Shown piece by piece: positions 1-64,000 of a stretch of 64,000 bases of DNA; the stretch's first letter is position 1; each line of letters starts with the position of its first letter. The DNA comes from an uncultured Pirellulaceae bacterium. GTDB lineage: Bacteria > Planctomycetota > Planctomycetia > Pirellulales > Pirellulaceae. The stretch is taken from the NCBI GenBank assembly GCA_937967505.1, contig CALCJM010000064.1:1-64000 (forward strand), in the 5' to 3' direction. The notes under the pieces were generated by a model. That model was not told the origin of the DNA and ran no database searches. It was given only the letters and a program-made list of their open reading frames with translations. Made by a program: the position numbers and the translations under genes.

Positions 1-1
1 C

Positions 2-775
2 GATGAAGTTCAATGGAAGAAAGGCCACAAGTATCAAACGCTGGTCTATCAGATCGATCAACATCAAAAACGCCTGTTGTGGATCGGCCCCGATCGCACA
101 GCCAAGACGTTGCTGCGATTCTTTCGCGTCTTGGGAAAAGATCGCACCAAGAAGTTGCAATTCATCTGCAGCGATATGTGGCAAGCCTACTTGAAAGTGA
201 TCGCCAAGAAAGCGCCTCAAGCGATTCACGTCCTCGACCGATTTCACGTGGTGCAAAAGCTTGGCAAAGCGATCGACAAGGTGCGTGCTGCTGAGGTCAA
301 GCAACTCAAGGCTGACGGTTATGAGGAAGTCTTGAAAGGTGGGCGTTGGTTATTGCTGAAGCGTCCCGAGAATCTCAGCGACAAGCAGGCCATCAAGCTG
401 AGCCAGCTGCTGCAATACAACCTCAAGAGTGTTCGCAGCTATTTGATGAAAGAAGACTTTCAGCAGTTCTGGACATACCAGTATCCGGCCCGCGCTGGAA
501 AGTTTCTCGACGCTTGGTGCACGCGCGCGATGCGCAGCAAGCTTGAACCTATGAAAGCAGTCGCCCGAACGCTACGTTCCAAACGAGAGTTGTTATTGAA
601 CTGGTTTCGCGCTGAGGGCAAGCTATCTTCGGGCATTGTCGAGGGTTTCAACAATAAAGTAAAACTGGTTACCAGAAAGTCCTATGGGCTAAGAACTCAA
701 AATGCCTATGAAACCACGCTATATCACAATTTAGGCGCGCTACCTGAACCAGAATTCACCCACAAATTCTTCTGA
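2..775 (+). mobile_element. ISL3-family-like transposase, C-terminal part (5' end cut by window edge)
   Basis: Open frame runs from the window edge (DEVQWKKGHKYQTLVYQIDQHQKRLLWIGPDRTAKTL...) through CSDMWQAYLKVI, HVLDRFHVVQKLGKAIDKVR and GIVEGFNNKVKLVTRKSYGLRT, the typical ISL3/DDE transposase C-terminal pattern. Confidence 0.88.
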
Positions 776-781
776 CGAGGC

Positions 782-1681
782 TTAAAAAATAACAGGCGTG
801 CCGGATGATCCAGCATGCCTGCTCAATTGCCAGCTCTCGTTAGGCATCAGTTCGCTTCTATCGCCTGCTGGATGCCGGTTGGATGCCGGTTGGTTCTGCT
901 GATACTGTTGGAATTGGTTTCCTTGACTACTTGGTGCTTGAGGTTGGGTTGTCCCTGGCAATCTCTGTCGAAAACCTCGCTGAGTTCCATTGCCAGCATG
1001 TCTGGATGGTGAAGCCGTCGCGCCAAGACTGTTAAGCTTGACTGAAACCGTCCCCGATCGTGTTACTGCTACTAACGCTTTCTTGAAAGTCGGCCGATTG
1101 TTGAAGCCGATCGCTTTGAAGTTACTCAAGCCAATGGGCTCTTTGGGCATGCCGATGAAGCTCTTGTCGATGAACTTGTTGCTGTTGAGATCGTGCACTA
1201 CAACCACCGCATAATTTCTAGGCTTGATGTTCTTAAAAGTATGGGTTGGATTTCCAGGGGCAATTCGAGCAAGATAATCAGCCTGTTTGAGCTTGTCTGG
1301 AAAAGAAGCCTCCTTGCTGTGAAGGGCAATAATGATTTCGCCCTGTTGTGCAACGACATCTGTGACCTGAACGTTTAGTGTAACGCCACCGCCTTGAGTC
1401 GGCGAAAGCAGATCCGCTTGCCGTGAAATCATACCATTCTGAGTACGATTTGATTGGCCTTGTTGCAATTGACCTTGAGACCACCGTTGCGTCGTGGATT
1501 GCGCACGTCGCTTCGATCCATCAGCTGGCTGGCTTCCCGGCAGGCGGTACACAGGCTGATTGGTAACGGGGTGCTCAATGATCGGTTGACTGTTCTGCTG
1601 TTGTGTTTGCTGAGCTTCAGCCCAAGAGCAGAACGCCAGCAACAACCCCATCGCGAAAACGAATTCTCTTCTTGTGTTCAT
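782..1681 (-). CDS. Secreted DUF2141-like protein
   Basis: Start MNTRREFVFAMGLLLAFCSWAEAQ gives a signal peptide; core VTDVVAQQGEIIIALHSKEASFP...YAVVVVHDLNSNKFIDKSFIGMPKEPIGLSN resembles DUF2141. The ORF track starts at 1723; 1681 is preferred. Confidence 0.7.
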   Translation of the reverse strand: MNTRREFVFAMGLLLAFCSWAEAQQTQQQNSQPIIEHPVTNQPVYRLPGSQPADGSKRRAQSTTQRWSQGQLQQGQSNRTQNGMISRQADLLSPTQGGGVTLNVQVTDVVAQQGEIIIALHSKEASFPDKLKQADYLARIAPGNPTHTFKNIKPRNYAVVVVHDLNSNKFIDKSFIGMPKEPIGLSNFKAIGFNNRPTFKKALVAVTRSGTVSVKLNSLGATASPSRHAGNGTQRGFRQRLPGTTQPQAPSSQGNQFQQYQQNQPASNRHPAGDRSELMPNESWQLSRHAGSSGTPVIF

Positions 1682-1745
1682 TATTTGTTCCTTGAAAAAC
1701 CTGAGTTCCGTCGGCGCATTCACCGTACCAGCAATCCATTGGGTT

Positions 1746-1765
1746 TAATGACTGTGGAGTCATTA
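1746..1765. promoter_or_regulatory. Operator-like palindrome 1 (TAATGACT-GTGG-AGTCATTA)
   Basis: Perfect 8-bp inverted arms with 4-bp spacer; related copies at 1773, 1881, 2245 and 2616. Confidence 0.65.
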
Positions 1766-1772
1766 CGGGCAA

Positions 1773-1792
1773 TAGTGACCGGCGAGTCACTA
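1773..1792. promoter_or_regulatory. Operator-like palindrome 2 (TAGTGACCGGCGAGTCACTA)
   Basis: 7-bp arms TAGTGAC/GTCACTA separated by 6 bp, same spacing as copy 1. Confidence 0.6.
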
Positions 1793-1880
1793 AAATGCAA
1801 GGTTGAATGGCAGTTTTCCAAACCTAACGGCTAGCAAGGCCAGATTTGCTATCAGCCTTCAAAAAAAATCCACTTGGCGT

Positions 1881-1900
1881 TAATGACTGTTCGGTCATTA
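1881..1900. promoter_or_regulatory. Operator-like palindrome 3 (TAATGACTGTTCGGTCATTA)
   Basis: Arms TAATGAC/GTCATTA with 6-bp centre. Confidence 0.65.
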
Positions 1901-2244
1901 TGACGATCTGCCTGTTAGTTGGTGCTCAAAGGAGAATTTGCCATGCCACATGAAAAATGTTCATTCGTTCCGTTCGGCTACTTCTACCTTTGTTTACTAC
2001 TTGCAAGTTCGGCGGGTTGCTGAGCAGCATTCTCTCAATCCCAACAGCTAGGCGTCTCCCGCAGTTCCGACTCGCGAACCATTTTGCATTCATCTGACAT
2101 GTTGTACCGGAAGGCTCGAAGGCGAGAGCTTCAAAAACGTTTGCCAATGAGCATTGATTTGCTTGATCCAGAGAGCCCACTTTTAAATTCGATTGCCGCA
2201 CTTCCTTACACGTTTTTTTTAATCCTGTCGGTTAATGCTGTCGT

Positions 2245-2264
2245 TAATGACCGGTTGGTCATTT
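2245..2264. promoter_or_regulatory. Operator-like palindrome 4 (TAATGACCGGTTGGTCATTT)
   Basis: Arms AATGACC/GGTCATT with GGTT spacer. Confidence 0.65.
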
Positions 2265-2615
2265 ATGCCCGATGGACTTGCTGGTTTGCAAACACCGGAA
2301 AACAACTCGGTACCAATGGCCGAACAAATGGATTTTGGCGGCCCAGACTGGGTAAGACAAAACCGCGAATACGTGGTTCAGCGAACAGTCTCGAATGCCA
2401 AGAATAACGTGCATCGCTTACTCGTTTTTCGTTCTTAATTGCCGCTCGTAAAAACTGAAATGCTGAAACTTGAAAGCAAGCAACCTTGATTTGAAATTCT
2501 GCCCGAGCATTCGACTCACGTCTTTCCCGATTCAACAGCTCAACAGTTCTGGGTTGGCTACCGTGGATACGTTGAACCGTTTGTCGAGACAACTTCTGAA
2601 ATATAAGCTAGTAAT

Positions 2616-2635
2616 CCATGACGCCTTAGTCATTC
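2616..2635. promoter_or_regulatory. Operator-like palindrome 5 (CCATGACGCCTTAGTCATTC)
   Basis: Arms ATGAC/GTCAT with 6-bp centre; 62 bp upstream of the ATG at 2697. Confidence 0.55.
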
Positions 2636-2696
2636 GTTTAACTAACCCAAACGAGAGAACGTATCGTTCCATCGTTGCACCCCGCAGAGAGTCTTA

Positions 2697-3683
2697 ATGA
2701 ATATTTTGATCGTACACGCTCATCACGAGCCAAAAAGTTTTTCGTCATCATTGGCTAACCAAGCCGAATTGACTCTCCGTGCTGCGGGGCATGATGTCGA
2801 AATTTCTGACTTGCATGCTATGAATTTCGACCCAGTGTCGAGCCGCAAGAACTTCGTCAGCGTCAAAGAGCCAGGGTACTTGAAGCAACAGGCCGAGGAA
2901 TCACACGCATCAAAAGTGGGAGGATTCGCTCCCGAGATCGAAGCAGAGATCCAAAAACTCGAAACTGCGGACGCGATTATATTCAGTTTTCCTCTGTGGT
3001 GGTTCGGTATGCCAGCCATTCTAAAGGGCTGGTGCGACCGTGTGCTTGCCTCTGGACGAGTCTATGGGGGGCCACAACTTTATGAAAACGGAGTTGGTAA
3101 AAGTGTAAAACGTGGAATCATCTTGATGACCACTGGAGGAGGCCCATCCGTCTACAGTGGCTGGGGTGTGAACCCTGCAATGGATACCATTCTCGCGCCA
3201 GTTCAACATGGGGTTTTTTGGTTCAACGGCATCAAGCCGCTGGAGCCGTTTGTCGCCTGGTCGCCAGCCCATTTGGAAAATGAAGAGCGAGTCCAAATTC
3301 TTGAGTCCTTGGACAGCAGACTGAAGAAACTCTTTGATGAACAGCCGATTGACCTGCCACCCATAGCCGATTTTCCCAACTGGGGCTTGGACATCAAGAA
3401 TCGCTATGTAGTTGTCGTAACACTGAAGAAAGAACCAGATGAACGATTCCATGAGCTTGTACACGCAGAGCAAGCCTTGCTCGCGAAATGGAAGCGACAA
3501 GGAAAGTTGATCGAGTTTAGCCTCGGCAACATGGACCAAACGGAATGGCGAGCCTTCTTGACTTTTCGTGCAAGCAACCGCAGCGAAGTGACGGCTTCGT
3601 TACCGGAACTTCCCCTAAACGAATACTTCGATTTTTCGATAACGGAACTTGCTAGGCCAAACTATTTGGAAAACAACCAATAA
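2697..3683 (+). CDS. NAD(P)H dehydrogenase (quinone)-type flavodoxin-fold protein with C-terminal muconolactone-isomerase/YCII-like domain
   Basis: MNILIVHAHHEPKSFSSSLANQA...FSFPLWWFGMPAILKGWCDRVLASGRVYG is NQO-like; C-terminus NRYVVVVTLKKEPDERFHELVHAEQALLAKWKRQGKLIEF...LPLNEYFDFSITELA is a separate small domain. Confidence 0.82.
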   Translation: MNILIVHAHHEPKSFSSSLANQAELTLRAAGHDVEISDLHAMNFDPVSSRKNFVSVKEPGYLKQQAEESHASKVGGFAPEIEAEIQKLETADAIIFSFPLWWFGMPAILKGWCDRVLASGRVYGGPQLYENGVGKSVKRGIILMTTGGGPSVYSGWGVNPAMDTILAPVQHGVFWFNGIKPLEPFVAWSPAHLENEERVQILESLDSRLKKLFDEQPIDLPPIADFPNWGLDIKNRYVVVVTLKKEPDERFHELVHAEQALLAKWKRQGKLIEFSLGNMDQTEWRAFLTFRASNRSEVTASLPELPLNEYFDFSITELARPNYLENNQ

Positions 3684-3728
3684 GCTTTAATCCAACAAAC
3701 AAATATCAAATTTATCAAGGAAGCAGAT

Positions 3729-4223
3729 ATGGATACGGTTGCACGAGAATTCTACGATGCATTTCAAAAAGGCGAATTCGACCGTTTTGACGCGATTGTC
3801 CACCCGGACGTCGTTACAAACAGTTCCGCGAGCTTCGGCAACAAAGGAATTGACGCCTTGAAGGGCTGGGCTGGCGCCTTCCTGCCAGCATTTGCGCCTC
3901 GCATCGACTTGGTCGATGAAATTAACGCGGTCGATGAACATGGCAACGGTCGGGCCGTTGCGACCATTAACTTAAATTGGAAACACGTTGGTGATTTCTT
4001 TGGCCTCAGCCCATCAGGTAGGACGGGAACGTCGATCGAAAACCTAATAATGACGATCAAGGGAAATAAAATCGTTCGTCTTGAGGTGGCGGACACAACT
4101 TTGGATTTGGTGATCTACATGCATGAACGCGGATGGGTTTTTCCTCAGAACATTCGGCCCGAACCAATTGTAAAAGGAGTCGAAAGGCATGCCTCCGCCG
4201 GCCTCGTTGACCTGCGCGAATAG
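3729..4223 (+). CDS. SnoaL-like / NTF2-fold ester cyclase family protein
   Basis: ARE FYDAF..DRFDAIVHPDVV...W..FLPAF....D.VDEI pattern with F..G.SPSGRTG; typical SnoaL-like length and order. Confidence 0.72.
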   Translation: MDTVAREFYDAFQKGEFDRFDAIVHPDVVTNSSASFGNKGIDALKGWAGAFLPAFAPRIDLVDEINAVDEHGNGRAVATINLNWKHVGDFFGLSPSGRTGTSIENLIMTIKGNKIVRLEVADTTLDLVIYMHERGWVFPQNIRPEPIVKGVERHASAGLVDLRE

Positions 4224-4410
4224 CCTTCCGTTGCCTGGCGCCTTTTGCGAAAGACTCAATGGGAATGAACCCATCAAAACAGTTTTCCCATCGGCTAGAA
4301 ACTGCAATGCTAGGTTGCGGCAGGCACATTGTTAGAATAGCAGCTATTGCAATCTCTTCAGCTAGGCCACAGAGCTGATTGCTGACTCTTTGATAGCTTG
4401 CCTACGCTAG

Positions 4411-4905
4411 CCAACGAATGTTTCTGCGAAAGACGAACTAAGAGCTAGTGGGATGGCCGGGGAAGCAGCGTGTTCTAAGCATCGTCGGGAGGATTCTTTA
4501 CCGGTTCATGCTTCACTTGCGGAGCAATTACAGGGATGGTTGTTGGAGGCTGGCCCAGGGCGAGTGCTGTTTCCTAAATTGGCCAAACGCAAAACATTTG
4601 AGATGATGGAGAAGGATCTAGGCTTTGCAGGCATCGAATACAAGAACGCTGACTGCGATGCAGACTTTCATGCGTTGCGTCACACGTTTATCAGTCAGCT
4701 GCTGAGTGGCGGTGCTACGGTTATTGAGACCAAGAATCTGGCCAGGCACTCAGACGTTCAAACGACTATGCGATATTCTCATGTTCAGCAGGACCAGCAG
4801 CGTGCCGCTATCAGCAAACTTGATTTTGAGGCCACTTGGCTGTCACAGCCTGTAATTAAGGGGCAACGCAACGAATCCGACAGCCAAAGTCGCTTTGGGC
4901 AATGA
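4411..4905 (+). pseudogene. Tyrosine recombinase / phage integrase, C-terminal catalytic fragment
   Basis: HALRHTFISQLLSGGATVIETKNLARHSDVQTTMRYSHVQ carries the HxxR...H...Y integrase motifs. In-frame stop at 4408 and no N-terminal SAM-like domain, so truncated. Confidence 0.75.
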
Positions 4906-4966
4906 GACAGCGGACAATGTCAGTGTGTGTCATTAAATGGCAACGGTTCCGATGCTTACATTAGAG

Positions 4967-5048
4967 CGGAGGACACGGGGGTCGAACCCGCAACCCCGTG
5001 AGGGGCAATTGATTTCGAATCAACCTGCTAGCCATTCGCTTATCCTCC
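4967..5048 (-). tRNA. tRNA-Ser (anticodon CGA)
   Basis: Reverse complement GGAGGAT...GTTGATTCGAAATCAAT...(long variable arm CCCCTCACGGGG)...GCGGGTTCGACCCCCGT GTCCTCC G; 7-bp acceptor, anticodon loop TTCGAAA, canonical T-arm. Confidence 0.92.
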
Positions 5049-5291
5049 TCTTGGGCCTCAAGACTGCCCGTTTCAAATGCGATTCGCACTCGAGAGCACC
5101 AGTCTAATCTGAGGTGTGCTTGCCCGGAAGTGTTGATGCCGGTTTTTCAGAAAGGTTCACGCTCGCCATCTGGTTCTGATAATCCGCAAACTGTGTTTGT
5201 CCAACGGTAAATCAGTTGTCAATAGAAGAACCGAAGGCCTAACCGGTTTGATTCGCGGCACAAGAAAAAAGGGGGCTCAACGCTTACCCAG

Positions 5292-5618
5292 ATGATAGAA
5301 TTCAGAACGCATGCCACGATTTCACATTTATTCCGAGTCCCAATGTCAGTTCTTCAAACTTGGATTGTATTGTTACTGGTCGTCAGCCCAATCAGCTTTC
5401 TGGCTTACGGCTGGGACAAACGGCAAGCACAAAAAAATGGCTGGCGAGTTCCCGAGAAAACACTGCACTCGATCGACGCGCTGGGAGGCTGGCCCGGCGG
5501 ATTATGCGCTCAACAAATCTTCCGGCACAAAACCCGAAAGAGTGTATTTCAGGTCAAATTCTGGCTAACGGTCGTGCTGCACATCGTTGGCATCCTGATG
5601 ATTGTCAACCAAGCCTGA
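5292..5618 (+). CDS. DUF1294 membrane protein
   Basis: AYGWDKRQAQKNGWRVPEKTLHSIDALGGWPGGLCAQQIFRHKTRKSVFQVKFW is the DUF1294 signature. The start may be the ATG at 5343 (MSVLQTW). Confidence 0.88.
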   Translation: MIEFRTHATISHLFRVPMSVLQTWIVLLLVVSPISFLAYGWDKRQAQKNGWRVPEKTLHSIDALGGWPGGLCAQQIFRHKTRKSVFQVKFWLTVVLHIVGILMIVNQA

Positions 5619-5734
5619 CCGAAGGCAAGCTGGAGCGCACACAACATTGCCAGAATGTTGCCGGGCTCGACAGAATGTGGGGCCCGCGGATTTGATCCAA
5701 CGCCAGACGATGTTAGTTACTTTCAAGAAGCCAC

Positions 5735-5767
5735 AAAAAAAGACCAGCCTGAAGACTGGTCTTTTTT
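5735..5767. terminator. Bidirectional intrinsic terminator between convergent genes
   Basis: AAAAAAGACCAG-CCTGAAG-ACTGGTCTTTTTT inverted repeat flanked by A and T tracts. Confidence 0.88.
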
Positions 5768-5820
5768 AATATGAATCTGAATCACCAACTGCATTTCCAG
5801 CAATTAGGACTTCAAGTCCC

Positions 5821-6579
5821 TTAGCTTGCATTCATCTTGCGACGACGCTTGCAAAGCAATCCGCCAATGGCTCCCAAGGCCAGCATCAGCGAGCCTGGCT
5901 CAGGAACAGCGGCAGGGCCTTGAAAGTTAAGTGTCACGCCTGTGAAGGATCCGACCTCACGTTCCAAGCGATCTTCAATTCGGAACTCCCACGTTCCCGC
6001 AGTCGTCTGACCAGCAAACGCGTCGGCCAACGAAAGTTCGGCTCCGCTTTCGGCAACCGCTGAGTATGAACTCTGTAGTGTTTCGGCGAATGTAGACGCG
6101 GTCAATTGAGTTGCTTGGGAGACCGGGATGTTGAACAAAGTATTGTCGTTATCCGCAACCGACCAGATATTCTGAGGGTTACTGGCGTTGGTTGGATCAG
6201 CATCGCGCGAAACAAAGGTGTAGTTCCCAGCGAAATTTGAACTGTTGCCCGGTCCAATTCCGTCGCGGCTGATGCGATTGAACAATGTTGTGGAAGCCAG
6301 CGTTGTATTGCCTGGCCCGACCTTACGGAGGGTGGCTACCAAGTCGCCGACCCAAGTGTGATTCAGGCCCTCAATGGTTACCGAAACGTCCCGAATCAAT
6401 TCGTTTTCGACGATGTTGATGGTGCGGGGAACGCTCGTCGCCATGCCGTTGAAATCGGGAATGTTCGACAGAGTTCCGTTTTGAGTGTCGCGCTGGTTTA
6501 GAACATCAGCATCGACAGAACCAATCAGGACCAATGAGCCCAAGGCAATGGCACTGGTTTGCAGCAACCTTTTAATCAT
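5821..6579 (-). CDS. PEP-CTERM sorting domain protein with P/homB-like domain
   Basis: Start MIKRLLQTSAIALGSLVLIG; C-terminus VPEPGSLMLALGAIGGLLCKRRRKMNAS; NHTWVGDLVATLRKVGPG and WEFRIEDRLEREVGSFTGVTLNF resemble the proprotein convertase P-domain. Confidence 0.85.
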   Translation of the reverse strand: MIKRLLQTSAIALGSLVLIGSVDADVLNQRDTQNGTLSNIPDFNGMATSVPRTINIVENELIRDVSVTIEGLNHTWVGDLVATLRKVGPGNTTLASTTLFNRISRDGIGPGNSSNFAGNYTFVSRDADPTNASNPQNIWSVADNDNTLFNIPVSQATQLTASTFAETLQSSYSAVAESGAELSLADAFAGQTTAGTWEFRIEDRLEREVGSFTGVTLNFQGPAAVPEPGSLMLALGAIGGLLCKRRRKMNAS

Positions 6580-6957
6580 GGTCAATCCTTTTATTAATCT
6601 AGGTGTGATTGCTTGTGTGCTGGGGAGGGGCTCCCCATTGATTAGAATTCGTAGAGTATAGGGATTGGGCAACCTCAGTCAACAGCTATGCTCTGTTGCA
6701 GCCGCTATCAATTGCTGCTGCAAATCATTGCATTGTGCTACGCCGCGCAGACCCGTTACCCGTGAACTTATTCGTATTTTCTCGAATATCGGCACTGAAC
6801 TCCTGAGAAACCAGGGAAAACCTGCAGAACCTGGCGCTCTGACCGAAAAGGCAGCGTGACTCAGGGTTTGATCAGCCCTTCGATTTCGCCCTGTTCTGCC
6901 CTGTCTGCCGAGTCTTCCCAAGGCTCTGTTTTGTCCAGCCTTGCGTTTGTTCTCAGG

Positions 6958-8250
6958 CTAATCTTGCGAAAACACGACCGAGGCAATCTGCCCGGTTGCC
7001 GAGAATCCCGTTTTGACCAGCGCCCGTTTCTGAAGCGCTCTTACCTGTGAGACCACGTTGACCGGGCAGTTTGGGTCGGCGCGGCTGAAGTTGATTGTCG
7101 GAGGAATGGCCCCTTGTTCAATTGCCAGCAGCCCGCCAATCAACTCCACGACAGAAGTGCCCGGTCCCAGATTTCCAAAGTTGCCCTTGTGGGCGGTCAC
7201 CGGCACATTTCCCAGCACGTTGTGGATTGCCTGAGCCTCCAAACGGTCTTCGTTGATGCTGCCACCGGCCGAGGCATTAACCAGTCCGATATCAGCCACC
7301 TTCATGCGTGCGTCCTGGATCGCCAGTGCCAGGCTTGATTCAATGGCTGCCTCTTTTGTGGTTTCTCCGTTTCCTTCGGGGCTATGGAACAGGCGCGACC
7401 AGCCTTTGAAATGCGAAAGGATCTTGGCCTTCCGTGCGAGTGCATGAGTTTTGCTTTCCAGCACCAACACCCCGGCACCTTCGCCGACGACCATTCCGTC
7501 ACGGGCCGCATCAAACGGGCGGCAGGCGGCGGCGGGAGCGTGAGTGTGTTGACTGAGCATATCGGTGCCCCGGTAGAGCATTGCCGTGAGTGCCATTTGC
7601 GAACCGGTTCCACCGGCCAGCACGACATCGGCGACCCCGCGTTTGATTAGCGATGCGGCTTCGATGATCGCCAGCAAACCGGACGCCGCCCCCTGACAGA
7701 TGGAATTGCTTGGCCCGCGCGCATCAGCGGCGATTGAGATATGCGATGCGGCCATATTGGGCAGATACTTCAACATCCACAGCGGTTGGATCTGGCGCAT
7801 CGCGAATTCCCCCCACCGATCGTGCTGGTAGTCGGAATCAACGATACAGCTGCGAAAGACACGCGCCACTTCAGCGGGGTCGGCGAAAAAAGTTTCGGTT
7901 CCCAATACCGTTGCAATGCGGTTGGGAGACACGGGATGCACGGTTGTCCCGTCTTCGTTGACCGTCCCGGTCAGCCCCGCCTGATCAGTGGCCATGGCTG
8001 CTGCGGCACAACCAAATTTAATGGGTTCGCACATGATCTTGAGCGCCTTACGTGGTTTGACGTATTGCTTGGCCTCAAAGTCCTTTACCGGAGCGCCGAT
8101 CCGCATCGGTAGATCCGTTTCCGCAAACGCATCAATGACATCGACGCCACTACGGCCTTCCAGCAACGCGCGAAAGAAATCGTCACGGCCAATTCCGACC
8201 GGACTGACAACGCCCATCCCTGTAACAACGACTTCGCAATCCGATTTCAT
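6958..8250 (-). CDS. Beta-ketoacyl-ACP synthase homologue with substituted catalytic triad (CLF-like)
   Basis: VVVTGMGVVSPVGIGRDDFF..., LPNMAASHISIAADARGPSNSICQGAASGLLAI, VVLAGGTGSQMA and PPTINF are KS-fold landmarks. Confidence 0.88.
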   Translation of the reverse strand: MKSDCEVVVTGMGVVSPVGIGRDDFFRALLEGRSGVDVIDAFAETDLPMRIGAPVKDFEAKQYVKPRKALKIMCEPIKFGCAAAAMATDQAGLTGTVNEDGTTVHPVSPNRIATVLGTETFFADPAEVARVFRSCIVDSDYQHDRWGEFAMRQIQPLWMLKYLPNMAASHISIAADARGPSNSICQGAASGLLAIIEAASLIKRGVADVVLAGGTGSQMALTAMLYRGTDMLSQHTHAPAAACRPFDAARDGMVVGEGAGVLVLESKTHALARKAKILSHFKGWSRLFHSPEGNGETTKEAAIESSLALAIQDARMKVADIGLVNASAGGSINEDRLEAQAIHNVLGNVPVTAHKGNFGNLGPGTSVVELIGGLLAIEQGAIPPTINFSRADPNCPVNVVSQVRALQKRALVKTGFSATGQIASVVFSQD

Positions 8251-8328
8251 TAAAACTCAAACGATCAATAGGTAATGGGCAACGGTTGGGAAAAATGAAA
8301 AGCAGTGGTGTGCGAATTGGAACAGGTT

Positions 8329-9510
8329 TTAAGTGTCGATGTTTGAAGCGGAGACCGGCGGTGAGGCAGAGTTGCGGGCGTCGGAGGGGGCGTAGTCGAA
8401 AATTCGGTAGGTCTTGATTTTTTTCGCACCACCGCGTTCCAGTGTACCACGTGACAACTTGTTTGACTCAAGAACCCATGAAAATTCGGACTCCTTGATC
8501 CCCCAATCCCTGACTTCCGGTACCAGCCGGGACATCAGCGCGATCCCCAAGCCCCAGCGTTGATACTCGGGTAAAACGTTGGTGCTGATCAGACGGATCT
8601 TCTTGATTTTGCGTCGCCCAAACAACAATCGGAATATCCCCAAAGGCAGCAGTCTCCCGTCTATCTTTTTGATGATCGGGTTGTAGTCCAGCAATCCGAA
8701 TACTGCCGCGACGGGTTTCCCGTCCACCTCGGCAATGGAAGTCATCTCTGGCACCAGCAAATGCTTCAGACCGGCGACGGTTTCGCGCAGTTCGTCGGCG
8801 CTCATTGGTGTAAAACCCCATTGGCCCGGCAGCGCTCTGTTGTAGATGTTTAAGAAATGCTCGACATCTTCCTCGAGGTTCTTCTTACTGATGCGGCGGA
8901 GTTTGATGTTAAAACGCTCAATGGCCAGCTGGCAAACGTGTAGTAATTTCGGATCCAGAGTGTCCAGTTGTTCCGTTACCCCCAAGTAAGCAAACATGTC
9001 CTGTGATTTTTTGAATCCCCAATCAAGCACCAGTCGCTCATAGAACGGTTTGTTGTAGGTCATCATAAACGTCGGTGGCGAATCAAACCCTTCCACCAGC
9101 AGCCCCCATTCATAATTTTGCGAAGGGTTGGCCGGGCCACGCATTTGTTCAATGCCGCGCGCGGCAAACCACTCTTGGGCCGCATCAAACAGGGATCGGC
9201 TTACTTCGGTATCATCAACGGATTCGAAGAAACCGAACATGCCGCGATTCTCTTTATTGTAGTCGTTGTGATGTCCATCAACGATCGCCGCGATACGCCC
9301 GACATCTTTTCCATCCCTGACTGCGATGAAGGTCTGGATTTCGCCATTGTTATAGAACGGGTGAGGCGTATAGTTCAACAGTTTTTTGATCTCACCTCGC
9401 AGCGGCGGGATCCAGTTGGGATCACCCCGATAGTGATCCCAGCCAAAACGAATAAAGCGTTTTTGTTGGGCACGTGTCTGGACGACTTCGATAGAAATTG
9501 AGGTGGGCAT
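8329..9510 (-). CDS. GNAT-like N-acetyltransferase superfamily protein (YghO-like)
   Basis: FGWDHYRGDPNWIPPLRGEIKKLLN..HPFY, RIAAIVDGHHND, MRGPANPSQNYEWGLLVEGFDSPPTFMMTYN and C-terminal GNAT-like fold. Confidence 0.72.
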   Translation of the reverse strand: MPTSISIEVVQTRAQQKRFIRFGWDHYRGDPNWIPPLRGEIKKLLNYTPHPFYNNGEIQTFIAVRDGKDVGRIAAIVDGHHNDYNKENRGMFGFFESVDDTEVSRSLFDAAQEWFAARGIEQMRGPANPSQNYEWGLLVEGFDSPPTFMMTYNKPFYERLVLDWGFKKSQDMFAYLGVTEQLDTLDPKLLHVCQLAIERFNIKLRRISKKNLEEDVEHFLNIYNRALPGQWGFTPMSADELRETVAGLKHLLVPEMTSIAEVDGKPVAAVFGLLDYNPIIKKIDGRLLPLGIFRLLFGRRKIKKIRLISTNVLPEYQRWGLGIALMSRLVPEVRDWGIKESEFSWVLESNKLSRGTLERGGAKKIKTYRIFDYAPSDARNSASPPVSASNIDT

Positions 9511-9676
9511 AGAGTGTCAGAATGAAGGTGGTGGGCACAATTCTTGATGAAGGGCACGCCTCGGGAATTTGGGCAGTTTGCCATCGGGTGCGACGGACTA
9601 TAATTTAACACCGTCGCCCTGATAGCTGAAGTCCGCAATCCGCCGGGGCGATGGGTTTAGGTTTCTTCTTTCATTT

Positions 9677-10162
9677 TTGACGGCATGCTGTATGGATCGC
9701 TCCCGTTTTGCCGTGCTCAAACACATTCAGCCAGCCCGCCAGATTCCGCTTTATCGACGGCAGCATCTGGCAGGAGAGGATGCGTTGCCTGCGGGGAGCG
9801 AGGATGTGCACTATGATTTGATGTTGGATTCGACCGCTGGATTACTGACTTGGGCGCTTCCGCATTGCCCTTCGACAGGTCATCGCTCGATGCCGGCGAT
9901 CCAACTACCCATCCATCGCCGGGCCTACCTCCAATATGAAGGGCTCGTTTCCAACGATCGCGGCTCCGTCAAACGCGTCATGTCAGGCACGTGGAAGCTA
10001 TTGGAAATGACCCCGCCAAACACGTTGGACGGACGTTTCGCACAGATCGTTTTCCAGCTGACACCCGACAACATTGTATTGCCGCTCCAGTTGACACTTA
10101 AACGCCTGACGCAGGATAAGTTCCAGATCACGTCTTGGCACAGGTTAGGTTCGCCGGGGTAG
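9677..10162 (+). CDS. DNA ligase D 3'-phosphoesterase-domain-like protein
   Basis: RFAVLKH...HYDLMLDSTAGLLTWAL...HRRAYLQYEGLVSNDRGSVKRVMSGTWKLL matches the LigD PE-domain pattern. Confidence 0.68.
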   Translation: MTACCMDRSRFAVLKHIQPARQIPLYRRQHLAGEDALPAGSEDVHYDLMLDSTAGLLTWALPHCPSTGHRSMPAIQLPIHRRAYLQYEGLVSNDRGSVKRVMSGTWKLLEMTPPNTLDGRFAQIVFQLTPDNIVLPLQLTLKRLTQDKFQITSWHRLGSPG

Positions 10163-10233
10163 CACAATAGCTGCGGTTTGTCAGAAAACCTGAGCGGACT
10201 GTTTTTAACCGGCGCGACTGATTTTTTCCTCGC

Positions 10234-11859
10234 CTACAGCAGCAGAAACATCACCATCGTGACCATTGAATTGTTCATCGCGTGCATGGTAATCGAACTG
10301 ACCAGCGAGTTACGCCATTCGCGTGCCAAAGTGAATCCGATCGCCAGCATGGTTAACAGCGGAATGACCAGCACTCCCTGAGGATGGATTGCCGCAAAGA
10401 TCACACCGTTAATGATCGCGGAGACTGCCACGCTGCTCCAACGTTGCCATGCAATCGACCGTTCGCGCAGGTGGCGATACAGCACGCCGCGAAACATCGT
10501 TTCTTCAACTATCGGCGCGGCCACACAGGCTGCCAGAAACACGCCAACCCAAACCGTCGTGTCCCCCGATGCCATCAGTTGCTGGATTGGATGTCCCGGA
10601 CTTGCCGGCACCTCGAATTCGCCAACGTCGCGCGACATCGGGAACGAAAGCATCAGGACAAACACAACGAACGCTGCCACTAGGACCGCCGGCAACCACG
10701 CCGCATAGGTCGCAATGCCGATCCCGACATTTTTGAAGAACGATTCACCGATCCAACCGATGTCGTGACACACCGCTGACCAACGACGCCCACAGACCAC
10801 CGGCCACGCCAGCGCGGACAGCGAGAGAAAAAATACGCCCACGTTGACAAAAATCAGAAACTTGGCATCCAGCTGAATCCCTGACGCGCTGATCGCCAGT
10901 TGTAAACCGATCTGTCCTCCAAAGAATCCCGCCAGCCAGATCGCAAAGGTCTGTAGGTAAATTCCACCGACCTGATTTTCGGGCGTAAATCGTGCGGGCG
11001 ATTTGTCGCCAAGAACGATGCCTAGGATGACGCAAGCGGCCACAATTCCAAAAAAGAACAGCAACACTCCAAAAATAAGGATCGTCAAGGTGCCAGCAAT
11101 CGCACTGATTCCTGCGTTTTCCACCCATTTACGTCCCGGTTTGTCGTCACTACCCGCCGGAGTCAGCAGCAGTTCCCCCGAATAGCCAAGCTGCTCCCTG
11201 AGGCGCTGTTGCTCCTGTTCGGAAACACCTTTCCCGGAAAAATCGCCCCGGGAATAGTCCGTTAATAGAGCTTCCACAGAAGTCCGCATTGCTTGCTGTT
11301 GTTCATCCGGCTCAAAATCGGCATCGGCGACTTTCCGGTCCAGTTCCGCAAAATATTCCAATGCGCGCTGCGGCCCATAGAGCTCCGACAGCAGGATCGC
11401 ATAACACAAGCGCTGCTGGTAGGTGCCTGAATCCAGAGCAACGGGGATCGGGCGTCGATCGGCGGTCGCCTGATTGTCGCCCTCTAATTGTGCGTCTGCA
11501 TTTGATTGTGCGTCTGCATCGCTGACTCCCTGCCGCAACATCTGTTCGGCAACCTTCTGTCCGACCATCACCTTCGCCTGAAGATTGATCTGTATTAGAT
11601 CCGACGGTGTTGTCTTGCGCGGTTCGTGTTCGCCGAACTGCTCCATCGCAGTGGTCACAACAATGAACAGCGTTACCAGAATGATCACCACCCAGCTGAA
11701 ATAATCCAACAGGTTGAGTGACTTGGGGGCGAATGGCCGCGATCCGCCTGGCGATTCTGCCGCCGGAATTGGGGTAGGCGGTTGAGCGGCGATGTCCTGC
11801 CCCGGGCTTTCACCAGAATTGTCAGAGTCATTTGGGGCGCTTGGGTGTTCTGGATTCAC
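10234..11859 (-). CDS. CPBP/CAAX-type intramembrane metalloprotease
   Basis: Multiple TM segments with EETMFRGVLYRHLRE, FAAIHPQG and TMHAMNNSMV Abi/CPBP motifs. Confidence 0.85.
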   Translation of the reverse strand: MNPEHPSAPNDSDNSGESPGQDIAAQPPTPIPAAESPGGSRPFAPKSLNLLDYFSWVVIILVTLFIVVTTAMEQFGEHEPRKTTPSDLIQINLQAKVMVGQKVAEQMLRQGVSDADAQSNADAQLEGDNQATADRRPIPVALDSGTYQQRLCYAILLSELYGPQRALEYFAELDRKVADADFEPDEQQQAMRTSVEALLTDYSRGDFSGKGVSEQEQQRLREQLGYSGELLLTPAGSDDKPGRKWVENAGISAIAGTLTILIFGVLLFFFGIVAACVILGIVLGDKSPARFTPENQVGGIYLQTFAIWLAGFFGGQIGLQLAISASGIQLDAKFLIFVNVGVFFLSLSALAWPVVCGRRWSAVCHDIGWIGESFFKNVGIGIATYAAWLPAVLVAAFVVFVLMLSFPMSRDVGEFEVPASPGHPIQQLMASGDTTVWVGVFLAACVAAPIVEETMFRGVLYRHLRERSIAWQRWSSVAVSAIINGVIFAAIHPQGVLVIPLLTMLAIGFTLAREWRNSLVSSITMHAMNNSMVTMVMFLLL

Positions 11860-12004
11860 AGTTTACCTTGTGTTGGTGAAGGTCCGTGTTCGAACCGCGC
11901 TCTTACCGGAACCAGTCATTGCCGAATCCTGAGTTTCAAACCGGCATTTCAATCAGTCGCTGGTCCAGTCGCCTAAAACGCGTGGGGCCAGCCATCCCAT
12001 TCGC

Positions 12005-12031
12005 CATCAGGCATCAGGCATCAGGCATCAC
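12005..12031. repeat. Short 7-bp tandem repeat (CATCAGG)n
   Basis: catcaggcatcaggcatcaggcatca just downstream of uxaC. Confidence 0.8.
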
Positions 12032-12035
12032 ACCA

Positions 12036-13451
12036 CTACGATACCACCAGCCCCAAAAAGTCTTTGGCATTCTGGTAACAGATTCGGCTGACCAGATCAC
12101 CGACTAGGTCCATGTCGTCGGGTAGTTCACCGTTTTCCATGTCGGTTCCTAACAGATCACAGAGAATCCTCCGGAAGTATTCGTGTCGCGTAAACGACAG
12201 GAAGCTTCGGGAATCCGTCAGCATACCAATGAACCGGGACAGCAATCCTGTATTGGACAGCGTGTTGATCTGCCATTGCATACCTTCCTTTTGATCCAGA
12301 TACCACCACCCTGAACCGTACTGCATTTTCCCCGGCGTGTCGCGTTGGAAATTGCCCAACATTGTGCTAATCAGATAGTTGTCTGATGGATTCAGATTGT
12401 AAATCACCGTTTTGGGCAGCGCGTCTTCCTGATCCAACCGGTCCAGAAACCTCTGTAGCGAGCGCCCCTGGCTGGTGTCACCTATTGAATCGCACCCCAG
12501 ATCGCGCCCCACATGGTTGAACAGCCGCGTGTTGTTGTTGCGCCAGACACCGGTATGAAACTGGTTGGTCCAATCCTTCTGCGCGTCCAGTTTGGCCAAA
12601 TACAGCAGCATGAAGGTCGAGTACTGGTCATGCTGGTGAGGGGTGGCGGTTTTGCCACCGCGAGCAGCATCGAAGATTGACTCGGCAATCGACCGATCGC
12701 AAAAACTGTCCGGAACATACTCCATTCCGTGATCGGAGAGCCGTGCCCCGCACTGATGAAAGAAGTCGTGGCGTTTACGAAGGGCCACCAGAAAATCTTC
12801 GAATGAATTGATTGCCATATCGGCAGCCGCACCCAGTTTTTCGACCCATGGGTTAAATTCAGCGACGCGATGCACGAACAACGCCCAATCCGGACGGAAC
12901 GCGGGAAAGACCCCTACGTCAATGGAATCGTCGGTAGCGACTGCCAGGTGGTGGCGTAGATCGTCTGTCGGGTCATCGGTCGTACATAAAGCAGTGACAT
13001 TGAACTGTTTCAACAGACCGCGCACTTGGAGGTCCTCGCGCTGTTGAATCTGTGCGCAGGCATTCTCCCAAATCAATTCGGCCGTCTGCGGAGAAAGCAA
13101 ATCGTCGATTCCGAAAACGCGTTTCAGTTCCAGATGCGTCCAGTGATACAGCGGGTTGCGCAGCGTGTGGGGAACCGTTTGAGCGAAGGCAAGGTATTTT
13201 GCTTTTGGGTCACCGTCACCGGTGATCAGGTTTTCATCGATACCATTGGCTCGCATCGCCCGCCATTTGTAGTGATCCTCATCCAGCCAGATATCGAACA
13301 GGTTTTCAAACTTGTGGTTTTCCGCGATGGCTTGGGGAGACAGGTGATTATGGTAGTCGATGATCGGCCGATCCGCTGCAAAGCGGTGATAGAGCTCCCG
13401 CGCCGCTGCATTGGTCAGCATAAAATCATCGTGAATGAATGGCGTTGCCAT
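12036..13451 (-). CDS. uxaC: Glucuronate isomerase
   Basis: FIHDDFMLTNAAARELYHRFAADRPIIDYHNHLSPQAIAENHKFENLFDIWLDEDHYKWRAMRANGI and C-terminal SRSFLSFTRHEYFRRILCDLLG are diagnostic of UxaC. Confidence 0.96.
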   Translation of the reverse strand: MATPFIHDDFMLTNAAARELYHRFAADRPIIDYHNHLSPQAIAENHKFENLFDIWLDEDHYKWRAMRANGIDENLITGDGDPKAKYLAFAQTVPHTLRNPLYHWTHLELKRVFGIDDLLSPQTAELIWENACAQIQQREDLQVRGLLKQFNVTALCTTDDPTDDLRHHLAVATDDSIDVGVFPAFRPDWALFVHRVAEFNPWVEKLGAAADMAINSFEDFLVALRKRHDFFHQCGARLSDHGMEYVPDSFCDRSIAESIFDAARGGKTATPHQHDQYSTFMLLYLAKLDAQKDWTNQFHTGVWRNNNTRLFNHVGRDLGCDSIGDTSQGRSLQRFLDRLDQEDALPKTVIYNLNPSDNYLISTMLGNFQRDTPGKMQYGSGWWYLDQKEGMQWQINTLSNTGLLSRFIGMLTDSRSFLSFTRHEYFRRILCDLLGTDMENGELPDDMDLVGDLVSRICYQNAKDFLGLVVS

Positions 13452-13462
13452 GAGGCCGGTCC

Positions 13463-14242
13463 CTAAATAGTCATCGCAGCGTAACCACCATCAACGATCG
13501 TTTCCGTTCCGGTCATAAATGATCCGGCATCGCTGGCCAGCAGGATCGTGGCACCGATCAGCTCTTTGGCTTCTCCAAAACGGTTCATCGGTGTGTGCCC
13601 CATGATCTGACCTACGCGCTCGGGGGTGAGCACCTTTTTATTTTGTTCCGCCGGGAAGAAACCGGGCACCAGCGTATTGACCCGAATATTTTGCTCGGCC
13701 CATTCGCGTGCGAGATTCTTGGACAGGTTGTGAACGGCGGCTTTGGTGGTGGAGTACGTAAAGACGCGCGACAGTGGAATTACGCCTGACATTGAACCGA
13801 CGTTGATGATCGAACCGCCCTGGTTACGCTGCACAAAATATTTGCCAAAGACCTGGCAAGCCAGAAAGACACCTTTGATGTTGACTTCGTAGATACGGTC
13901 CCATTCGTCTTCGGGGATTTCCAGAAACGGTGTGGCGCTGTTCATGCCCGCGCCGTTAATCAGCACATCGACCTTGCCACTTTGGGCGACAACATCAGCC
14001 AGCAGTTTTTCCAACTGAGCCCGTTGATCCACCTCGCAAGGCAGGAAATACGCTTTGCCTCCCGCATCCTCAATCGACTGCAAACGTGCCTTGGCTTTTG
14101 CTTCACTGCGTCCGACCAGCACGACTTCGGCCCCCGCACCGGCGAGCCCTTCGGCCATCGCGCCGCACAGTTCTCCGGTGCCGCCGATTACGACTGCAGT
14201 TTTTCCTGTCAGTGAGAAGAGTTCGTTCAGATAATCAGACAT
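13463..14242 (-). CDS. SDR family oxidoreductase (KduD/gluconate-5-dehydrogenase-like)
   Basis: [72 protein letters not shown]. Confidence 0.9.
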
Positions 14243-14380
14243 GAAATTCGCTTGCACTGTTTTAGGTAATCAGAATTAAAAATGATGCCGCACTCCGCAG
14301 AGCGTGGTTTGTCGTCGGCCAAAAAACGTTGGAGCCACATTGAAACCGGGTGGCCACCGTCTGGCGACGGTAGCTACGTT

Positions 14381-14412
14381 GAAATGGTAGTTACGTGAAA
14401 TGGTAGTTACGC
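14381..14412 (+). repeat. Two tandem copies of a 16-bp unit (GAAATGGTAGTTACGY)
   Basis: gaaatggtagttacgt gaaatggtagttacgc, preceded by a partial ggtagctacgtt. Confidence 0.85.
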
Positions 14413-14444
14413 GGAAAGCTTGGCCCTGTTGCGAGGGCAGCAAA

Positions 14445-15545
14445 CTATGCTTGGTCGGCGGGACTGAAACTGGCTACATCCCATGTTGGCTGTCCCGATT
14501 CGGTTGCGATTTCGTTGAATTCGCCAATTTCGGCTTCACTGAACAGCAGACCGCCTGCCGCCTCGGTTCGTTTGGCAAACGCCGCCTCCATTTGCCCCGG
14601 CAGCAGGCACTTGTCATTGCCATGCCCAAGAATGTCGTCTACCACGACTTTTACGTTTTCAGCTTGCGAGCGTCCACCGGCGAAGTTGTTTCCATTAAGT
14701 GCATCGGGATGAATCACTTGAAAGTAGAACGCACAAGTGTGTTTGTCGCCGTCGTCTGCCCAGCGCGATCGCAGCGTCGGTGTGCTGCCGCCGATGTACC
14801 CTGCCATGATTTCATTAATCAGCGACAGTCCGTATCCTTTGTGGTTGCCAAAGGTTGTCAACGCCGCAACCTTGTTGGGGTCATCCGTGAAGTTTCCATC
14901 CTGATCGACTGCCGCTTGTTTCTGGGGAATCCGTTTGCCTTCACGTTTGATTTGCTGCACCCGCCCCATTGCGATCACCGATGTGGCCCAGTCAATCACG
15001 ACCGGGAACCCGCAGGCGTCTGTGGTCGGGAATCCCCACGAGTGCGGGTTGGTGCCCAGCGTCGGGTAGGTGCCGCCAAACGGGACCACTTCTGTTAGGG
15101 CGGCGGTGCAATTGGTGTAGGCAATGTACCCGCGCTGCGCCGCATCCATTACATAACCACCGCCCCACAAATAATGGAACGCGTTATCGACCGAGACCTG
15201 GCCAATCCCGTATTTGTCGGCCAACGCGATCGCTTCTTCCATTGCGGCGTAAGCGGTCGCCTGGCCAAGTTTTTTATTGGCGTTCCAGATTTTGGAGGAT
15301 TCGAAACGGGCCGGCACCTCTTCAATCGTCGCGTTGGGGACACATCCACCAGCGGCCGAACCAAACAGATGGTCTAGGTGCAGCGCTTTCAAAGCATTGT
15401 GGGTGCGGATCCCGTGGCGAGTGGCATACGCGGCAAATTTGGCTGCGGCGTCACCTTCTTCTTTGCTGAAGTTGCGATGAACATAGGCGGCAGAAACCAG
15501 TTCGTTGTGCTGTTGTTCCGGGACGACGAAGAATTTATCTGACAC
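14445..15545 (-). CDS. Ldh family oxidoreductase (malate/L-lactate/ureidoglycolate dehydrogenase type)
   Basis: ATRHGIRTHNALKALHLD, GIGQVSVDNAFHYLWGGGYVMDAA, GTNPHSWGFPT, NHKGYGLSLINEIMAGYIGG. GTG start at 15545 preferred over the upstream ATG. Confidence 0.88.
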   Translation of the reverse strand: MSDKFFVVPEQQHNELVSAAYVHRNFSKEEGDAAAKFAAYATRHGIRTHNALKALHLDHLFGSAAGGCVPNATIEEVPARFESSKIWNANKKLGQATAYAAMEEAIALADKYGIGQVSVDNAFHYLWGGGYVMDAAQRGYIAYTNCTAALTEVVPFGGTYPTLGTNPHSWGFPTTDACGFPVVIDWATSVIAMGRVQQIKREGKRIPQKQAAVDQDGNFTDDPNKVAALTTFGNHKGYGLSLINEIMAGYIGGSTPTLRSRWADDGDKHTCAFYFQVIHPDALNGNNFAGGRSQAENVKVVVDDILGHGNDKCLLPGQMEAAFAKRTEAAGGLLFSEAEIGEFNEIATESGQPTWDVASFSPADQA

Positions 15546-15683
15546 GTTCGAGGACCTTTGAATGGCGAATGTTGGCTTGATTAAACACCTGGGTTGTGGT
15601 CGGCCAAGAAAACCGGCCGCTGCCAGGAAGATTGAAATGAAACAGGGCGATGAAGAAGCACGTTCTTCTTTTGGGGGCACCTA

Positions 15684-16694
15684 TCAGCGTCTGCCGGGTG
15701 AGGGTACCGGTGGGCAAGCGGCAACCGGAGGAATGGCAACGTCATTGACCTGAGCCAGCGGTTTTTCGCCTTTAAGCATGCGGACCAGGTTTTCCGTTGC
15801 CATCACTGCCTGTCGTTCAACCGACTCAAACGTGCGCGATCCGATATGAGGCGTCACGACGCAATTCGGTGCCGACAGTAAGGGGTGGTCGGCCGGTGGC
15901 GGTTCCTTGTCCAACACGTCCGTTCCCAGACCGCCAACCTGGCCTGATTCCAGTGCTGCGGCAATATCGGCGGTGTTGACCATTTCACCACGGGCACAAT
16001 TCAGGATGACAACGCCTTTCTTCATCGTCGCAATGGAATCCGCATTGATCATGTCACGTGTTTCGTCAGTCAAATTGGTGTGCAGCGAAATGATGTCGCA
16101 GGTCGTGAAGATCTCCTGCATCGAATCGGCCTTTTTGATCTCGTGGGTCGCCGCAAACTCTTCGGGCCAGTACAGATCATAACCCACCACATTTAACCCA
16201 AACGCTCTCGCGCGGGTGGCGACCTCTTTCCCAATCCGTCCCAGACCGATGATGCCGATCGTCTTGCCCATGATCTCGTGACCCGTCATACGTTTCCACT
16301 CGCCCGTGCGGACAACGTTGACCTGGTCAACAAAGTTCCGAAACAGGCTCAGCATCAGCACGAAGGTGTGTTCGGCGACCGTCGTATGGTTAACGCCTGG
16401 GCAAAAACTGAGCGGAATGCCTTTAGCGGTCGCTTCGGCGACGTCAATTTTATCGACACCAATTCCGTATTTGGCGATGAATTTGAGCTTCGGTAAGGAA
16501 CGCGCGATCACGTCTTTGGTGATCTCGTCATCGCCACAGAGAAACGCATCAAAGTCGCCGGCCAGCTCCAGCATTTGTTGTTCGGACAGCGGTCCACGCG
16601 CCCGGACGATTTCGGCCCCCGTACTGGCCAACAGATCGTGATGCGGGCCGGGAGTATCTTGATAGGAGGTCGTGGTCAGCAAAATCTTGGTCAT
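15684..16694 (-). CDS. D-2-hydroxyacid dehydrogenase (phosphoglycerate dehydrogenase-like)
   Basis: LKFIAKYGIGVDKIDVAEATAKGIPLSFCPGVNHTTVAEHTFVLML, GKTIGIIGLGRIGKEVATRARAFG, NCARGEMVNTADIAAALESGQVGGLGTDVLDKEPP. Confidence 0.93.
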   Translation of the reverse strand: MTKILLTTTSYQDTPGPHHDLLASTGAEIVRARGPLSEQQMLELAGDFDAFLCGDDEITKDVIARSLPKLKFIAKYGIGVDKIDVAEATAKGIPLSFCPGVNHTTVAEHTFVLMLSLFRNFVDQVNVVRTGEWKRMTGHEIMGKTIGIIGLGRIGKEVATRARAFGLNVVGYDLYWPEEFAATHEIKKADSMQEIFTTCDIISLHTNLTDETRDMINADSIATMKKGVVILNCARGEMVNTADIAAALESGQVGGLGTDVLDKEPPPADHPLLSAPNCVVTPHIGSRTFESVERQAVMATENLVRMLKGEKPLAQVNDVAIPPVAACPPVPSPGRR

Positions 16695-16857
16695 GAGCGT
16701 TGGGTTACCCAATGGATATTTAGGGTGCGAATAAAGGATTTTTGATGGAGCAGCCGGGGTTTCATCGGTTCTTCAACCGCAGCATTTTAGACAAAAATCA
16801 AGTTTCCACCATCGGTGAAACCGCACGAAAAACCGCTACCATGCTCGACCGTTGAGT

Positions 16858-18309
16858 TTACGATCCACGGGTTGGACCGGTTGGGCATCCGAACAGCATC
16901 ACTTGCAGGTCGCAAACGTTGGTTTGGATATCTGGAAGCGTTCCCAAGCTGTAGCCCAATGCATCAAAAAAAGTGTAGCAATCATTGTTGGCGATTGACT
17001 GCCGCAGTTTCCGTTGCAACGTTGCTGCGGCCGCCACGCGTTCAAGCAATTCCCCATCGAACCAGCCACCCGCCGCAGGAGCGGTCCCGTCTTCCCCGTC
17101 GGTTCCCACAGACGCGTACCGAATTGCCGCAGTATCGATGCCGCTGGCCAACAATCGCTCCAGAACAACCGCCGCCAGTTGCAGGTTCCTTCCTCCAACA
17201 CCAGGTGATTGGCACAGCGTGACCGTGGGTTCACCGCCAATGATCAATGCCCAAGACGCGTCCGGTTGAGCATGGTCCTCCGCAAATTGTGCGTACTGAC
17301 GGCCAAGTTGATTGACGTTGGTATTAGGGTCGAGGCATTGACGGTCGCAGGACAAGATTACGTACCCCAACTCACGCGCAGCGCGGGCCGCCCGATCGAT
17401 GGCGGTCTGATTGTTACCGATCAGAATGTTTTTGACAGCGCGGTCGTTTGGTTCGTTGGCTACCGGGCCGGTTGGGGATTGCAGACAGGCGGTAACCGAT
17501 TTTGGAATCTGGCCTGGGGTAAGAAAGCGCTGCAAGACTGCGTTCGCCGCTGCGGAGGGCGAAAGGATGTCGGTTGATTTTTGGACGGAATCGATCACGG
17601 TTGGGCCAGACGAAATCATCGCAAGGTCGTCGCTGATCACGTCGCTAATGATCATGCCCAACAGAGGGATCGCCGAACCCGCCGGCTTCATTTGGGCCAA
17701 CCCACCTGCCTTTACCTGACTGAGACATCGACGAACGGTATTAAGGCTTTCGATGTCTGCGCCGCTGTGGCTGAGTGCTTTGGAAACGGCGACCAGGTCC
17801 ACCAAGGGGACTTTGGGTAACTCCAACAGCGCCGATCCACCACCCGAAATCAACGCTAGGCAAATGTCGCCCGGCTGTAAAGTTCTAACCAGTTCGACCA
17901 CGACTTTCGTTTCCCGGACAACCCTTTCGGTCGGGAAATTATGCCCGGGTGGACGACAACCGACGACTTTCACGTGACGGGCAGTGGCGATTTTGCCACC
18001 GATTTTACTATCATTTTTGTCATCCGGGACGTTTACCTGCCCGAAAATCTCGATCCCTATCTCTTCTGCGCGAGCGGCGATCGATTCTTCTAGGCCGATG
18101 ACCATTCTCCGCGCTGCCTTGCCCGCACCGATAACGCAGATTCGCCGTACACCTGCCAGCGGCAGGCGGTGCTGGCCAACCCAAAGCGCTTTGGTCAAGG
18201 CATCAATGCGACACGCGCACTGCACCAGGGCCGCCGCGTCCACTGCGGAAACTGCAGCGTCGATAATGTTGACAAGGTGTCCGGCAGGATCGGATGAGGT
18301 GATCGGCAA
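16858..18309 (-). CDS. Glycerate 2-kinase (DUF4147/MOFRL type)
   Basis: ICVIGAGKAARRMVIGLEE, GCRPPGHNFPTERVV, CLALISGGGSALLELP, IIGGEPTVTLCQSPGVGGRNLQLA and GTDGEDGTAPAAGG are glycerate kinase (GckA/TtuD-type) motifs. Confidence 0.93.
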   Translation of the reverse strand: MPITSSDPAGHLVNIIDAAVSAVDAAALVQCACRIDALTKALWVGQHRLPLAGVRRICVIGAGKAARRMVIGLEESIAARAEEIGIEIFGQVNVPDDKNDSKIGGKIATARHVKVVGCRPPGHNFPTERVVRETKVVVELVRTLQPGDICLALISGGGSALLELPKVPLVDLVAVSKALSHSGADIESLNTVRRCLSQVKAGGLAQMKPAGSAIPLLGMIISDVISDDLAMISSGPTVIDSVQKSTDILSPSAAANAVLQRFLTPGQIPKSVTACLQSPTGPVANEPNDRAVKNILIGNNQTAIDRAARAARELGYVILSCDRQCLDPNTNVNQLGRQYAQFAEDHAQPDASWALIIGGEPTVTLCQSPGVGGRNLQLAAVVLERLLASGIDTAAIRYASVGTDGEDGTAPAAGGWFDGELLERVAAAATLQRKLRQSIANNDCYTFFDALGYSLGTLPDIQTNVCDLQVMLFGCPTGPTRGS

Positions 18310-18407
18310 CTGTCACTCTCCTGAAAGGTTGTTGGTCTCGTCCAGTGCGTTTTGAGTCTGCTATAATAGCACCTCCGCCAATCTCCCGCTCAAGAGCTTT
18401 CCCGCTT

Positions 18408-19430
18408 ATGCACTTTCAACTTTTCCGACTCCTGATCTGCGTCTGTATCATTTCGTGGGAGGCGATGCCCGCCACTGTGTTGGCTCAGGTTGACAACACC
18501 GGGGCAGCTCTCGCCGAAGAGCCGCTTACCTGGCAGGGAATATTGGGAGAAAAAGATATCACTGAAAGCAGCGGGCTGGCTCGGTCGTCGTTATTCGCCG
18601 ACGCATTCTGGACCATGAATGATTCGGGCAACGGCACCGATTTGTTTTTGTTCGACAGCAAAGGCAAATCACTGGCACGCTGTGAGCTCAAAGGGGCACG
18701 CAATATCGATTGGGAGGCGATGAGCGTCTGGCAATCGAATGGACAGCGTTTCATCGTGGTGGCAGATACCGGTGATAACCTTCGGCAACGCACTGAGTAC
18801 CGTATCTATTTTGCCAAAGAACCCGGCGTGAAAGCAGATCAAAAAGATCTGTACAAAAAAAAACTGTCCGCGGTCGGTGTTAAATTTCAGTTCAGCGGCG
18901 GTGCGATGAACTGCGAAGCGATGGGGATCCCGCCAGGAAGCAACGATGTCTATTTCGTGGAAAAGCAATTTGCCGAAACGAAGGTCACCCACCGGCCAGC
19001 GATTTTCCGATTGCAATTGCCTGCTGCGGAACTGGCCGCCAAACTATCACTGAAACGCAAACATCGGGCCGGCCGCTTGCCTGAGCTCTATCACGCCTTG
19101 AAGGTGGCTGAATTCCCGGTCTACGGCGTCACCGGCATGGCATTTTCTCCTGACGGCAATCGCGCCATTATCAGGAACTACCTGGAGATGCACCTGTTTG
19201 ACAGACTGGCGGTCCCCGGTGTGGGTGACAACGGCAAACCCGAAGCCTGGGCGGATGTATTCAAAAACCGGAAACCTGTCGTATTGCCGATGCCGCTCCA
19301 GCACCAGGGCGAGGCCATTTGTTTTTCACAAGATAGCCAAAGTGTTTACGTCACCAGCGAAAAATCCAGACAGCCGATCTGGCGAATCAATCTCGATGGC
19401 CTGCAACGACAGATGGCCAACGATAAGTAG
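18408..19430 (+). CDS. Secreted beta-propeller-like protein of unknown function
   Basis: Signal peptide MHFQLFRLLICVCIISWEAMPATVLAQ; ESSGLARSS..FWTMNDSGNGTDLFLFDSKGK...NIDWEAMSV...VVADTGDN propeller-like repeats. Confidence 0.7.
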   Translation: MHFQLFRLLICVCIISWEAMPATVLAQVDNTGAALAEEPLTWQGILGEKDITESSGLARSSLFADAFWTMNDSGNGTDLFLFDSKGKSLARCELKGARNIDWEAMSVWQSNGQRFIVVADTGDNLRQRTEYRIYFAKEPGVKADQKDLYKKKLSAVGVKFQFSGGAMNCEAMGIPPGSNDVYFVEKQFAETKVTHRPAIFRLQLPAAELAAKLSLKRKHRAGRLPELYHALKVAEFPVYGVTGMAFSPDGNRAIIRNYLEMHLFDRLAVPGVGDNGKPEAWADVFKNRKPVVLPMPLQHQGEAICFSQDSQSVYVTSEKSRQPIWRINLDGLQRQMANDK

Positions 19431-19545
19431 TTGTGGTCAAATTTTATGAACAAGACTGACCACTCGAGTCAGGACGCGGCTGCATGACCTTCCCCAACAA
19501 TCCCCTTCCCAAACATAACCCTCCCAAACGCAAACGAGACCACTG

Positions 19546-20763
19546 ATGGAAGAACTTCTAAAACACTTGGAACGTTTGGAGAATCGACAGGAGGAAATGC
19601 TTGCCACGATCACTCGTTTGTGCGACATCAATTCCGGTACGTTGAATCTTCCGGGGGTCGAACGTGTCAGCCAAGAACTGGTGAAACTGTTCGAGCCGCT
19701 GGGCGGAGATCTGCAATTGATCGACACGGCACCGTGGTCGGTAGTCGGAGATGGCGGCAAACGTACCGACCAGGCGTTGGGGAAGATCATTCATATCATC
19801 AAACACCCTGAGGCCAGCGGGAAAGTGATGCTGTGCATCCACTGCGATACGGTATACGGCATTGGTGACTCGTTTCAAAAATGCCGGATGACCGCCGGCG
19901 GGCAACTGAACGGGCCGGGGGTGGCGGATGCCAAAGGCGGCCTGATTGTGATGCTGGAGGCACTAAAGACCCTCGAATCCAGCCCTTTGGCCGGCCAGAT
20001 TGGTTGGGAAGTGATTATCAATCCCGATGAAGAAATTGGTTCGCCCGGTAGCGGTTCGTTTTTACGATCTCGTGCCGGTGAATGTGATTTTGGCATGCTG
20101 TTCGAACCGGCGCTGCCCGGAGGCGGGTTAGTGTCGTGGCGAAAAGGCACCGGCAATTTTACTTTTGTCGTGCGCGGACAATCGGCTCATTCGGGACGCG
20201 ATTTTGCTGCGGGCAGGAATGCCATCGTGGCACTGGCGCGCCTGTTGGATGAAATCGACCAACTGAACATCGAACCGGACGTGACTTATAATGTCGGGCG
20301 AATTACCGGTGGCGGAGCGGTCAACATTGTGCCGGACCTGGCTGTGGGACGCGTCAATGTGAGAGTTGTCAATCTCGAACAGCAATCCGGTGTAGAAATT
20401 GATTTTGCTGATCTGGTTGAAAAATACAACCAACTGGACGGCATCAGCGTTGAAATCAGTGGTGGATTTACTTCACCGCCCAAACCTCTGGAGGACAACG
20501 TCAAACCGCTACAGCACCGGATCACCCGGTGTGCCCAGATACTGGACATTGATATCGACTGGCAGGGAACCGGTGGCGCTTGTGATGGAAACAAGTTTGC
20601 CAGTGCCGGCTTGCCCAATATCGACACCTTGGGCCCCTGCGGTGGTCACATTCACAGCAGCAACGAATTCCTGATCCCGGGAAGTCTCATTCCCAGAACG
20701 AAACTGGCCAGCCTGATCCTGCTGGCGTACGCCAGCGAGATCGACAATTCCGGCGGGGCGTAG
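19546..20763 (+). CDS. M20 family metallopeptidase (glutamate carboxypeptidase-like)
   Basis: VMLCIHCDTVYG, LNGPGVADAKGGLIVMLEAL, INPDEEIGSPGSGSFLRSRA, AHSGRDFAAGRNAI. Confidence 0.92.
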   Translation: MEELLKHLERLENRQEEMLATITRLCDINSGTLNLPGVERVSQELVKLFEPLGGDLQLIDTAPWSVVGDGGKRTDQALGKIIHIIKHPEASGKVMLCIHCDTVYGIGDSFQKCRMTAGGQLNGPGVADAKGGLIVMLEALKTLESSPLAGQIGWEVIINPDEEIGSPGSGSFLRSRAGECDFGMLFEPALPGGGLVSWRKGTGNFTFVVRGQSAHSGRDFAAGRNAIVALARLLDEIDQLNIEPDVTYNVGRITGGGAVNIVPDLAVGRVNVRVVNLEQQSGVEIDFADLVEKYNQLDGISVEISGGFTSPPKPLEDNVKPLQHRITRCAQILDIDIDWQGTGGACDGNKFASAGLPNIDTLGPCGGHIHSSNEFLIPGSLIPRTKLASLILLAYASEIDNSGGA

Positions 20764-20818
20764 TTGCGCAGATCCTAGTTGCGACCAAAATGCATCCAGC
20801 AGTGGTGAGAAGGAAGTC

Positions 20819-22153
20819 TCACTCTTCCCGTACAAAAATTTCCCTGAATTCCACCGCAGAACCGTGACCGGCAAATCCCAGATGCCCATCCGTTCGAGAC
20901 AACCCCGGATGAGCCTTGCCATCAAGAAACGGTTCGTTTGAATCCAGCTGTAGAAACGGTTTCACATCAGCGTCAAGGATCACGAATCCGTTCAGTTCGA
21001 CGACGATGCTGGTACCGGTGACAGTGACCTCCTGGAAATTCCATTCTCCGGGCGGGCGCAAACGGCCTCGCACCGCAGCAGCGATACCGTAAATGGAACC
21101 GTGGTACTGACGCGCATCAAGGCCGGTAAATTGCTTTGCCGTGTCATCCAGAATCTGAAGCTCGCACATTCCCACATAGGCGGTGTCACCCGATCCGGGG
21201 TAGCGAATCGCCAGCCCGTTGTTCCCGCCCGGTGGCAAACGAAATTCAAACCGCATCGAAAAATCTGACCACGTCCGCTGCGTAAAAATTGTCCCGCCAT
21301 GGCCGGGCTTGCACCGTAGCGTCCCGTCGATAATTTCATAACCACCCTTTGCCCCGTCCCAACCGGCAAGGCTATTTCCATCAAAGATTCTTCGGTAGCC
21401 GCTGCCAACACGATCAGCAAGGTGCTTGTTCGATTCTTCTGGTGACAGTTCTCTGATTCTCGGGTGGCGAAAACTGAAGGGGGCACCGTTGGGGCAGATC
21501 TGAACATGTCCCGCAACCATTAGCACCGCAGGCAGTCCGCCAGATTGATGACGCTCGTCAGGGGCTTGGGGACTCAGAATCGCACATGGTGCTATCTCTT
21601 TGCCGTCGATCCAAACACTCACCCGGGCTCCCGTCACGCGCACGATGGCCTTGGTCCATTGCGCGTGCGGTGAGGTTGTGGTTTTGCTACTGCCGGCCGG
21701 CAGCAGCAAACGGCCCCCTTTTATGACCAGCACCGCATCACGGACGCTGCGAAATTCAAATTCCAGTTCAAAATCACTGTACTGCGCATTTGACACCAGA
21801 CAGCCACCACTTCCACCATTTTGAATCGCGCTGCCAGTCACGGGCGTGGCCGGCGAGATCGACCAATCCGGGCCGCGCGCTGTCGCGTCGGTTCCAGAGG
21901 TAGGCCTCTCTACCGATTGCCCGGTCGAGGCTGAGGCTGAGGCAGAGGCTGAATTCGCGCGATCAGGGATCGGTGGCGGTACAACTCGCCAATGGCTCAG
22001 GCTTTTCCCGTCGAATAGAGAACGAAATTTTCCGTGAGCAGCGTCTGAAGCCTGAACCGCCAACACTGGCTGTAGTCCAGGGCAGAACGATCCGCATGCG
22101 CAGGAAATCAATAGCACAGCAGCGGCGAACCACTTACGAACCTGTCTACTCAT
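20819..22153 (-). CDS. Secreted protein with two DUF1080 (3-keto-disaccharide hydrolase-like) domains
   Basis: FRSLFDGKSLSHWRVVPP and YRRIFDGNSLAGWDGAKGGYEIIDGTLRCKPGHGGTIFTQRTWSDFSMRFEFRLPPGGNNGLAIRYPG; signal peptide after MSRQVRKW. Confidence 0.88.
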   Translation of the reverse strand: MSRQVRKWFAAAVLLISCACGSFCPGLQPVLAVQASDAAHGKFRSLFDGKSLSHWRVVPPPIPDRANSASASASASTGQSVERPTSGTDATARGPDWSISPATPVTGSAIQNGGSGGCLVSNAQYSDFELEFEFRSVRDAVLVIKGGRLLLPAGSSKTTTSPHAQWTKAIVRVTGARVSVWIDGKEIAPCAILSPQAPDERHQSGGLPAVLMVAGHVQICPNGAPFSFRHPRIRELSPEESNKHLADRVGSGYRRIFDGNSLAGWDGAKGGYEIIDGTLRCKPGHGGTIFTQRTWSDFSMRFEFRLPPGGNNGLAIRYPGSGDTAYVGMCELQILDDTAKQFTGLDARQYHGSIYGIAAAVRGRLRPPGEWNFQEVTVTGTSIVVELNGFVILDADVKPFLQLDSNEPFLDGKAHPGLSRTDGHLGFAGHGSAVEFREIFVREE

Positions 22154-22504
22154 TGCGGAATCTCCCAAGCTGAAAAATGGTTGTCTTGTTTTGGTAAGCG
22201 ATCCTGACCAAACGCTGACGCAACACAGCATATATGGTGTGGGGAGACTGTGAGAACCGCTACAAGAAAAAATTTCAGGTTGCCTCTGGCGTTGCAGCAC
22301 GATTGTCGCAACAACCAACCGCAAGCCATCCACTCCGGCGGGGTCTGCGCGACGGCGGGGCGAATAGGCTTGGTCTCCAGCGTCAGGCGAGCTACCAGGG
22401 TGCTTTCTGAATCCACCAATGGCCGTTAGATTATGCCGATTGCTGTCGCCGCATCTGTTGTGCGGTGAGGCAGGTCAAATTTACCTTCGCCACTTCGATC
22501 GCTT

Positions 22505-23191
22505 ATGTCAAACAATCCAGACATTTCTTTTGTCGCTGAACAGCGCGTGCCAGTCAAAGACCTGAAAGGGATTTCCAAAAATGCCGCCTCAACCGCCGCC
22601 AAAGGAGGCATCAGCCGGAAATATCTGAGTGACCTGGCTCAGGCTGAATTGGATGCAGATTTGGATGCGACATTTGCCAAGCTTAAATCAGCTTTTAGAT
22701 TCAAACGCAAAGAGCTAACCGCTGACGGGCCGGCCGATGGCATGGGGGTGATCACAACACCGCATTTTTTCTACGAAGTGACGGTGGTACCTGTCGAAGA
22801 CGCACCACGCAATGTTATCATTCGCAGGTGCGTCCGCAACATCACCGATGCTGATGTAATCACAGGCGCAGATTTTTTTGAGGTGTTTGGTTCGAGGTTT
22901 AACCAGCTGGAAGTTGCCTGCGATAACCCACTGGACCTAGAAGCAATTATTGATCAAATTGAGGACGCTGAAGCTGACGACGTTGATCTGGATTACGACA
23001 AAGATGTCACGCATTGCACGATCGGGTTGATGTCGATGAGAACAACGATCCTCGTGCGCCCCAATTCTATCCACGTCAAAGGACCTGCGGACGTAACGCC
23101 TGCCGATCTAGTGCACTCATTCTTCGAAATGCAGAATTGCTTCATGGAATCGTTGAACCTGTCAGAACCGCTGCTAAAGAGTTCGTCCTGA
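22505..23191 (+). CDS. Hypothetical protein
   Basis: 228-aa ORF with balanced composition and no competing ORF; no recognised family. Confidence 0.7.
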   Translation: MSNNPDISFVAEQRVPVKDLKGISKNAASTAAKGGISRKYLSDLAQAELDADLDATFAKLKSAFRFKRKELTADGPADGMGVITTPHFFYEVTVVPVEDAPRNVIIRRCVRNITDADVITGADFFEVFGSRFNQLEVACDNPLDLEAIIDQIEDAEADDVDLDYDKDVTHCTIGLMSMRTTILVRPNSIHVKGPADVTPADLVHSFFEMQNCFMESLNLSEPLLKSSS

Positions 23192-23261
23192 TTACTTCCC
23201 CGAACGAACTCAGTTGATCGGGTTAATCCGGCTGATTGTGTCGCATTTTTGCCTGGTATCT

Positions 23262-24554
23262 TTACGGGGTGGCTGCCTCCTTCAACAGGTCAACGCGGTA
23301 GAGTTCCAGTGGCAGTTGGTCGTAGCTGTTGAGCGCCGTGATCCGGTTGCTCAACAGGGTCACTTTTTTATTATTGGGTTTGGTTGGTTTGGCCAGTTTC
23401 GCCAGTTTTTTGGAATTGCGACGTTGCCGACGACCGGAATTAGCCAGGTCACGCTCCAATTGGCTTAACTGCCCCCCGTAGCGGTTGCGGATTTGTGCAA
23501 TTTCATTGGCCGCGCGATCCAGTTCAAACGCTACCGCGTCAGCCCGGTTACCAAGATTGCCGAGGGTGAAATAGTTGTCCTGAATCTGGTACCGCAATAC
23601 GTCGCACTGTAGCAGCGAACCGTTGGGATCGGTTTGATGGAAATACAACGCGGTTTGCAACGCGCGAATATTGTTGCGGACCGATCGAATATCCCCATCG
23701 AGCGCCGCCAATTCACTTTGCAGCGGTTGGGCACGTGAGATTGCCCGATCAATCTTTAGCTCGCCCTCGTCCCTCAGCGAATTCTGTTGGTCCTGGATCG
23801 TTTGGGTTTGCGTCTGTAGCAGAGCATTTTCCTGCTGGATCAATTTTCGGTTGGCAACCTTGGCGACCTCTTTTTCTTCAACCGACTCCTGAACTTTTCT
23901 ACCCAAGTGTTGCATGCGGCCTTCGAAGTCCGCCAGCAAATTTTCCATCTCCGCGCGCATCAATTTCTGGTGATTGGGAGCGAGTCCGATGGACAATTCC
24001 GCAATTGCCGCATGCAGGATTTCCTGATTGACATGTTCTCCCACAGGGCCTTGCAGATAGCCCAGCAACCGACCAATCCTGCGATAAGTATTGTCCAACC
24101 TAGCCGGTGGCAAGTTGCGGTTGCGAATCGTTTTGCCAAAAGTGCGAATATCAGTCATGGCCTGGTCGTATTGATCGCGCACGGTTTTCACCCAGATCGA
24201 AAGCAACCTGGCATCCAGGTTGTCCGGGGTGATAGCGAGCGCGGCATCCACCGCTTCACCCGCTTCCCGCACACGATTGTGCTGAAAGCGGTTCACCGCA
24301 TAGGCAATCAAAACCGTCGGACTATTCACCGGTGCCAATTCGTAGACCTCGACACTTTGGGTGCGACTGGCAAGGTTCTTTTTCCAGGCCGGGTCCAGCC
24401 AGAATTTAACGCGCTGTTTTTCACCGATGGGGATTTCGATCGGTTCTATCAACTGGCCAACAACGGTCTGGCAAATCACCGCTTCAACGGTCAAGGCGAT
24501 CAGAAACGCGAACAGGGGCAAGAAACGCTTCCATTGTGCGGGTCCAAATTTCAT
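23262..24554 (-). CDS. Hypothetical secreted/anchored coiled-coil protein
   Basis: N-terminal hydrophobic segment FLPLFAFLIALTVEAVICQ and long Gln/Leu-rich helical region. Confidence 0.72.
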   Translation of the reverse strand: MKFGPAQWKRFLPLFAFLIALTVEAVICQTVVGQLIEPIEIPIGEKQRVKFWLDPAWKKNLASRTQSVEVYELAPVNSPTVLIAYAVNRFQHNRVREAGEAVDAALAITPDNLDARLLSIWVKTVRDQYDQAMTDIRTFGKTIRNRNLPPARLDNTYRRIGRLLGYLQGPVGEHVNQEILHAAIAELSIGLAPNHQKLMRAEMENLLADFEGRMQHLGRKVQESVEEKEVAKVANRKLIQQENALLQTQTQTIQDQQNSLRDEGELKIDRAISRAQPLQSELAALDGDIRSVRNNIRALQTALYFHQTDPNGSLLQCDVLRYQIQDNYFTLGNLGNRADAVAFELDRAANEIAQIRNRYGGQLSQLERDLANSGRRQRRNSKKLAKLAKPTKPNNKKVTLLSNRITALNSYDQLPLELYRVDLLKEAATP

Positions 24555-24981
24555 TGTGTTAACCGGGAGAGAATGAAAAAACGGCGAAGTAGACCGATCC
24601 GGCCACCCAGCTTATTATTTGCATCTCTGGCACGAAAGCAACCTGTGGAGCTTCATCGGATTGCGAGTGTCGCATCTTTCAACAAAGTCCCTGTCAGGAA
24701 GGCGGCTGGAGCTGACTGACCATCTTGCGAAGTTTTGGTAAGTCTTTTCGGGCTTTGGCAAGTTGAAGTGTTGTGATGACCTTGCACCACCGCTGGCGTG
24801 GTGTCGTGAACGGGGGCAAAAGCTGGTGGTCTTCCCCTCAATCGGCTACCATGCGGTTGAAACCAGTCACACCGAGTGAGAAAAACGGGCACTCGATCTA
24901 TCCGCACGTTCTGGACTAACCCATCTAACAACACGTGCGACAGAAACACCCGGGTAGATCGCAATTGGTTACGTGGAAAAC

Positions 24982-25019
24982 TTTGCTCTCCAGTAGGGCA
25001 GGCCCTGCTGGAGAGCAAA
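24982..25019. repeat. Near-perfect 18-bp stem hairpin with 2-nt loop
   Basis: TTTGCTCTCCAGTAGGGC-AG-GCCCTGCTGGAGAGCAAA; one non-Watson-Crick pair (T:G). Confidence 0.9.
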
Positions 25020-25047
25020 CACAATCATTGGATAATCATCCATTAAA

Positions 25048-27141
25048 ATGCCGGAAGAAACAAAAACAGTCATGACCGCATCAACTCCCGACTCCGAAGT
25101 TCTCCTTGCCCCCTGGGCAGGGCCGTGCGGTGGTACTCCTCCGTGGCGTTCGGTGAATCCCGAGGCATTCCTAGATGCTGTTACCGCTTCGATCAGACTT
25201 GAAAATGAAGATCTGGCCCGCATCACTGAGCAAGCGGAATCTCCCACCTTCGATAATACGATTGTCGCCATGGAAAAAGCCGGTCGCACGCTGGACCGAT
25301 TGGAGTCAATTTACTATGTCCATACCTCGAATCTGAACCTTGGGCCAATGGCCGATATCGAAGCCACGATTGAACCGGTCTTGAGCGCGCATCGTGATTC
25401 GGTGATGCAAAACCAGGCACTGTTTGAACGCGTTGAATCTGTCTACCAATCCAACGCAGCAAAAGAGCTGGAGCAGGCTAATTTTCGTTTGCTGGAAAAA
25501 GTCTACAAAAACTTTGTCCGTCAAGGAGCACGACTGGACGCCGCTGAGAAAAAATCTCTGTCAAAAATCAATGTCGAACTGGCCAGTCTGTTTACCCGTT
25601 TCAGCCAGAATGTTCTGACGGCCGAACAGAAAACGATCACTATCGACGATGCCTGCCGGCTTCAAGGACTGCCGGCAGCCCTCATTGACTCGATGGAGTC
25701 GGCTGATGAAACAGAGCAACAGTGGCTGGTCGCCAACACGCGTTCGGCCGTCGAACCGGTGCTGACCTATGCTGATGACAGAGTCCTGCGGGAACATGTC
25801 TGGCGAGCGTTCTACGATCGTTGTGATCGGGGTGACAGCCACCATGGAGAGAGTGTGGACAATAACGCGATTGTTTCGGCGATCCTGCGTTTGCGTGCCA
25901 AACGCGCGAAATTGTTGGGCTACGCGACGCACGCGCACTGGCGTCTGGAACCGCAGATGGCTAAAGAACCGGAAAATGCCATGGCGCTGATGACGCGCGT
26001 CTGGCTAGGTGCCGTGGAGACAGCGCGACAGGAAGTTGTCGATATGCAGGCAATCGCCGACAACGAAGGGGGCGATTTTAAAATTGAACCTTGGGACTAC
26101 CGATATTACGCTGAAAAAGTTCGTAAACAAAAATACGACCTGGATCTGGCAGATATTAAGCCCTACCTTCAACTGGAGAAACTCAGAGAAGGCATGATGT
26201 GGACAGCAAGTGAACTTTTTGGCTTCGAATTTCGCGAAACAAAAACAGTCGATGTCTTTCATCCGGATGTTAGAGTCTGGGAGGTTCGCAAACCAAACCA
26301 GGTAGTTGGATTGTGGTATTTTGATCCGTTTGCGAGGGCCGGAAAACGCAGTGGCGCCTGGATGACAAACTACCGCCAGCAGGAAAATATTGATGCGGCA
26401 ATCCTTCCGCTGGTTTCGAATAACTCGAATTTTGTCAAATCGAAACCCGGTGAACCGGTGCTAATCTCGTGGGATGATGCGGTCACGCTGTTTCATGAAT
26501 TTGGTCATGCATTGCACGGCTTGTGCAGTCAATGTCGGTATCCAACTCAGTCGGGGACTTCGGTGGCGCGCGACTTTGTCGAATTTCCATCGCAGCTATT
26601 TGAAAGTTGGTTGGCAACGCCTGAAGTGCTGGCACGTTTCGCCTTGCACCACCAAACCGGTCAGCCCATCCCCCGGGACCTGATCGAAAAAATCGAAGCA
26701 GCCGCCACTTTTAATCAAGGGTTCGCCACGGTCGAGTATCTGGCAAGTGCAATCGTTGATATGAAATTGCATCTGGCTGGGGATGTGGCAATCAATCCGG
26801 AGCAATTTGAAAAACAGACGCTGGCTGAAATCGATATGCCAGCGGAAATTGTGATGCGGCATCGGACGCCGCATTTCAGTCACGTCTTCGCCAGCGATAG
26901 TTATTCTGCTGGCTACTATAGTTACCTGTGGGCTGAAGCGCTGACGGCCGACGCGGCTGAAACGTTCGAGCGGGTTGGGTTTTTTAATGCCGTAACGGCG
27001 GCAGACCTGTTGTCAAAAATTCTCGCGATTGGCGATACAGTGGATCCAGCCGAGGCATTTCACAGCTTTCAAGGCAGGGATGTTGACCCGGGCGCGCTGT
27101 TTCGCAAACGAGGATTCCCATTAAACGCAAGCCTCCCGTAG
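25048..27141 (+). CDS. M3 family oligopeptidase (peptidyl-dipeptidase Dcp/oligopeptidase A type)
   Basis: LFHEFGHALHGLCSQCRYPTQSGTSVARDFVEFPSQLFESW with the HExGH M3 motif. Alternative ATG at 25072. Confidence 0.95.
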   Translation: MPEETKTVMTASTPDSEVLLAPWAGPCGGTPPWRSVNPEAFLDAVTASIRLENEDLARITEQAESPTFDNTIVAMEKAGRTLDRLESIYYVHTSNLNLGPMADIEATIEPVLSAHRDSVMQNQALFERVESVYQSNAAKELEQANFRLLEKVYKNFVRQGARLDAAEKKSLSKINVELASLFTRFSQNVLTAEQKTITIDDACRLQGLPAALIDSMESADETEQQWLVANTRSAVEPVLTYADDRVLREHVWRAFYDRCDRGDSHHGESVDNNAIVSAILRLRAKRAKLLGYATHAHWRLEPQMAKEPENAMALMTRVWLGAVETARQEVVDMQAIADNEGGDFKIEPWDYRYYAEKVRKQKYDLDLADIKPYLQLEKLREGMMWTASELFGFEFRETKTVDVFHPDVRVWEVRKPNQVVGLWYFDPFARAGKRSGAWMTNYRQQENIDAAILPLVSNNSNFVKSKPGEPVLISWDDAVTLFHEFGHALHGLCSQCRYPTQSGTSVARDFVEFPSQLFESWLATPEVLARFALHHQTGQPIPRDLIEKIEAAATFNQGFATVEYLASAIVDMKLHLAGDVAINPEQFEKQTLAEIDMPAEIVMRHRTPHFSHVFASDSYSAGYYSYLWAEALTADAAETFERVGFFNAVTAADLLSKILAIGDTVDPAEAFHSFQGRDVDPGALFRKRGFPLNASLP

Positions 27142-27429
27142 AGGAAGCGCCCAATGAGATGTGACAGCATCGAATGCTGCCATTGCTGAAATCCCTAGAA
27201 ACCTTACTAACCTGCCTTCGCATACGGGGCAGGACGGATGGCAAAATAGGTAAAATACATTGGTCTTGGAGGTTAGTTGATGACATTTATCTGGCTTATC
27301 ATGGACGAATAATTGGACGAATCTGAATAATCGTTACTTTCGGAATCAAATTGGCTGTATTGACCGCCGATACCTAAACAGCCGGGCTTCCGGTTTTTCT
27401 TCCGAGAGAAGTTTATTGAGGTTTTTCAA

Positions 27430-29322
27430 ATGCGTCAGCTTATCAGCCGTCCGACAGTTTTTCTTGTTATCGGAATTGGCGTTTTCGCGTTGCTGGTTTC
27501 TCGTTTTCGAACGACAGAAGATCAGTCACGCCCTGTGGTTTCACAGCTGGATCCGTTTGAGTCACTTGGAAATCTCTCGGGTAAAAACTTGGCTGTCGCA
27601 AGCCCATCTCCGGTGGAACCCTTGCCGGCTCATGAACCAATGGTGCGCGATGTGATTACGGCCCCGGAAACCTATCTGCAAACGGCGGCAGTACCTTTGC
27701 GTGACGCCCCGGATACTGCAACCGATGCTGATCTTGACGCCGACACTGGTGCTGAAATCACTGCTGTCGTCGATGCCCCCGACGCGCTGGTGGCTCCCGG
27801 TGTGGACATCGAAATTGCGGCGGCTTCAGAGGCGGATTCAGAAGTACTGCTTTCTAATTTAGATGTCGTCGAGGTACCTGTTCCCGTCGTCGATCAGATC
27901 AACCCTGTCGAAGACGATCTGACCGTAATGGAATTCGAAGATGCCATGGACGCTGATGTTGATGTGGCGGAAGAGCGCTATCAACTGGATGATTTTGGTG
28001 CTGAACCCAATCCTAATATCACCCCAATTGTTTTGATGGACGAACCCCAAACTTCCATGCCGGTGGTTAAGTCTGCGGTTCAACCGGCCCGTGCCCAGGT
28101 CAGTGAAACATTCCGCCCCCAAGGCTGGAAGAAAAACCCCTACATTACCGACAGCAAAGACGTGGTCGAGTCAACACCTGCCAAAGCTGCACCGGAGATT
28201 GAAACATCCAGTCTCGAATCAGCGCCCACGCTGGACAACCTTCCCCGCGAGAATCAAGAGGCTTTGATTTCGGCTGCGATGAACGCTTCGGAAGAGGTCT
28301 CAACAGTTGCCAACTTTGAATCACAAACGGCCGCATCGACGGTCAGTTCGATTCCAACCTCCGGTCAGCCTATGCGATCGGTCGTGGCCCCGTCTGGTGA
28401 ATACGCCGACGCGTTGCCGATCGTGATTGGTCTTCCTGACTCGGTTGCTCACAAGGCGGTGCACAACATCGAATATGGCAAATCGTTGTCGCGTCGCGGT
28501 GCCGCCTTTGCCGCCCGGCAGGAGTTTTACTCGTCCTTGCGAATTCTGGCACAGGCTCACGACACCCAGGCTGGAGGCACCGGGTACACGCACGCACTGC
28601 GTGATGGCATTATTGCCCTGAAAGAAGCTGAAGACTTTATTGTCTCTGATACCGAAACACAAATCGGCTTGAGAGTTGCGAATGTGATCGAAGGACATTC
28701 GACAAAAGTGATCTCTCCGGCAGAGGCTGGCGGCATGACCGCGATTGGAGCCATGCAGCGTTATTTCGCTTGGGCCAGCGGGCAGCTTCGGGTCGCCAGT
28801 GGCCAGAACGTGGTCGCCGCCGAAGCGCTTTACTGTCTTGGAAAACTACACACCGTGCAGGCCAAGTTTGGTGCCAATGCGACGAAGCTGGACATTGCCA
28901 AAGCCATTGTTTTTCACCAGGCAGCTATGGCAGCCGACAGTTCCAACTTCCGATCCGCCAATGAACTGGGTGTGTTGATGGCCAACAGCGGTCGATTGCA
29001 GGAATCGCAACTCATGCTCAAGCGTAGCTTGCAGATTCGTCAGCTTCCACAAGCCTGGCAGAACCTGGCCGTGATCCACCAACGGTCAGGCCAGCATCGT
29101 TTGGCTCAACTGGCCCATCAGGAATCACTGATTTCATCACGGCAACAGACCGCCAGCATGGCCAGCAACACCATTCGCTGGGTGGAACCGGGGGCGTTCA
29201 ACCAGGGGACTCCACTGCAAATGCGTCAGCAAACTGCTGACCATCGCCAGGCACAGCCGCCAGTACCGCAACCACAAACGAATAAACCTACCATCGGTCA
29301 GCGACTGAAAAGCATTTTCTGA
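27430..29322 (+). CDS. Anchored protein with acidic low-complexity region and TPR-like C-terminus
   Basis: N-terminal TM VFLVIGIGVFALLV; D/E/A-rich 90-220 aa; ANELGVLMANSGRLQESQLMLKRSLQIRQLPQAWQNLAVIHQRSGQHRLAQLA TPR pattern. Confidence 0.8.
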   Translation: MRQLISRPTVFLVIGIGVFALLVSRFRTTEDQSRPVVSQLDPFESLGNLSGKNLAVASPSPVEPLPAHEPMVRDVITAPETYLQTAAVPLRDAPDTATDADLDADTGAEITAVVDAPDALVAPGVDIEIAAASEADSEVLLSNLDVVEVPVPVVDQINPVEDDLTVMEFEDAMDADVDVAEERYQLDDFGAEPNPNITPIVLMDEPQTSMPVVKSAVQPARAQVSETFRPQGWKKNPYITDSKDVVESTPAKAAPEIETSSLESAPTLDNLPRENQEALISAAMNASEEVSTVANFESQTAASTVSSIPTSGQPMRSVVAPSGEYADALPIVIGLPDSVAHKAVHNIEYGKSLSRRGAAFAARQEFYSSLRILAQAHDTQAGGTGYTHALRDGIIALKEAEDFIVSDTETQIGLRVANVIEGHSTKVISPAEAGGMTAIGAMQRYFAWASGQLRVASGQNVVAAEALYCLGKLHTVQAKFGANATKLDIAKAIVFHQAAMAADSSNFRSANELGVLMANSGRLQESQLMLKRSLQIRQLPQAWQNLAVIHQRSGQHRLAQLAHQESLISSRQQTASMASNTIRWVEPGAFNQGTPLQMRQQTADHRQAQPPVPQPQTNKPTIGQRLKSIF

Positions 29323-29415
29323 ATCTGGTTCCGATCGAGACCAAACTGTTTTTACCTGAATTCCTGATTCCAACACTGACTTCAACGTCTGATTTTTTTC
29401 GAAGGCATCGATGCC

Positions 29416-30852
29416 ATGAACAAAAACCCTCTCAACCGATTTCTATTTGGAAGCGCTGCTCTGATCGCCACGGGGATCGGCTGCTTCGCGGTAATCGACG
29501 GAACACCGGCGGACCACTCTCCCACCAGCCCCGTCATTCAGGCCAGCAGCACAGAACCGCTGGGCGGTACCGCTGGAGGATCCATGGTCAGCCAAGCGGT
29601 CTTTAATGACCTAGGTGAATTCCGACAGGACGGAGAAGTTATCCGCGACAGCAATATCCGTCTGTGCCAAGGGTACGATACCGGTTGTTCGACGTGCGGT
29701 GGCGGTGGAGGTTGCGCATGCCACCAATCGGCTCAGCCACAGGTGGCCGTTGCCAGCCATGCGGGTGGATTCGGTAACACCAACCAGCCCTACAAATCGA
29801 ATGCGGTCAAGCATTTTGCCGGCGTCAACGAGCACACACGCGGCGCGCGTGGTGGCGAACCCAGATGGCGACATGCCCAAATGGTACCATGGGAAGCGTT
29901 CGCCTACGGCGAATACATTGGTCCGCATCGGCACCCGCACGTTTCGGAGTACCGCCTGCGTGTCGATGACCAGCTGGAATTTGTCTACATCCTGACTCGG
30001 GAGAAATCAACAGAACCGTACCGGTTCTACGTGGGCGACACCATTTCCATTTCCTCCGCGATCGACTCCAGCATCAATGTTCCGACCATCGCCGTGCAAA
30101 ACGACGGTGCGGTATCGTTGACGCTGATTGGGCAGGTGCGTGTGGCGGGAAAGACGATCAATGATCTTCAACGTGAATTAAATGACCGCTATTCCAAGTA
30201 TTTCCAGAATCCATCGATTGTTGTGCAGGTGATTCAGGGCGACACGCCACTGCAAGACTTGCTCAATTCGGTCGATGCCCGTGCGGGACAAGGCGGCCAG
30301 TCGCGGCAGGCCACCGTGTCTCCCGATGGTACGGTTCAACTGCCTCTGATTGGAAGTGTCCCCGCCATTGGACTTTCTCTGGAAGAAATCGAACGCGAGG
30401 TGAATGCCCGGTACCGTATGAAGCTGGCAGGGATTTCGGTGACTCCTGTTTTGACCGAACGTGCCCCGCGATTTATCTATGTGGTTGGCGAAGTCGATAC
30501 TCCGGGGCGATTTGAATTGACAGGCCCAACCACGGCAATGCAGGCCATTGCCCTGGCTGGTGGGCAAAACGTGGGGGGAAATCTGCGGCAGATCATTGTT
30601 TTCCGGCGCGATCAAAACTGGCGTTTAACCGCCACCAAGCTTGACTTGGCCGGTGCGATTTACGGGAAGCGTCCCTACCCTTCTGACGAGATTTGGCTGC
30701 GAGACTCGGATATCGTGCTGATTCCCAAGAAGCCGATCCAGCGGTTCTCCGATCAGATCAACCTGTATCTGGCAACCACGCTTTATACAATTTTTCCGCA
30801 ACAGGGTGTCGCGTTTAACTTCGACAACTTCACCAATCTTGGAAGTCAGTAA
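29416..30852 (+). CDS. Polysaccharide biosynthesis/export protein (Wza-like, SLBB)
   Basis: YRLRVDDQLEFVY, FYVGDTISISS...VQNDGAVSLTLIGQVRVAGKTINDLQRELNDRYSKYFQNPSIVVQV, IYVVGEVDTPGRFELTGPTTAMQAIALAGG. Confidence 0.92.
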   Translation: MNKNPLNRFLFGSAALIATGIGCFAVIDGTPADHSPTSPVIQASSTEPLGGTAGGSMVSQAVFNDLGEFRQDGEVIRDSNIRLCQGYDTGCSTCGGGGGCACHQSAQPQVAVASHAGGFGNTNQPYKSNAVKHFAGVNEHTRGARGGEPRWRHAQMVPWEAFAYGEYIGPHRHPHVSEYRLRVDDQLEFVYILTREKSTEPYRFYVGDTISISSAIDSSINVPTIAVQNDGAVSLTLIGQVRVAGKTINDLQRELNDRYSKYFQNPSIVVQVIQGDTPLQDLLNSVDARAGQGGQSRQATVSPDGTVQLPLIGSVPAIGLSLEEIEREVNARYRMKLAGISVTPVLTERAPRFIYVVGEVDTPGRFELTGPTTAMQAIALAGGQNVGGNLRQIIVFRRDQNWRLTATKLDLAGAIYGKRPYPSDEIWLRDSDIVLIPKKPIQRFSDQINLYLATTLYTIFPQQGVAFNFDNFTNLGSQ

Positions 30853-30899
30853 AACCGCGCGTGTCGGGAAATCCCGCCATCAAATTTGTAAAATTTTAG

Positions 30900-30931
30900 A
30901 AGCCGCTGAATTCCCGGAGTTCAGCGGCTTT
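30900..30931 (+). terminator. Intrinsic terminator after the polysaccharide export gene
   Basis: AAGCCGCTGAA-TTCCCGGAG-TTCAGCGGCTT followed by TTAC. Confidence 0.8.
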
Positions 30932-31211
30932 TACTGTTCCCGCAGGTAGGAATGCCGTGACAAAGGGGCACCATTTGCCATCGATCAGTCAGGAATAAAT
31001 TTGCATTGCAGATCAGTTATCTCCATAATGACCGGGGTCTGTTCGGGAAATGGAATGATCGTCAATATCGATGAATCCGGACACTCTTCTTTTCTTCAGG
31101 TGACAGGATGTCGCCGGGAATTTCGCCAGTGGTTTGGGTTGCTGTACGCCCCGGTTTGTTTTCAGGTCAATGCAGTTGAACTCGGGCTCGTCCTCTAGTT
31201 TCGAGGCAGAA

Positions 31212-32207
31212 ATGGATCTTGGTCAGTTACGGTATTTCAGCAAGATTGTAGAACATCGGAGTTTTACAAAAGCAGCACGTGATTGCTCCGTGTCGCAACC
31301 GGCACTAAGCCAGCAAATTGGCAAACTGGAAAAAGAATTGGGGCAGCCCCTGTTCGAACGGCAGGGACGCTCGATCCGGCTCACACCCGCCGGGCAGCTA
31401 TTGCATGTCCAAGCGGATAAAATTCTGCGACTGGCCGATGATGCCAAAAAGCAAATCACCGACGACGGAGAAACGGGACGTATTTGCATTTCCGCGATTC
31501 CGACGGTCGCACCGTACCTGATACCTGCGATTCTAAAAAGTCTCAAGGACCAGTTCTCTAGGGCGAATTTCATTATCAGTGAGGATACCACCGAGGAACT
31601 TCTGAAACGATGCTCCAATGGTGATGTCGATGTTGGTATTCTGGCACTTCCTGCCAGTGCAAAATACCTGACGATCGAATCGATGTTCGAAGAAGAATTG
31701 ATGCTGGCCGTTTCAGCAGCCAATCCCCTGTGCAAGAAAACACAATTGGTCGCAGACGACCTGAAAGATGAACCGTTTGTGCTGTTGCGGGACACGCATT
31801 GCCTGGTTGATTCGATTGAGTCCTTTTGTAACGGGAACAGCTTTCAACCCGTCGCCACATCGCGCATTGACCAGTTAATCACCGTTCAGCATCTGGTTGC
31901 TCTCGATCACGGGATTTCATTTGTACCCAAAATGGCATCGGCCATCGACCTGGACGGGAAGATTGTCTATCGTAGCATGAGCGAAGACCAACCGTCCCGC
32001 AACATCGCGTTGTGTTGGAATCCGTATCGCTATCAAAGTCGATTGCTGGCCAGATTCATCGACGCGGTCAAAGAACTTTGCCAGTCAAGTATTGCTCAAC
32101 AGCAACATGCGATTCCGCAAGATGCCATTCTCCGAAACGATGTGGTGAGCATGAATGCTGTACCGCTGTCGTCAAATGCCAAAAGTGTTCGCGGGACAAC
32201 GCGCTAG
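31212..32207 (+). CDS. LysR family transcriptional regulator (OxyR-like)
   Basis: MDLGQLRYFSKIVEHRSFTKAARDCSVSQPALSQQIGKLEKELGQPLFERQGRSIRLTPAG; internal start preferred over 31134. Confidence 0.93.
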   Translation: MDLGQLRYFSKIVEHRSFTKAARDCSVSQPALSQQIGKLEKELGQPLFERQGRSIRLTPAGQLLHVQADKILRLADDAKKQITDDGETGRICISAIPTVAPYLIPAILKSLKDQFSRANFIISEDTTEELLKRCSNGDVDVGILALPASAKYLTIESMFEEELMLAVSAANPLCKKTQLVADDLKDEPFVLLRDTHCLVDSIESFCNGNSFQPVATSRIDQLITVQHLVALDHGISFVPKMASAIDLDGKIVYRSMSEDQPSRNIALCWNPYRYQSRLLARFIDAVKELCQSSIAQQQHAIPQDAILRNDVVSMNAVPLSSNAKSVRGTTR

Positions 32208-32339
32208 AAAAGGGGCGTTGCGTCAAAAAAGTTCGCCACATCAAAGTTGATTGCGTTAGCGGATCGCGATCCTGCTGCAGAGCGGTCGGAGGCCGTTCAA
32301 AGCAAACCTTCCGAAACTGCGAGAGATCTGTAACTCAGG

Positions 32340-33878
32340 CTATCGCCGGTCCAGCAGCAGGCCTGCTTCCTGTTCAAATTCATCGACCGGAACGTTAACG
32401 CGCGAGACGATTCCTTCGTGATTTAACATCAATAAATAGGGCACGCGCGTCACCGGGAAACGGTCGAGTAAAACCGGTCTCTCGTTGATGTTCCAGTCGC
32501 AAAATATGGTTGCCGATTGACTTCCATCGCGCCGGGTGACTTCGGAGGCATTCAACGGCGCGGTCGGGACGGCGATCGCTCTGATGGGGGCCGAGTTTTC
32601 CGCGTAATGCGAGCCCACCTGGTGAAAACGATTAAGATAGTCGAGCGATGAAGGGTCGTTTCTGATGGCGTAAAAAAGAATCATCACCACACGTTTGTCA
32701 AAATCGCTCTCTTTAACCGGTGTTCCCATCCGGTCTACGCCGGCAAGTGACAGTTTTTTTCCGATCAGGTCCAGTCGCTGAAGGCCTTTTACACCAAAGG
32801 TTTTCAGCGTCGCTCCTGCCTTTTCTCCCGGACGTCGTTCCCCGCATTGGATCATCGTCTGGTAGATGTTCCTGGCAGGTGCAGGATCGCGCTGGCCCTC
32901 AAACCAGTTGGCGATCCGGTTTACCTCGGTAATGACCACCTCACCGGTGTCATCGCGCTCCAGCAATTCGATCGATTGTTTCTCAAGTTCGCGTTGGCCA
33001 GCCCTGCCGTTGGCGTAGCGGTTTACATAGAGATCTTTGTAGTTGGCCTTGATCAAATAGTACCGGTTTAAAAAGTAACCAAAAAGTTCAGCCGCCGGAT
33101 GGTCCTTGCCCGGTGCAGACCGCAGCAGGTCCTCCCCTAACTGTTTGGCCGTTTCGACATCGTTCTCGATGCACGCGTCGAATTGACGGCGAACCGATCC
33201 CAGTACAATTTCATCTGCCGGAAATCGTTCCAGCACGTCTTCCAGAGCCACCGTGAATTCAGATGGCTCAATGCTGCCTGACACGACCTCGAACAGGACA
33301 TAGATCAACCGGCAGATATGTGCTTCGCGGTAAATTTCGGCATTGGTATCGTTCAGATACCGTTGGAAGCATAACTTGAAGTTTTCAAGGTTCGATTGCG
33401 AGGGAATCTTGCCCAGCGCATGCAAGCCGTAGAGCGATTTACGGTTGCGCAGCAAGGCAAGGGTGGCAAACTCCTTGGCTTCGCGTGTCGCATCGGACTC
33501 GATAATCCGCGTGGTGACCCGAATCTGTTGCTTCAACAAATACGCTTTGGAGGTGTCGTTCGTCGTCTTTTTGATTTCGATGCGCTGTGCGCTGAGTCTT
33601 TCAAGCAGTGAATCGGGAGTCGCATATTTGAGAAAGGATTCAAACTCGGTCGCCGGTACGGCCTCGTCCACTCGCGCGCTGGTTTGTGGGCGTGGCTTAG
33701 GTTTGGGCAAATCCATAAACAGCACGCTGTAGCCCCACATCAGTGTTGCGAGGGTGGTGGTCATTCCGGCGACCAGAGCAATGAAGCTGCCCCTACCTCC
33801 TTCAGAGGCATTTTTACCAAACCCGGGTTGCGACCTGCGTTTTTTATGCTTGGAACTCCGTCGTTTTTTGTGACTCAT
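32340..33878 (-). CDS. Hypothetical protein with C-terminal thioredoxin-like domain
   Basis: Lys/Arg-rich N-terminus MSHKKRRSSKHKKRRSQPGF plus TM; C-terminal FDKRVVMILFYAIRNDPSS...WNINERPVLLDRFPVTRVPYLLMLNHEGIVSRVNV is thioredoxin-like. Confidence 0.68.
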   Translation of the reverse strand: MSHKKRRSSKHKKRRSQPGFGKNASEGGRGSFIALVAGMTTTLATLMWGYSVLFMDLPKPKPRPQTSARVDEAVPATEFESFLKYATPDSLLERLSAQRIEIKKTTNDTSKAYLLKQQIRVTTRIIESDATREAKEFATLALLRNRKSLYGLHALGKIPSQSNLENFKLCFQRYLNDTNAEIYREAHICRLIYVLFEVVSGSIEPSEFTVALEDVLERFPADEIVLGSVRRQFDACIENDVETAKQLGEDLLRSAPGKDHPAAELFGYFLNRYYLIKANYKDLYVNRYANGRAGQRELEKQSIELLERDDTGEVVITEVNRIANWFEGQRDPAPARNIYQTMIQCGERRPGEKAGATLKTFGVKGLQRLDLIGKKLSLAGVDRMGTPVKESDFDKRVVMILFYAIRNDPSSLDYLNRFHQVGSHYAENSAPIRAIAVPTAPLNASEVTRRDGSQSATIFCDWNINERPVLLDRFPVTRVPYLLMLNHEGIVSRVNVPVDEFEQEAGLLLDRR

Positions 33879-33979
33879 CGTTATTGAAACACCTGACGAA
33901 AATCGAAAATACGACGCACCCGGGGGCTTTGGCAAATATGCCCGTCACAAACGGTAAGACACGCCACAAGATCGGCTAT

Positions 33980-34432
33980 CTAGGGAAGCTCAATCGTCGG
34001 ACCGTCCGACGCACCGGCGGCGTTTGCCTCGCCATCGCCATCAGGAGACTGGGCTGACATCTGCACATAGGCCATGCGGAACTGATGCAGGCTTTCGGTC
34101 AACATCCGGGTTTCTTCATCATCCAGATTGCCTTTCGTCTTTTCCTCCAACACACCAAGCAAATCAATGAAGTGTTTGGCCATTGCCAAGTCAACCGGCG
34201 GCTGTTGACCCGCAGGGTCGGGTAAAAACCCCATCGCCATCATGACTTGAGAACTGAGCATGGAGATCAGAAATGGCATTGAGGCGGGAGGGATTTCGCC
34301 CTGTTGTCCCGGATCCCCGGCGACCGGGTCTTCTGGACCGGTCGTCTCCTGCTCGCGCAGTAACTCCTTCTCCTTCTGAACCTGATCTTTCCAGTCTTCG
34401 TCAACAATGATTTTGGGTTCTTCGTCGCTCAT
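33980..34432 (-). CDS. DUF1844 domain protein
   Basis: PPASMPFLISMLSSQVMMAMGFLPDPAGQQPPVDLAMAKHFIDLLGVLEEKTKGNLDDEETRMLTESLHQFRMAYVQM. Confidence 0.9.
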   Translation of the reverse strand: MSDEEPKIIVDEDWKDQVQKEKELLREQETTGPEDPVAGDPGQQGEIPPASMPFLISMLSSQVMMAMGFLPDPAGQQPPVDLAMAKHFIDLLGVLEEKTKGNLDDEETRMLTESLHQFRMAYVQMSAQSPDGDGEANAAGASDGPTIELP

Positions 34433-34553
34433 GGCAATGCGTTTCTCTTTTGTATTGGAGATGGACCGACAGGAAATCTGCCGGGCGTTTTTCAAATTGA
34501 TAAAAGCGGTGCCTTCGGTAACGCTGTAACACGTTTACTGTTGCACCGGAGAA

Positions 34554-36260
<1,707 letters not shown>

Positions 36261-37025
36261 TTAGCAGTTCTTCTGCCGACTGACAAACAGTTCGTAGTCT
36301 TTTGCCGTGTCGATGCCCACCACGGGGTGTGCGATTACCCCGACTGAAATAGTTTCTCCAGCCTGCAATATCCGCAACTGCTCCAGTGACTCAATTTCTT
36401 CCAGTGGGGACCGTTTAAGCGAGGAATACTGCTCCAGAAAGTCCCGGCGATAGGCGTACAGCCCAATGTGCTGAAAAAAGGTCGCCGGTTGGGAATTGAG
36501 CAATCGGTCGTCCCAGACTTTGGGACACGGGATCGGCGAACGGCTGAAGTACATCGCGCGCTGCCTGGCGTCCATGACCACCTTCACGCAGGATGAGTCA
36601 TCCAGCTGCTGTCTACTGTGAATCGGTGTGGCCAAAGTAGCGACAACTGCTTGAGGATCATCGACCAACATCTGGATTGCCATGTCGATCGCGGCTCCCG
36701 GGATTTCAGGTTCGTCTCCCTGAACATTAACCACGATGTCGAACTGTCGATGCCGCGCCGACACTTCCGCCGCCCGGTCGGTACCGCTCTGATGAGTGGA
36801 TGCGGTCATTTCCACGTTGCCGCCAAACGCGGTCACCGCTTCATAGATTTCACGGTCATCGGCGGCAACGATGACTTCGTCAGCCAGTTGACTGCAACGG
36901 GCCGCGGCAAACGTATGCTCCAGCAGCGTTTTGCCCGTTTCATTTAACAGCAATTTGCGCGGCAAGCGTGTCGAAGCCAACCGGGCGGGAATGACGATCA
37001 GTGTTTTCAAGTCTGAATCCTTCAT
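36261..37025 (-). CDS. kdsB: 3-deoxy-manno-octulosonate cytidylyltransferase
   Basis: TLIVIPARLASTRLPRKLLLNETGKTLLEHTF, VNVQGDEPEIPG, QHIGLYAYRRDFL; ATG at 37025. Confidence 0.96.
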   Translation of the reverse strand: MKDSDLKTLIVIPARLASTRLPRKLLLNETGKTLLEHTFAAARCSQLADEVIVAADDREIYEAVTAFGGNVEMTASTHQSGTDRAAEVSARHRQFDIVVNVQGDEPEIPGAAIDMAIQMLVDDPQAVVATLATPIHSRQQLDDSSCVKVVMDARQRAMYFSRSPIPCPKVWDDRLLNSQPATFFQHIGLYAYRRDFLEQYSSLKRSPLEEIESLEQLRILQAGETISVGVIAHPVVGIDTAKDYELFVSRQKNC

Positions 37026-37219
37026 GCTTCGGCAAGCGCGTGGGTTAATGTTGTTATTGTCATCGCGATGGCCATTGTGGTAGTTGAACCGACCTGAAGG
37101 TAGACCGCCAGCAATCGCAGCGCCGCTCGCCAACCAACGTGGCGACGTTCGCCCGAGCGTGAACCGCAAACCTGTCAGCATCCTCTTTCTAACGTCGTCA
37201 ACAACACGACATCATCATT

Positions 37220-38203
37220 CTACGCGCGTTCCAACGGAAACGCGATGACGCGTTGAATGTTTTCACAACCGGCCAGCACCATCATCAACCGGTCTATCCC
37301 CACTGCCACGCCAGCACAAGCTGGCATGCCGGATCGCATCGCGTTGATCAAACGGCTGTCCTCAGGCAGTACCGGGCTGCCATCGCGCTGCCGCAACGCA
37401 TTATTTAACGCATTGCGTTTTCCCAGTTCGTCTGCATCCAGCAGCTCATGATAGCCGTTGCCCAATTCCACGCCATCAACGTACAGTTCAAATCGCTCAG
37501 CAACCGGAGGATCGTCGTGTCTGACTTTCGCCAGCGCCGCCTGGGATGCGGGCCAGTCGTAGATGATTGCCGGAGTTTTAAAACCAAGCTTCGGTTCCAC
37601 CAAATGGGTTAGCGCCAGATCCAACCAGAAATCCCGATCCGTTTCATGGGCAAATTCACCAACCGGGACCCCTTGGGTTTCCAGGGTTTCAGCAAATGAA
37701 GGGATTGGATCAGAAAATGGATCGACACTCGCATGTTTCTGGAACACTTCCCGATAGGTTAACATTTCACTTTGCGGGCGATTCAAAACGGCCGCGGCAA
37801 AATCCGACAACAGTCGCATCCCCGCACGCAAATCGTCACCGACACGATACCATTCGAGCATTGTGAATTCGGGATTGTGCCGTCTGCCGGATTCGGCCTG
37901 ACGAAATGCTTTGGCGATTTGATAGATGGCAGTTGCCCCCGAGGCCAGCAGTCGTTTCATGCAAAATTCCGGCGAGGTCTGTAGCCACAGCGTTTCATGA
38001 TCTTCAGTGCGGCCCGTCAGTGCGGATTTTTTCAGTCCCACCGGATGGATGTATCGATCGACCACCGTATCCTGTGACAGCAGTGGCGTTTCCACATGGA
38101 TAAACTTGCGCGAGGCAAAGAACTCGTGGATCGCCAACGTCAACTGCGAGCGCCGTTGGAGCATCTCGATGGACGCGGTCGGTTTGAAATCTGCGGAAGC
38201 CAA
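37220..38203 (-). CDS. epmA: EF-P--(R)-beta-lysine ligase (GenX/PoxA-like, LysRS homologue)
   Basis: HVETPLLSQDTVVDRYIHPVGL, LQTSPEFCMKRLLASGATAIYQIAKAFRQAESGRRHNPEFTMLEWYR, GVAVGIDRLMMVLAG; no anticodon-binding domain. Confidence 0.9.
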   Translation of the reverse strand: MASADFKPTASIEMLQRRSQLTLAIHEFFASRKFIHVETPLLSQDTVVDRYIHPVGLKKSALTGRTEDHETLWLQTSPEFCMKRLLASGATAIYQIAKAFRQAESGRRHNPEFTMLEWYRVGDDLRAGMRLLSDFAAAVLNRPQSEMLTYREVFQKHASVDPFSDPIPSFAETLETQGVPVGEFAHETDRDFWLDLALTHLVEPKLGFKTPAIIYDWPASQAALAKVRHDDPPVAERFELYVDGVELGNGYHELLDADELGKRNALNNALRQRDGSPVLPEDSRLINAMRSGMPACAGVAVGIDRLMMVLAGCENIQRVIAFPLERA

Positions 38204-38439
38204 TTCAGTCTCGCGGAGAAACGGGAACGCGATTGATGCTGGAATACGGTGGGAGCTTCAAACATTGTAACCCGAGATTGGAAATTTGGGGTGTGCCCGG
38301 CTTATCCTGACTCAGTTCCCACCGTCGCTTGTAGAATACTCCCGCCACCCCGTGGCTTAACTTGGTCACCCACGAAGGCCCTTGATGTCTGGAGCCACCG
38401 CCGGGCGCGGTCTTGGTTTCCACTCAATCCGGGCTGAGA

Positions 38440-39852
38440 TTAACTACCCGCGCTGCCAGTGCCGGCCGTGGCCAACGTTTCGAGTACTGAAACCAGTTTT
38501 GCATCTTCAGCCGGGAAAACAGTCCGCATGTCAATTAGATAGCGATCCTTTTGCACGCGCCCCATCACCCCCGGATCACTGTCCCGCATTTTTTGGCCAA
38601 TCCAGCTGGCTGTGCGACCTTCCACGGAGATCATCACCGAATAACTTGGCAGCTCCTGCGTCGGTAAACTTCCACCGCCTAACATCGACCGGGACTCGAC
38701 CACCTCGCACTGCCCGATACAGCCCACACCATTGACCTGCGCGGCAATCTTTTCACCTCGCAGTTTCAGGTTTGCTGCCGGCGTGGATAACATCGTCAGC
38801 AGTGGGATCGACTGTTCGGCAGATTCAATATTTCGATACTGCTTCAAAGTGGCCGCCAGTGCCGCCAGCGTCATCTTGCCAACGCGCATCGCGCGCATCA
38901 ACGGGTTGGCCAGAATCGCATCGATATACTTTTGCTTGCCGACGATGATGCCACATTGCGGGCCACCAATCAATTTGTCACCGCTGAATAACGCCACGTC
39001 CGCCCCGTCGGCGATGCTTTGGCTGACCACCGGTTCGTCGGCCAGACCGTATTGGGAGAAATCAATCAGCGCTCCGCTACCGACATCGTCAATTACCGGT
39101 ACCCCGTGCTTTTTCCCCACCTCCACCAACTCACGCGTGCTGACGGTGGCGGTGAATCCAACAATCTCGAAATTGCTGGGATGGACCTTCAGCAAGGCCC
39201 CTGTTTCCTCATGGATCGCATTGGCGTAATCCGAACCGCGTGTCTTATTGGTCGTCCCTACCTCTTTCAGTTTGCAACCACTGCACTCCATCACGTCCGG
39301 CAAACGATAGCTGCCACCAATTTCGATTAACTGCCCGCGTGAGACAATTACTTCTTTGCCACCAGCCATTGACGCCAGCGTGATCATGGTCGCCGCTGCG
39401 TTGTTGTTTACCACTACCGCAGATTCGGCACCGGTCAACTCGCACAGTAATTTCTGAACCGCATTGACGCGCTGACTGCGTTGACCGCTATGTAAATCAA
39501 TCTCCACGCTGGCATACCCGGCACTGATCGATGCCACTTCATCAATCGCCGCCTTGCAAAGCGGGGCTCGCCCCAACCCCGTGTGAAGAATAATTCCCGT
39601 TCCATTGATCGCACGGCGCAATACAGGCTGATCCTCGCGCGTCAGCCAATCCGCAATGTGTTCCGCCATGTCCGACGGCGAAGGGATGTCAATGTCCTCG
39701 GTGGCCGCATGGACTTTCTCTTTTAGGTCGTCAATAAACGTGCGCACGCCATCGACCACAACCTGATGGTTGACCTTATCCACCATCTTTTTCAGTTGTG
39801 GACTCTCCAACAACTGGTTCACTGAGGGAATGTTGCGAAAAATATTAGCCAT
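38440..39852 (-). CDS. selA: L-seryl-tRNA(Sec) selenium transferase
   Basis: RNIPSVNQLLESPQL, INGTGIILHTGLGRAPL, GAESAVVVNNNAAATMITL, DVALFSGDKLIGGPQCGIIVGKQ. Confidence 0.97.
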   Translation of the reverse strand: MANIFRNIPSVNQLLESPQLKKMVDKVNHQVVVDGVRTFIDDLKEKVHAATEDIDIPSPSDMAEHIADWLTREDQPVLRRAINGTGIILHTGLGRAPLCKAAIDEVASISAGYASVEIDLHSGQRSQRVNAVQKLLCELTGAESAVVVNNNAAATMITLASMAGGKEVIVSRGQLIEIGGSYRLPDVMECSGCKLKEVGTTNKTRGSDYANAIHEETGALLKVHPSNFEIVGFTATVSTRELVEVGKKHGVPVIDDVGSGALIDFSQYGLADEPVVSQSIADGADVALFSGDKLIGGPQCGIIVGKQKYIDAILANPLMRAMRVGKMTLAALAATLKQYRNIESAEQSIPLLTMLSTPAANLKLRGEKIAAQVNGVGCIGQCEVVESRSMLGGGSLPTQELPSYSVMISVEGRTASWIGQKMRDSDPGVMGRVQKDRYLIDMRTVFPAEDAKLVSVLETLATAGTGSAGS

Positions 39853-39921
39853 GTCATTTCTACCGAAAAATGGTTTTCTACAAGTGACTTTTGGAAAATA
39901 CAGTCGGGGGACATTCAACGT

Positions 39922-39963
39922 CAGGTGGTAACTTGCAGGTGGTAACTTGCAGGTGATAAATTG
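39922..39963. repeat. Three tandem copies of a 14-bp unit (CAGGTGGTAACTTG)
   Basis: caggtggtaacttg x2 followed by caggtgataaattg, in the selB-selA intergenic region. Confidence 0.9.
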
Positions 39964-40012
39964 CAAACGACAATCGACAGCTGACGACCGACCGGCCCCC
40001 AATGCGATCAGG

Positions 40013-41971
40013 CTATTGAACACCTGGATCCACCAGCACGCGTTTGTCTCCTACTCGCCGGGTGAATTCGATTCGGTCAAGAAATTCACATAACGGCACC
40101 GAGTATTTTCTGGAAACACCCAGCACCTGACGAATGTCGCTGATGGTTAAACCGTCGGTGTCGGCAATGGCATCGATTAATTGTTGTTTTACTTTTGCCA
40201 TTGTTTCAGCATGAATGTGAAAGCCGTCCGGGTCCAACCGGACCATGTCTCCATTTTCGCATGCCATCGACAATAGTTCAGCGACGGAGTCTTTATTCTT
40301 TGTTGCGGCCTGTTGCAGTTTTTTGATCGTCGGGCCTTCCAATCCGCTAGATTTTACTTGTCCGATCAAAGATTCCAACAGTACCTTCTGTCCCTTGGAA
40401 AGTTTGGGGCCGCGCCCGGCCAGTCCGATCGAATTGACATTGGCCGTGATCTTTTTTTCCTTTTTCAATTGATCCACCGCTGCGGCCAATACCTCCGGAG
40501 AGTCCAGATACTGAAAACTGGCCTCCAGTACATTTCTGGGATGAGTGAATCGCAAGGGGTACTGGTCGTGCAGTGCGGACAGTTTGGCGATGATTCGGTC
40601 GGCCACTTGGTTCAAGCGGTCGCGATGCACCTCGAGATTCCTAGACTGGCTTAATCGCAACTGCAGTAGCGTACCGTCGTCGATCAGTTTGGCCACCATG
40701 CCGCCGCCTGCGGGGACACCGGCAATACGCGGCAGATCACTTTCCTCCCACTGCCGTCGGTCGGATCCACCGGGGGCTTGCGAGAGGTAAATCGCCGACG
40801 ACGCCCGAGTGGCGGCATCGGTGCTGGTCAATGCGGTGACGTGTTTCAGGTCAACGGCGTCCGGTTTCTTCAGCAGTACCGGGTTGGGGTGCAGGATCCG
40901 TCCCCCGCCGATTGTCATCACGGGGGATTCCGAACGCAGGATAAATGGCTGGTTATAGACCGCGACCGCCTCTTCATGCAGATACAACTGTGCAAAAGCG
41001 CGGCCGCCCGGTTCGGCAACAGCTTCACCTGAAGCGTTCAACAGCCGGACATTCGCCAGAATCTCGGCTGTTCCAATATGAAAACGTACCTTCGAGCGAT
41101 CTTTTAACGGTCGTTTAAGATCACTCAACAACTGAATCTCGACCAACACCATCGACGAAGGGCGCAGGAAACCGGTCGCCGTCAATTCGTGCCCGCGACC
41201 AATTTTCTGGTGATGGATCCCTGCCAGATTAATCGCAGCGCGCTGCCCGCGGTGAACGGTCTGCGCGGTGGAATCATGGTTCTGAATTCCACGTATACGC
41301 ACGTCAATGTTGCCGGGCTGAAGCTGAACCTGATCGCCAACGGCGATTTGGCCGCTGGCGACGCTGCCGGTTACCACCGTGCCGTGACCTTCGATCGTAA
41401 ACGTGCGATCGACTGCCATTCGGAAGGGGGCCTGTAGCGCCAATGTGCGGTCAGCGGCCGCTTGCCGGCAACAATCGATAATGGCCGATTTCAGTTGGTC
41501 GATTCCCTCACCGGTTTTGCTGCTGCAACGCACGATAGTAGCACCCTCCAGAAACGATCCGGCCACGCGCGAGCGGATTTCGTCCTCCACCAACTCCAGC
41601 CACTCATCCTCCACCAGATCGCATTTGGTCAGCGCAATCACGCCGGCCGGCAGTTTTAGCATCCGCAAAATATCAAGGTGCTCGATGGTCTGCTGTTTGA
41701 CCGAATCGTCAGCCGCCACCACCAGCATCGCCAGGTCCATCCCGGTAGCACCTGAGAGCATCTGGCGGACAAATTTTTCATGGCCCGGCACATCCACGAC
41801 ACCAATTTTCCATGGGGCGAGGTCGAGAAAAGCATACCCCGGCTCGATCGTGATGCCACGTTTCTTCTCTTCGGGCAATCGATCTGTCGCCGTGCCGGTA
41901 AGCGCTTCTATCAGTGACGTCTTGCCGTGGTCAATATGTCCGGCAGTACCCAAAATCAAATCGTGATGCAT
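40013..41971 (-). CDS. selB: Selenocysteine-specific translation elongation factor
   Basis: MHHDLILGTAGHIDHGKTSLIEALTGTATDRLPEEKKRGITIEPGYAFLDL, DVPGHEKFVRQML, C-terminal winged-helix region; GTPase start at 41971. Confidence 0.95.
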   Translation of the reverse strand: MHHDLILGTAGHIDHGKTSLIEALTGTATDRLPEEKKRGITIEPGYAFLDLAPWKIGVVDVPGHEKFVRQMLSGATGMDLAMLVVAADDSVKQQTIEHLDILRMLKLPAGVIALTKCDLVEDEWLELVEDEIRSRVAGSFLEGATIVRCSSKTGEGIDQLKSAIIDCCRQAAADRTLALQAPFRMAVDRTFTIEGHGTVVTGSVASGQIAVGDQVQLQPGNIDVRIRGIQNHDSTAQTVHRGQRAAINLAGIHHQKIGRGHELTATGFLRPSSMVLVEIQLLSDLKRPLKDRSKVRFHIGTAEILANVRLLNASGEAVAEPGGRAFAQLYLHEEAVAVYNQPFILRSESPVMTIGGGRILHPNPVLLKKPDAVDLKHVTALTSTDAATRASSAIYLSQAPGGSDRRQWEESDLPRIAGVPAGGGMVAKLIDDGTLLQLRLSQSRNLEVHRDRLNQVADRIIAKLSALHDQYPLRFTHPRNVLEASFQYLDSPEVLAAAVDQLKKEKKITANVNSIGLAGRGPKLSKGQKVLLESLIGQVKSSGLEGPTIKKLQQAATKNKDSVAELLSMACENGDMVRLDPDGFHIHAETMAKVKQQLIDAIADTDGLTISDIRQVLGVSRKYSVPLCEFLDRIEFTRRVGDKRVLVDPGVQ

Positions 41972-42021
41972 GCCTTCGATTATAGCAGAGATCCAGAGTA
42001 TTACGACGAGCCAACCAGCTA

Positions 42022-42124
42022 AGGCGCTTGGCAGTTGGGGATTTACCATCCGATGGCGACGCTGCCAGCGTCGGAACGAAGCTGGCAGCATCGCAAACGA
42101 TAAGCTTTCAACTGCCAATCGCCT
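42022..42124. repeat. 103-bp palindromic element, copy A
   Basis: AGGCGCTTGGCAGTTGGGGATTTACCATCCGATGGCGACGCTGCCAGCGTCGGAACGAAGCTGGCAGCATCGCAAACGATAAGCTTTCAACTGCCAATCGCCT; three related copies elsewhere. Confidence 0.93.
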
Positions 42125-42388
42125 AACATGCCAACAGTTGACCGTCGCGCAGCTAAACGTCAAAGCTTGCCTGCTGTGATCAACGACGCCTAACCACGCA
42201 CATGCTGTCCCGCTGATTGGGACGACCAGAGCCAAATCGCGCTAGATCAGACTAGGTCAAACCCAACCACTGATGGGCAACTTAATGGGCCGGGCAGCGG
42301 GGGCACGACATGTGGCATAAGGCGAAATTTACAGTGACGACTGATGGTGCCAATGGCTTCAGTGTGCGACCTACGGCGATTTCCCAGC

Positions 42389-43558
42389 CTATCGCCAGAT
42401 TGTTTTGGAGGGGTTCGGAGGCAACACAACCTGTTCGGGAGTTTTGCTATCTCCAGCCGACAAACCAGGAACGTCAATTGACTGCCGGCTGGCGGCGACC
42501 CGACGACTTGACTGTCCCGTCTTCATCTGTTTTGCGTACCAGCCCTGATTGATGGGTAGGTTGGCGACTGATACTGCCGGGCTGCCAGATTTTTCTCCCA
42601 AACTCGTGCCGGCCAATCGCCTCTCGGGAGCCACGAACCGTTCGTCCTCGCCACGTTGGTAGGATTCTGTAGTGCCGGCGGCAGTGCGGCCGGGGTTGGT
42701 CGGCTTGGCTGCCAACATGGGGCCTTGAGCACGGTCGGGCTGTTCGCCTGCATCACCTGAACGCAGCCAGTCCATCCACGCCAGTTGTAGTTCGGAAAGG
42801 TCGCGATAGCCAAAATGTTGCTCGGTCGCCCGATCCCACGCCACCAGTTCAAAACCTCTGCGTTCGGCGTTCATGCCTGTCGTCAAGTATTCCAGGAAGT
42901 GCCGACGGCCTTTCTGCTGAATCAAAAACTTCGCCAGACTATAACCTTGCGCGTACAGCGGCAGGATGTCATGCGGATAGTTTCGCATCGTGAACATGCG
43001 ATTGAACGGAATCCCGCGCGAAGGCGTTCCTCCCAGAAAACTAATCAACATATTGTGATTCTTTGTGCGTTCGCTGATGTGTTCGACCGTGGTGCAGGCC
43101 CCTTCATCAGCCCACCTTGGTAACGGGCGACCAAAATGAGTGGCAAAAATAGTGTGCGTCACCTCGTGTGGCAGCACGGCATCGAGCAACCTTTCGGGGG
43201 GGCCAAAGATCTTCATCTGCCACCCGGTCGGATAACCGCGACTGGCTTGTGGGGGCGTCATGAAGGCAAAACTGGTCTCGCCACCGGCATGCATGCCAAT
43301 CTCAACGGTAATTGGGCAGCGCTCTTGCCATGGCTTGATCTCGTACCCCAGCCACTCCATCGACAACTCCCGCCGATAGCGCTCGGCTGCCTCTGCAATC
43401 CTTCGTGCAAACCCGCGATCCTCGGCGTAGACGACAAAATTCTCCGACGCCACCGGAACCATTGTCTGCAACGCCAACGCCCCACTGCACTGAAAAACCG
43501 TGGCCGTAACAGCACACACTGCCAACGAAATCCGACATAGTTGCATTGAAAATCGCAT
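42389..43558 (-). CDS. Secreted gluzincin-like metalloprotease (HEVTH...)
   Basis: Signal peptide from MRFSMQLCRISLAVCAV; LPHEVTHTIFATHFGRPLPRWADEGACTTVEH HExxH...E motif. Confidence 0.75.
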   Translation of the reverse strand: MRFSMQLCRISLAVCAVTATVFQCSGALALQTMVPVASENFVVYAEDRGFARRIAEAAERYRRELSMEWLGYEIKPWQERCPITVEIGMHAGGETSFAFMTPPQASRGYPTGWQMKIFGPPERLLDAVLPHEVTHTIFATHFGRPLPRWADEGACTTVEHISERTKNHNMLISFLGGTPSRGIPFNRMFTMRNYPHDILPLYAQGYSLAKFLIQQKGRRHFLEYLTTGMNAERRGFELVAWDRATEQHFGYRDLSELQLAWMDWLRSGDAGEQPDRAQGPMLAAKPTNPGRTAAGTTESYQRGEDERFVAPERRLAGTSLGEKSGSPAVSVANLPINQGWYAKQMKTGQSSRRVAASRQSIDVPGLSAGDSKTPEQVVLPPNPSKTIWR

Positions 43559-44020
43559 GATGAATCCTTCCGTGGATTGTGTTGGGCCACAACGCATACA
43601 ACGCTTGGGTCGCGCTGAAAGGCAGGGCGCGGCAGCCGTCCTAGCTGCCAGTCTTGCGGATGTACGGTCAGCAGTTGCTGTGCTCCGCCAGTCGGCTACG
43701 TACGTCACCAACCGTTCAGAGGTTCATCCCAAAATGGTTTGCGGAATAATTTCTCTGGCGTTTAAAACTTATCTCATTTACCCCTGATAACAAAGGTGAA
43801 TTCACGCCCCGCTTCCGCGGCACGACTGCTAGCGGGTGGGGGGCGCTTCCGATCTTCAACCTCAGTCCATCGGGAGGGTGTGATGAAATTGGTGTCCATG
43901 GTTTCACATCAATTACACGCTGTCACGTTGGTGGTCGTCTTTCTCCTGGTTCAACGGCTCCCTGATCGCGTTTTGTACGCTGAACACTGGCCGAACTAAT
44001 CGTGAATCATGTGACGGGGG

Positions 44021-44473
44021 CTATTGCGTGTATGTCAATGCATAGATGTTGCCATCGTCCTGAATGACCACCCAACCATGGCGACCAAAAAACGCCTGCG
44101 AATCGTACTTGGTCAATTGGGTAAATGTACTTTCAGCCAACCACCACCGGGGCTGTGACGGCGGTGCATCATAGTTTGGTGAATCAATCGGCGGAGTTTT
44201 CATACCAGCCTTCCATTTTGCCACGTCATCAGGCGAGACTTTCATCCAGACAAAAGAGCGAAAGTCGGCAGGTCCCAGCTGTCCATCACCAAACTGAAGC
44301 TCGATCAAGTGGGCATCAGCGATGGTTGAAGGCAAAGGCGTATTGGATTCAACGACGCGCGAAACCCCGGCAATGCGTTCGGCAACCGTGCCGGTAATTT
44401 CGTGTGCTTGGTTTTGAGTGCCGCCACACCCGGAGACCACGGCCAACAACAGAAAAAAGATGAACTTTGCCAT
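44021..44473 (-). CDS. Putative lipoprotein
   Basis: MAKFIFFLLLAVVSGCGGTQ lipobox; no known domain. Confidence 0.65.
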   Translation of the reverse strand: MAKFIFFLLLAVVSGCGGTQNQAHEITGTVAERIAGVSRVVESNTPLPSTIADAHLIELQFGDGQLGPADFRSFVWMKVSPDDVAKWKAGMKTPPIDSPNYDAPPSQPRWWLAESTFTQLTKYDSQAFFGRHGWVVIQDDGNIYALTYTQ

Positions 44474-44761
44474 TAATCGAGTGCCCATCACGAAAGGTGT
44501 TGGTCTCATCGCTCTGAAGGGGGCACGTGAGTTTACAGCACGGTCGATCCAGGTAAAACGGACGCACGTCGCCAAACGATGACGGAATGACCTCCAAGGC
44601 ATTTTGGCGCAAAGTCTATATTTCATTTTTTACATTTCAAATTTCAGCAGTGAACCCGCCGCAGTACGCTTACTCGGCGGTTGACGGTTCTCGGCCATGT
44701 TCTAATTGATTGATCGAACGCATCAGCAGTTGTCGGTAGCCCTATCGTCGTAATTGGCGCG

Positions 44762-44793
44762 TAAAAAAAGCCGTCGCAGAGTCTCGACGGCTT
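44762..44793 (-). terminator. Intrinsic terminator of the HU-like gene
   Basis: AAGCCGTCG...CGACGGCTT stem adjacent to an A-tract on + (T-tract on -). Confidence 0.85.
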
Positions 44794-44833
44794 CCTGATT
44801 TTGTGCTTTTGCAAGGGGTTTGCACAAACAGGC

Positions 44834-45160
44834 TTAAATGGCCATGTCCTTGAGTCCTTTGAGAGGACGAATTTTTACAACGCGGCTGGCCGGCTTTGGC
44901 TTGGCCCAAACCATTTCGCCGGTACCCGGATTACGGACTTCGCGTTTTGGCATGGCAGGCTTGTCGCGCACAACAATTTTGCACAGGCCGGGGATCGTGA
45001 ACTGACCGCAGCCCTTTTTGTTGACGTTCTTTTCAATTTCTGCACTCAGAGCATCGAAGAAGCTGGCGACATCTTTTTTTGTCATGCCTGTAGCTTCGGC
45101 GAGGTTGTTCATGATCTCTGATTTCGTAGGTGCTTTCATTGCGGCAGCTTTTTTCGCCAT
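44834..45160 (-). CDS. HU family DNA-binding protein
   Basis: KSEIMNNLAEATGMTKKDVASFFDALSAEIEKNVNKKGCGQFTIPGLCKIVVRDKPAMPKREVRNPGTGEMVWAKPKPASRVVKIRPLKGLK. Confidence 0.92.
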   Translation of the reverse strand: MAKKAAAMKAPTKSEIMNNLAEATGMTKKDVASFFDALSAEIEKNVNKKGCGQFTIPGLCKIVVRDKPAMPKREVRNPGTGEMVWAKPKPASRVVKIRPLKGLKDMAI

Positions 45161-45768
45161 TGATATGTTCCTTTGAGAAAGTGTTTTATTGGTCGCATTT
45201 GCAAGGGTTTTACGCTCGACAACGCGAAAATTAGACAGCGTGCGACTAATTATTCAAGACAGTCTGGTCCCAAAACTCTCGCCAATCCTCCATTTTTGCC
45301 GAAAAAACACGCCAAAAACCCGATTGAAGCCGTCTAACTGCCGGTTTTTCCGGAAATTCGACGCATTTGCTAACCCGTACCCCTAAAAAACCGGGCGTTT
45401 TTGAAGGCGTGAACTCTCACGCACGTTGGCCCATATAGGCTCTCCAAGGCATCTCCAAACGTTCCTGCGCTACCAGCAGGGTACTTTGCGGGGTTAAGAC
45501 AACTTGTCGCAATCAAGCAGTGAGTCATGAGGGTGGCGGGAAATTTTCGCGATTAAATATCCGCGTCTTTCACAGGACATATAGACTATCGTTTAAGTAT
45601 GTTGACGCTCAATCAAAAGACGCATGCCCAAAGAAGGAAGCGTCGAATGTTGGGTTATGCCGATTCTGTTGAACGGTCGCCGCGCCGCAACGAACCTCTG
45701 AAGTGAGCGGGGCGCCAGCAGACGCCGCACCGGCCGATGCCGGGCGGCATTAGAATCAAGCAAAAAGG

Positions 45769-48120
45769 ATGGTAGTTGCAGTGACAAGGCTGACCAGACA
45801 ACCCGTTCAAATAACTCGATCGACCGCAAACGCGTTTGTGATGGCTGTGTGGGCGGCGTTGGTTTCAGTATTTTCCGGACAAAACGCTCGAGCGGTTCAG
45901 GATGTCTCCGAAAATCTTCGCGCGGTGCAGCAAAAGTACACCAGCGAGATCCGGCCGTTGCTGGAGACTCACTGCGGGGATTGCCACTGGGGTGACAACA
46001 CCGATGCCGATCTAAACCTAGAAAAATACGTGACCCTTGACCAGTTGCTGGAGGGACGCGACAAATGGCGCAAGGTCATGGTGCGAGTGGCGGCCAAAGA
46101 AATGCCGCCCGAGGACAGCACTCCCATCGCCGACGAAGACCACGCCAATGTCATGCAGTGGCTGGATAACTTGATGAATTCGGTGGACTGCACCGACATT
46201 AACCCGGGACGCGTTACCATTCGACGGCTCAACCGCACCGAGTATCGTAACTCTGTGCGGGACCTGACAGGCGTCGATTACAAACCGTCAGCGACGTTCC
46301 CGGGAGATGACGTCGGATACGGATTCGACAACATTGCCGACGTGCTGTCGTTGCCCCTGATTTTGATGGAAAAGTATCTTGCGGCAGCCGAGGCCATTTC
46401 GTTTCAGGCGATTAATGACCCGGACCAGCCCCGCCACATGAAAGGGCTTTCTCCCCAAGACTTCACACGTGATGGTGAAAATGTTGGTGGGCGTGGCGGG
46501 TACGTGCTCCAGGGCACCAACGGCACGCTGTCCGGTGTACTCAACTTCAAAGAAACTGGTACCTATCGCGTCTCCGTCCAGGTTGGCGGTGACCAGGCTG
46601 GCAGCGAACCGGTCAAACTGGCTATCGCACTGGACGGTCGCAAACGTCGTCAGTTCAAAACTCGCCGTAAGAGAGACAATCTCGAAACGGTAAAACTGGA
46701 ATACAAAATCAACAAACCCGCCGTTCGCAATCTGCAAATCCAATTCCTGAACGATTACTACAACGGCGAAACCAAACAGGACCGCAATCTGGCCGTAGGC
46801 TATGTCAACGTCGAAGGCCCGATCGGAAAAAAATCTCCCTCGCATAAAAAGATTATTTTCATCAGCCCGGAAAAAGCGTCTCAGGAGACTCCCGCGGCCA
46901 AGAAAATTTTGAAGCAATTTGCCTCCAAAGCCTACCGCAGACGCGTCACCAGTGAAGAGCTTCAACGTCTGATGGAGGTCTACCAGTTCGCACGCTCTGA
47001 GCGGATGGGATTCGATGCCGGCATTCGTTTCGCACTTCAGGCCGTGCTGGTTTCGCCGCACTTTCTGTTTAAGGTCGAAAAACCGGTGGCCAAAGGTCAG
47101 ACTCGTCACCTAGACGATTTTGAACTGGCCACCAACCTGTCCTATTTCATCTGGAGCACGATGCCGGATGACGAACTGTTCCGACTGGCGGCCAAAGGCA
47201 AACTGAGCGATCCCAAAATCTACCGGCAACAGGTCGCCCGCATGTTAAAGGACCGCAAATCGCTGGCGTTGGTACAGAACTTTGTCAGCCAATGGTTGCA
47301 TCTGCGGGCGCTGGACCGAATGGAACCTGATCCTGAACTGTTTCCCGGGGTCGATCGGCAATTGCGTCAGGACATGGCCACCGAAACAAAATTGCTGGTC
47401 GCGGATCTGATTCGCAAGGACGCGCCGCTAATGGAGTTGCTGAGTGTGCCCTACACTTTCATGAACGAGCGACTGGCCAAACACTACGGTGTAAAAAATA
47501 TCAAAGGGAACCGGTTCCAGAAAGTCACCGCCTCCAGTGACGAGCGCGTCGGATTGCTGACGCACGCCAGTATTCTGACATTGACATCCAATCCCAATCG
47601 CACATCTCCTGTGAAACGTGGTAAATGGATCATGGAAAACTTGTTGGGGGAAGAACCACCACCGCCCGATGCGGATGCCATGCAGCTGGATGACCAGTCA
47701 CAATTAACCGGGACGCTACGCCAGCGGATGGAGCAACATCGTGCCAATCCCGCGTGTGCGGTTTGCCACCGTGTGATGGATGAACTGGGGTTCGCGTTGG
47801 AACATTACGATCCGGTTGGTCGGTACAGAGAACGTGACGGCAATGACGAAATTGACCCGCGCGGCGTATTGCCCAACGGCACGCGCTTTCTTGGCCCGGG
47901 CGAATTACAGAAGACCATTCGCACTCAAATGCGAGATAAATTTGTCAGGTGTCTGACGGAAAAAATGTTGATTTATTCGCTGGGACGCGGCCTGGAATAC
48001 TACGACGATTGCACGATTGATCAAATCATGAGTAAAGTAAACAAAGCGGACTTCCGGTTTTCCGCGCTGGTCCATGCGATTACGCAGAGCAAACCATTTT
48101 TATCACGTACCCATAAATAG
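45769..48120 (+). CDS. DUF1592/DUF1588/DUF1587/DUF1585 planctomycete-type protein with cytochrome-c-like CxxCH motif
   Basis: LETHCGDCHWG, RLNRTEYRNSVRDLTGVDYKPSATFPGDDVGYGFDNIADVLSLPL, HPxxRxSPVKRGKWIMENLLGEEPPPP, HRANPACAVCHRVMDELGFALEHYDPVG. Confidence 0.94.
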   Translation: MVVAVTRLTRQPVQITRSTANAFVMAVWAALVSVFSGQNARAVQDVSENLRAVQQKYTSEIRPLLETHCGDCHWGDNTDADLNLEKYVTLDQLLEGRDKWRKVMVRVAAKEMPPEDSTPIADEDHANVMQWLDNLMNSVDCTDINPGRVTIRRLNRTEYRNSVRDLTGVDYKPSATFPGDDVGYGFDNIADVLSLPLILMEKYLAAAEAISFQAINDPDQPRHMKGLSPQDFTRDGENVGGRGGYVLQGTNGTLSGVLNFKETGTYRVSVQVGGDQAGSEPVKLAIALDGRKRRQFKTRRKRDNLETVKLEYKINKPAVRNLQIQFLNDYYNGETKQDRNLAVGYVNVEGPIGKKSPSHKKIIFISPEKASQETPAAKKILKQFASKAYRRRVTSEELQRLMEVYQFARSERMGFDAGIRFALQAVLVSPHFLFKVEKPVAKGQTRHLDDFELATNLSYFIWSTMPDDELFRLAAKGKLSDPKIYRQQVARMLKDRKSLALVQNFVSQWLHLRALDRMEPDPELFPGVDRQLRQDMATETKLLVADLIRKDAPLMELLSVPYTFMNERLAKHYGVKNIKGNRFQKVTASSDERVGLLTHASILTLTSNPNRTSPVKRGKWIMENLLGEEPPPPDADAMQLDDQSQLTGTLRQRMEQHRANPACAVCHRVMDELGFALEHYDPVGRYRERDGNDEIDPRGVLPNGTRFLGPGELQKTIRTQMRDKFVRCLTEKMLIYSLGRGLEYYDDCTIDQIMSKVNKADFRFSALVHAITQSKPFLSRTHK

Positions 48121-48218
48121 CCCCAACCTTGGCCGCCACTTCCGCCGCAAAATTAATGCCCCAATCCCCAGCCGTGGCTGTTGGCCCTCGTCGCATCCCA
48201 GAATAACGGAAACCCAAC

Positions 48219-49607
48219 ATGAAATCAGTTCAACCGATCTCCAGAAGAACGTTGTTACGAGGCATGGGCGTCGCGCTGGCTCTGCCTTGGATGGAGGCGA
48301 TGTCTCCCTCGACATCACTGATCACCAACATGGCGGCTGCCGCAAAACCCGTTGTCGGCGCTGGTCGGGCTCCGGTTCGCATGGCATTTTTATACGTTCC
48401 CAATGGAATGCACATGCCCGACTGGACTCCTGCGGGCAATAGTGAAACAGACTTCCAACTGAAACCGATCCTCAGACCGCTGAAGGATTTTCGCGACAAG
48501 CTGACAGTTCTCAGTGGTCTGTCGCTGGACGGCGCGTTTGCTCACGGAGATGGTGGCGGCGATCACGCTCGTTCGGTCGCGTCCTTTCTGACCGGGGCAC
48601 ACCCAAAAAAGACCCACGGCTCCGATATCCGCAACGGTATTTCTGTCGATCAGGTTGCCGCCGAAAGGATCGGCCACCTCACCCGGTTGAAATCACTGGA
48701 GCTGGGTGCCGAGGAAAGCTCAACCGGCGGACAATGCGACACGGGGTACAGCTGCCTGTACACTTCGAATATTTCGTGGCGGACCGAGCGCTCGCCATTG
48801 TCCAAAGAGGTTAATCCGGCCGCCGTATTCGAGCGTTTGTTTGGTGCCGAAAAGGGCGGTGGAGTTGACACCCGTTCAATGACGGCCAAGGCGCGTGGGA
48901 GGAAAAGTATTCTGGACTTCGTCAATCAGGAGGCCAAATCGCTGCACAACAACCTAGGCACACAGGACCGCCGAAAGTTGGACGAATACCTGTACGCGGT
49001 GCGCGACATCGAACGCCGGCTGGCGAATTCGGACAAACTGGACGCACCGGAAACAGATCTTGAATCGTTTCACCGCCCGGTCGGCGTTCCACAAAAGTTC
49101 GACGAACACATCAAACTGCTGATGGACATGATGGTCCTCGCATTTCAAACCGACTCGACACGCGTGGCAAGTTTTATGTTCGCCAACGCGGGCAGCAACC
49201 GCAGTTACCGCAACCTCTCAATCAGTGACGGGCATCATAATATCTCTCATCACGGCAACGCGCGGGAGAAACAGCAAAAGATCAGCAAGATCAACACCTT
49301 CCACGTAACGCTGCTGAAGCATTTCTTGGAGAGCCTCGATTCGGTCGATGAGGGGCATGGGTCGCTGTTGGACAACTGCATGGTCATGTACGGCAGCGGC
49401 ATCGCCGATGGCAACTCGCATAACCACAAAGACTTGCCGATCGCCCTGTTCGGAAACGGCGGCGGCACAATCAAGTCAGGGCGGCATATCCGCCTGCGAT
49501 CAGGAACACCGCTGACCAACCTGTACTGTTCGATGCTCGAGCGCGTCGGCGCACCGGTGAAGAAATTCTCCGACTCGAACGGCGTTATCAATGAACTGCG
49601 CGGTTAG
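48219..49607 (+). CDS. DUF1552 domain protein
   Basis: ISRRTLLRGMGVALALPWMEAM Tat-like leader; MAFLYVPNGMHMPDWTP, SFLTGAHPKKTHGSDIRNGISVDQVAAERIG, DGHHNISHHG. Confidence 0.94.
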   Translation: MKSVQPISRRTLLRGMGVALALPWMEAMSPSTSLITNMAAAAKPVVGAGRAPVRMAFLYVPNGMHMPDWTPAGNSETDFQLKPILRPLKDFRDKLTVLSGLSLDGAFAHGDGGGDHARSVASFLTGAHPKKTHGSDIRNGISVDQVAAERIGHLTRLKSLELGAEESSTGGQCDTGYSCLYTSNISWRTERSPLSKEVNPAAVFERLFGAEKGGGVDTRSMTAKARGRKSILDFVNQEAKSLHNNLGTQDRRKLDEYLYAVRDIERRLANSDKLDAPETDLESFHRPVGVPQKFDEHIKLLMDMMVLAFQTDSTRVASFMFANAGSNRSYRNLSISDGHHNISHHGNAREKQQKISKINTFHVTLLKHFLESLDSVDEGHGSLLDNCMVMYGSGIADGNSHNHKDLPIALFGNGGGTIKSGRHIRLRSGTPLTNLYCSMLERVGAPVKKFSDSNGVINELRG

Positions 49608-49887
49608 CCCGTTAGTGGCTTACCCATTGGCAATGGGGCGCCAGGGCACCACAGTTCGTCGCTTGACTCTGGTTTCTCGAACCGGACCAAACCGCTATCG
49701 GCTTTGCGAACGGCCTTCAACGCTCGTCACTTCGACAACAGCAAAAAATACAAAAACAACAACAAGGTTTTTTCGATATTGGTCGCGATTGCAAATGCTG
49801 ATCTGTTGTCCCCAAGCCCTCGTGCCCCACGCACCGGTTTTTACATTCCAATTAAAGTTGAGCATCTGCGAAAAGCCCTAGAGTACT

Positions 49888-50313
49888 TTAAACACCAGAA
49901 TCACGGCTTCGGGGGAGCCCTAAAAAAAGGTCAATCAGCAGTGCGGAAAATGTGCCGATGGCGCAGCACCACACGTCGGACCACACAAAAGAGTTCCCCA
50001 AGACAAAGCCAATTATTGGTTGCTGGCGTAGCCATAAAAGAAGAGGAGGGTTCCACAGCTGACCAAATTCCAAAGTCAATGTTATCGAAAGTGCGAAAAT
50101 AGCCAACATCACCCGTGATGCCCCCGACAGGAGCAACATTCCGGCAAAGTAGAACATGATTGGCCACAGCGTATCGCCGGCATAGGCAGCCAGGAAACCA
50201 GGCAGAGTTGACGGATCTGTACCCGAACGATGGGAACGAGCGAAAAGGCCAAGCGGAATCACGGTCGAGATCACGATCACCGCAAGGAATCTGCGTCGTG
50301 TTTCTTTTGACAT
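49888..50313 (-). CDS. DUF2809-like membrane protein
   Basis: AAYAGDTLWPIMFYFAGMLLL...TLEFGQLWNPPLLLWLRQQPIIGFVLGNSFVWSDVWCCAIG. Confidence 0.75.
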   Translation of the reverse strand: MSKETRRRFLAVIVISTVIPLGLFARSHRSGTDPSTLPGFLAAYAGDTLWPIMFYFAGMLLLSGASRVMLAIFALSITLTLEFGQLWNPPLLLWLRQQPIIGFVLGNSFVWSDVWCCAIGTFSALLIDLFLGLPRSRDSGV

Positions 50314-50648
50314 GCGAAGAGAACTGATGTGGAAACTTAGACTGAATGACGAATCGCGATCCTATCCGGGCATCCCCAAGACGACTTCGCAATTGGATTC
50401 AGGTAGACAACGCATCCTGATAAATCGAACGCCCACCTTTGCCACCGCCGGTGACTCGGCGAAGCCTCATGGTAGCCGATTGGGAAGAAGATTGCCAGCT
50501 TTTCCCGGCAACGTTTTGCATCAGCGGTGACCATGCCACGCTGCGCAGGCAATGAGGCCAGCATCGCCTTTCATATTGGCCGTCTTGGATCATCGTCGGC
50601 CCGCCACGCAGAGGCTTGTGAAGAAAGTTCAATGTTTGAGATTGGGTG

Positions 50649-50751
50649 TGGGGATTGGCAGTTGAAAGCTTACCGTTGACGATGCTGCCAGCTTCGCTCC
50701 GACGCTGGCAGCGTCGCCAACGGAAGGTAGATCCCTAACTGCCAGTCGCCT
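50649..50751. repeat. 103-bp palindromic element, copy B (inverted orientation)
   Basis: ...ATTGGCAGTTGAAAGCTTACCGTTGACGATGCTGCCAGCTTCGCTCCGACGCTGGCAGCGTCGCCAACGGAAGGTAGATCCCTAACTGCCAGTCGCCT. Confidence 0.93.
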
Positions 50752-51084
50752 TGCCGATCGCAATTCGGTTATGTTCAAAGTCTGGTGTAGCCGGGTGGCG
50801 ATGAAAGATCGTCCATTTCAAAACCGCCCAAATTCACCACTCGGGTAAATTAGAATGTTATTCCGCGTCCCGGATTAACGCGAGCAAGTTGTTTTCGGCA
50901 ATCTGGAAATCATTGAGTTCTAGTTTGAATCCGCGACGCATAGCACCACGCGGGTCCCACGCAATGAGACGCCACAGCGCGAGAATTGCAGGACCGTCCG
51001 ATTCACCATCAAGTCGCCGCACGAGCCAACTTGCACGTCATCCGTATCGACCGCAGTGTCCTCGTTCGGACCAAAGTCAGTCAT

Positions 51085-51113
51085 ACCTGGGGCAATTCTT
51101 GCCCCAGGTTTTT
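51085..51113 (+). terminator. Strong rho-independent terminator-like hairpin on + strand
   Basis: ACCTGGGGCAA-TTC-TTGCCCCAGGTTTTT. Confidence 0.8.
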
Positions 51114-51172
51114 AAACATGACCATTAATGCTTCAACGAACCACTGCATGACGGGCGTGCGTGTCACCAAAT

Positions 51173-51388
51173 TCAGGAATCGGCGGTATCGTTTCGCTTT
51201 GCCCAAGCTCGGAGTAGCGGGATTGCTGCAATAACCACGAACAATCCCGGCGATAAGTTTGCCAAGATTGTCGCATACGGATGAAATAATACAGCAGTAC
51301 CGTAGATTGCCCCTAGGCAAAGCGATCCAACGATCGCCAACCGTTCTTTCGGAGGGACTGAAGACCAGATTTCCATATTCATTTGCTG
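51173..51388 (-). CDS. Small hypothetical membrane protein
   Basis: MNMEIWSSVPPKERLAIVGSLCLGAIYGTAVLFHPYATILANLSPGLFVVIAAIPLLRAWAKRNDTADS has two TM segments; the upstream extension in the ORF track is less protein-like. Confidence 0.4.
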   Translation of the reverse strand, partial: QQMNMEIWSSVPPKERLAIVGSLCLGAIYGTAVLFHPYATILANLSPGLFVVIAAIPLLRAWAKRNDTADS

Positions 51389-51723
51389 CAAGTGGTATAA
51401 CAAAACAAATTGCGATCTATCCGTGTGGCCGGGGTCAGGTGTCGCAGTTTGTTTGATGTTAATGGCCACAAGGTAGATCGTGCGTTGAGCTTTGACGCGG
51501 TTACCACTGGCTACAGCCCTATGCGGAATCAATGGTGTTTCTAATTTCTCTACGAAAAAGTTTTGACAACCCGAAAAACATAACCCATCACCCAACGCAA
51601 TCACTTTACCGAAGCGATACGCGAAAAGCAATTTGTTTAAGGTCAACGTCAAAATCACCAAGCACTACCTAAAAGCTGACCACTCGCGCCCGCCCAAATG
51701 AGTGCTCCGCTCGCATTTTTTTG

Positions 51724-52452
51724 TTATCCACCGTTTCGCTTGGGTTTCCATCCAACGATACCGGTAGCGCAACCAAAAAAATAGGATTTAAATTCAACCA
51801 CTAAGCCGCAATCAGTGAATATTTCAGCGGCTGTTTCGCAGTTGCCAAATGCTGATGTGTAAACGCCCAACAACCGATAGTTGTCGGGATTGCCAAGCAA
51901 TAAACGACCAAGAACCGGAACGATCCGGCTCAGGTAGAACATATAGGGTAGCCGTAGAAAACGATTGGGCGGCACAGATATTTCCAGAAAGGCAAATGCG
52001 CCGCCGGGCCGCAGGATTCTGGCGACCTCGCTGGCGAGCTGGAATAATTGTTGCTCATTGAATGTCTTCAACCCGAACGAGGAAAAGACGTGATCGACAG
52101 AGGAAGCATCTAGTGGGCAATTAAGGGCGTCCGCTTCAATTACTTGGTACCTGTTGTTGAACTTGTGTTTTTCAGCACATCGACACATAACCGGTGAAAT
52201 ATCGAGCGCAATCAAATTACCATTTTGTTGTAGATTTTTGCTGATCTCGAAGCACAATTCTCCCATGCCGGCCATCAGGTCCACCACAACTGAATCTGGC
52301 TCAATCTGTATTGCACGGGCACATCGTCGTCGCCACAAGATTGCAAAACCAAATGAAGAGAGGAGGTTCACCACACCGTACGTTTCGGCCATTTCATCAA
52401 ATAGCGAACGTACAAATTGGGGATCATAAAGCGAATCGTTTCCCATTAGCAC
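51724..52452 (-). CDS. Class I SAM-dependent methyltransferase (UbiE/COQ5-like)
   Basis: DSVVVDLMAGMGELCFEISKNL, VIEADALNCPLDASSVDHVFSSFGLKTF, RILRPGGAFAFLEISVPP. Confidence 0.88.
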   Translation of the reverse strand: MLMGNDSLYDPQFVRSLFDEMAETYGVVNLLSSFGFAILWRRRCARAIQIEPDSVVVDLMAGMGELCFEISKNLQQNGNLIALDISPVMCRCAEKHKFNNRYQVIEADALNCPLDASSVDHVFSSFGLKTFNEQQLFQLASEVARILRPGGAFAFLEISVPPNRFLRLPYMFYLSRIVPVLGRLLLGNPDNYRLLGVYTSAFGNCETAAEIFTDCGLVVEFKSYFFGCATGIVGWKPKRNGG

Positions 52453-52889
52453 TCAGATAGATAAGGTCCAAAATCACCGGGGCGCGGCAAGACTTGCAAC
52501 GGAAACACGAGACAATCAGTCGTTCCCTCATTACGCCGATCCCATAGTATACGAGGAAAAAAACCAGACCAACTGCCAAACCAGGCATTCCACCCTCAAA
52601 TGATCCCGGTGCGTAGCCAAAATAATTCAAAATCAGTCTAGCGGGAATTCGACAAACACCAGTAGTGATGCCATGAAAGACGGTGTGTTTCCAGCGGAAC
52701 GCTTCCTTGGGGAAATCGCCGCGCCATTGTGTCGTTTTGCAATGTTTGCATCTGTAACGTACGTTTTATCCGAATCATAAATGTAGAGAAGTGATTGCGC
52801 GATCACTGTTCGTGATAGTGGCCCATTCTGGAGGTGCCCATCAACCCCCAGATGTTGGAGTTTAAATCAGTTCGCGTCCCTCGAGGATC

Positions 52890-53006
52890 GTAGGATGGGT
52901 CGTTCGGGTTTCGCATTTGCGGAATCCTGACCCATCGTCAGCCCGCCGGCAAGGTGGTGGGTCGGCGCAATAACGCTGCGCGTTGAATTGGCTTGTCCCA
53001 CCCTAC
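52890..53006. repeat. MITE/REP-like inverted-repeat element with 10-bp termini
   Basis: GTAGGATGGG...CCCACCCTAC termini (one mismatch), with internal GGGTC/GACCC pairing; noncoding. Confidence 0.5.
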
Positions 53007-53066
53007 TTGTTACTATCGTCGACACATTCCGCCCGGTCAAAGCTGACCCTTATCCTGATCGCATTG

Positions 53067-53693
53067 TTATTTTGCGCTTATGATCCGCTCTTTCTCTTTC
53101 AAGAGCACATTTACTTTTCGCTGCGCCCCCGCCCGTCGATTTACCAGTGACTCCGCCAACTGAACAGTGTATTGATGAACGTACAGTGGGTCGGCAGTTA
53201 AACCCGTTGACCAGCTGTGTGCTTTCTGCGCGTCTTCTTTTTCAGTATCCGTAAGGTCGTACGATTCCAATCGCTTAAGTATTGCCAAACAGTCGGTCAT
53301 CATCGCGCGCGATTGTTTTCCTGTCTCCCCGAATGGATTGATTGTTACGTCAAAACCTTTGGGATATTTTTCAGCCAATGCGTCAAGTTCTTGTTTGTGA
53401 ATATCTACGCCGTCCAGCAAGTCAAACTTCGATTCGGCACTTGAGATCTTGACGTTCACCTCATCCAGTGGACCAGGAGTCGATTCTGTTTGCTCTTGAT
53501 CAGCCCCACCGAGAACACGCAATTTGGTAGCGTCTGGTAGTGATTGCCAGATTCCAAATGTGACCAAGGCAAATAGGCAAAGTCCGATAAAGTATGGAGT
53601 CCAAGGCTTGCCCCAAACCAATGCAAGAATGGCTTGGACAATTCCTTCAGGCGTCTCTTCTTTGGGGGGACTATTTTCTTCAGGTTTGTTCAT
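53067..53693 (-). CDS. Hypothetical membrane-anchored protein
   Basis: TM segment PWTPYFIGLCLFALVTFGIW after a short N-terminus; 208 aa; no recognised family. Confidence 0.62.
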   Translation of the reverse strand: MNKPEENSPPKEETPEGIVQAILALVWGKPWTPYFIGLCLFALVTFGIWQSLPDATKLRVLGGADQEQTESTPGPLDEVNVKISSAESKFDLLDGVDIHKQELDALAEKYPKGFDVTINPFGETGKQSRAMMTDCLAILKRLESYDLTDTEKEDAQKAHSWSTGLTADPLYVHQYTVQLAESLVNRRAGAQRKVNVLLKEKERIISAK

Positions 53694-54060
53694 GCTTCAA
53701 GCGAAATAACGTCCTTGACCACCGAATCCGGACGGTTGATCTTCTATTTCAAATGCACACGCAAGCCGGACTTTGGTGCAAGTACGCCCAGCATGGGCGT
53801 GTTGTTGTGGGGGCGTTGACGTTTGTCGAAGACGAAGGTCAATCAGTCCCCTGTATTTAGTTCCAGTAATTTGAAACCGGGGGCAGTATACCAAATGTAA
53901 AACCCAAACTCAAATTTAGTACGCGGCGAGGGCAACTGCGATCTCGTTAACGAATCGTGGGTAGGAAGCCTGCGAAGATGTGCATAAACGCCGGGTTTGG
54001 CAATCGCCACCCGGACTTCTTCTCGCCAAGCCCCGCTAGGCTACGAACAGAAACTTCATT

Positions 54061-54163
54061 AGGCGGCCGTCGGTAAGGAATCTACTACCCGTTGGCGACG
54101 CTGCCAGCGTCGGAGCGAAGCTGGCAACATCACCAACGGTAAACTCTCAACTGCCAATCACCT
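54061..54163. repeat. 103-bp palindromic element, copy C
   Basis: AGGCGGCCGTCGGTAAGGAATCTACTACCCGTTGGCGACGCTGCCAGCGTCGGAGCGAAGCTGGCAACATCACCAACGGTAAACTCTCAACTGCCAATCACCT. Confidence 0.92.
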
Positions 54164-54165
54164 AA

Positions 54166-55552
<1,387 letters not shown>

Positions 55553-55819
55553 GCGTAATTCCTTTTTGAAACGACAAAACGTAAGTTAATTAAGGCTACA
55601 TCTGACGTTGCTGGTCAGTCTGTGACAGAAGCAAGTTTTCGCGCGTACCCAAGGCATAACGAATAGTATTTTATGAATCGTCGCGAGAGAAAGCGTTGTT
55701 TTACCTTTAGGTATGGTCGCGATGATTCATAAGATCATACTGGACTGAGATCGCCAATCAAAGCAAGTTTTCTCGTTTTCCAAGAGCATTTTCTGCACAA
55801 CTGGTGGAAGCGGTGCGTG

Positions 55820-56640
55820 AGGACTTTCGCCCGCGCGTTCCGATAGCCGTACGCCATTGCCGGTAAGCCATGGAACAAAACAGACCTTCGGTGGTAAGCC
55901 CTCTGTCATGGCGGTGGCCTGCTGGCTTTTTGAAACTTGGATTGCCGGACGCATGTTGACTGCTGCCACGCTAGTCGCCCGGGGCAATCGACTTGGTGCT
56001 GCCGCTTCCAAGAGCGTATCACCACAGCATGGGCATGCGCCCCGGGCCGCGCCCAGCACTGACTCAATCCACTCGAGCAACCAGTCAACCTGCGGTTCTT
56101 CTTTGACCAGATCGTTCGCGCCGAGTATCGTACGAATGGTTTCTAAATAGCGGACGCCTGTACCGATTGGCCAAAAAGCCGTAGTGCCGGATCCGCATCA
56201 TGCCCGTGGGCAGCACGTGCCGCAGGAAGCGTTTGATTAACTCTTCTGCGGACAGATCATCTTCTTACGGCGATCACCGTCCCGCCGATCGCGAAAGCTG
56301 AGTGTTACCTGACCCCCGGCCAACTTTAACAACCGGCTATTGGTCGGCGCGACACGATGCGGGCAGCGGCTGAGATAGTCCAGCAGCTTGCGAGGCCCCG
56401 CGAAGGGCGCTTTGGAGACCACCCACGGTTTTTTAAACAAACGATTGACAAACTGTTTCGTGGTCTTGGAGGTGGTACGTTCGGCAAATGACGACGGTAA
56501 GCTGATCTCCGATTGGACGCATAGACGCTTGAACCCAGTCAGGAACTTGTCGCAGAAAATTGCGCTAAGGTCTCGGACAGGGAACAGGAACTTGTTGCCA
56601 CCAGCCACCCAAGCGTGGCTGCGGGACCTTTTCCCGTCGC
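55820..56640 (-). pseudogene. IS91-family transposase remnant with frameshifts
   Basis: KPWVVSKAPFAGPRKLLDYLSRCPHRVAPTNSRLL (ORF 56237..56608), then in another frame AEELIKRFLRHVLPTGMMRIRHYGFLANRYRR (about 56165-56240), then WLLEWIESVLGAARGACPCCGDTLL (ORF 55727..56080). Confidence 0.85.
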
Positions 56641-56671
56641 CAATTTTCTGAGTGCTCCGATTTACGGATTG

Positions 56672-57220
56672 TCATTTAGCCGGTTTTCGCGAGTACGTTT
56701 CAATCCACCATGTTAACGTGTCAGCGCTGCCTTGCCGGTCAGGCGGCACGTAGCCAGGGGAAGCGATTATCGGATCATCTGTGAAATCGCCGGAGTTGAC
56801 GATGCGCCAATGCAGTTCAAATTTGTCACCATTCATCTTCAGTTTACAGTCCGCACGCTGCATGTCACCCGGATCGTGGATGTCTTCATGATGCCACGCT
56901 TCGCATTCGATCCCGTCTTTGGTCTTGCGAGTACGGCACAGACGTAGTTCACGCACCAGCATACCAGACACAAATCGAACAACGTGTCCACTGACTGAAA
57001 TGTCCGGGCCCCCGGATATCGTTGCGCCTTCGAGCTGAGGGTCAAAGATGCGCTCTTCCAGTGCCCAGTCGCCCTGATACGGAACGAATAGAGGATCATT
57101 GGATGGGCCGCCAAAAACGCGGCCTGTCGGTGCGTTACTGAGTCCGTCTTGCGCTGTGTCACGCAAACAACCCACGACGGCAATCATAACGGCAGCAATG
57201 GTGAGGGCGCGAAGTTGCAT
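56672..57220 (-). CDS. Putative lipoprotein
   Basis: MQLRALTIAAVMIAVVGCLRDTAQDG lipobox-like; 182 aa. Confidence 0.62.
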   Translation of the reverse strand: MQLRALTIAAVMIAVVGCLRDTAQDGLSNAPTGRVFGGPSNDPLFVPYQGDWALEERIFDPQLEGATISGGPDISVSGHVVRFVSGMLVRELRLCRTRKTKDGIECEAWHHEDIHDPGDMQRADCKLKMNGDKFELHWRIVNSGDFTDDPIIASPGYVPPDRQGSADTLTWWIETYSRKPAK

Positions 57221-57453
57221 TAGGTTTTCGTTAAGCCAAATAACAAATTTTGATCTATCCGAGTGTCTTTAGACAACTTCGGAATTGGGTTCAAGTTGGC
57301 AAGACACACGGATAGGTCGTGCGCCCGTCTTTGTCGTCGCTTACGACTAATTTCAACGACATGGTAACCGATTCAGGAGAAGGTTGCCAGCTTTTTCCAC
57401 CATCAACGGAGACCTTGAACAGGTCGTTTGTTCTGCCGTTTTTCGAGGTAGAA

Positions 57454-58002
57454 CTACGAATCGTATTGCGATTTCAGTTCGGTTACGTTCGCAGGAACGT
57501 ATATGCACGAGTAACGGTTGAGAACGCGTTTGACTTTGTCTCCCGCCAGTTCGATTCGTGAAAGCAGCATTTTAGCACAGTATGGATTTCCGGATTCTCC
57601 GAGAACTCCTGAAATCGTGCCCAGCCGATAATCCGCGACCCGAGCACTTCCGTGATTGAAGAAAACAATTGTCAGAGGAGCTTTGTTTCGCGATGAGAGA
57701 AACTCGCAGAACACATTTCCGTTCCCCACGGAGACGCGCCCACGCCGCTCGCCTTGTCGAATGTGTGATGAATGAAAAATACAGGTCAAGCCGCCCCAAA
57801 AAGTACGTCGAATCTCCAATGAAACACCAAGAGGCTCGGTTGATGTACGCATTCGGTAGAGATACCACTTCCCCAAAATGTCCTGATTCTCACGCATGTG
57901 TTTTGCAGCATGAAGAGACCGCAATACCAAACGTGGGAGGAATACGATGAACGCTGCGGTGAGACTCGCGCAAACGCCAAGAAGGAAATCCTGGTTGATC
58001 AT
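57454..58002 (-). CDS. Hypothetical single-TM protein with beta-rich domain
   Basis: FLLGVCASLTAAFIVFLPRLVL TM, then ILGKWYLYRMRT...LEIRRTFWGGLTCIFHSS, alternating beta-like pattern. Confidence 0.55.
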   Translation of the reverse strand: MINQDFLLGVCASLTAAFIVFLPRLVLRSLHAAKHMRENQDILGKWYLYRMRTSTEPLGVSLEIRRTFWGGLTCIFHSSHIRQGERRGRVSVGNGNVFCEFLSSRNKAPLTIVFFNHGSARVADYRLGTISGVLGESGNPYCAKMLLSRIELAGDKVKRVLNRYSCIYVPANVTELKSQYDS

Positions 58003-58109
58003 CGTATTATCAAGGAGCCGTCAAGTATATTACAGTTACTGGAATTCTTCAGCAGAACCGGATTGCTTATCGGTGAAGGAATCTGCGATAAGACGAGTTT
58101 CGGCCACTT

Positions 58110-58212
58110 AGGCGACTGGCAGTTAGAAATTTACCATCCGTTGGCGACGCTGCCAGCGTCGGAGCGAAGCTGGCAGCATCGCCAACGGTAAGCTTTCAAC
58201 TGCCAAGCGCCT
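58110..58212. repeat. 103-bp palindromic element, copy D
   Basis: AGGCGACTGGCAGTTAGAAATTTACCATCCGTTGGCGACGCTGCCAGCGTCGGAGCGAAGCTGGCAGCATCGCCAACGGTAAGCTTTCAACTGCCAAGCGCCT. Confidence 0.94.
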
Positions 58213-58342
58213 TATCGCCGGGGCTGTGTCAGTTTCTCTGATGCTGATCGCCGTGTCAAGCAAACTGACGAACCGGAAGATAGACGCTCTGGCGGAAGTG
58301 CGGCTGCGTCCGGGGCTGCCGCAACAAACGTAACAACAATCG

Positions 58343-58508
58343 CGTTACTTCTTTGCCTCTTCTTTTGACATTTGCCCGTGCTCGGCAAGCACACCATTCA
58401 AAGCCTTGTCCACGCCATTCACCATTCGGCTTGCGTTGCTGCATATAAAAAGCACTCGCCGATCTACCACCGTTTGAAAATCTCAGCCACGTTTTCTCCC
58501 ATCCGGCC
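58343..58508 (-). pseudogene. Degenerate tandem duplicate of the 3' end of the adjacent Fe-S/FAD reductase gene
   Basis: Minus strand atgggagaaaacgtggctgagattttcaaa...gtgcttgccgagcacgggcaaatgtcaaaagaagaggcaaagaagtaa parallels the intact 3' end atgcgggaaaacggagccgagattttcaag...gtgattgccgaacacgggcaaatgtccgaagacgaagccaagaatta, with in-frame stops. Confidence 0.82.
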
Positions 58509-58527
58509 CCGAACAGGCAGAGAAAAT

Positions 58528-60126
58528 TTAATAAACGTCCCGACAATAGCGGTTTTCCGCGCTCAGATTCTTCACGTAATTCTTGGCTTCGTCTTCGGAC
58601 ATTTGCCCGTGTTCGGCAATCACATCGTGCAGTGCCTTGTCGACATCCTTGGCCATTCGACTGGCGTCGCCGCACACATAGAAATGCCCGCCGGCCTGAA
58701 GCCACTTGAAAATCTCGGCTCCGTTTTCCCGCATCCGGTCCTGTACGTAGATCTTGTGCGCTTGATCGCGACTGAAAGCGGTGTCCAGACGGGTTAACAA
58801 GCCATTCTCCTGGTACTCGGTCAGTTGATCGGCGTAAAGAAAATCTGTTTCCGATTTTTGATCACCGAAGAACAGCCAGTTATCGCCTTTGGCTCCAACG
58901 GCCTCACGCTCCTGAAGAAAGGAAACAAAGGGAGCGATTCCCGTTCCCGGCCCCACCATAATCATCGGCGTGTCGCCCGATTGGGGAACCGTAAATCCAT
59001 GAGCCGCTTGCACAAATACCCGCACTTCGGAATCAGGAGCGACGCGATCGGAAAACATCGTTGATGCCACGCCCTTGCGTATGCGTCCGTTTTTCTCATA
59101 AGCCACCCGGCCCACCGTCAGGTGCACTTGGCCTTGATGCCGCCGTAATGAACTGGCGATCGAATACAAACGCGCGTTGAGATCCGGCAATGCTTCCACC
59201 AGATCCGTGTCGGCCAAAATTTTCTGGTCGGCCATCGCCAACACGTCCAGTACATCGACCTCATCCAGTTGATCGTCGTCCGCCGCAAGTTTTTCAAAAG
59301 AGTTCTTCAACGCCCCTGAACTGCGTTCGATCAAAGCTTCCATCAGTTCATCAGTGGCGGTGGACAGGTCTTTGACCATCAGCGATTCGCGTGTGCGGTC
59401 AACCTGACCGTTGGTGTGACAGCAACCAAGCACCTCGTCCACCAGCTCCGGGCAGTTGGTCGGGTAGACCCCCAAGGCGTCACCCACATCGTAGGACAAA
59501 TCACTGCTCGACAGATCGATTTCGACATGGCGCACGTCTTTGGCGGAACCGTCCCCCGTTAGCTTGACCGATTTAATCAGTTTGGCCGGGTATGGATTCT
59601 TCCGGGAATATCCGGCTTCATCAGTTGTCGTTGCCGTTGCACCGGCCGAACTTGGTTTTGCCGAAGCACCAGCACTTACCTCCTTGACCAATTTTTTCAG
59701 CATCCGGGCCGTTTCTTTTCCGCCGGGCGAGCACAACGTTAGATTGGATTCTTCACCGGTAGCGATCGCCTCGGCATAAGTCTGACAAAGGTAGCCGCAA
59801 GATCCACAGTCCAGCTGAGCCATGGCGGCCATCAGTTTTCGGTCGTGCGGGCGATCTTTGGCCAGTTCCATCCGCTGGTCGATTTCGATCGCGTCATCGT
59901 GCCACGGGAAGTCCTCTTCCTCTTCGACTTCCGGTTCAGCGACAAGCCCCGCGACGCCACCGGCCAGCCCTGTATTGCCCGCTGCAATGCCGGCAACTTC
60001 CTCGATTCCGGTCAAGCCAGCAAAGAAACCGTTCAGCCACGCGCGCTGTTCGCCATCGAACGGAGCCGTTTCCGGAATAAATGAAATCGCACCAAGTAGC
60101 TCTTTCGTGTTCATTACTTTATTCAT
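58528..60126 (-). CDS. NADPH-dependent Fe-S/FAD reductase (CysJ/CPR-like C-terminus), probable nitrite/nitrate reductase electron donor
   Basis: LDCGSCGYLCQTYAEAIATGEESNLTLCSPGG [4Fe-4S] domain, then FAD-binding YDVGDALGVYPTNCPELVDEVL, ARLYSIASSLR, MIMVGPGTGIAPFVSFLQER, LFFGDQKSETDFLYADQL; ends AENRYCRDVY. Confidence 0.9.
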   Translation of the reverse strand: MNKVMNTKELLGAISFIPETAPFDGEQRAWLNGFFAGLTGIEEVAGIAAGNTGLAGGVAGLVAEPEVEEEEDFPWHDDAIEIDQRMELAKDRPHDRKLMAAMAQLDCGSCGYLCQTYAEAIATGEESNLTLCSPGGKETARMLKKLVKEVSAGASAKPSSAGATATTTDEAGYSRKNPYPAKLIKSVKLTGDGSAKDVRHVEIDLSSSDLSYDVGDALGVYPTNCPELVDEVLGCCHTNGQVDRTRESLMVKDLSTATDELMEALIERSSGALKNSFEKLAADDDQLDEVDVLDVLAMADQKILADTDLVEALPDLNARLYSIASSLRRHQGQVHLTVGRVAYEKNGRIRKGVASTMFSDRVAPDSEVRVFVQAAHGFTVPQSGDTPMIMVGPGTGIAPFVSFLQEREAVGAKGDNWLFFGDQKSETDFLYADQLTEYQENGLLTRLDTAFSRDQAHKIYVQDRMRENGAEIFKWLQAGGHFYVCGDASRMAKDVDKALHDVIAEHGQMSEDEAKNYVKNLSAENRYCRDVY

Positions 60127-60206
60127 GGCGTCACCTAGGTTTATTTCCGTGTATCAAAGTTTGTTTTGTATTCTGTCGTATTGTTATTGTGTTCGGTGGT
60201 GGGCCT

Positions 60207-62066
60207 TCAAGAGGCGTTGCCCCACGACTGCAATTGCTCATCCGAACAGCGCGATGCGAACTGTACAAAGCTCTCCTGCGCGTCCTGTCGGTTGTCCAAG
60301 TAGGCCGTCAGCACGCGTTCCACCAGTGGCGGCACATCTTCGAAGGCCACTGCGTCGAACAGTTGCCGGGCAATCGCACCACGGGCTCCGTACCCGCCAC
60401 CGATAAAGACGTGATAGCCATCCACCATATCCTCGCCTTGGGTGACGGCTGTCCCCATCAATCCGATGTCTCCGATGTAGTGCTGGGCACACGAATGGTG
60501 ACAGCCGGTGACATGGATGTTTAATGGCTGATCCAGATCGACGGTGTCTTCGATGTGTTTGGCCAGAATCAAAGCCTGTCCTTTGGTGTCCGCGCCGGCG
60601 TACTTGCAACCTTTGCTGCCGGTGCAGGCGACCAGTCCGGCCCGGGCGCTGCTGGCCGACCACTCGAGACCGATGGCTTCAATCTCTTTTTTGACGGCGT
60701 CCACATCCGCGTCGTCGATGAAGGGAATCAACAGATTCTGCCAGACGGTCAGTCGAACAAACCGGTCGCCGTATTTGTCTGCGATGTCGGAAAGTGAACG
60801 CAGTTGGGCGCTGGTAATACGTCCCACCGGAACAATCACGCCGACGTACTGCTTGCCGGGCTGGATTTGCGGGTGAAAGCCGACGTGAGCGAAGCGGTTT
60901 TCGGCCTCCTTGAAAGAAAGTTTGTCATTTTCCATTCGCAGCAGCGGTTGACCGTATTCCTTTTCGACCTCAGCAATGAATTTTTCAAATCCCCACGCAT
61001 CCAACAAATACTTCAATCGGGCTTTTTTGCGGTCGGTGCGATCGCCGGCGCGGATAAACACCCGCAGGATCGCGGCCGAGACGCGGCAGCATTCTTTGGG
61101 GGGAACAAGCACGGTGGTTGGACGGGCAAAGTCCTTATGTCCGGTGATGCCGCCCAGTCCTAGGCGAAAGTAGACGCCGGCAGGAATCTGTTCAGTCGCA
61201 ATCTCTTCGGTGACATTGACTGCGAAGTACCCCACGTCGTTAGTGTCCGAAAGTGGTGACGTCGTCCCGGCGCCATCAAACGAAATATTGAACTTTCGGG
61301 GTAACCCGTACAGGTCACGGTTGTTGATCAGGTGCCAGTGTTGATCCTCGGCCAGTGGCAGTGTTTCAATAAGTTCTTCGGTATCGAAACCACTGGTGGC
61401 GCCGGAGGTGACGTTGCGGACGTTGTCGGCACCAGCGCCCTGATTGACGATGCCCAACCGACGCAGCCCCATCAGGACGTCCATGCCGTGTTTTGCGGGG
61501 ATCTCGCGCAGTTGAAAATTGGCTCTTGTTGTCACATCAGCGTAACCACCGGCGAAATTATCAGCCACATCGGCAATCCCGCGCACTTGAGATGTCGTCA
61601 AATGCCCACCAGGCACACGCATGCGGCACATGTAGGCATTTTGAGCGGGAGCGACATAGAACAATCCGTGGGCCTTGGTCAAAAAGTTATCCGTTCCCTT
61701 GGGAAACTCATCCGCCTGGCAACGCTTGTCGATCTCATCCCACATTTCCAGCGAGTTTTTTTCGCGTTTGGCCTTTTCCTCGTTGCACAGTTTTTTGCCC
61801 TCGGCATCGTGGCGGGCAAATGCATCAAAATGCCCCTGATCAGGCCCCGCGAAAGTGACACCGGCAGGGCCGACGGTAACTGACGCAGAATTTCCTGCGT
61901 GGCGCGCACTGTCGGAGATCACTGGCAACCTGCGCACGGTGCGCGCGACATCTGCGCCCATTGTGAACCCCTGCAAAAAATTCTTCTGTTCATCAGAGAA
62001 ACCTTTGCTTCCGGATACTTCATTCGAATCAGGATCATTGGTGCTCATTGGATAGTCTCGTGGCAA
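60207..62066 (-). CDS. nirA: Ferredoxin-type nitrite reductase (siroheme/4Fe-4S, NirA family)
   Basis: DVTTRANFQLREIP, LVACTGSKGCKYAGADTKGQ and HVTGCHHSCAQHYIGDIGLMG siroheme/4Fe-4S motifs; possible start MSTNDPD at 62048. Confidence 0.9.
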   Translation of the reverse strand: MPRDYPMSTNDPDSNEVSGSKGFSDEQKNFLQGFTMGADVARTVRRLPVISDSARHAGNSASVTVGPAGVTFAGPDQGHFDAFARHDAEGKKLCNEEKAKREKNSLEMWDEIDKRCQADEFPKGTDNFLTKAHGLFYVAPAQNAYMCRMRVPGGHLTTSQVRGIADVADNFAGGYADVTTRANFQLREIPAKHGMDVLMGLRRLGIVNQGAGADNVRNVTSGATSGFDTEELIETLPLAEDQHWHLINNRDLYGLPRKFNISFDGAGTTSPLSDTNDVGYFAVNVTEEIATEQIPAGVYFRLGLGGITGHKDFARPTTVLVPPKECCRVSAAILRVFIRAGDRTDRKKARLKYLLDAWGFEKFIAEVEKEYGQPLLRMENDKLSFKEAENRFAHVGFHPQIQPGKQYVGVIVPVGRITSAQLRSLSDIADKYGDRFVRLTVWQNLLIPFIDDADVDAVKKEIEAIGLEWSASSARAGLVACTGSKGCKYAGADTKGQALILAKHIEDTVDLDQPLNIHVTGCHHSCAQHYIGDIGLMGTAVTQGEDMVDGYHVFIGGGYGARGAIARQLFDAVAFEDVPPLVERVLTAYLDNRQDAQESFVQFASRCSDEQLQSWGNAS

Positions 62067-62116
62067 AACAATGGTGGTGGGTTGGTGGAAAAAGTCCGCG
62101 GAATCGGTCGGTCTGG

Positions 62117-64000
62117 TTAGACTTCAATTTTGGCCGCACAGTCTTTGTAGGAAGGCTGTTTCGACCAGGGGTCAAAATGCGCCATCGTTAACTGGTTGAC
62201 TTCGACATAGTGCATGGGCATAAACAGTTGTTTTTGGTTTACGGTTGGCGTAATAAATGCGTTTGCCGTCACGCTTCCGCGCGCGGTCAAAACGGTCACC
62301 TTTTGGTCGGGAGCGATCCCCATTTCGGCAGCATCCAAAGGGTGGATCTCGACGTAAACTTCTGCGGGATACAGCTTGCGAAGCACGGAGGATTTTCCGG
62401 TGCGTGTTTGTGTATGCCACTGCGCTGCGGTTCCGCGCCCGGTCATCAATAGAAACGGCCATTGGTCGCTAGTGGGTTCGGGCATCGGTTGGGGGGCATC
62501 GTAGATAAATCGCGCTTTGCCATCCTTGTGGAAAAAACGTCCGTCAGCAAACAGTCGGCGTTGCTGACCGGTGTCCGGATTGTCTTGCGGATAGGGCCAC
62601 TGGATGCCACCGTGTTCATCCAGCATTCGATAGCTCTCGATGCCGGTAATGTCGCAGGGTTGCCCGGCGGTCAACTGTTTCAGCAATTGAAAGGCGGCCT
62701 CCGGATCCGTCCATCTCTCAAACATCTGGCCGCAGCCCCAGTAGTTTGCGACCAGTTGAAAGATGGAGAAATCAGCCAGCGCTTGGCCAGGGGCTCGTGA
62801 GACTTTTTTCAACAGACCAATGCGACGTTCGGAATTGATAAAGGTGCCCTCTTTCTCACCCCACCCGGCTGCCGGCAGGTACAAATCGCAGTGGGCGACG
62901 GTTTCGGTGGAATGATACATGTCCTGCACAACTAGGAAGTCCAGCTTGTCCAGTAACCTTCGGCATTCGGATTGGTGAATCCAGCTGTGCGCCATATTGG
63001 TTCCCAGCACCCAAAGACCGCGAATTCTTCCCTCGGCGATGCCTGCCATGATTTTGTCGTATGTATCGCCGGTCTCCTGCGGGATTGTTGATTCCTCAAT
63101 CCCCAGAACCGCCGCGACTTTGCGGCGATGTTCCGGATGGTCGAACGAATGCGCGCCCAACAGATTGGTTGTGTTACTGAACAGACGCGATCCCATGGCA
63201 TTGCACTGCCCCGTGATCGAATTTGCACCGGTGCCCGGCCGGCCAATATTGCCGGTCATCAACGCCAGATTGATAATCGCCTGTGCGGCGCGCGTCCCTT
63301 CGTAGCTCTGGTTGATGCCCATCGTCCACCAGAAGGAAACACGCTTACCGGCCGCGATTTTATCGGCGACGCGATGTAGTTGTGCCGTGCTGATGCCGCT
63401 GACCCGGGAGACGACCTCCGGTGTCCATGTTTTGACGTGAGATTGATAGCCTTCGAAATCGCTGGTGCTCTGGTCAATGAACCGCTGGTCAATCGCGCCT
63501 TTTGAAATCAATAGATTGGCGATCCCGTACAGCAATGCTAGGTCGCTTTTGGGGGCCAGTGCCACATGTTCGGTCGCGGCGTCAGCCGTTTCCGTGCAAC
63601 GCGGGTCCAGCACAATGATCTCCGGGTTGTTTTTATTTCGCAGCACGCGCTGCCACATGATGGGATGGGCGATGCACAGGTTCGAACCAACCAACACCAG
63701 CACATCGGATTGCTCGAAGTCATCATAGGTGTAGGGAGGCGCATCAAAACCAAAAGATTGCTTATAGGCCGTCACGGCTGTCGCCATGCACTGACGCGTG
63801 TTCCCGTCGCCATGCACCATGCCCATGCCGAATTTGGCCAACGCCCCTAGGAAAGCCAGTTCTTCGCTGGGCAATTGCCCGGTGCCCAGAAAAGCGACAG
63901 AATCCTTGCCATGTTTTTGCTGAATTGATTTAAAGGAATCGCAAAATGTTTCCATGGCAGCCTGCCAAGAAGCAGGCTGTAGTTTTCCGTTGGTGCGAAT
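62117..64000 (-). CDS. nasA: Assimilatory nitrate reductase, molybdopterin oxidoreductase (N-terminus beyond window edge)
   Basis: [109 protein letters not shown]. Frame stays open upstream ([19 protein letters not shown]) to the edge. Confidence 0.92.

Follow-up and report, generated by a model that had tools for sequence, protein, structure and literature searches.

Introduction

In the paradigm of the TetR family, a repressor dimer seated on a palindrome blocks transcription until a ligand binds, and in the TetR/tetO system two such palindromes are placed between tetR and tetA (PMC3511530). TipR of Caulobacter crescentus is an autoregulated TetR repressor that controls a divergently oriented RND exporter, and four sites were identified for it by ChIP-seq (PMC10754441). 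The window analyzed here is the whole 64,000-nucleotide stretch of contig CALCJM010000064.1 (C64) from an uncultured Pirellulaceae bacterium. It harbors a cluster of five palindromes and is compared below with a TetR gene found on another contig (C130) of the same genome. As in TetR/tetO, palindromic operators are predicted near a regulator gene and its likely targets, and tandem pairs are familiar from that system (PMC3511530). The locus deviates from TetR/tetO in that the cluster would lie beyond a convergent gene and an ISL3 element and stretches across ∼0.9 kb flanked by two other genes, and in that a single strong site belongs to the C130 regulator itself. The C130 regulator resembles TipR in being a TetR-type repressor, probably autoregulated, with few sites in the genome, whereas the TipR sites are scattered over separate loci (PMC10754441).

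Five palindromes in a noncoding region

The first-pass annotation had described five 20-bp sites starting at 1746, 1773, 1881, 2245, and 2616, and all five were found at these positions (Table 1). The first is a perfect 8-bp inverted repeat, as described, with a 4-bp spacer. The common arm form (T)(A)ATGAC ascribed to all of them did not hold throughout, as the site at 1773 carries the arms TAGTGAC/GTCACTA instead of AATGAC. The palindrome at 2616 is limited to ATGAC/GTCAT. In the 966-bp region, five sites with up to two mismatches were observed against a mean of 0.08 and a maximum of 1 in dinucleotide shuffles. The matrix used for scoring was made only from other genomes, with 52 sites found in front of their homologous TetR genes; the genome of the window was excluded. 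Site 1881 was the top-scoring one in the window, and the two sites scoring highest (1881 and 2245) are the two without a clear gene. A random sequence of 3 Mb gave four places with at least 15 bits and 15 places with at least 12 bits; hence, the sites at 1746, 1773, 1881, and 2245 are strong and beyond chance, whereas the site at 2616 is marginal and its score could be given by chance. The centers of neighboring sites are 27, 108, 364, and 371 bp apart, and no common helical phase was seen in the spacing of the five sites. The 27-bp spacing between 1746 and 1773 compares with 22 and 26 bp in the tandem pairs of the TetR promoters at loci L057 and L067.

Table 1. Features of the left part of the window (coordinates in nucleotides of the window; scores in bits from the operator matrix).
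Feature	Position	Strand	Sequence	Remarks
ISL3 right part: transposase C-terminal 232 aa and right inverted repeat	1..781	+		NF033550, PF01610; cut by contig end
8-bp target-site duplication	782..789		TTAAAAAA	partner copy C130:37330-37337
DUF2141 gene, putative secreted protein	782..1681	−		PF09912, E 2.8e-24; probably regulated through sites 1746 and 1773
Predicted operator 1	1746..1765		TAATGACTGTGGAGTCATTA	25.0 bits; center ∼75 bp upstream of DUF2141 ATG
Predicted operator 2	1773..1792		TAGTGACCGGCGAGTCACTA	18.3 bits; center ∼102 bp upstream of DUF2141 ATG
Predicted operator 3	1881..1900		TAATGACTGTTCGGTCATTA	28.1 bits; without clear intact target
Predicted operator 4	2245..2264		TAATGACCGGTTGGTCATTT	26.6 bits; 442 bp upstream of flavodoxin ATG; without clear adjacent gene
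Weak operator-like site 5	2616..2635		CCATGACGCCTTAGTCATTC	11.2 bits; ∼71 bp upstream of flavodoxin ATG
Flavodoxin-fold NAD(P)H oxidoreductase with C-terminal muconolactone-isomerase-like domain	2697..3683	+		PF02525, E 1.3e-43; PF02426, E 2.3e-6; probable target
SnoaL-like protein	3729..4223	+		PF07366, E 8.1e-11

The earlier view that the region holds no convincing ORF was borne out, as no named ORF within 1740–2690 fell in the coding range of codon usage, and Pfam and Rfam searches returned no passing match. In particular, no decayed protein gene was recognized above the Pfam cut-off when the forward frames were read through stops, and no RNA element was found above the Rfam cut-off. No sigma-70-like promoter was recognized, and no second copy of the region was found in the genome. 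Codon usage gave a weak coding-like signal in one forward frame at ∼2290–2590. A 26-codon ORF at 1943–2020, with AAAGGAG as a good Shine-Dalgarno sequence, encodes a lipoprotein-like signal that ends at the lipobox cysteine and is followed by TGA; its frame is open to 2407, with codon usage that is not coding. The ATG of this ORF is located ∼52 bp from the center of site 1881.

The SnoaL-like gene follows the flavodoxin gene after a 45-bp gap and is probably co-transcribed with it. Flavodoxin gene homologues, whether from the phylum or from plasmids, align only to residues 1–227, and the fusion of Flavodoxin_2 with a muconolactone-isomerase-like domain therefore looks rare. No strong sites of the same type were found in the fetched flanks of flavodoxin gene homologues elsewhere, so the targets would be particular to the lineage of the window. 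In the congeners, the TetR and flavodoxin genes are absent and the sole DUF2141 match is weak (33% identity, E 4.8e-5). At 4453–4905, 0.2 kb after the SnoaL gene, the sequence resembles a tyrosine recombinase truncated to its C-terminal part (LRHTFISQLLSGG...), which suggests an integration-prone locus.

A TetR gene with the same palindrome in its own promoter

The genome (5.03 Mb, 183 contigs) gave six TetR_N matches, the best of which is the gene at C130:36716-37330, coding for a protein of 205 residues. Its N-terminal helix-turn-helix scored 57.7 bits with TetR_N (PF00440; cut-off 24), and its C-terminal ligand/dimer domain scored 36.6 bits with TetR_C_7 (AefR-like; cut-off 22) and 35.1 bits with TetR_C_11 (cut-off 32). 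The first-pass annotation had proposed looking for a TetR gene preceded by the same site, and this gene is such a one: the palindrome AAATGACCATCAGGTCATTA (24.5 bits) is present at C130:36458, 258 bp upstream of it. The upstream neighbor on the same strand is an ORF that we take, by reading its sequence, to be DUF2293-like; no divergent HlyD/DevBC or RND exporter adjoins the TetR gene. An operator-like site of 20.5 bits at C130:35540-35559 (L040:7541-7560) falls within the first codons of the DUF2293-like ORF, ∼1.2 kb ahead of the TetR gene, and may represent one more genuine site.

Genome-wide counts were derived from pattern searches. With at most one mismatch, the 20-bp motif was present only at 1746, 1881, 2245, and C130:36458, and at up to three mismatches the pattern gave 41 matches against 41 for the reversed control. 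The wide stress regulon that had been contemplated for these sites thus found no support, the strict motif being nowhere in the genome beyond the window and the C130 TetR promoter. An exact motif match at C163:21682, inside a Cas9-like gene, was dismissed as chance, as were most one-mismatch motif matches. The surrounding locus (L041, G000:C163:18000-27204) appears to be a type II CRISPR system with a 1056-aa Cas9-like ORF, Cas1-like and Cas2-like ORFs, and a repeat array.

These counts bear on the possibility that the sites serve an unrelated regulator sharing the half-site by coincidence, which is highly improbable: many regulators use short TGAC half-sites, but the sole other genomic place of the strict motif is the promoter of a TetR gene, and the motif accompanies the TetR clade in different phyla, as described below.

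Distribution of the TetR clade and its operator

A close homologue of the C130 TetR was present in 5 of 241 genomes of the same family, the genome of the window included and no congener among them. The proteins of the four other family members are ∼50% identical to it, and all four genes carry the same palindrome type in the TetR promoter. A collection-wide search yielded 79 loci, the 42 best-covered of which (L057–L098) were examined and showed 27–55% identity. The homologues were retrieved partly via the recognition-helix peptide AKGTVYLY and are hence expected to bind alike, and TGAC-N6-GTCA was found within 450 bp upstream of the own gene in 39 of the 42, whereas of 729 control blocks of equal size taken from these loci, 4 contained it. 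Together with the C130 promoter, this agrees with the earlier assignment of the palindromes to TetR/AcrR-type operators, and on these sequence comparisons the palindrome is the predicted operator of this TetR clade. Searches of the literature for the exact operator gave no named regulator.

The neighbors of most TetR genes of the clade are, as assigned by reading the sequences, presumably HlyD/DevB and DevC-like ABC exporters or RND pumps. In 15 other genomes with a TetR of the clade, strict sites (no mismatch), where present, were confined to one locus, either singly or as a tandem pair, and among 392 genomes of the phylum only that of the window exceeded two strict sites. Elsewhere in the phylum, single strict sites also adjoin more distant TetR genes (L202, L205, L211, L212, L213, and L214), so the operator type reaches past the close clade. 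The C130 protein and its promoter are thus like those of this unnamed exporter-linked clade. The locus differs from the relatives checked, whose strict sites, one or two in number, are confined to the TetR locus, in that the exporter is absent next to TetR and additional sites lie by the DUF2141 and flavodoxin genes. The component parts are all of familiar types; what is unusual for the clade is how many predicted operators are gathered at one spot.

An ISL3 element at the probable junction of the two contigs

The left end of the window is occupied by the right part of an ISL3 element, the transposase of which scored 195 bits with NF033550 (cut-off 180). On C130, the codon for the final TetR residue ends at C130:37330 and the TetR stop codon overlaps TTAAAAAA, which is followed directly by GGCTCTTCGGAAGAGTTTGTGGGTGATT, the left end of ISL3; the contig ends 136 bp from the start of the element. 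In the window, TTAAAAAA contains the stop codon of the DUF2141 gene. The terminal inverted repeats of the right end in the window and the left end on C130 align at 22 of 27 bases, and a complete ISL3 copy of 1401 bp in C165 carries both halves. The right flanks of seven other ISL3 copies in the genome are AT-rich and have seven different sequences. From the base frequencies of the flanks, the probability of a chance match of TTAAAAAA was estimated as ∼0.3% for this pair and ∼2% over the eight known right ends.

Since TTAAAAAA is present on both flanks, C130 and C64 most likely flank a single ISL3 insertion; this adjacency depends on an 8-bp duplication and on the matching ends of a multi-copy element, and AT-rich targets permit a chance match. 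The order would then be the TetR gene, ISL3, the DUF2141 gene (convergent with TetR), the operator region, the flavodoxin gene, and the SnoaL-like gene. The first-pass annotation had noted no regulator in the neighborhood, which is correct for the visible window; outside it, the TetR gene appears to be next on the left past ISL3. The regulator is probably missing from the window owing to a break of the assembly within a copy of ISL3. Copies of ISL3 were seen on contigs C130, C110, C19, C58, C79, C165, and C3 of the genome, some of them at contig ends, and contig breaks of this assembly often fall in ISL3.

Discussion

It is quite probable that the palindromes are operators of one AefR-like TetR/AcrR repressor, the one encoded at C130:36716-37330, whose gene is likely to lie just to the left of the window behind ISL3. 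What was computed here comprises the sites, their link to the TetR clade, the gene that encodes this TetR, and insertion flanks that match; from it we infer a model of binding, repression, targets, inducer, and physical adjacency. A repressor dimer would bind TAATGAC-N6-GTCATTA and would repress its own promoter via the C130 site, the DUF2141 promoter via sites 1746/1773 in tandem, and the promoter of the flavodoxin and SnoaL genes via the 2245–2616 side, and a small molecule would free it from the DNA. Only an ISL3 element, inserted exactly at the TetR stop codon, would separate the TetR gene from the window. Against this reading count the weakness of the flavodoxin-proximal site, the lack of strong sites in the fetched flanks of flavodoxin gene homologues, the failure to recognize a sigma-70-like promoter, and the absence of an obvious gene at 1881 and 2245. 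The latter two sites may serve the divergent pair as distal operators, may be left over from lost genes, or may titrate the repressor; decayed promoters brought together, as raised in the first-pass annotation, may also account for them.

The same repressor could act through fewer sites, with only 1746/1773 and perhaps 2616 working, while 1881 and 2245 are relics before decayed genes such as exporters; this is possible, though we tend to doubt it. The ribosome-binding site and the 26-codon lipoprotein-signal ORF shortly after site 1881, as well as the weak coding-like signal in one forward frame, are what such decay might leave behind. Moreover, the HlyD/DevB and DevC-like exporter genes found beside TetR in relatives are missing next to TetR here, and the nearby ISL3 insertion is evidence of rearrangement. 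However, the forward frames read through stops gave no Pfam match above the cut-off, codon usage does not mark the region as coding, and both sites are near-perfect and undecayed.

In a further reading, which we regard as unlikely, a TetR of the exporter clade was rewired: the exporter was lost, the operators multiplied to a five-site array over detoxification-type genes, and the strong sites without a gene serve as decoys or act cooperatively.

It also appears rather improbable that the additional sites exert their effect in trans or from afar, by titrating the repressor or by promoting looping and clustered occupancy, so as to sharpen how the divergent promoters respond. Both gene-less sites rank among the three strongest of the window, and none of the other sampled genomes of the phylum goes beyond two strict sites, as would suit such a role; the spacings, however, share no helical phase, and TetR dimers are, in general, not known to form tetramers.

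Under the preferred reading of one AefR-like repressor, the operator motif is assigned to a widespread and apparently unnamed TetR clade, and its regulons would become predictable in many genomes. The locus would serve as an example of a regulator that retains its recognition sequence as the genes under its control change, and as an example of how an assembly break may conceal the regulator of an orphan operator cluster.
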